A stretch of DNA of 24,115 bases from a virus. The notes below the pieces were generated by a model, which worked only from the letters and a program-made list of their open reading frames with translations, was not told the DNA's origin and searched no databases. This document shows, in pieces, positions 1 through 24,115 of this stretch; the first letter of the stretch is position 1; every line of letters begins with the position of its first letter. The stretch is from positions 1 to 24,115 of the IMG/VR virus record IMGVR_UViG_3300023235_000131. One strand, given 5' to 3'. A program made the translations under genes and the position numbers.

Positions 1-103
1 AAGTTTCGTAAGGTTCTGTTGACTTTTGTTTTTCTCTACTTTTTGGGACGAGGGGGTTTGGGGGGGGTTATCTAAAGATTTATTTATTAGAGGCTATTAG
101 AGA
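1..103. other. Noncoding left edge with G-tracts
   Basis: No credible gene is seen here. The stretch carries a G-rich part (five G near 52-56, then a run of eight G at 60-67) and a short direct repeat TATTAGAG at 85-92 and 95-102, just beyond the 3' end of the tRNA-like gene. A TTGACT hexamer at 19-24 has no matching -10 element at normal distance. The function is unknown. Confidence 0.5.
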
Positions 104-201
104 TGGTGCGCCTGACTGGAATCGAACCAGCGACATTGACTAGCGTTCAGTCTTAGCTGAACTTCAACTAACCACCCTCTAACCAGCTGAGGTACAGGCG
201 C
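104..201 (-). tRNA. tRNA-like RNA with an enlarged anticodon arm, CCA encoded
   Basis: Read on the minus strand, the acceptor stem is perfect (GCGCCTG with CAGGCGC), then A73 and an encoded CCA. The D arm is CCTC-AGCTGGTTA-GAGG and the T arm GCTGG-TTCGATT-CCAGT (one G-T wobble). A variable region ATGTC sits in the usual place. At the canonical anticodon-stem positions TGGTT pairs with AGTCA (two wobbles). The loop enclosed is 28 nt instead of 7. Inside it the helix continues for three more pairs, then there is a 4-nt bulge (TGAA), then a 6-bp hairpin GTTCAG/CTGAAC with loop CTAAGA. The whole arm spans 137-174. No 7-nt loop with U33 is available, so no amino acid can be assigned. It could be a tRNA with a 21-nt insertion, a non-decoding tRNA-like RNA, or a decayed gene. 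Confidence 0.7.
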
Positions 202-359
202 TTTAAACTTGAACTTGCCGGTAGTTCCGGATAGTTGTACTCTTGCTGTGGGATTCGGGGAAAGGCGCTAAGTGAAGAGTCCCACAATATACTCATTTGC
301 TTGGGAGTAGTCTGCCCTGACAACCCCCATAGCTTGTGTGTAGGTTTTCACCTACGCCC
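202..359. other. Noncoding stretch with several inverted repeats
   Basis: This lies between the tRNA-like gene and the endolysin stop. It holds CCGG-TAGTT-CCGG at 218-230; a 10-bp inverted repeat (one wobble) pairing 247-256 (TGTGGGATTC) with 277-286 (GAGTCCCACA) across a 20-nt loop; and a perfect 6-bp hairpin at 340-355. It may encode a small structured RNA or hold processing sites. An open frame over 235-417 exists on the plus strand but runs antisense into the endolysin and looks non-genic. Confidence 0.45.
340..355 (-). terminator. Hairpin just after the endolysin stop (possible 3' end signal)
   Basis: GTAGGT-TTTC-ACCTAC is a perfect 6-bp stem with a tetraloop. On the minus strand it starts 4 nt after the endolysin stop codon. 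There is no following U-tract on that strand, so it is not a textbook intrinsic terminator. It could instead stabilise or delimit the transcript 3' end. Confidence 0.3.
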
Positions 360-866
360 TTATTTTACTGTTTTTAGTTCTACGATTGGGTCTTTCGGAT
401 TACCTACAAATTTATAATACTTTTCTATAGACTTGGCTTTAGTGGCTTTACCTAGAGGTGTATTGTAATACTTTTTATAGTAAGCCCAGATTGCGTCAAC
501 ATCGTCTTTAGCTGGCAGTGCTTCCTTAACTCTAAGGTAATGAATTCTAGCCATAGCAGCAGCGTAATCGAGATCATAAATCATGCGGTCAGGTAGTGGA
601 ACTTGATTAATACCTAAGTTGTAACCTAGCGGATAAGTTAGGGCTGGTTTTCTAGCGATGTAGTTACGCCAGATATCATCATGCGTTAGTGGCTCCATTT
701 GGAAAACTCCACACGCAGGGCCTTTGACTTGCTTTACATATTTACCCCCGTTTGATTCTACTGCGCAGGTAAACATTAGAAGCTCTTCGGCCTCGTCACT
801 GTAATGTTTTATCATAGATAATGCTGGCTTTAGTATGTGTTCTCTAAACTGTTTTGAATCAAACAT
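360..866 (-). CDS. Lytic transglycosylase/lysozyme-like endolysin
   Basis: A 168-aa protein with no signal peptide. Residues 32-59 carry the soluble lytic transglycosylase pattern: AVESNGG with the probable catalytic Glu37, followed after about 15 residues by GVFQMEP (G53, Q56, P59), matching the family's E-S...G-x-x-Q-M-x-P arrangement. It would cleave the glycan strands of peptidoglycan. The start at 866 is preceded by a GAGAG ribosome site at good spacing. It is the only protein gene read leftward apart from one HNH gene, and is divergent from the packaging and head genes. As a stand-alone small lysozyme in a phage that also has a virion-borne lysozyme domain (13236-18035), it is best read as the lysis endolysin. 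A virion role is the alternative. No adjacent holin or spanin is recognisable. Confidence 0.65.
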   Translation of the reverse strand: MFDSKQFREHILKPALSMIKHYSDEAEELLMFTCAVESNGGKYVKQVKGPACGVFQMEPLTHDDIWRNYIARKPALTYPLGYNLGINQVPLPDRMIYDLDYAAAMARIHYLRVKEALPAKDDVDAIWAYYKKYYNTPLGKATKAKSIEKYYKFVGNPKDPIVELKTVK

Positions 867-926
867 TCGCTATTAATCTCTCATAAACTATACTATTGTA
901 ATATAATTTTACAGGATAATACGCCT
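867..926. promoter_or_regulatory. Divergent intergenic region, probable promoters both ways
   Basis: These 60 bases separate the leftward endolysin and the rightward packaging/head genes and are strongly AT-rich. On the plus strand there is a TATAAT at 902-907, but it lacks a good -35 and sits only a few bases upstream of the ribosome site AGGA at 913-916. On the minus strand TATAGT lies at 887-892. The 10-base string CAATAGTATA on the minus strand here recurs on the plus strand upstream of the 23631 gene. Promoters are inferred from layout more than from sequence. Confidence 0.35.
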
Positions 927-1529
927 ATGACAACTTCCAAATCGCGTACCCTAGCTAAAAAGATTTATGAAGGGATAAAGGATAAGTCCTATAGCCGATA
1001 TAATGAAGAGGCGCATTGTGTAAGTGTTCTCGAAGTTATGAATAGTGAGCTACCTTTTTTAAGTGAATTTTGCAGAAAGAATAATATTGCTAGAGGTACG
1101 GCATGTAATTGGATTAAGAATAAGAAGATCTTTAAAAATTGCTACATGGTCGGATTAGAGTACGCATATTCTAATTGGATTCGTGAAGGTGAGGAAATGA
1201 AGGACAATGAAGAGTTCAATACTGGACATTGGAAGCATAAAGGTAAAGTTCTTTTCCAGATTGGAGAGAACAGACGCATTAGGTTAAATGTCAGGAAAGA
1301 TGACACCCCATACGAGCAATATAAAACTATAATGGAATCGGCTGCCGATGGTGATTTTACAGCTACCGAATTAAAACAGGTAATGGAATCTGTCATGGTT
1401 GGAGCTAGAGCGTTTGAATCTGACGAGTTAGCCAAGCGCATAGATGAGATTGAATTAGACGTTGAAAAGGGGCAGCAGCATCATGAACAGGGTATCATCG
1501 CGGTTGAACAATTTAAGAAAGAGAATTAG
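927..1529 (+). CDS. Putative terminase small subunit (DNA recognition)
   Basis: A 200-aa protein. Residues about 28-75 form a helix-turn-helix segment (FLSEFCRKNNIARGTACNW) followed by basic KNKK. The surrounding pattern of an early helix, the HTH, then a helix with YAYSNW is seen in many phage small terminases, where it binds the packaging site and feeds DNA to the large subunit. The C-terminal third is charged and helical (ELAKRIDEIELDVEKG), fitting an oligomerisation or coiled-coil region. The ribosome site AGGA is 10 nt upstream. It sits directly before the portal block, whereas the large subunit lies 20 kb downstream; in T7 the two are close together. The call rests on motif and position. 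A different HTH regulator is possible. Confidence 0.6.
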   Translation: MTTSKSRTLAKKIYEGIKDKSYSRYNEEAHCVSVLEVMNSELPFLSEFCRKNNIARGTACNWIKNKKIFKNCYMVGLEYAYSNWIREGEEMKDNEEFNTGHWKHKGKVLFQIGENRRIRLNVRKDDTPYEQYKTIMESAADGDFTATELKQVMESVMVGARAFESDELAKRIDEIELDVEKGQQHHEQGIIAVEQFKKEN

Positions 1530-1617
1530 TATTCCATATAGATTACAATATGTTGATAGAGTAGTAGAGCCAAAAGAATTTGAAGAAAAGGTTATTTATA
1601 TTCATATAACAATATAA
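1483..1617 (+). CDS. Small hypothetical protein overlapping the small terminase gene
   Basis: A 44-codon frame starts at ATG 1483 inside the 3' end of the preceding gene (47-nt overlap) and ends with TAA at 1615-1617, just before the next gene's ribosome site. AAGGGG lies about 10 nt upstream of its start. The product begins MNRVSSRLNNLRKRI and continues with a mixed charged and hydrophobic segment (YRLQYVDRVVEPKEFEEKV). It occupies exactly what would otherwise be a 95-nt gap in a tightly packed operon, and its sequence looks protein-like, not low complexity. The function is unknown. It is short, so it could be chance. Confidence 0.5.
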   Translation: MNRVSSRLNNLRKRISIPYRLQYVDRVVEPKEFEEKVIYIHITI

Positions 1618-1630
1618 AGGATAAATGGTT

Positions 1631-1879
1631 ATGAGTAGTTTCACTAAGTGGACAGGACAAGACGCAGCAAAACGCGCACAACAAGCATTGGAAAGAGATT
1701 TAGCGGAATCACATGCGCAACGAGAAGAGTTCAAAAAAGCAGAAGATACAGCCAACGCAGCTAAGACAGCTCAACAACAAAAGATCAATTCAAAGAGTGC
1801 TAACGCTGCTAGAAATTCTATGAGACGACCTGGATTTTTAGATTCTTCACAAGAAGGCATTTCTGACGTATTAGGATAA
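1631..1879 (+). CDS. Small pre-portal virion/assembly protein (T7 gp7.3-like by position)
   Basis: An 82-aa hydrophilic protein, almost entirely helical, Ala/Lys/Glu-rich in the middle, ending in a Pro/Gly/Ser tail (RRPGFLDSSQEGISDVLG). An in-frame ATG at 1625 exists, but the ribosome site AAGGA at 1617-1621 is only 3 nt from it and 9 nt from the ATG at 1631, so 1631 is preferred. It lies immediately before the portal gene, the place of T7 gene 7.3, which codes for a small tail/adsorption-related protein. No sequence match to it is claimed. Its last codons (TTA GGA TAA) supply the portal Shine-Dalgarno, implying coupled translation. Confidence 0.6.
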   Translation: MSSFTKWTGQDAAKRAQQALERDLAESHAQREEFKKAEDTANAAKTAQQQKINSKSANAARNSMRRPGFLDSSQEGISDVLG

Positions 1880-1881
1880 AT

Positions 1882-3468
1882 ATGAATTTAACTAAAGTAG
1901 ATGATGGTAAATTACTTACTGAATTGACCGCCAGTTATAACAGTGCGAAAAGAGACGCTGATTTATGGGAGTCTATTTTAGAGGCTAGTTATCATTATGC
2001 AGTTCCGTTTAGAAATAGATTTTATTCACCTAAGCAGTTTCAAGGCGAGTTAAAAAATACACGATTGTATGACACTACTGCTGTAGAAGCTGCAAAGACA
2101 TTCGTATCTAAAATTCATACTGCAATGACACCCCCTCAAGTTCAATGGGGATTCTTGCAGGTCAATAAATCTGAATTTGGAGACGCTCCACAATCACAAA
2201 TTGACGATGCTCAAAGAAAAGTTGATGAGTATATGCGAGAGTTGTTTAGGTATATACATCGGTCAAATTTCGATACAGTAATCAATGAGTGTTATTTTGA
2301 TTTATCTATTGGCACTTCTTGCTTAATCATAAATCAGCATACTGAAAAACAGCCGTTATTATTTACTTCGATACCAGCCGATAAACTAGCTATTGCTGAG
2401 GGCTTAGATGGTCGCGCTCACATATGGTTTAGAACTTGGGAAGATATCAAGGTTCGTGAATTAAAATCTCGTTGGAAGAAAGCTAGTAAGTCAGCGGATA
2501 TGGAAAGTGCTTTGCTTAGTGATCCAAATGCTAAGGTAGCTAAGATTTATGAGGGTGTTCTTTACGATCCTAATCAAGCTAAGCCTTATACTTATGCTGT
2601 TTGGTGCGGAGATCATTTAATATTTGCTGAAGATTTAGATAGTAATCCAGCAATTGTATGGCGTTTTCAGAAAACTAATAATGAAGTTTGGGGGCGTGGC
2701 CCAGTAATGGAAGCATTACCTTCAATAATTTCATTACAAGAGATTGCTAGAATTGAATTAGCCTCTGCTAATCTAAATACTTTCAAGCCATACATGGGAT
2801 TCTCTGATGGGGTATTCAACCCTTATACTTTTAAACTTGAACCATTCACAGTTATTCCTATTGCTCCTATCGGCACTGGTGGGCAATTGCCACTTGTACC
2901 CTTACCAGATTCATCTGCGCCTCAGTTCACACAGCTTGTCTCTTCAGACTTAAGAATGCAGATTAAGACATTAATGTTTGCTACTGACGGCTCAGAATCA
3001 GAATCAATACAGCCTCAAACAGCTACAGAGGTATCAATTAATCAGCAAAACTTAGCTCAAAAAATCGGGCCTTTGTTTAGCAGATTACAGTCTGAGTTTT
3101 TAGAGCCAGTTATTCAGCGTGTCTCTTATATCTTAGACAAGATGGGCATACTTCCAAAGCCAATGATTAATGGTAAAGAAGTTTCATTTGAATATAAATC
3201 ACCACTAGCTTTGGCTCAAGGTCAGCAGCAAGTAGGCGTGTTCACTCAATTCACTCAATTATTGCAGGGTATTAGTGGGCCTGAGATGACTCAGATTTAT
3301 TTAGATACTGAAGAAGTTCCTTGGTTACTAGCTGAGTTAATGCAAGTAGATGAAAGGTTCTTGAATAGCAGAGAAAAAGTGGCAGCAGGTTTAGAGAAAC
3401 TTCAAGCTCAAGGTGAAGCGCAGCAAGAAGCCGAGGCACAAGAAGCAGCACAATCAGAGGCTCAATAA
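1882..3468 (+). CDS. Portal (head-tail connector) protein, podovirus type
   Basis: A 528-aa protein with the layout of the T7-type head-tail connector family. The N-terminal helix (LLTELTASYNSAKRDADLWE) leads to the conserved LYDTTAVEAAKTFVSKIHTA segment (about residues 62-82) and TPPQVQWGF. Then come the wing/stem region (WGRGPVMEALP, near 273-283) and TATEVSINQQN (about 382-392). The C-terminus is Gln/Glu/Ala-rich. It forms the dodecameric ring at one capsid vertex, through which DNA is packaged and ejected. Its length is close to T7 gp8 (536 aa). The start follows AGGA with 5-nt spacing, and the stop overlaps the next start (TAATG). The assignment is firm at family level. Confidence 0.93.
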   Translation: MNLTKVDDGKLLTELTASYNSAKRDADLWESILEASYHYAVPFRNRFYSPKQFQGELKNTRLYDTTAVEAAKTFVSKIHTAMTPPQVQWGFLQVNKSEFGDAPQSQIDDAQRKVDEYMRELFRYIHRSNFDTVINECYFDLSIGTSCLIINQHTEKQPLLFTSIPADKLAIAEGLDGRAHIWFRTWEDIKVRELKSRWKKASKSADMESALLSDPNAKVAKIYEGVLYDPNQAKPYTYAVWCGDHLIFAEDLDSNPAIVWRFQKTNNEVWGRGPVMEALPSIISLQEIARIELASANLNTFKPYMGFSDGVFNPYTFKLEPFTVIPIAPIGTGGQLPLVPLPDSSAPQFTQLVSSDLRMQIKTLMFATDGSESESIQPQTATEVSINQQNLAQKIGPLFSRLQSEFLEPVIQRVSYILDKMGILPKPMINGKEVSFEYKSPLALAQGQQQVGVFTQFTQLLQGISGPEMTQIYLDTEEVPWLLAELMQVDERFLNSREKVAAGLEKLQAQGEAQQEAEAQEAAQSEAQ

Positions 3469-3785
3469 TGGAAAAAAAAAAGAATGAGTTTATAGAGCCG
3501 GAGAATTATTGGGATGGTTATCAAGATAGCATTGATAAACAGGACGATAAAAAAGAGGGTTTAGCACTTGATGTATTGTGCTATGCCGTTTTCATGAAAG
3601 ATGAGAATGGGAAAAAGTTGCTTGAACTATTCAATGAAAAATTCATTAATCCTTCATTGGTGCGTATTGGTTCAAACAACTATGAACAATCAATCACTTT
3701 TTTTGAAGGGTTTAAGCAAGCGTTTAGAACTATTAACGATTGCATTAAATCACATGAGCAACGAATCAAGGCGGATAATAAATAA
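3468..3785 (+). CDS. Bbp19-like small phage protein between portal and scaffold
   Basis: A 105-aa acidic protein. The segment VLCYAVFMKDENGKKLLELF, followed after about 25 residues by FFEGFKQAFRTINDCI, resembles the Bbp19 family of small proteins found in podovirus head operons (F-x-x-x-x-G-x-x-L-x-x-L ... E-G-x-x-x-x-x-x-I). The role of that family is not established. The gene is translationally coupled on both sides through TAATG overlaps with portal and scaffold. Codons 2-5 contain a run of ten A (3472-3481), a slippery stretch at the very start. The family call is from memory of the motif and is moderate. Confidence 0.5.
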   Translation: MEKKKNEFIEPENYWDGYQDSIDKQDDKKEGLALDVLCYAVFMKDENGKKLLELFNEKFINPSLVRIGSNNYEQSITFFEGFKQAFRTINDCIKSHEQRIKADNK

Positions 3786-4429
3786 TGGATGAAACAGTAG
3801 AACCTCAAGAGCAAGCAGCACCAGAAAGGCCAGAATGGTTGCCTGAAAAATTTAAATCAGGTGAGGACATGGCCACTAGTTATAAGTACCTAGAGAACAA
3901 GCTAGGCACTGCCCCCAAGTCTTATGACATTTCTAAAGCAGATGGTTGGGTTAGCGCAGAAGATGACGATTTTAGAGCAATGTTAGATCTCGCTAAAGAG
4001 AAAAGTGTACCTCAAGAAGTCATTGATAAGATGCTTGATACCACTAGCCGTTATGCTAAAAATGAAGAAAACGATTTCAATAAAGAGATGGAAACACTCG
4101 GTGAAAATGTTGATGAACGACTAGATGTTTTAAAGAATTGGGCTAAGTCTAATTTAACTGAGGATTCTTTTTATGCTCTGACTGGCTCTATTAAAACAGC
4201 CGAGGGTATAAAAGCACTTGAGGAACTAAGAGGAATGAGTATGGATAATACAACTGTGATACCAACTGGCAAAGAGAGTTCATCTACTGCTGAATCAATT
4301 ACTGAGATTACTGCTGACATGAGTAATAACATGGATAAATATAAGTCCGATCCTAAGTTCAGGAATGAGATTAGAGTCAGAATGGAAAAAGCACAGACTT
4401 CAGGCTATGTTGACAAAAGTTCTGCATAG
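3785..4429 (+). CDS. Capsid scaffolding (assembly) protein
   Basis: A 214-aa acidic protein starting with a Glu/Gln/Pro-rich stretch, then the scaffold signature RPEWLPEKFKSGEDMATSYK (residues about 15-34), as in T7-type capsid assembly proteins. The remainder is predicted helical and charged, fitting an elongated internal scaffold that leaves or is lost before DNA packaging. It lies directly upstream of the major capsid gene, as expected. The start codon overlaps the preceding stop (TAATG), with AAGGCGGA upstream. No protease gene is seen nearby, again as in T7-like phages. Confidence 0.82.
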   Translation: MDETVEPQEQAAPERPEWLPEKFKSGEDMATSYKYLENKLGTAPKSYDISKADGWVSAEDDDFRAMLDLAKEKSVPQEVIDKMLDTTSRYAKNEENDFNKEMETLGENVDERLDVLKNWAKSNLTEDSFYALTGSIKTAEGIKALEELRGMSMDNTTVIPTGKESSSTAESITEITADMSNNMDKYKSDPKFRNEIRVRMEKAQTSGYVDKSSA

Positions 4430-4460
4430 ACTATTCTATACACAACATGAAGGATAACTT

Positions 4461-4490
4461 GTTTACTTAGCCCGTTTCGGATAACTAAAC
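4461..4490 (+). other. Hairpin in the capsid 5' leader, upstream copy
   Basis: GTTTA at 4461-4465 can pair with TAAAC at 4486-4490, and the interior contains CCG-TTT-CGG (4472-4480). It may be a processing site or partial terminator between scaffold and capsid. It has no T-tract. Confidence 0.3.
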
Positions 4491-4500
4491 ACGACGCAAG

Positions 4501-4542
4501 CCCTTATTAGAGTTGAACAAACTTCAAATAAACTAATAGGGG
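4501..4542 (+). promoter_or_regulatory. Hairpin covering the capsid ribosome binding site
   Basis: CCCTTATTAG (4501-4510) pairs with CTAATAGGGG (4533-4542) in a 10-bp stem with one G-U wobble. The 22-nt loop can form a small inner stem AGTT/AACT. The 3' arm contains the AGGGGA Shine-Dalgarno of the capsid gene (ATG at 4549), so when folded the ribosome site is largely paired. This could be a translational control element, a stability hairpin or an endonuclease (RNase III-type) processing site, as are known in T7 late mRNAs. Confidence 0.6.
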
Positions 4543-4548
4543 AATGCA

Positions 4549-5379
4549 ATGTCACAATCATTGACAGCAGTACAACAAATTGAATTTGATGCGATGGTGA
4601 AAGCCGAATACGCATCTAAAGGTTTCAGATTACGCGATTCTGTTCGTATGAAGCATGATGTAGTTGGTGCTAGTGTTGACTTCCGTAAGGTCGGTCAAAT
4701 AGTATCCGTTGAAACTGCTTACCAACAATCTGTAACTCCACAAGATCCTAACTACTCTAAAGCTACAGCTACATTAGCTAAGTATACTACTCCTACAGCA
4801 GTAGATTCAGTTCAAGAGTTAACAGTAAACTTTGATAGTAAAATGGAAAATGCAATGCTTGTTGCTGATGCAATGGGTCGTCGTAGTGACCAAATTACAA
4901 TTGATGCTTTAGTTGCTGACCCTGCTGAGACTATTGTTAATGGCGGCACGAATATGACTTACGCTAAGTATATTCAAGCTATTGAGTTCTTTGAAGACAA
5001 CGCTGTTCCAATTCCTGAACGTTATATGGCAATGAGCGGTAACAACTTCCGTAAATTACTAGAAGCTCAAGAATTCACATCTACTTTCTACACAGCTAAC
5101 CGTGTATTAGATAAAGGTATGATTCGTGAGTACTTAGGAATTAACATCGTAGTTATTCCAACAATGCTAGAAGGTGGTTTACCTAAAGCTGGTAACATTC
5201 GTACAGCACTTGCTTGGCATAAAATGTCTACAGGTATGGGTATTGGTCATAACTTCAGAACTGAAATTAACTATATCCCTGAGAAAACTTCATGGTTGGT
5301 TAATGGCATATTCTCTGCCGGTGCTGTGGTTGTTGATAATTTAGGCGTATTGGCCATTGCTTGCGATGAAAGCGCATAA
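4549..5379 (+). CDS. Major capsid protein (HK97-fold, podovirus type)
   Basis: A 276-aa protein, smaller than T7 gp10A (345 aa). It follows the scaffold gene and has the features of a podovirus capsid family: an N-terminal arm, a segment of RRSDQITIDALVAD (about 109-122) resembling the long spine helix region, and a C-terminal AWHKMSTGMGIGHNFRTEINYIPEKTSW block (about 222-249), then a hydrophobic end. Arg codons are almost all CGT/CGC (about ten to one AGA by eye), unlike the AGA-rich neighbours. This fits very high expression. Its leader carries a ribosome-site hairpin. The family assignment is from pattern and order and is strong. Confidence 0.85.
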   Translation: MSQSLTAVQQIEFDAMVKAEYASKGFRLRDSVRMKHDVVGASVDFRKVGQIVSVETAYQQSVTPQDPNYSKATATLAKYTTPTAVDSVQELTVNFDSKMENAMLVADAMGRRSDQITIDALVADPAETIVNGGTNMTYAKYIQAIEFFEDNAVPIPERYMAMSGNNFRKLLEAQEFTSTFYTANRVLDKGMIREYLGINIVVIPTMLEGGLPKAGNIRTALAWHKMSTGMGIGHNFRTEINYIPEKTSWLVNGIFSAGAVVVDNLGVLAIACDESA

Positions 5380-5380
5380 T

Positions 5381-5959
5381 TTATACTAATATAGTTTTAT
5401 GCTTGTTTAGATACTGAATGGCGACTTTCATTAATTTGATGTCGTCATTAAAGAAACCGAGTGCAGAATTACAGGAAGCACAAAGGAATTCTCTGGCTTT
5501 GCCTGAATCATGGCAATGGTCTAAATACAAAGAGCGATTCTTTTTGGCTTTGCCTTTAAATTCTTGCTGAGGTTTTTTACAAATAGCACATAGGTTTTTT
5601 TGCTTTTTAAGCATGGTTTCTTGTTCTTGATGAGTAAGGCCGAATTTTCTTTTGTAAAGTTGTTTTTTACGAAGTGGCCATAGCTTTACATTTTGAGCAT
5701 TAATCTTTGCTGGACAATAGTTTTTCTTTTTGTTTGCAGATGAGCATTGCCTGCACCTAAACTGATTACGTTGTTCGCTAAGGCATTGTAATCTTGTTAA
5801 AAGACCGTGTTTGGAGCAACGTTTAACGGCCCATACAGGAAGAACTTCTATATATTGTTTAACCTTATATTTAGTTCTTTCACGCATGTGTTCTAAGCAA
5901 ATAACACGCTTTTGATAACGTAGGTTTTCACAGAATGGGGCTTTGCATTGATTTGTCAT
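5381..5959 (-). CDS. Endonuclease VII-type HNH endonuclease, probable homing gene
   Basis: A 192-aa protein. The C-terminal half is the recombination endonuclease VII fold: FGLTHQEQETMLKKQ (106-120), zinc ligands C124/C127 and C160/C163, the catalytic LDHCH at 146-150, and CNSALG (163-168). The N-terminal half has further Cys/His pairs (C5, C10, C21, H24, C48, C69, C72), likely an extra DNA-binding zinc region. The gene is on the opposite strand, convergent with capsid, with only 1 nt between the stops, and has its own GGAGAG ribosome site. In T4 the enzyme resolves branched DNA before packaging. Stand-alone copies in phages often act as homing endonucleases. The odd orientation inside the late operon favours mobility. 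Both roles remain possible. Confidence 0.8.
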   Translation of the reverse strand: MTNQCKAPFCENLRYQKRVICLEHMRERTKYKVKQYIEVLPVWAVKRCSKHGLLTRLQCLSEQRNQFRCRQCSSANKKKNYCPAKINAQNVKLWPLRKKQLYKRKFGLTHQEQETMLKKQKNLCAICKKPQQEFKGKAKKNRSLYLDHCHDSGKAREFLCASCNSALGFFNDDIKLMKVAIQYLNKHKTILV

Positions 5960-6042
5960 TTATACTCTCCAGTATACTCATGATAGAACAAAGCCAAGCT
6001 AGTGAGTGCCAGCTGTTCGGGTGCTACCCTAGACTTTGTGTA

Positions 6043-6051
6043 TGCTATAGT
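6043..6051 (+). promoter_or_regulatory. Possible extended -10 promoter for the decoration gene
   Basis: TG-C-TATAGT resembles an extended -10 element. There is no good -35 at the usual distance. It would give a leader of about 25 nt including the ribosome site TTGGAGA before ATG 6084. A local promoter would compensate for the opposing HNH gene just upstream. Weak support. Confidence 0.3.
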
Positions 6052-6083
6052 AACATTAATCTAATAAATTTGGAGATATAGAA

Positions 6084-6821
6084 ATGACTTTTGATAAAGA
6101 TAACTGGGCTAGACAGTCCGATGCTATGAACACTGGTGGTATTACGGTTGATGCTGTTATTTATAACGCACCTGCTGTATTCACTTATCGTAGTGCTGGT
6201 GATAACTCAGCTACTATAGCTGGTGCAGATTACTTTGCTAACGCACGTTATGACTTAGCTGTTGGTGACATTATCGACGCTCAGGGTAGTGATACTCTAG
6301 CTAGATTAAGTGTTGCTGCTGTTAGTCGTACTGCTGGAACAATTACAACTACTATTCAATCTGTAACTACTGTTGCTAGTGACTCAATTACTTCAGCTAA
6401 GATGGATCCATTATTGCTTAAGTATGTTGCTGTTGCTGTGAGTGCTTCTGCATTTAACGGTATGTATGTAACACCGATTCAATTAGTTGCTGCTGGTGGT
6501 GCTGATACATTATTAGTTCTTGATAGAGTTCAACTATTAGAAACTTATAATTCTGCTGCATATGCTGCTGGTGGTGTCATAGCTGTTCAGTATGATAATA
6601 CAGCTAATGGTGCTGGTGTAATCGCATCTACAACTTTAGCTGCTGCAACCTTCCAAGGTACAGTAAGTGAAGCATTTGCATTAAATGCTGGTGTTGTTGA
6701 CCAACCATTCTCAACTGCTGTAAATAAAGGTTTATTCCTTTCTAACGTTACTCAAGCATTCACTACTGGTGATTCTGCTATGGTTGCGCATGTTTGGTAT
6801 AAAGAAATTCCTAGCGTTTAA
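6084..6821 (+). CDS. Putative head decoration / minor structural protein
   Basis: A 245-aa protein, Ala/Val/Thr/Ser-rich and beta-rich, with no signal peptide. The N-terminal part has VFTYRSAGDNSATIAGADYF (about 33-52), then L-x-x-G-D-I-I-D-A-Q-G, a pattern found in small structural proteins located next to capsid in other phages. The C-terminal half forms a second beta-rich region. It was once presumably contiguous with capsid, before the HNH gene came between them. It uses many CGT Arg codons, fitting high expression. A strong intrinsic terminator follows. A capsid-surface decoration protein or head fibre is the likely role, but no structure-based evidence can be given here. Confidence 0.5.
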   Translation: MTFDKDNWARQSDAMNTGGITVDAVIYNAPAVFTYRSAGDNSATIAGADYFANARYDLAVGDIIDAQGSDTLARLSVAAVSRTAGTITTTIQSVTTVASDSITSAKMDPLLLKYVAVAVSASAFNGMYVTPIQLVAAGGADTLLVLDRVQLLETYNSAAYAAGGVIAVQYDNTANGAGVIASTTLAAATFQGTVSEAFALNAGVVDQPFSTAVNKGLFLSNVTQAFTTGDSAMVAHVWYKEIPSV

Positions 6822-6836
6822 TTGGTATTTCGAATT

Positions 6837-6863
6837 AGCACCTGCTTATGTGGGTGCTTTTTT
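6837..6863 (+). terminator. Intrinsic (rho-independent) terminator after the head genes
   Basis: AGCACC (6837-6842) pairs with GGTGCT (6853-6858), with an optional T-G closing pair, and is followed by six T in a row. It lies 15 nt after the decoration stop and just before the adaptor gene. In T7 a comparable terminator follows the capsid gene and lowers expression of downstream tail genes. The same use is inferred here. Confidence 0.85.
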
Positions 6864-6876
6864 ATAGGGGTGTTGC

Positions 6877-7476
6877 ATGAATTCTTTAGCTTCAAAAACA
6901 AGAATAATCAGTTTAGCTATAGGATTGATGGGTCATAAACCTATACAGTCATTAGAGAACGCTGATGATTTAGTAGTAAGTGCAGAACAAGCATTTGATT
7001 TATTATTACCTTCAGTACTATCTAAAATACCTTGGCGTTTTGCTACGCAGATTGCCCAGTTAAGTAAATTAAATATCCCACCAGTTTCTAAGGCTTGGAG
7101 TTATGTTTATTCATTGCCTGCTGGATGGTTAAAAACTATAAGAATGCATCCTCAGACTTACGCTTGGGACATATACGAGAATAAGCAGATGTACACAAAT
7201 TTCAATGGTGAATGGTATATGGAATATGTATTTCAGCCAGACACACAATTGTTACCTGAAAGTTTTGTTGAATATTTTATATATGAGATCGCATGTTTTC
7301 TAGCGTTAAGCTCAGCACAAAGCACAGGTTACTATCAGATTTTAGAAGCTAAAAGGATTCAACTACAGGCATTTGCAAGTGCTTCTGACGCACAGAACCG
7401 ACCACAAGGTTCACAAATTCTGTTCCCAGTATTAGCAAATAGAAACATAGCTACTTCAGAATATTCCTTTAATTAA
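6877..7476 (+). CDS. Tail tubular protein A (adaptor / gatekeeper, gp11-like)
   Basis: A 199-aa protein with the T7 gp11-family pattern: an N-terminal helix bundle (SLASKTRIISLAIGLMGHKP), AFDLLLPSVLSKIPWRFA (about 39-56) with the conserved PWRFA, QLSKL, then W-S-Y-V-Y-S-L-P (73-80), and a C-terminal helix. It forms the ring between portal and nozzle. T7 gp11 is 196 aa. The ribosome site AGGGG overlaps the end of the terminator region. The nozzle gene starts 9 nt after the stop behind AAAGGTGAG, so the two are expressed together. Confidence 0.88.
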   Translation: MNSLASKTRIISLAIGLMGHKPIQSLENADDLVVSAEQAFDLLLPSVLSKIPWRFATQIAQLSKLNIPPVSKAWSYVYSLPAGWLKTIRMHPQTYAWDIYENKQMYTNFNGEWYMEYVFQPDTQLLPESFVEYFIYEIACFLALSSAQSTGYYQILEAKRIQLQAFASASDAQNRPQGSQILFPVLANRNIATSEYSFN

Positions 7477-7485
7477 AGGTGAGTC

Positions 7486-10305
7486 ATGGCAATAACTTAT
7501 TGGACACAAGACGTATTTTCGCAGGGTGAGTTATCGCCGTTAATGTATTCACGAGTTACAGTAACTCAATATTTTAATTCGATGAAGACCGCCAAAAACG
7601 TTTTTACTATCCCTCAAGGCGGAGCGACTAAAAGATTTGGTACGAAGTTTCTGAATCAGATCTTAGGTGAGACTGATTACAAAAATACTTTTTTTAAGTC
7701 TTGGCAATATTTAGATGAATGTACTTATATTGTTGTAGCACTGCCAGGATGTTTTGATTATTATCTTGAGGGAACACTTCAAGAAAGATTACCTGTTGTA
7801 TTAGAAGCTGATGAGATTAGAGTATTTGATTATACAGTTTTAGATGCTCGCTTTAGAGTAACAACTGGATTGAGAAAGCCATTTGATATGGTTAGAACTA
7901 ATTTTGATGCTAAGACTGTTAATGGTTTTACTGCAAGTACATTAACTGTTACTACTTCAGTTCTTGTTGTGGGCCGTGTTGCACCAATTGTATTTACTGG
8001 TGGTGTTGCGCCTCTTAGTGTGCCAGTTATAGTATTAGGAACTCAGTATTTTTCACGAGTAATAACGACAAATTCTTTTGCTGTATATGCCACCGCAGCA
8101 GATGCTAATGCTGATGTAAATAGAAACGCAATTACTAATGCTGGTACAACTGTTACAGCCACATTTGACTACACAGGAATAATATTAGGTTTTGCTCCTA
8201 CTACTTTAACAATAGATTGTGAAATGTTGACGGTTGATGATGTTTCAGCAGTAACTTTTTTAACTCCTGTACCTACTTCATCGCCACAAATCAGATTATT
8301 AATAACTTATTTTTCAAGAGCTATAACATCTTCCTCAGTTGCAATTTATTTAACTGCTGAAGAAGCTGTTGCTGATGTTAATAGATATGATATTTCTGCT
8401 ATAGGTGCTGTAGGTAAAATTGTATTTCAAAACAAATTCACATTAACAGACGTAGTATTTAGAAATGTACCAGTGTTTGATTTTGGTGAGGTTAATTATG
8501 ATGGTCATAGCTTTAAACTAAGTGCTGCTACTGGTACTGCAACATTAACTTCTTCAGTTGTGGCAGGTTTTTTTGATAACTCCTACATTGGCGGTTCTTA
8601 TGTTGGTAATGGCGGAGTAGGTAGAATTATATCTGTTGGCTCTGCAACTGTTTTAACTTTGTCGGTTCTAACTACATTTACAGATATTGCTATTCAATCA
8701 GGTAAGAATGTTGTGGTAACTAAACCTGCTTGGAGTGATGAAACTGCTGGTGTCGCTGGTTCAGCTAAAGGATGGCCAAAAAAATGCTCTTCATATCAAT
8801 CAAGAGCTATTTTTGCGTCAACTGAGTTATTACCTAATGGAGTTTGGTTATCTGTTATTAATAACTATGCAGATTTTAATGATTTAGAAACAGATGATGA
8901 TTCTGCTATTAGTTGGTATCCAACAAGTAATAATGTGAATGTTATTAAGTTTATTGTGCCTTACAGGTCACTAACAATTCACACTAATAGCGGTATTTAT
9001 TCAACTCCTTTACTTCAAGATTCAGCGATAACACCTAAGAATTTTAGTTTGACTTTGCAAGATTCCACACCAGCCACAGTAGTTTCACCGCGTGCTATTG
9101 ATAATCAGATTATTATTTTATCGGGTAACGATGCTCATACTATGACTTATGATGGTATGAATAATGCTTATACGTCTAATTTAATCTCGGTAGTTAATGA
9201 GCAAGTAATAAGAGATCCTATTGATGAGTCAGAGTTCAGAGATTTAAGTCAAGCTGGTTCTCGATATATGTTTGTAGTTAATAAAAGCGGAAGCTTAGCT
9301 ATATACCAAACCATTATTGAGGAAAAAATTTCAGGTTGGACTACTTCAGTTTTAGAGCAATCATATGGCACAGCAAAATTTAGAGCTGTAACAAGTAATT
9401 TTGATGGTCGCTTATGGTTTATGAATGAAAGAGAACTGGCTTCTGCATCGGCTACTATTGCTATAACAGCTTTTAGTGGTAATGAAATGACTGCCACTGC
9501 TAGTAACTTTGAAGTTCAAACTGTCACAGCATTAAAATTTACAGTTGTTGGAGCTGCCTTTATTACAACACCTCAAATTACAACTAGTGTTTATTATTGG
9601 ACTGTAGGTATAGATGCAAATACTTTTATAGCATATCTAACTCAAGCAGATGCGATAGCCTCAACTAATCCAATAGCTATTGAAGCTACTGCTACAATTG
9701 GCGGAACTACAGTTGAGCCTTGGCCATTAGTAACAAGACTTGAAGTTGAAGAGTTAGCAAGCAGTGGTGTAGTTGATGGAGCTGGAAATTATTCAGGTGC
9801 TTTAACAAGCACATTAACAAGTGCTGCTAGATTCAATGCTCAAGAAGTTAAGATTCAAGGCAAAGTAACTGGCCTAGAAGATAATGGTTATGGATTTGAA
9901 GCTATTGGTTTTGGTGATGAAATTCAGGTGGTGGCTCACGGCCTACCAGTTGATATAACTCAAGCTGAATATGGCTTTCCTATAGAAACTATTATTGAGC
10001 CAATGCCTTTAAGTATTTCAATGGGCAAGCAAATACAATCTAGTAATTTAGCTAAGCCTAAGCATATTAAGTACGCTTCATTTATGGTGAATGAGACTAT
10101 AGGTGGTACTGTTAATAATGTGCCGATAGCAGTAAATAAATTTAATCAAGTTGGTTTTGGTGTTCCACCTACACCGATGACTGGCTTCTTTGAGTTTTCT
10201 GTAGCAAAAGGATGGGATGATTTCAATAATCCTACATTTACAATCAAGCACAATGAGCCATTTAACTTTAGGTTGCTTGGTATTTTCTATACTTTGGAGA
10301 TCTAG
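7486..10305 (+). CDS. Tail tubular protein B (nozzle, gp12-like) with repeat insertions
   Basis: A 939-aa protein, longer than T7 gp12 (794 aa). The N-terminus has the family pattern FSQGELSPLMYSRVTVTQYF (11-30) and IPQGGATKRFGTKF (42-55). The middle (AWSDETAGVAGSAKGWPKKC, then YQSRAIFAS) and the PYRSLTIHTNSGIYS region also match the nozzle family. Three copies of a degenerate beta module occur at about residues 187-225, 274-310 and 699-740, of the form Y-[FY]-[SW]-R-x-I-x-x-x-S-x-A-[VI]-Y-x-T-A-x-x-A. These may be inserted domains on the nozzle surface. The protein makes the distal tail tube through which DNA leaves. Confidence 0.88.
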   Translation: MAITYWTQDVFSQGELSPLMYSRVTVTQYFNSMKTAKNVFTIPQGGATKRFGTKFLNQILGETDYKNTFFKSWQYLDECTYIVVALPGCFDYYLEGTLQERLPVVLEADEIRVFDYTVLDARFRVTTGLRKPFDMVRTNFDAKTVNGFTASTLTVTTSVLVVGRVAPIVFTGGVAPLSVPVIVLGTQYFSRVITTNSFAVYATAADANADVNRNAITNAGTTVTATFDYTGIILGFAPTTLTIDCEMLTVDDVSAVTFLTPVPTSSPQIRLLITYFSRAITSSSVAIYLTAEEAVADVNRYDISAIGAVGKIVFQNKFTLTDVVFRNVPVFDFGEVNYDGHSFKLSAATGTATLTSSVVAGFFDNSYIGGSYVGNGGVGRIISVGSATVLTLSVLTTFTDIAIQSGKNVVVTKPAWSDETAGVAGSAKGWPKKCSSYQSRAIFASTELLPNGVWLSVINNYADFNDLETDDDSAISWYPTSNNVNVIKFIVPYRSLTIHTNSGIYSTPLLQDSAITPKNFSLTLQDSTPATVVSPRAIDNQIIILSGNDAHTMTYDGMNNAYTSNLISVVNEQVIRDPIDESEFRDLSQAGSRYMFVVNKSGSLAIYQTIIEEKISGWTTSVLEQSYGTAKFRAVTSNFDGRLWFMNERELASASATIAITAFSGNEMTATASNFEVQTVTALKFTVVGAAFITTPQITTSVYYWTVGIDANTFIAYLTQADAIASTNPIAIEATATIGGTTVEPWPLVTRLEVEELASSGVVDGAGNYSGALTSTLTSAARFNAQEVKIQGKVTGLEDNGYGFEAIGFGDEIQVVAHGLPVDITQAEYGFPIETIIEPMPLSISMGKQIQSSNLAKPKHIKYASFMVNETIGGTVNNVPIAVNKFNQVGFGVPPTPMTGFFEFSVAKGWDDFNNPTFTIKHNEPFNFRLLGIFYTLEI

Positions 10306-10307
10306 TT

Positions 10308-10796
10308 ATGGCAGCAGCAGCAGCAATGGTAGCAATTCAGATAGCCGGTACTATGATGAGTGTTTTTAAAGGCGCTAATCAGAGAAGCATAATGGAAGCC
10401 GGAAGAGCAGTTGAGCATGACCAACTACTTACTAACTTACAGATGTTAAACGCACAGTCCGCTCAGGAATCATTAGCAGAGATGAAACAGTTGCGTGAAA
10501 ATATTGGCTCTCAGATTGCTATACAAGCAGCTAGAGGCACAGCAAGTGGCGCAGGTAGTGCCGCTTCATTACAAGCACGCTCTAAAGGTAAGTTTGGTGA
10601 GGACGAACAGTCAAGACGACTTAATTTATTAGCTAAACAATCAGCTCTTAAAGCAGCGGATTCTATGTCAGGCTTTAATACTTTAGCTGGTGAGACTAAG
10701 TTAGGCCAAGCTGTATCTGAAAAGATCTTTAATACGATCGGAACTAAATCAACCACTGACTACTTTTTTGGTGGCGCAAAGAAGGAAAGTAAGTAA
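10308..10796 (+). CDS. Internal virion protein, gp14-like
   Basis: A 162-aa protein starting with an Ala-rich hydrophobic segment (residues 2-21) that could insert in a membrane, followed by helical Gln/Ala-rich sequence and a Gly/Ala/Ser linker (ARGTASGAGSAASL, about 75-88). T7 gp14 (196 aa) has the same order and role: an ejected core protein forming the outer-membrane pore. It begins 2 nt after the nozzle stop, and its stop overlaps the next start (TAATG). The start codon is followed by five GCA repeats. Assigned by position, size and composition. Confidence 0.65.
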   Translation: MAAAAAMVAIQIAGTMMSVFKGANQRSIMEAGRAVEHDQLLTNLQMLNAQSAQESLAEMKQLRENIGSQIAIQAARGTASGAGSAASLQARSKGKFGEDEQSRRLNLLAKQSALKAADSMSGFNTLAGETKLGQAVSEKIFNTIGTKSTTDYFFGGAKKESK

Positions 10797-13234
10797 TGGC
10801 TGATAAATTACCTGAATTTGAAAATCAAGTTAAGTTACAACCAACTTTATTACCTCAAGGTATTGGTCAGGCAGCCGCAAAATTTGCTGCTTCTAATACC
10901 TTTCTTGGAGATTTAGGGGCTAAGATAGCTCAAACTTCCTCAAATGCAATTAATACTCAAATGGGTTATGAAGCTGGGCTTAATCCTGATGGCTCAAATT
11001 TCATACCTATTACTGATGCTGATAAAGTTTGGAAGGAGTCCTATGATTCAGCTTCTTCAATGAAGCTAAGTTCTGATTTTCAACAATTATCTTTAAAAGC
11101 TCAGGCTGAAGTAAATAAATTAGATAAGATTACTGATGAATCTCAAGCAATTTATTTGCAAACTATGACACAGGGCATGGAAGAAAATCTTAATCTTGCT
11201 CCTGCTAGTATACGTGGAAAGTTGAAACAAAATTATGAAAGTCACTTAGCCTTAAGTGTATCTAATATTGAAAATAAAAAGATTGAGCAAGACAAAGCAC
11301 AAGCTAAGTCTCAAACTATTGCAGATAATAGAGGCATAACAACAGAAATTTATGATCAAGGCTATAGTGGTCATCCTGAAACTTCCATAAGACTTAACAA
11401 TGAATCCCTAACTAATACTGATAACTTAGTTAAGACTGGTGGTTTAACGCCAGTTCAAAAAGAAACTATAGATTCGGGCAATAGAATTAGTATGTGGTCA
11501 GGAATTTTTGGAGGCAAAGCTGAATCTGCTAGGGTACAAGAAAGAAGTGGATTAGTTGAAGATAGAGATTCTTTAGGAAGATATTTGGATTCTTTGCAAG
11601 GCACAATGGATGGTTTGAAAATTCCACCACAGGAACAGCAAGCAATAACATCTAATGTCATGTCTAGCTTGAAGAATACTCTTCTAGCTAAAGAGCGTGA
11701 AGATACTTCTAAAGGTTTAACGTTCACTCAAAATTCAGTTAAGGGTTTGACATTACCGACAGACATTGCAGAAAACTATGAGAATATGCCTACAGTAAAA
11801 GCGCAGGCATTAGAGATCGCGGATAGTAAAAGAAGAAATTCAACTAATTCTTCAGCTCAGAGGATACAGAATTTAGTAGCTAATCCAACTAGCCAAGCTG
11901 CCTACTTAAACGCATCTACAACTCAACAGAACCAAGCATTTAATCTTAGTGTTTCTAATCGTATGCAATCTGATGGCATTAGTCTTGAAGAAGCAAGAAT
12001 ACAGATGGGCGGAGATTTTTCTGGGCCAGTTAAAATAAATATAGATACGATTAATTCAGATGCTCATCAAAAAGATTCTTCTTCAATACAAAAAGCCATT
12101 ACTGTTTATGATGGTATACAAAAAATAAATAAGAATAATACCGTTGGAGTAACACAAGATACTATTGAGCGTATGGAATCTTACAAAGCTAATTCTTATG
12201 TAAGTAGCAATCCTCAACTTGCTGCAAATCAGGTATATGAAGATTTTGATTTTAAAAGTAAAGATCAACAGGAAGCAGTTAATAAAGGTTGGCGTGCTGC
12301 TTTAGCTAAAAATATTGGCAGCACTATCAAAGAGCAAAATAGTGCTACAGAGAAAGCTATGAATGATGCTACGGGTAAAACCGTAATGAACATTGATTTT
12401 ATGAGAGATGAGTTTCTTAAAGCTACTAAAACTGCATGGAGTCATAATAATATGAACTTTACAGCAGCGTGGAATGCAGCGTCTCAAAAAATGAAACAAA
12501 CTACAGGCTTTGATACTACGTGGTCTGGAACTAGTAATTTCCCTGATAATCTATTTAGACAGAAAGGCATAATTACTAATCGACCTATACAAGATGCTTT
12601 TGGTGTAGGCCCTCATAACCCCGGATTAATGCAAACATTTATTGTTTCTCATGCTAAAAATATCTTTGATAATTTTAATTCAATAAGTGATACAACAAAA
12701 TTTAGAATGATTAAACGTAAAACAAATCTTGAAGAAGCAGGGATTATAAAAGAAAATTTAGATCTTAATCCGTTTTTTCCAATGGACTCACCTGCAAAGG
12801 ATAGGCAGTTTAATCGAGAAGAAGAGCAAACGAAGTATGATCACTTTTTGCATGGTCAAAATATTGAGTTTGATATAATTGATAAAAATCAAGTTAGGTC
12901 TAGGCATACGATTTATCTTGTTGCTGATGATACAATATCTGAAAGAAAAGATGGAACTATTAAAGGTTGGAACTTGTGGACTATGGATAGCAAAGGGGCT
13001 TCCACCTCGTTATCTAGTTTACTTGGGAAAATAGACGCTCCATCTTTACAACTTAATAAAAAAGATGTTTGGGGTAGATATATTAAACATGTAGGCACAG
13101 GTACACCTTCTGAAAAAGCTGGTCAGTATATTGATAGAAGCTCACCGGAAAACTTTGAAGGGAACCCTTTTAAAACTACTACTGATATAGCTACCGCGTT
13201 AATGAAATTTAGACACTTCCTTAGCTTGGACTAA
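10796..13234 (+). CDS. Internal virion protein, gp15-like
   Basis: An 812-aa protein, mostly predicted helical, rich in Gln, Asn, Ser and Lys, with no signal peptide or clear membrane helix. T7 gp15 (747 aa) is the ejectosome's periplasmic tube subunit and occupies the same place between gp14 and gp16. The N-terminal pattern VKLQPTLLPQGIGQAAAKF (about 12-30) followed by helical sequence is common in these proteins. There is no enzymatic motif. The start overlaps the preceding stop and follows AAGGAA. The next gene begins 1 nt after its stop, with a weak TGGA ribosome site, pointing to coupled translation. Confidence 0.7.
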   Translation: MADKLPEFENQVKLQPTLLPQGIGQAAAKFAASNTFLGDLGAKIAQTSSNAINTQMGYEAGLNPDGSNFIPITDADKVWKESYDSASSMKLSSDFQQLSLKAQAEVNKLDKITDESQAIYLQTMTQGMEENLNLAPASIRGKLKQNYESHLALSVSNIENKKIEQDKAQAKSQTIADNRGITTEIYDQGYSGHPETSIRLNNESLTNTDNLVKTGGLTPVQKETIDSGNRISMWSGIFGGKAESARVQERSGLVEDRDSLGRYLDSLQGTMDGLKIPPQEQQAITSNVMSSLKNTLLAKEREDTSKGLTFTQNSVKGLTLPTDIAENYENMPTVKAQALEIADSKRRNSTNSSAQRIQNLVANPTSQAAYLNASTTQQNQAFNLSVSNRMQSDGISLEEARIQMGGDFSGPVKINIDTINSDAHQKDSSSIQKAITVYDGIQKINKNNTVGVTQDTIERMESYKANSYVSSNPQLAANQVYEDFDFKSKDQQEAVNKGWRAALAKNIGSTIKEQNSATEKAMNDATGKTVMNIDFMRDEFLKATKTAWSHNNMNFTAAWNAASQKMKQTTGFDTTWSGTSNFPDNLFRQKGIITNRPIQDAFGVGPHNPGLMQTFIVSHAKNIFDNFNSISDTTKFRMIKRKTNLEEAGIIKENLDLNPFFPMDSPAKDRQFNREEEQTKYDHFLHGQNIEFDIIDKNQVRSRHTIYLVADDTISERKDGTIKGWNLWTMDSKGASTSLSSLLGKIDAPSLQLNKKDVWGRYIKHVGTGTPSEKAGQYIDRSSPENFEGNPFKTTTDIATALMKFRHFLSLD

Positions 13235-13235
13235 T

Positions 13236-16200
13236 ATGACTCAACAAAAACATGAATTAAATAAAGATGCTTCAAAGTGGGTTAGTTATGTTATTGACAA
13301 AACTGGCCTTAATGAAAAACAAGCATTAGCTTTAATGGGCAATCTGTCTATGGAGTCTTTAGGGCTTCATAATACACAAGAGTTAGACCCAACTGTAAAA
13401 GGTTCTAAAGGTGGGACTGGTTGGGGACAATGGACAGGGCCAAGACGCAAACAGTTTGAAGCATTTGTTGATAAAAATAATCTTGATATAAATTCTGATG
13501 AAGCCAATGCTAAATTTTTAGTTAATGATTTAAAAAATACAGATGGGAAAAGTACAGTTCCTAATTTTTTGAATTCCTTGAAAAAAACTTCAACAACAGA
13601 TGAAGCTAACAATCTTACTGTAAATCAATATCTTTTCCCTAAAAACAGAGATACATTAGATACTAGAAAAGGGTTTATAAATGAATTATCAGATGTTTTT
13701 AATTCAAGTAAGAATCAATTTCAAGAAGATAAATATGAACCATCTTTTAAATTACCTGATGTTGTTCAACCTGACTTAACTGACACACCTCAAGAACCAG
13801 TAGAAGCACCATCTTATGAGCCTACACAAGAAATAAAACAACCTGAGATTCCTTTAGAACAACAGCAAGAAGCTCAAAATGATCTTCAAGAAGATGTTAT
13901 AGGTTATACAGATGAGAACGCCATTAAGTTAGGTGGTGAGGCATGGGAACAATTCTATACGCAAACTGGTAATGTTGGTTTAAAAAAGCCTTTAACAACT
14001 CAAGATTTTAATGACTCATCTAAAGCCTACGGGCCTAATACAGTCCAAACAAGCAGTACTCTGCCTCACATTGTTGATGTTAATAAAAAGCATGAGTTAT
14101 CTGATAATAGCTGGAGTGTAAAAGGTGCGCCTGATGCTCCTGAAGTGGGACTAGGTATTTTCTCTACAGCTTTAGAAACTATAAAAAGAAATTCTTTTGT
14201 TGGAAATATTGCTCAAGAACAAAGTTTCCGTAATGCTGTACTTGATGATAGTGGTGACGAAGCTCCGGCTGGCTGGACTTGGAAAACTGATTTAGAACCT
14301 ATATTAGAAGCTACCCCTAGTGAGTATTGGAATAGATTTTTATATGCTAAAAATCCACGCCAAAGAGAAAATATTATTAATTGGATTCATGATCAAGAAG
14401 TTAAAAATGAACAGTATGATAATGGTAGTTATATAGGTGCTTTTGGTGGGGCTGTAATAAGTGGTTTATCACCTGAGATCTTATATCCTCTTGGCATGGC
14501 TATGAAGTCAGCTAAAATGTCTACAACAGCTCTTCATTTTAATCTAGCGGCTTCTACCGGAATTGCTATGTCAGCCATATCCCATAACTATTTAATGCAG
14601 ACCACGGTCGCTACAGGGAACCTATCTGATTTTGCATACGATACTTTTATAGATACAACCGCTGGCTTGTTGTTTGTTGGTGCTAGTAATGTTCCAAGAC
14701 TAGCTAAAACTTTGGGAGATAAACTTGATGGATGGTCAATCAATGCTAGGAAACAAGCAAAGTATGGCAGCCAAGGTATAACACCTAAGTTTAAATTACT
14801 TGAAAATGGCACGATTGATACTAAAAATCCTTATGTTGCTGACGTAGCTGGGGCCGATAATTCAACTCAAAGTGTTGGTGCTGCTGAAGTTGCAGAGGCG
14901 CATGAGTTTTATCAATCTGGATTATCTGAAGAAGGTTTATTTAAATGGATTGGTTTTAGGAATATAGCTAAATGGATATCACCACAGTTCAAAGGTTTAA
15001 ATAGTGGTAACTCAGTAGTTAATTTCATTACATTAAGAACTGATGATACGGTTATTAAAACTATTGGTAATAAAGATATTCAAGCTAACCCAATAAATTT
15101 TTTATCTAGGTTTGCATACTACAATGATAAAACCTCTCAGGCTGCTGGCCAATTATTATCTTTGTTTTATGAAGCAAATGGTATGGGTGCTGGTCAGAAT
15201 AATGGTGATGCTTTAAGAAGAGCCGCTACAAGATTATCATCGGGCTTAGATATGGATTGGGATGCTTTCGGTGAAGAAGTGATACTAGCAACTATTAACG
15301 GTTTGGCTCACTCTAATCCTAAAGTTAATGAAGCAGCAGCTCTATTTTTTAATGAGCAGCTAGAAACCTTTACTAGATTCGGTAAGATCTTTAATTACCC
15401 TACGAATGAAGCATTTGTTAAGACTGCTAATCAATATGCAAACATTGTTTATGACAGACATGAATTAAAAAAACGTCCTAAAGATTTCAGGGATATGAGT
15501 ATTGCTTCACAGATAGAAAGAAATAAATTAATCAATGTTCACATGAATCCTATTAATGAAATGGTTGAACATCTTGCTTCATTGAAAGATCTTAAAGCTG
15601 AGCGAGAACTTGATATAGCTTTAACTCCTGATGAGCTTGCTGCTGTAGATACTAAGATTAAAACTAAAGAGACTTTATTTAAAATAGCTGAGTCGCCTGA
15701 AGATAAGGCAGCTATTAAAGCTGAGATTCTTGAGTTGAAAAAAAGCAGGCGCAGAAAAGGGGTGTTCTCTTTAGCTGATAGAGGTGAAATGGACTTCGAT
15801 ATTGAAGTTGCAAAAGCTAATCTATTAAATGAGAGAAGAAAAGTTGCTGATTTAGCAAGAAGCACTCCTGAAACTACTATGGCTATTGAAAACTTTGACG
15901 GTGTATCTGGTGAAGATTCGTTAGCTATTCAAGGCATTTTAGAACCTAAAAAGAAAGCTGAAGCTGAGCATTCTAAAAAGAAACGAAAAGTTGCTCTATC
16001 TGAAAATGCTGAAAAGAAGATTAAAAAAGAAATTGTTGCGTTAAAAAAGAAGAGAGCATTAGTAAATGAAGAAACTTATGTCTCAACTGATAAAAATAAA
16101 TCAAGACGAGATCGTAAGCATAAAATATTTAATGAAAAATTAAATGCTAAAAAAGAAGCTTTGAATAAAGAGATTCAAAAAGCAGAAGAAGCTTTAGTTA

Positions 16201-18035
16201 AAAACAATGCTAAAAAAGATATTGCTTTAAGTGAGGCACAAGAAACTGAGCGAAAAGTTTTAGAAGAGCAACATAAAATTAATGTAGCAATTGATTCTAA
16301 TCAATATCACCAAAAGTTAACTCGATGGATTGGTGAGCCGGATAAACCATTTGCTAAACGAGTATTACGTGACCCTAACAATCTTTATAAGTTCCATAAG
16401 CCTTATGCTGCAAACGAAATGGATAGCAATGCTAGATCTTATTTAGAAGCGATACTAGGTACTTCTGATGGAGATATTACAGCAGATATAATGGGTAGCT
16501 TATCTGGTATGTCTAGTGAAAACTCATTGAGTAGCCGTACACATATGATTGCTCATAATGAATTAATTAAAAATAAATTCGTTGAAACTGACCCTGTGAA
16601 ATTGCTTAAACTTTATAATGGCAGACTTAATCGACTTGTTGCTATGAAAGAAGCTTATGGAATGGTTGAGCCTGATGGAAATATTAGACAGTTAATAACT
16701 AAATTCACTAAAGAAAATAATGCCAAAAGAGCTAAAATTGAAGAGATTGAAAATAAAGATGAAAGAGAAAAGGCTAGTTTAGCTTTAGAAAAAGCTATTG
16801 ATGATGATACACAATTCCTAAAAAACGTAATGTTTAGAGTTACAGGTAAATCACATGGCACTCCTAAGCAAAAAGAAATGACTAAAGCAGCTAGAAATAT
16901 TGCGTCATTCATTATGTTAGGCAGTGTTCCTTTATCTATGATTACCGATCCTATGTTTGCTATGTTGAAAAATGGTGTATGGCCAACAATTTCTAATTCA
17001 ATTCATCCTTTTTTATCAGAACTTTCAAGAGGTGATAATTCAAATAAAGAGTTTGCTCACTTCTTAGGTCTGGCAATGGAAGGTGAGGCACACAATCTTT
17101 CTAGTAGATGGTTTGATGGAATAAATTCAGGTGACTTAACTAAGACTGGAGTTATATCTAGTGCTTTAGAGAAAGCCGCAAGACTTACTTCAAAACTTGC
17201 GCTAACAAATGCAATAAATAATGCGCAAGAAAGAATTTTAGCAATGACTAATGACGCAGCTTTCTTAAAAAGTTTACAGCTTTATAAAGAAGGTAAGCTT
17301 AGTAAAGGTCGAACTCAAGCCCTTTTACAGTATGGTATCGAGCTTGATAAGATGGGTGATAGAATTCTTGCTCAGTTTGAAAAGTATGGAGATGGTCGCA
17401 ATAGTCAAGCTCATTTATGGACTGATAAAGAAGCACAAAGAGTTTGGACTGATGCTATACGTTCTTCAGTTCGTGATATATTAATTAAAAAAGATCTTCT
17501 TACTAATCCTTTTTGGACTGATACTCAGATCGGAAGTTTAGTATCATTATTTAAGTCATGGTCTTTTACTGCATTTGCTAGGTTTACAATTCCTCTTATG
17601 CAATCACCTGACGTTGATAAAATTATAGGTTCAATTCTAGCCATAGGAATTGGATCTTTAGTAGCTCCATTAAGAAGACTTTCAAGAGGTGATGACGCAT
17701 TTAAAGATGATAACTCTATGTTTGTTGATGGCGTTGTCGATGGCGGAGTAGGTAGCATATTTAGTGATATTATAAATCTTGCAAACTCACTAACTGGTAA
17801 TAGATTGTTAGGTGGATTTGTTGGAGATAAATATAGACAAGTTAATTTTGCTTCTGCAATAGCAGGCCCTTTTGGTAATGTTGGTGGTTCTATTTTTGAC
17901 TTGATAGGCAAGGCAATGGAAGGTAAATACGGCGAGAAAGAAGCTAAAAAAACCGCAAGACTATTGCCATTCTTAAGTTTCTGGTACGACAAACAAGTAG
18001 TAGATAAAATTATAGAACATCAATTTAAAGGATAA
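13236..18035 (+). CDS. Giant internal virion protein with N-terminal lysozyme domain, gp16-like
   Basis: A 1599-aa protein, larger than T7 gp16 (1318 aa). Residues about 10-125 are a phage tail lysozyme (Phage_lysozyme2-type) domain: ALMGNLSMES with probable catalytic Glu40, then GGTGWGQWTGPRRKQF (59-74). A Pro/Glu/Gln-rich linker follows (about 175-215). Small-residue-rich hydrophobic stretches lie at about 396-440 and 480-490, a Lys/Glu-rich coiled coil spans about 760-1030, and a hydrophobic segment IIGSILAIGIGSLVAPL is near 1463-1479. In T7 the gp16 protein is ejected first, cuts the cell wall locally and spans the inner membrane to pull in DNA; the same is inferred. T7 uses a different transglycosylase fold, so the lysozyme domain here looks like a swapped module. 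Confidence 0.85.
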   Translation: MTQQKHELNKDASKWVSYVIDKTGLNEKQALALMGNLSMESLGLHNTQELDPTVKGSKGGTGWGQWTGPRRKQFEAFVDKNNLDINSDEANAKFLVNDLKNTDGKSTVPNFLNSLKKTSTTDEANNLTVNQYLFPKNRDTLDTRKGFINELSDVFNSSKNQFQEDKYEPSFKLPDVVQPDLTDTPQEPVEAPSYEPTQEIKQPEIPLEQQQEAQNDLQEDVIGYTDENAIKLGGEAWEQFYTQTGNVGLKKPLTTQDFNDSSKAYGPNTVQTSSTLPHIVDVNKKHELSDNSWSVKGAPDAPEVGLGIFSTALETIKRNSFVGNIAQEQSFRNAVLDDSGDEAPAGWTWKTDLEPILEATPSEYWNRFLYAKNPRQRENIINWIHDQEVKNEQYDNGSYIGAFGGAVISGLSPEILYPLGMAMKSAKMSTTALHFNLAASTGIAMSAISHNYLMQTTVATGNLSDFAYDTFIDTTAGLLFVGASNVPRLAKTLGDKLDGWSINARKQAKYGSQGITPKFKLLENGTIDTKNPYVADVAGADNSTQSVGAAEVAEAHEFYQSGLSEEGLFKWIGFRNIAKWISPQFKGLNSGNSVVNFITLRTDDTVIKTIGNKDIQANPINFLSRFAYYNDKTSQAAGQLLSLFYEANGMGAGQNNGDALRRAATRLSSGLDMDWDAFGEEVILATINGLAHSNPKVNEAAALFFNEQLETFTRFGKIFNYPTNEAFVKTANQYANIVYDRHELKKRPKDFRDMSIASQIERNKLINVHMNPINEMVEHLASLKDLKAERELDIALTPDELAAVDTKIKTKETLFKIAESPEDKAAIKAEILELKKSRRRKGVFSLADRGEMDFDIEVAKANLLNERRKVADLARSTPETTMAIENFDGVSGEDSLAIQGILEPKKKAEAEHSKKKRKVALSENAEKKIKKEIVALKKKRALVNEETYVSTDKNKSRRDRKHKIFNEKLNAKKEALNKEIQKAEEALVKNNAKKDIALSEAQETERKVLEEQHKINVAIDSNQYHQKLTRWIGEPDKPFAKRVLRDPNNLYKFHKPYAANEMDSNARSYLEAILGTSDGDITADIMGSLSGMSSENSLSSRTHMIAHNELIKNKFVETDPVKLLKLYNGRLNRLVAMKEAYGMVEPDGNIRQLITKFTKENNAKRAKIEEIENKDEREKASLALEKAIDDDTQFLKNVMFRVTGKSHGTPKQKEMTKAARNIASFIMLGSVPLSMITDPMFAMLKNGVWPTISNSIHPFLSELSRGDNSNKEFAHFLGLAMEGEAHNLSSRWFDGINSGDLTKTGVISSALEKAARLTSKLALTNAINNAQERILAMTNDAAFLKSLQLYKEGKLSKGRTQALLQYGIELDKMGDRILAQFEKYGDGRNSQAHLWTDKEAQRVWTDAIRSSVRDILIKKDLLTNPFWTDTQIGSLVSLFKSWSFTAFARFTIPLMQSPDVDKIIGSILAIGIGSLVAPLRRLSRGDDAFKDDNSMFVDGVVDGGVGSIFSDIINLANSLTGNRLLGGFVGDKYRQVNFASAIAGPFGNVGGSIFDLIGKAMEGKYGEKEAKKTARLLPFLSFWYDKQVVDKIIEHQFKG

Positions 18036-18037
18036 AT

Positions 18038-19525
18038 ATGAGTACGATAATTAATGATATTGCCCCACGGAATCAGTTTATTGCAACCAATCTTCAAACT
18101 GTTTTTGATGCTTCTTTTACTGCTGATATAGCTAGTGATGTAACAGTTTATGCTAGAGCTACTGGCGTTGCTGCTGATGATATCGCCCAGGTGATTGCTG
18201 CGGTAGATTATACAATTACTTTTATTGGTGCTGAGAGAATAGTTAGAGTAACTTTTACCGTTGGTAGAACAACTGCCGATATAGTTACAGTTTCTCGTGA
18301 GACTCCTACAGATAGGATGAACTTGTATACTAATACAAACTTCACTCCAGCAATGTTAAATCAAGACTTTGAAGTTACGACTTTGACTCAACAACAAAAT
18401 AAATTATTTAGAGATAAGATCGGGCCTCAGTATAATGTTTCAGCTAGTTTAGGTTTAGAAAATATAGCAACTTACCTGAATGTGACTGAAGCTACTGATT
18501 TAATTTTACCATATCTTGCCGCTGACCAGCTTTGGGCTAAGAATACTGATGCTTCATCTATTGTAGCTATTGATGTGCCTGCTGGTGGTATCGGGCCTAG
18601 AGATGCTACGTTTATTACTCAGACACCAAGCTCTGACTTAGATAATGAGCAAGCTCTTTCAGCTTTATCTACTGGCTTTATGAGTTCCACTACAGCTACA
18701 GGTGTAGTTGCTACTAGAACTTTAACAGGAACAGGCAATCAGATAGATGTTACTAATGGTAATGGTGGTGGCGACCCAGTGTTTTCACTGTCAGCTACAC
18801 TTGATACCCCTGGAACTTTTACAGTTGGAACTACTCATGTAGTTAGCGCAATTATAAATGATTCGACTCAAGCTACAGCTTTAGCAACGAATCTTTCTAG
18901 CGCTTTAGCAATGAAAACTTATGTTGATGGTTTAGTTGCGGTCTTAGCTGTAGGTGGTTCTAATAATGAAATACAATATAATAATGCTGGCTCATTCGGT
19001 GGGGTGACTGGAGCTAACAGCGCAACCTTAGTAACTACATCGGCTGGTGTTCCGGTGATGACAGCTAGCATGACAAATGGTCAGGTATTGATTGGTTCAA
19101 CTGGAGCTACCCCTGTGCCAGCTACTTTAACTGCTGGTGCTGGCATTAGTATTGCAGAATCAGCGGGTGGTATTACAATTGCTGGTACTGGTTCAGGTAT
19201 TGGTTGGACGGAGGTTACAGGAACAACACAAGCAGGCGCAGCCGATTCAGGATATGTTATAAACAATGCTGGCGTCGTTACGGTTACTTTGCCTGCAACA
19301 GCGGCTTTTGGCACTATAATTAGTATTGTTGGTAAAGGTGCTGGCGGCTGGAAAATTGATCATGGAACTGGCCAAAATATTCAAGTCGGAGCTTCTTCAA
19401 CTACCCCGACAACTGGCTCTGTAGCTTCCACTAATCAGTTTGATTCAATTGATTTGATTTGCACTACTGCTGATACTACATGGACTACGCAATCAGGCTT
19501 CATTGGCTCACTAACTATTGTATAA
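18038..19525 (+). CDS. Tail fibre with T7-type N-terminal anchor
   Basis: A 495-aa protein. Residues 1-135 match the T7 fibre anchor domain family: DYTITFIGAERIVRVTF, then VSRETPTDRMNLYTNTNFTP (about 84-103) and a Gln-rich helix (LTQQQNKLFRDKI). This part binds the nozzle/adaptor junction. The remainder is Gly/Thr/Ser/Ala-rich beta repeat sequence with EIQYNNAGSFGGVTG and NGQVLIGSTGATPV motifs, common in phage fibres. The C-terminal domain has VTLPATAAFGTIISIVGKG, which may be the trimer tip. AAAGGA lies upstream and the gene begins 2 nt after the previous stop. Host recognition is inferred. Confidence 0.85.
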   Translation: MSTIINDIAPRNQFIATNLQTVFDASFTADIASDVTVYARATGVAADDIAQVIAAVDYTITFIGAERIVRVTFTVGRTTADIVTVSRETPTDRMNLYTNTNFTPAMLNQDFEVTTLTQQQNKLFRDKIGPQYNVSASLGLENIATYLNVTEATDLILPYLAADQLWAKNTDASSIVAIDVPAGGIGPRDATFITQTPSSDLDNEQALSALSTGFMSSTTATGVVATRTLTGTGNQIDVTNGNGGGDPVFSLSATLDTPGTFTVGTTHVVSAIINDSTQATALATNLSSALAMKTYVDGLVAVLAVGGSNNEIQYNNAGSFGGVTGANSATLVTTSAGVPVMTASMTNGQVLIGSTGATPVPATLTAGAGISIAESAGGITIAGTGSGIGWTEVTGTTQAGAADSGYVINNAGVVTVTLPATAAFGTIISIVGKGAGGWKIDHGTGQNIQVGASSTTPTTGSVASTNQFDSIDLICTTADTTWTTQSGFIGSLTIV

Positions 19526-19534
19526 GGAATAATC

Positions 19535-20512
19535 ATGGCTACGAACGACAGTTTAAATAATTCACTTGCAGGACAGACCGGCACGGGAACTTATGCGGGT
19601 AGCAATGCTCCTACTTTTGTAGGGCCTTTGCTTGGAACTCCTGCATCGGGTGTATTAACAAATACAACCGGCTTACCAATTAGCACAGGTGTTAGCGGGT
19701 TAGGAACCAACGTGGCTACTTTTCTTGCCACACCGTCAAGCTCAAATTTGGCAGCAGCTTTAACAGACGAGACAGGTACGGGCGCAGCAGTTTTTGCTAA
19801 TACCCCTGCATTAGTAACGCCAGTATTAGGAGCCGCTACAGGCACTAGCATTAACCTTGGTAGCTCAACAACAATAACTAGCTTTATAGATGACGATACG
19901 TTCGCAACTGCAAGCGCAACGGCTGGCGCAACGTCTGAATCAATTGCAGCTTACGTTAACGCTCAAATAACTGCTGCTGATGTTGGTTCGTGGATTTTAA
20001 TAAGCACTGGTACTGCTAGCTCATCTGCAACTATAGATTTTACTGGTTTAAGTTCAACTTACATTGCTTACAAAGTAATTTTAACTGGAGTTTTACCAGC
20101 TACTAGCGCAACTGTTTTGTGGTTTAGAACAAGCACAGATAATGGTTCAACTTATTATGCTGCCGCTGGTGATTATTCCTGGACTAATACAACCCATGTT
20201 CCTGGCTCAGCAGTTGTAACGTTGGCTAGCGCATCCGATACTGAGATAGAATTAAATAATACAACCGACACACAATTAAACACAACAGGTAACGAGCTTT
20301 CTATGGAGCTTACTTTGTTCTCACCAAGTACCACAGATCAAACTAAATGCAACTGGTATGGACACGGATTTAATACAAGTGGTATAGGTTTCTCAATCAT
20401 CGGAGCTGGAGTAACTAGGTATCAAACTGATATAGACGCAATCAGATTTATGTTTAGCAGCGGCAATATAGCAACGGGTGTATTTAAACTTTACGGGATA
20501 AAAGCAACATGA
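19535..20512 (+). CDS. Second tail fibre / receptor-binding protein
   Basis: A 325-aa protein, very rich in Thr, Ser, Gly and Ala. The first 110 residues are a fibre shaft with the widespread motifs LLGTPASGVLTNTTGLP (32-48), VSGLGTNVATFLATPSS and TGTGAAVFANTPALVTPVLG. The last 170 residues form a beta-rich head beginning VGSWILISTGTASSSATIDF, probably the receptor-contacting tip. It lacks the T7-type anchor present in the upstream protein, so it probably attaches to that fibre as a distal subunit. A ribosome site AAGGA is present. The next gene overlaps it by 4 nt (ATGA). Confidence 0.78.
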   Translation: MATNDSLNNSLAGQTGTGTYAGSNAPTFVGPLLGTPASGVLTNTTGLPISTGVSGLGTNVATFLATPSSSNLAAALTDETGTGAAVFANTPALVTPVLGAATGTSINLGSSTTITSFIDDDTFATASATAGATSESIAAYVNAQITAADVGSWILISTGTASSSATIDFTGLSSTYIAYKVILTGVLPATSATVLWFRTSTDNGSTYYAAAGDYSWTNTTHVPGSAVVTLASASDTEIELNNTTDTQLNTTGNELSMELTLFSPSTTDQTKCNWYGHGFNTSGIGFSIIGAGVTRYQTDIDAIRFMFSSGNIATGVFKLYGIKAT

Positions 20513-20883
20513 GTCTATTTAAAGAGGTTAACGGTAAACGAGTTCAGTTATCAGCCGAGGAAGAAAGCAATACGCTCAAAGAGTGGGAATCTAACAAGCC
20601 TGATATAGAGCAGGATAATTTAAAAAGTTACTCTATGGCTGTTACATTACATATAAATGAAATCGCTATTGCACGCGGCTATGATTCTGCTTTGTCAGTT
20701 GTGTCGTATGCAGGAAGTAAAAAACTAAAATGGAAAGGCGAGGCTGTAGTATTCAATGACTGGCGCGATGACTGTTGGCAATATTCTTACGACGAATTCG
20801 AAAAGATGGAAGCCGGAACAAGAACGTGGCCTACACCTAAAGATTTTATTTTAGAATTACCTGTAATTGCTTGGCCAATATAA
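20509..20883 (+). CDS. Tail-fibre-associated protein (possible assembly chaperone)
   Basis: A 124-aa protein. After an N-terminal part that resembles fibre-assembly proteins (VQLSAEEESNTLKEW), residues about 50-110 show INEIAIARGYDSALSVVSYA, then WKGEAVVFNDWRDDCW and TWPTPKDFILELP. This conserved block is frequently found in small genes right after phage tail fibres, alone or fused to fibres. The ATGA overlap with the fibre gene and the lack of a good independent ribosome site suggest coupled production. A chaperone for fibre folding, or a small virion component, are both open. Confidence 0.6.
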   Translation: MSLFKEVNGKRVQLSAEEESNTLKEWESNKPDIEQDNLKSYSMAVTLHINEIAIARGYDSALSVVSYAGSKKLKWKGEAVVFNDWRDDCWQYSYDEFEKMEAGTRTWPTPKDFILELPVIAWPI

Positions 20884-20892
20884 GGGGTTATT

Positions 20893-21090
20893 ATGAATAA
20901 ATCAAAAGGATTTGCACCACTGATTGCCCTTGCTGTTATAGCTGGGGCGTTTGTTGTTGGTTTAATTTTTCAGAAAGCGACTAAAATAATTGATCACCCG
21001 TTAGAACAAATTAGTGAGAAAGCTTTAGAAGCTCATGGTATTGAAATAGACTTCTCAGAAGATAAAAAAAATAAACTTAAAGGGAAGTAA
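20893..21090 (+). CDS. Small single-pass membrane protein
   Basis: A 65-aa protein: short basic N-terminus (MNKSKG), one hydrophobic helix at residues 7-27, then a charged C-terminal part containing DHPLEQISEKALEAHGIEIDF and a Lys-rich end. The shape would suit a lysis-associated protein (pinholin-like or spanin-related), but it has no lipobox, dual-start motif or other specific signal, so no function is assigned. AGGGG lies upstream, and its stop overlaps the start of the VRR-NUC gene (TAATG). Confidence 0.65.
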   Translation: MNKSKGFAPLIALAVIAGAFVVGLIFQKATKIIDHPLEQISEKALEAHGIEIDFSEDKKNKLKGK

Positions 21091-21506
21091 TGACTAAGAT
21101 CTATAAAGTGGGTACAGAGCTTACGGACCAGCGTAATTTGGTCAAATGGTTTCGATTGGCTCATGAAAAGTATTCAAAGCATCTTTTGCGAATCGGTAAC
21201 GAGGGCAAGAAGACTGTAATTGGTCATAAAGTTGCAGCTCAGACCGGATTAGTAAAAGGTGCTTCGGACTTATTCCTTGCACTTCCAAGCAACGGTTACG
21301 GGGGGCTTTGGATTGAGTTAAAAAGAAAGGATGCTAAGATTACCCCTAGCAATAAAGAGCACTTTGATAGGCAGATTTCTTTTCTAGCTGCTATGAAAAG
21401 TGTAGGCTACGAAGGCTATATGTGCTTTGGATTTGATGAGGCTAAGAAGGTAATTGAAACCTACCTTAAGCCAATTGAAGAGAGTAGAATAGTGCTTGCA
21501 AGATAA
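21090..21506 (+). CDS. VRR-NUC domain nuclease
   Basis: A 138-aa protein with the VRR-NUC active site of the PD-(D/E)XK superfamily: a conserved Gln14 in the first helix, G-A-S-D at 57-60 (Asp60), and I-E-L-K at 75-78 (Glu76, Lys78), then a helix with DRQISFLAAM and G-Y. Such single-domain nucleases are common in phages, and in isolation act on branched or structured DNA. Its place just upstream of the packaging genes suggests help in clearing branched DNA before packaging, the job of a Holliday-junction resolvase such as T7 gp3. It is translationally coupled to the upstream membrane protein gene. Confidence 0.82.
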   Translation: MTKIYKVGTELTDQRNLVKWFRLAHEKYSKHLLRIGNEGKKTVIGHKVAAQTGLVKGASDLFLALPSNGYGGLWIELKRKDAKITPSNKEHFDRQISFLAAMKSVGYEGYMCFGFDEAKKVIETYLKPIEESRIVLAR

Positions 21507-21510
21507 ATTA

Positions 21511-21540
21511 AGCCAGCGTCCGTGCGGGACATTGCTGGCT
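21511..21540 (+). terminator. Strong hairpin without a T-tract
   Basis: AGCCAGC (21511-21517) pairs perfectly with GCTGGCT (21534-21540). An inner stem GTCC/GGAC closes the loop GTGCG, with a 3-nt ATT bulge. It starts 4 nt after the VRR-NUC stop. No T-run follows, so it is more likely a stability or processing hairpin, or a partial terminator, than a full intrinsic terminator. Confidence 0.5.
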
Positions 21541-21559
21541 CACAACACGAGAGAATTAT

Positions 21560-22210
21560 ATGTCAATTAGAAAATCTATTCCACCAATTATTAATGGTTT
21601 TAAACTTATTGAAGATTTAGGTATTACATCTGATTTAGGGTGGCGAACCAGAACTTTATTGATGGAGTGTAAAAAATGTGGCAAGCCTTTTAAAATAGGC
21701 TGGGCTAATATGAGAAGTCAAAAGGTTGGCTGCTCTAGGCAGTGTGCTTTTGGTGTGGCAGCAAATAAGAGGCTGCAAAAACTATATGCAAGTATAATTG
21801 AAAGAACTGAAAAGAAAACACATGTTAGCTATGAAAAATATGGCGCCGCAGGAATTAAACTTTGCACAGAATGGCGTGAAGATTCTAGTGTTTTTTATAA
21901 ATGGTGTTTAGGCAACGGGTACTCGGACAGCCTTACATTAGATAGAATAGATAACTCAAAAGGTTATTCTCCTGATAATTGCCGGTGGACTACCAAGTCA
22001 GTTCAATCTCAAAACTCTAGTCAATCAAAATTAAATAATGAAAAAGTCTTGGAAATTCGAGAGCTTCTTAAAACAATTTCAGTAAAGGTTATATGTCATT
22101 TGCATGGGGTCAGTAAAAATATTATCTATGGAATAAAAAAAGGAACTAGGTGGAATAATGTATATTCAGATACCGACGGGCGGCCTCACTCTTTACCCTT
22201 GGCAAAATGA
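21560..22210 (+). CDS. HNH endonuclease with AP2/NUMOD-type organisation, probable homing gene
   Basis: A 216-aa protein. An N-terminal zinc motif (C37/C40 and C58/C62) precedes the HNH core: YEKYGAAGIKLCTEW (91-105), LTLDRIDNSKGY (126-136) with the DRID motif, then NCRW (140-143) and Q-N at 151-152. A C-terminal helix-turn-helix (about 163-198, ending GIKKGTRW) resembles the DNA-binding tail of phage homing endonucleases. A GAGAG ribosome site is present. Its last 17 codons lie over the start of the large terminase gene in another frame, a 53-nt overlap. That is typical of a gene inserted by homing at a conserved target, not of an original operon member. Confidence 0.85.
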   Translation: MSIRKSIPPIINGFKLIEDLGITSDLGWRTRTLLMECKKCGKPFKIGWANMRSQKVGCSRQCAFGVAANKRLQKLYASIIERTEKKTHVSYEKYGAAGIKLCTEWREDSSVFYKWCLGNGYSDSLTLDRIDNSKGYSPDNCRWTTKSVQSQNSSQSKLNNEKVLEIRELLKTISVKVICHLHGVSKNIIYGIKKGTRWNNVYSDTDGRPHSLPLAK

Positions 22211-23471
22211 AGTATTTAAAGCCGTAAGAGAAAACAAGAACGGCTTTGTTTGCGTGCACAGAAGAGCAGGGAAAGATGTCACCTCGATGCAGATATGGTT
22301 AATGAGAGCCTTGCAAAGAGTGGGAACACATTTATATCTTTTTCCTCAGCAAAACCAAGCTAGAAAAGTGGTGTGGGAGGGGATGATGTTCTCAGGGCAG
22401 CGTTTCATTAGCCTAATTCCAGAGAGCTTAATTGTAAAAAAGAATGATGCCAGAATGACAATAACACTTATTAACGGCTCAGTCTTAATACTCGGAGGCT
22501 CTAATAATATATCGGCTTTTATTGGCTCGAATCCGGTAACTATAATTTATTCGGAATTTGCACTGCAACATCCTCAGGTGCGTCAATTTCTTAATCCCAT
22601 CCTAGTTCAGAACGGCGGAAAAGAGTTCATACAAAGTACACCTAGAGGATTAAATCACATGCATGAGCTATTTATGCTCATACAAAATAATCCAGAATAT
22701 CACGTAAGGGTTTTAAGCGTAGACGATACCACCGACAACCAAGGTAATAGAATTATCTCAGAAACACAGATTGAAGAGTCTAGGGCTATGGGTATGAGTG
22801 AGGAAAAAATTCAACAGGAGTGGTATTGCAACTGGCATATAGGTAATCAGGGTTCTTACTACACGACAGAGATTTACGATCTTGAATTACGTGGTGGGCT
22901 CAGAGCAATTACGCCCGCAAATAATGTTCCTTTGCAGCTAGCTTGTGATTTAGGTGGCGTTGATAGTACGTGCTTCATACTATTTCAAGTGATTGGTAAA
23001 GATATTAATATCCTAAAGGTGATCGTAGATAGCGGTAAAGGCATGAAATACTACCTCGATGAAGCAGAAGAATATCGCAGAACTATAGGCTGTCCGTGGG
23101 GTAATAAGTTCGCTCCGCATGATATCGCACAACGATCGCAAGACTGGGCTAACGCTGAGTCAAGATTATTACAAGCTCGTAAAGCTGGCTGGCATTTTAT
23201 TATGACACCTAAGCTTGATGTTGTTGATGGTATAGAAGCTGCTAAGTTTGCACTGAGATTCACAAATATAAATGTGCCTGAGTGTGACCAATTAGTCAGA
23301 GCCTTAAGAGAGTACCAAAGGTCTTTTGATGAGATTAAGCAAATGTATGCGCCTAAACCACTTCATAACTGGGCTAGTCATTACGCAGATGCTTTTAGAT
23401 ATCTAGCGATTAATTACAATAGGCTTTATAACATTGAGGCTAGGACGATTAGCTATAGTTCTAGTTTATAG
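22158..23471 (+). CDS. Terminase large subunit (packaging ATPase and nuclease)
   Basis: A 437-aa protein. The ATPase part has a Walker A-type loop VHRRAGKD (33-40), with Asp in place of the usual Thr/Ser after the Lys, a Walker B strand VTIIYSE (127-133) with catalytic Glu133, and the coupling motif STPRG (160-164). The C-terminal RNase H-like nuclease has acidic residues Asp264 (ACDLGGVDS), Asp322 (PHDIAQRS) and Asp411 (HYADAFRY). It drives DNA into the prohead via the portal and cuts the concatemer. The start at 22158 has AGGTGG upstream and lies inside the HNH gene. The putative small subunit is near the left end of the window. Confidence 0.92.
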   Translation: MYIQIPTGGLTLYPWQNEVFKAVRENKNGFVCVHRRAGKDVTSMQIWLMRALQRVGTHLYLFPQQNQARKVVWEGMMFSGQRFISLIPESLIVKKNDARMTITLINGSVLILGGSNNISAFIGSNPVTIIYSEFALQHPQVRQFLNPILVQNGGKEFIQSTPRGLNHMHELFMLIQNNPEYHVRVLSVDDTTDNQGNRIISETQIEESRAMGMSEEKIQQEWYCNWHIGNQGSYYTTEIYDLELRGGLRAITPANNVPLQLACDLGGVDSTCFILFQVIGKDINILKVIVDSGKGMKYYLDEAEEYRRTIGCPWGNKFAPHDIAQRSQDWANAESRLLQARKAGWHFIMTPKLDVVDGIEAAKFALRFTNINVPECDQLVRALREYQRSFDEIKQMYAPKPLHNWASHYADAFRYLAINYNRLYNIEARTISYSSSL

Positions 23472-23630
23472 TGGTGGAGGCCGCTGCCGTTGGTGTGTCG
23501 ACACCGGATTCCATAGAGTTTGTACGCCAATAGTATAACACACTTCTTAATTTCTTTAATAACATTTAATACCCTGTATGCTTGTTTCTAGCTAGATTTG
23601 GCTACCCATTAACCTCAAGGACTGACAACA
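23472..23630 (+). promoter_or_regulatory. Intergenic region after terminase with GC-rich hairpin and possible promoter
   Basis: The first 40 bases are unusually GC-rich for this genome and contain a perfect hairpin GGTGT-GTCG-ACACC (23492-23505). The rest is AT-rich. CAATAG-TATAAC (23528-23539) contains a TATAAC hexamer and shares CAATAGTATA with the endolysin promoter region, so it may be a promoter for the 23631 gene. No T-tract follows the hairpin. A 20-codon GTG frame (23471-23533) overlapping the terminase stop is open but lacks a ribosome site. Confidence 0.35.
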
Positions 23631-23978
23631 ATGAGCAACACATCTATACCTAATTTATTAACGGTTCAGCAATTTATCGCCAAACATTCAGCTTTTAGAC
23701 TTGGCGGAATTAGAAAAAGAATATTCGATCGAGCTACAAATGGTTTCGACGACTACAAAGTAATTTATAAAGATGGAAGCAGAGTTTTAATTGAAGAAGA
23801 TAATTTTTTTTCTTGGCTAAAAAATAGAAATGAAATAATAGATAAGATTCATTCTACTAGAAGATGCTTCAAAAAAGTCAAGGAAATTGACCGGCTAATG
23901 TCGCTCGCTAACTTTAATGATAACACCACATTTGAAGATTATGATACTGGATATGCCTCGCGAAGCTATATGTCGTAA
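23631..23978 (+). CDS. Excisionase/AlpA-like DNA-binding protein
   Basis: A 115-aa basic protein. The N-terminal 65 residues follow the winged-helix pattern of an excisionase-like family: LLTVQQFIAKHSAF (9-22), then R-x-x-I-F-x-R-A-x-N-G-F (28-39), K-D-G-S-R-V-L-I (47-54) and a final F-F-S-W-L helix. Such proteins are widespread in gammaproteobacterial genomic islands and prophages, where they help excision or regulate transcription. The C-terminal half is charged and not recognised. AAGGA lies 9 nt upstream of the start. No integrase is in the window, so a regulator of phage transcription is as likely as a recombination role. Repeats directly downstream could be its binding sites. Confidence 0.6.
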   Translation: MSNTSIPNLLTVQQFIAKHSAFRLGGIRKRIFDRATNGFDDYKVIYKDGSRVLIEEDNFFSWLKNRNEIIDKIHSTRRCFKKVKEIDRLMSLANFNDNTTFEDYDTGYASRSYMS

Positions 23979-23982
23979 GGGC

Positions 23983-24037
23983 TGGCAGAGGGGGAAAGAT
24001 AGCGGTTAAAAAATAACTGCATAGTTCCCCCCTGCTA
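23983..24037 (+). repeat. Long imperfect hairpin
   Basis: The outer stem pairs TGGCAG-(bulged A)-GGGGGAA (23983-23996) with TTCCCCC-CTGC-TA (24025-24037). After an internal loop, GCGGTTA (24002-24008) pairs with TAACTGC (24014-24020) around an A5 loop. It starts 5 nt after the excisionase-like stop. It could be a 3'-end/RNA stability element or a DNA site, for example a replication or recombination site. Confidence 0.6.
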
Positions 24038-24090
24038 CTTAACCCGAAATATCCAACCCCTTAACCCGAATTCCCCAAGGGGTGCGGTTA
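24038..24090 (+). repeat. Direct repeats CTTAACCCGAA and nested inverted repeats
   Basis: CTTAACCCGAA occurs at 24038-24048 and 24060-24070, a spacing of 22 bp (about two helical turns), so both copies face the same side of the DNA. CCCCTT (24057-24062) can pair with AAGGGG (24077-24082). GCGGTTA recurs at 24084-24090, also present in the hairpin at 24002-24008. The pattern suggests operator or iteron-like protein binding sites. Confidence 0.55.
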
Positions 24091-24115
24091 CTGGCTCTAC
24101 ACAAAAACAACTGTT

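Follow-up and report, generated by a model that had tools for sequence, protein, structure and literature searches.

The window analysed here, a stretch of 24,115 nucleotides of viral DNA, carries on its minus strand (window positions 201 down to 104) a 98-nt RNA gene with a class I tRNA body and an encoded CCA. This RNA is probably a non-decoding phage RNA built on a tRNA scaffold, in which the anticodon arm acts as an exchangeable effector hairpin. The reading is proposed because the body and the stem are kept without decoding features and because the arrangement matches a laboratory scaffold design. The D stem CCUC/GAGG of the window RNA, with its unusual C10-G25 pair, is common to 22 distinct viral RNAs, and the same design is found in at least 21 other uncultured phages besides the window phage. 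On balance, these CCUC tRNA-like RNAs are likely to form a group among phage tRNA-like RNAs that had not been described before. A literature search, which covered few subscription journals, found no description of such RNAs.

The tRNA-like RNA of the window

The whole RNA (104-201, minus strand, 98 nt including CCA) is recognised by the Rfam tRNA model, by ARAGORN and by the family model R1. The match to the Rfam tRNA family (RF00005) spans positions 107-201(-) and scores 44.5 bits, where 29 is the cut-off; it leaves 34 nt of the anticodon arm unaligned. R1 scores 70 bits (E 2.5e-21), the window sequence being part of its training set. By direct reading, the 5' half is GCGCCUG-UA-CCUC-AGCUGGUUA-GAGG-G, followed by the 38-nt arm UGGUUAGU-UGAA-GUUCAG-CUAAGA-CUGAAC-GCUAGUCA and the 3' half AUGUC-GCUGG-UUCGAUU-CCAGU-CAGGCGC-A-CCA. 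The acceptor strands GCGCCUG (195-201, minus strand, as are all parts of the RNA) and CAGGCGC (108-114) form 7/7 pairs. Pairing is likewise complete in the D arm CCUC-AGCUGGUUA-GAGG (176-192; 4/4), which holds the family's C10-G25 pair, and in the T arm GCUGG-UUCGAUU-CCAGU (115-131; 5/5), both identified from the sequence and the alignment. A 5-nt variable loop, AUGUC, occupies 132-136, and the discriminator A with the encoded CCA lies at 104-107. Additionally, the elbow and class I landmarks U8, A14, G15-C48, G18G19 and UUC in the T loop are present. The preliminary description, which had placed all parts of a type I tRNA in register from the acceptor to the CCA, was thus correct on this point. 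Identical copies of the RNA occur on two further contigs of the same phage.

The departure from a tRNA lies in the anticodon arm. A decoding tRNA has an anticodon arm of 17 nt, whereas 38 nt separate position 26 from the variable loop in the window RNA. The strands UGGUU (170-174) and AGUCA (137-141) form the anticodon stem 27-31/39-43, written TGGTT/AGTCA when it was first noticed, and pairing runs on into 167-169 and 142-144. The resulting outer stem reaches 8 contiguous pairs, a length with P = 0.00075 when the arm is shuffled 20,000 times. By direct reading, 28 nt (142-169) replace the 7-nt anticodon loop; position 33 in the class I register is G, and U33 is absent. At the tip lies the apical hairpin GUUCAG-CUAAGA-CUGAAC (145-162). 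This 6-bp hairpin, reported earlier with its loop CTAAGA, is present but weak when taken alone, as a 6-bp hairpin arises in 6.5% of arm shuffles. The earlier claim that the extra bases extend the helix agrees with the 8-pair stem and less well with the energy model. For the window RNA alone, ViennaRNA slightly prefers two adjacent hairpins, UUAGUUGA-AGU-UCAGCUAA and GACUG-AACGC-UAGUC, at about 0.5-0.67 versus about 0.2-0.3 for the extended arm. The extended-arm register is therefore taken from comparison with family members and not from the folding energy of the window sequence, which by itself would leave the register undecided; it is the comparison that decides.

The minimum-energy fold invites another reading, a class II-type decoding tRNA with an anticodon stem-loop of its own (RNA positions 31-49) and a long variable arm (50-64), and ARAGORN's assignment of GAA agrees with it. 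However, 4 nt and not 1 would follow the D stem, no 7-nt loop with U33 would form, and the class I variable loop and the G15-C48 pair are still present in the window RNA. Moreover, most other CCUC members do not have this fold in common, and the class II reading is extremely improbable. The tRNA-Phe that ARAGORN reports uses a stem, GUUAG/UCAGC, that is out of register, contains one A-C mismatch and begins four bases past the D stem, and its variable region would be 24 nt. A normal anticodon with U33, said earlier to be impossible to place, is indeed missing in register, while ARAGORN does place GAA out of register and with a mismatch. Two identities were rejected for the window RNA. Read as tRNA-Phe(GAA), it lacks a 5-bp stem with U-U-GAA adjoining position 26, and as a decoding class I tRNA it has neither a 7-nt loop, nor U33, nor an in-register anticodon, although its body has all the parts.

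Conservation and covariation in the CCUC group

Three patterns were used to search for related RNAs. The first required a class I D arm and a T arm separated by more than a normal tRNA allows; applied to 2.9 million viral contigs, it returned 94 stretches, representing 77 distinct RNAs, 59 of them with an intact body. A canonical anticodon stem-loop is present in 6 of these 59 and absent in 53, and the acceptor stem pairs at 7/7 in 50 of the latter. Some of the RNAs recovered have the CCUC/GAGG D stem in common. The second pattern, this D arm followed by a long gap, matched 24 viral contigs. The third combined the D arm with AAGUCG, left the T arm unconstrained and used a gap that permits a normal tRNA. 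It matched 19 contigs, three of them new, and all three new sequences have a full T arm and acceptor; a 17-nt canonical arm occurred in none of the 19, although the gap permitted one. The resulting alignment (A2) holds 22 distinct CCUC members including the window RNA, against 19 in an earlier count. The D-arm sequence was fixed by all search patterns and the T loop by the first two; the independent evidence consists of pairing in the acceptor and anticodon stems, the AAGUC loop under the second pattern and the T arm under the third. Two features define the group, a CCUC/GAGG D stem and, after it, a class I register anticodon stem whose arm exceeds 17 nt; the window RNA has both. Most members have AAGUC as variable loop, the family consensus; AUGUC of the window matches it at 4/5 positions, and a few others also differ at one position.

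Of all cells in the 22-member alignment, 95.2% are paired; in shuffles the figure is 65.3%, and sliding the 3' partners brings it to 51% or less. In the acceptor stem 96.1% are paired, and all seven pairs (7/7) have changed on both sides. Comparison of the supposed insert among related sequences showed an arm that varies in length, from 20 to 43 nt and never 17, on a class I anticodon stem (27-31/39-43) that is 85.5% paired with two-sided changes at 5/5 pairs. U33 occurs in 5/22 members, about the chance rate. By sequence comparison, therefore, an intact covarying body, a class I stem register, a variable arm length and the loss of U33 are shown for the group, and this pattern indicates that selection has preserved the body, together with pairing where the anticodon stem belongs, in RNAs that have lost their decoding features. 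The preliminary description had spoken of a 21-base insert, which is misleading. With arms of 20-43 nt, neither intron boundaries nor U33, and compensatory change in the body, the arm is better described as replaced than as inserted.

The intron-like or decayed insertion that had been offered as an option is disfavoured on the same grounds. A tRNA-Phe(GAA) gene that carries an insertion and is in decay or was broken recently would account for the T arm and acceptor, which are 86% like the tRNA-Phe GAA of phage Atu_ph07 over 43 nt, the nearest body found for the window RNA. It would likewise account for GAAG in the window arm and the Phe call of ARAGORN. Against it, the acceptor, D and T pairs of the window RNA are intact (7/7, 4/4 and 5/5), the family shows compensatory change in every helix free to vary, and the same design occurs in unrelated phages. 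Decay is thus contradicted for the family and is quite improbable for the window RNA. For the CCUC group, a body and paired stem that are kept while arm length varies make a strong case against simple decay. Even less probable is a precursor of a working tRNA with a short intron in the anticodon loop, where the extra bases are indeed positioned and where archaeal and eukaryotic pre-tRNAs have similarly extended arms. No choice of exons at the standard sites restores U33 with the stem UGGUU/AGUCA, and inspection revealed no bulge-helix-bulge; the arm of L105 is a continuous 10-bp stem. Furthermore, the extra stretch is only about 21 nt, and no group I or other self-splicing intron family was matched in the window, where RF00005 is the only match.

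A different gene, a tRNA-Leu(CAG)-like sequence at L083:7169-7278(-), has a loop that starts normally (CUCAGG) with a long insert before the 3' stem, and resembles an intron or insertion more than the CCUC group does. A second group of phage tRNA-like RNAs, conserved in sequence and independent of CCUC, was also observed (L050, L071, L085, L093/L102, L094, L101 and L104). It has CUGACCC..GGGUCAG and, in place of a canonical anticodon loop, an arm containing CAGUACU or UAGUACU; six distinct sequences were aligned.

Other features of the CCUC members bear on charging and on the arm. An encoded NCCA end is found within the family only in the window RNA, L063 and L116. Because acceptor pairs 2-71 to 6-67 are free to vary and no discriminator base is conserved, one fixed aminoacyl identity is unlikely; ARAGORN calls across the group range over Phe, Thr, Ser, Gly, Leu and Arg, or give nothing. 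Among the apical loops, UUAAA occurs in 5/20 versus 0.85 in shuffles and UAAR, a motif noticed post hoc, in 9/20 versus 3.6; the loop of the window is CUAAGA. The possibility first raised for the window RNA, that of a phage RNA whose tRNA features serve something other than decoding, is now favoured by 22 distinct RNAs, except that retention of the CCA is not family-wide.

Genomic surroundings and distribution

By gene content, the window phage is a podovirus; the head-tail connectors of this phage and of Pelagibacter phage EXVC031P share about 30% identity. On the same strand as the tRNA-like RNA and 159 nt upstream of it lies a lysozyme-like gene (360-866, minus strand; PHROG 3108, a family annotated as of unknown function, "lysozyme-like" being a reading by sequence inspection), which is syntenic in relatives. 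The spacer between the two (202-359, minus strand) is structured, with a folding z-score of -2.5 over 200-362, and shows no clear similarity in the relatives compared. The lysozyme-like gene, the spacer and the tRNA-like RNA may be co-transcribed. The spacer, in which GUAGGU-GAAA-ACCUAC directly follows the stop codon, could be a further small RNA. On a longer contig of the window phage, a J-domain gene follows the tRNA-like RNA. Two HNH/endonuclease VII-like genes were seen by inspection of translations, at 5381-5959(-) and 21560-22210(+); the former opposes the structural genes, directly after a 276-aa gene taken as the major capsid gene.

Relatives keep the gene order of lysozyme-like(-), 200-aa gene(+) and connector(+). 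In L125, whose TerL is 52% identical and whose neighbouring genes are similar, a CCUC tRNA-like RNA follows TerL after 3 nt; with the late genes taken as plus, it is on the minus strand, like the window RNA. L017, with a portal/connector 65% identical, has a divergent tRNA-like RNA 570 nt beyond the lysozyme-like gene and on the same strand. Its acceptor pairs at 6/7 and its T stem at 5/5, and it has a long paired arm, while the family model gives only 12.9 bits. A structural scan of the relatives returned no unreported match besides L017, and one match in shuffled sequence. L055 shares a J-domain protein (54% identical) and also carries a CCUC member, and the remaining members sit in phages with other portal or replication genes. 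As judged from their sequences, the CCUC design recurs in unrelated phages. Among 61 TerL-related loci collected regardless of tRNAs, the CCUC element was found in the L125 phage alone, and it is accordingly considered accessory. Direct relatives of the window phage are mostly without a detectable tRNA or tRNA-like RNA, and many of their contigs stop near the relevant interval. A 59-nt tRNA-like sequence on the opposite strand (L019:143-201, 15.7 bits) with almost no anticodon arm was set aside.

Many related contigs, L020, L030, L032 and L033 among them, stop within 100-600 nt of the lysozyme-like gene on its far side, as the window does, and these ends may mark a genome terminus or a stretch that is hard to assemble. 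Imperfect tandem repeats ACTTACGAAACTTACAAAG..TACGAAAAA occur just downstream of the tRNA-like RNA, at window 1-30 and at about 930-1030 of L014; they are possibly an origin or terminus. The int-alpA RNA family appears just below the cut-off in window-phage relatives (L022:7222-7265(-), 35.2 bits; L021:7163-7227(-), 28.6 bits).

Searches of cultured phages gave no match at near identity with the whole window or with a composite of 13 family members (E 1e-3), and D-arm variants, searched at E 10, gave none there or in E. coli genomes. The consensus of D plus T arm recovered only T-arm pieces from phages and plasmids. Two pattern scans of 257 Gb of genome contigs returned 0 matches, a result that is not trusted, since by estimate the second pattern alone should give about 11 by chance; virus-specificity is therefore not claimed.

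The main rival to the effector reading is a pure intergenic processing signal, in which phage mRNAs are separated or stabilised through cuts by RNase P and 3' nucleases at the tRNA body, and the arm merely drifts. Many members lie where such punctuation would be expected, in short gaps between co-oriented genes, as in L130 (12 and 24 nt), in L136 (8 and 26 nt) and in L055, 10 nt past the upstream gene. A conserved body with neither a conserved acceptor sequence nor a conserved CCA fits as well. However, the L125 and L081 elements are convergent with a neighbouring gene and so cannot separate co-transcribed genes, and an anticodon stem that stays paired and is often lengthened is not expected from mere drift. 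Punctuation as the sole role is rather unlikely.

Proposed role and relation to known systems

In the proposed tRNA-scaffolded, non-decoding role, the tRNA body would be kept intact as a scaffold for processing and stability, and the anticodon arm, freed from decoding, would be occupied by a longer hairpin. The RNA would be transcribed together with neighbouring genes, excised by host RNase P and 3'-processing enzymes to leave a CCA end, and folded like a tRNA through its elbow. The extended arm would then be the effector, with a host protein or RNA as its probable target. How the RNA is transcribed, processed and charged, and what the hairpin binds, is inferred.

Compared with a canonical class I elongator tRNA, the window RNA has the same acceptor, D and T arms, elbow nucleotides and variable loop, along with the CCA in this copy, whereas its 38-nt arm, its C10-G25 pair and the lack of U33 and an anticodon set it apart. 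A tRNA body without a decoding anticodon is also found in tmRNA and in viral tRNA-like structures. In contrast to these, the CCUC RNAs have no tag-coding region and do not form an mRNA 3' end, and they keep the D arm and the class I stem register. Neither ARAGORN nor Rfam finds a tmRNA in the window.

The laboratory counterpart is the artificial tRNA scaffold used in E. coli. There the anticodon stem-loop has become a site for inserts in which a hairpin is retained, and cellular factors continue to recognise the RNA (PMC3753655). The acceptor, D and T arms are kept in both, with a hairpin at the anticodon stem-loop; the CCUC RNAs differ in being natural and viral and in having a group-specific D stem and variable loop.

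Against defences that cleave tRNAs, phage tRNAs are known, or have been proposed, to act by replacement or through altered anticodon loops (PMC11555353; PMC10264068). A special case of the tRNA-scaffolded effector reading is a decoy for tRNA-targeting defences or tRNA-binding enzymes, which would bind an anticodon nuclease or similar effector without being a useful substrate. This would fit the phage tRNA biology of those reports, and the diversity of the arms would suit an arms race. However, the known defence-evading phage tRNAs, while having the same phage-encoded tRNA body, decode and have arms of normal size (PMC10264068; PMC11555353), whereas the CCUC RNAs have enlarged arms and cannot decode in register. 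No shared anticodon-like target sequence was seen among them, and the decoy role in particular is unlikely.

Beyond the CCUC group, it is conceivable, if somewhat short of probable, that phages widely carry a class of non-translating RNAs with an intact tRNA body and a swappable hairpin, which host processing would turn into stable, end-protected effectors, possibly directed against host defence or translation factors. Phage tRNAs without a readable anticodon are easily missed by annotation tools or assigned a spurious anticodon. If conserved groups of them are selected for the body and not for decoding, phages would have a natural version of the laboratory tRNA scaffold. If true, this would give a testable, non-decoding answer to the question of why phages carry tRNA genes.
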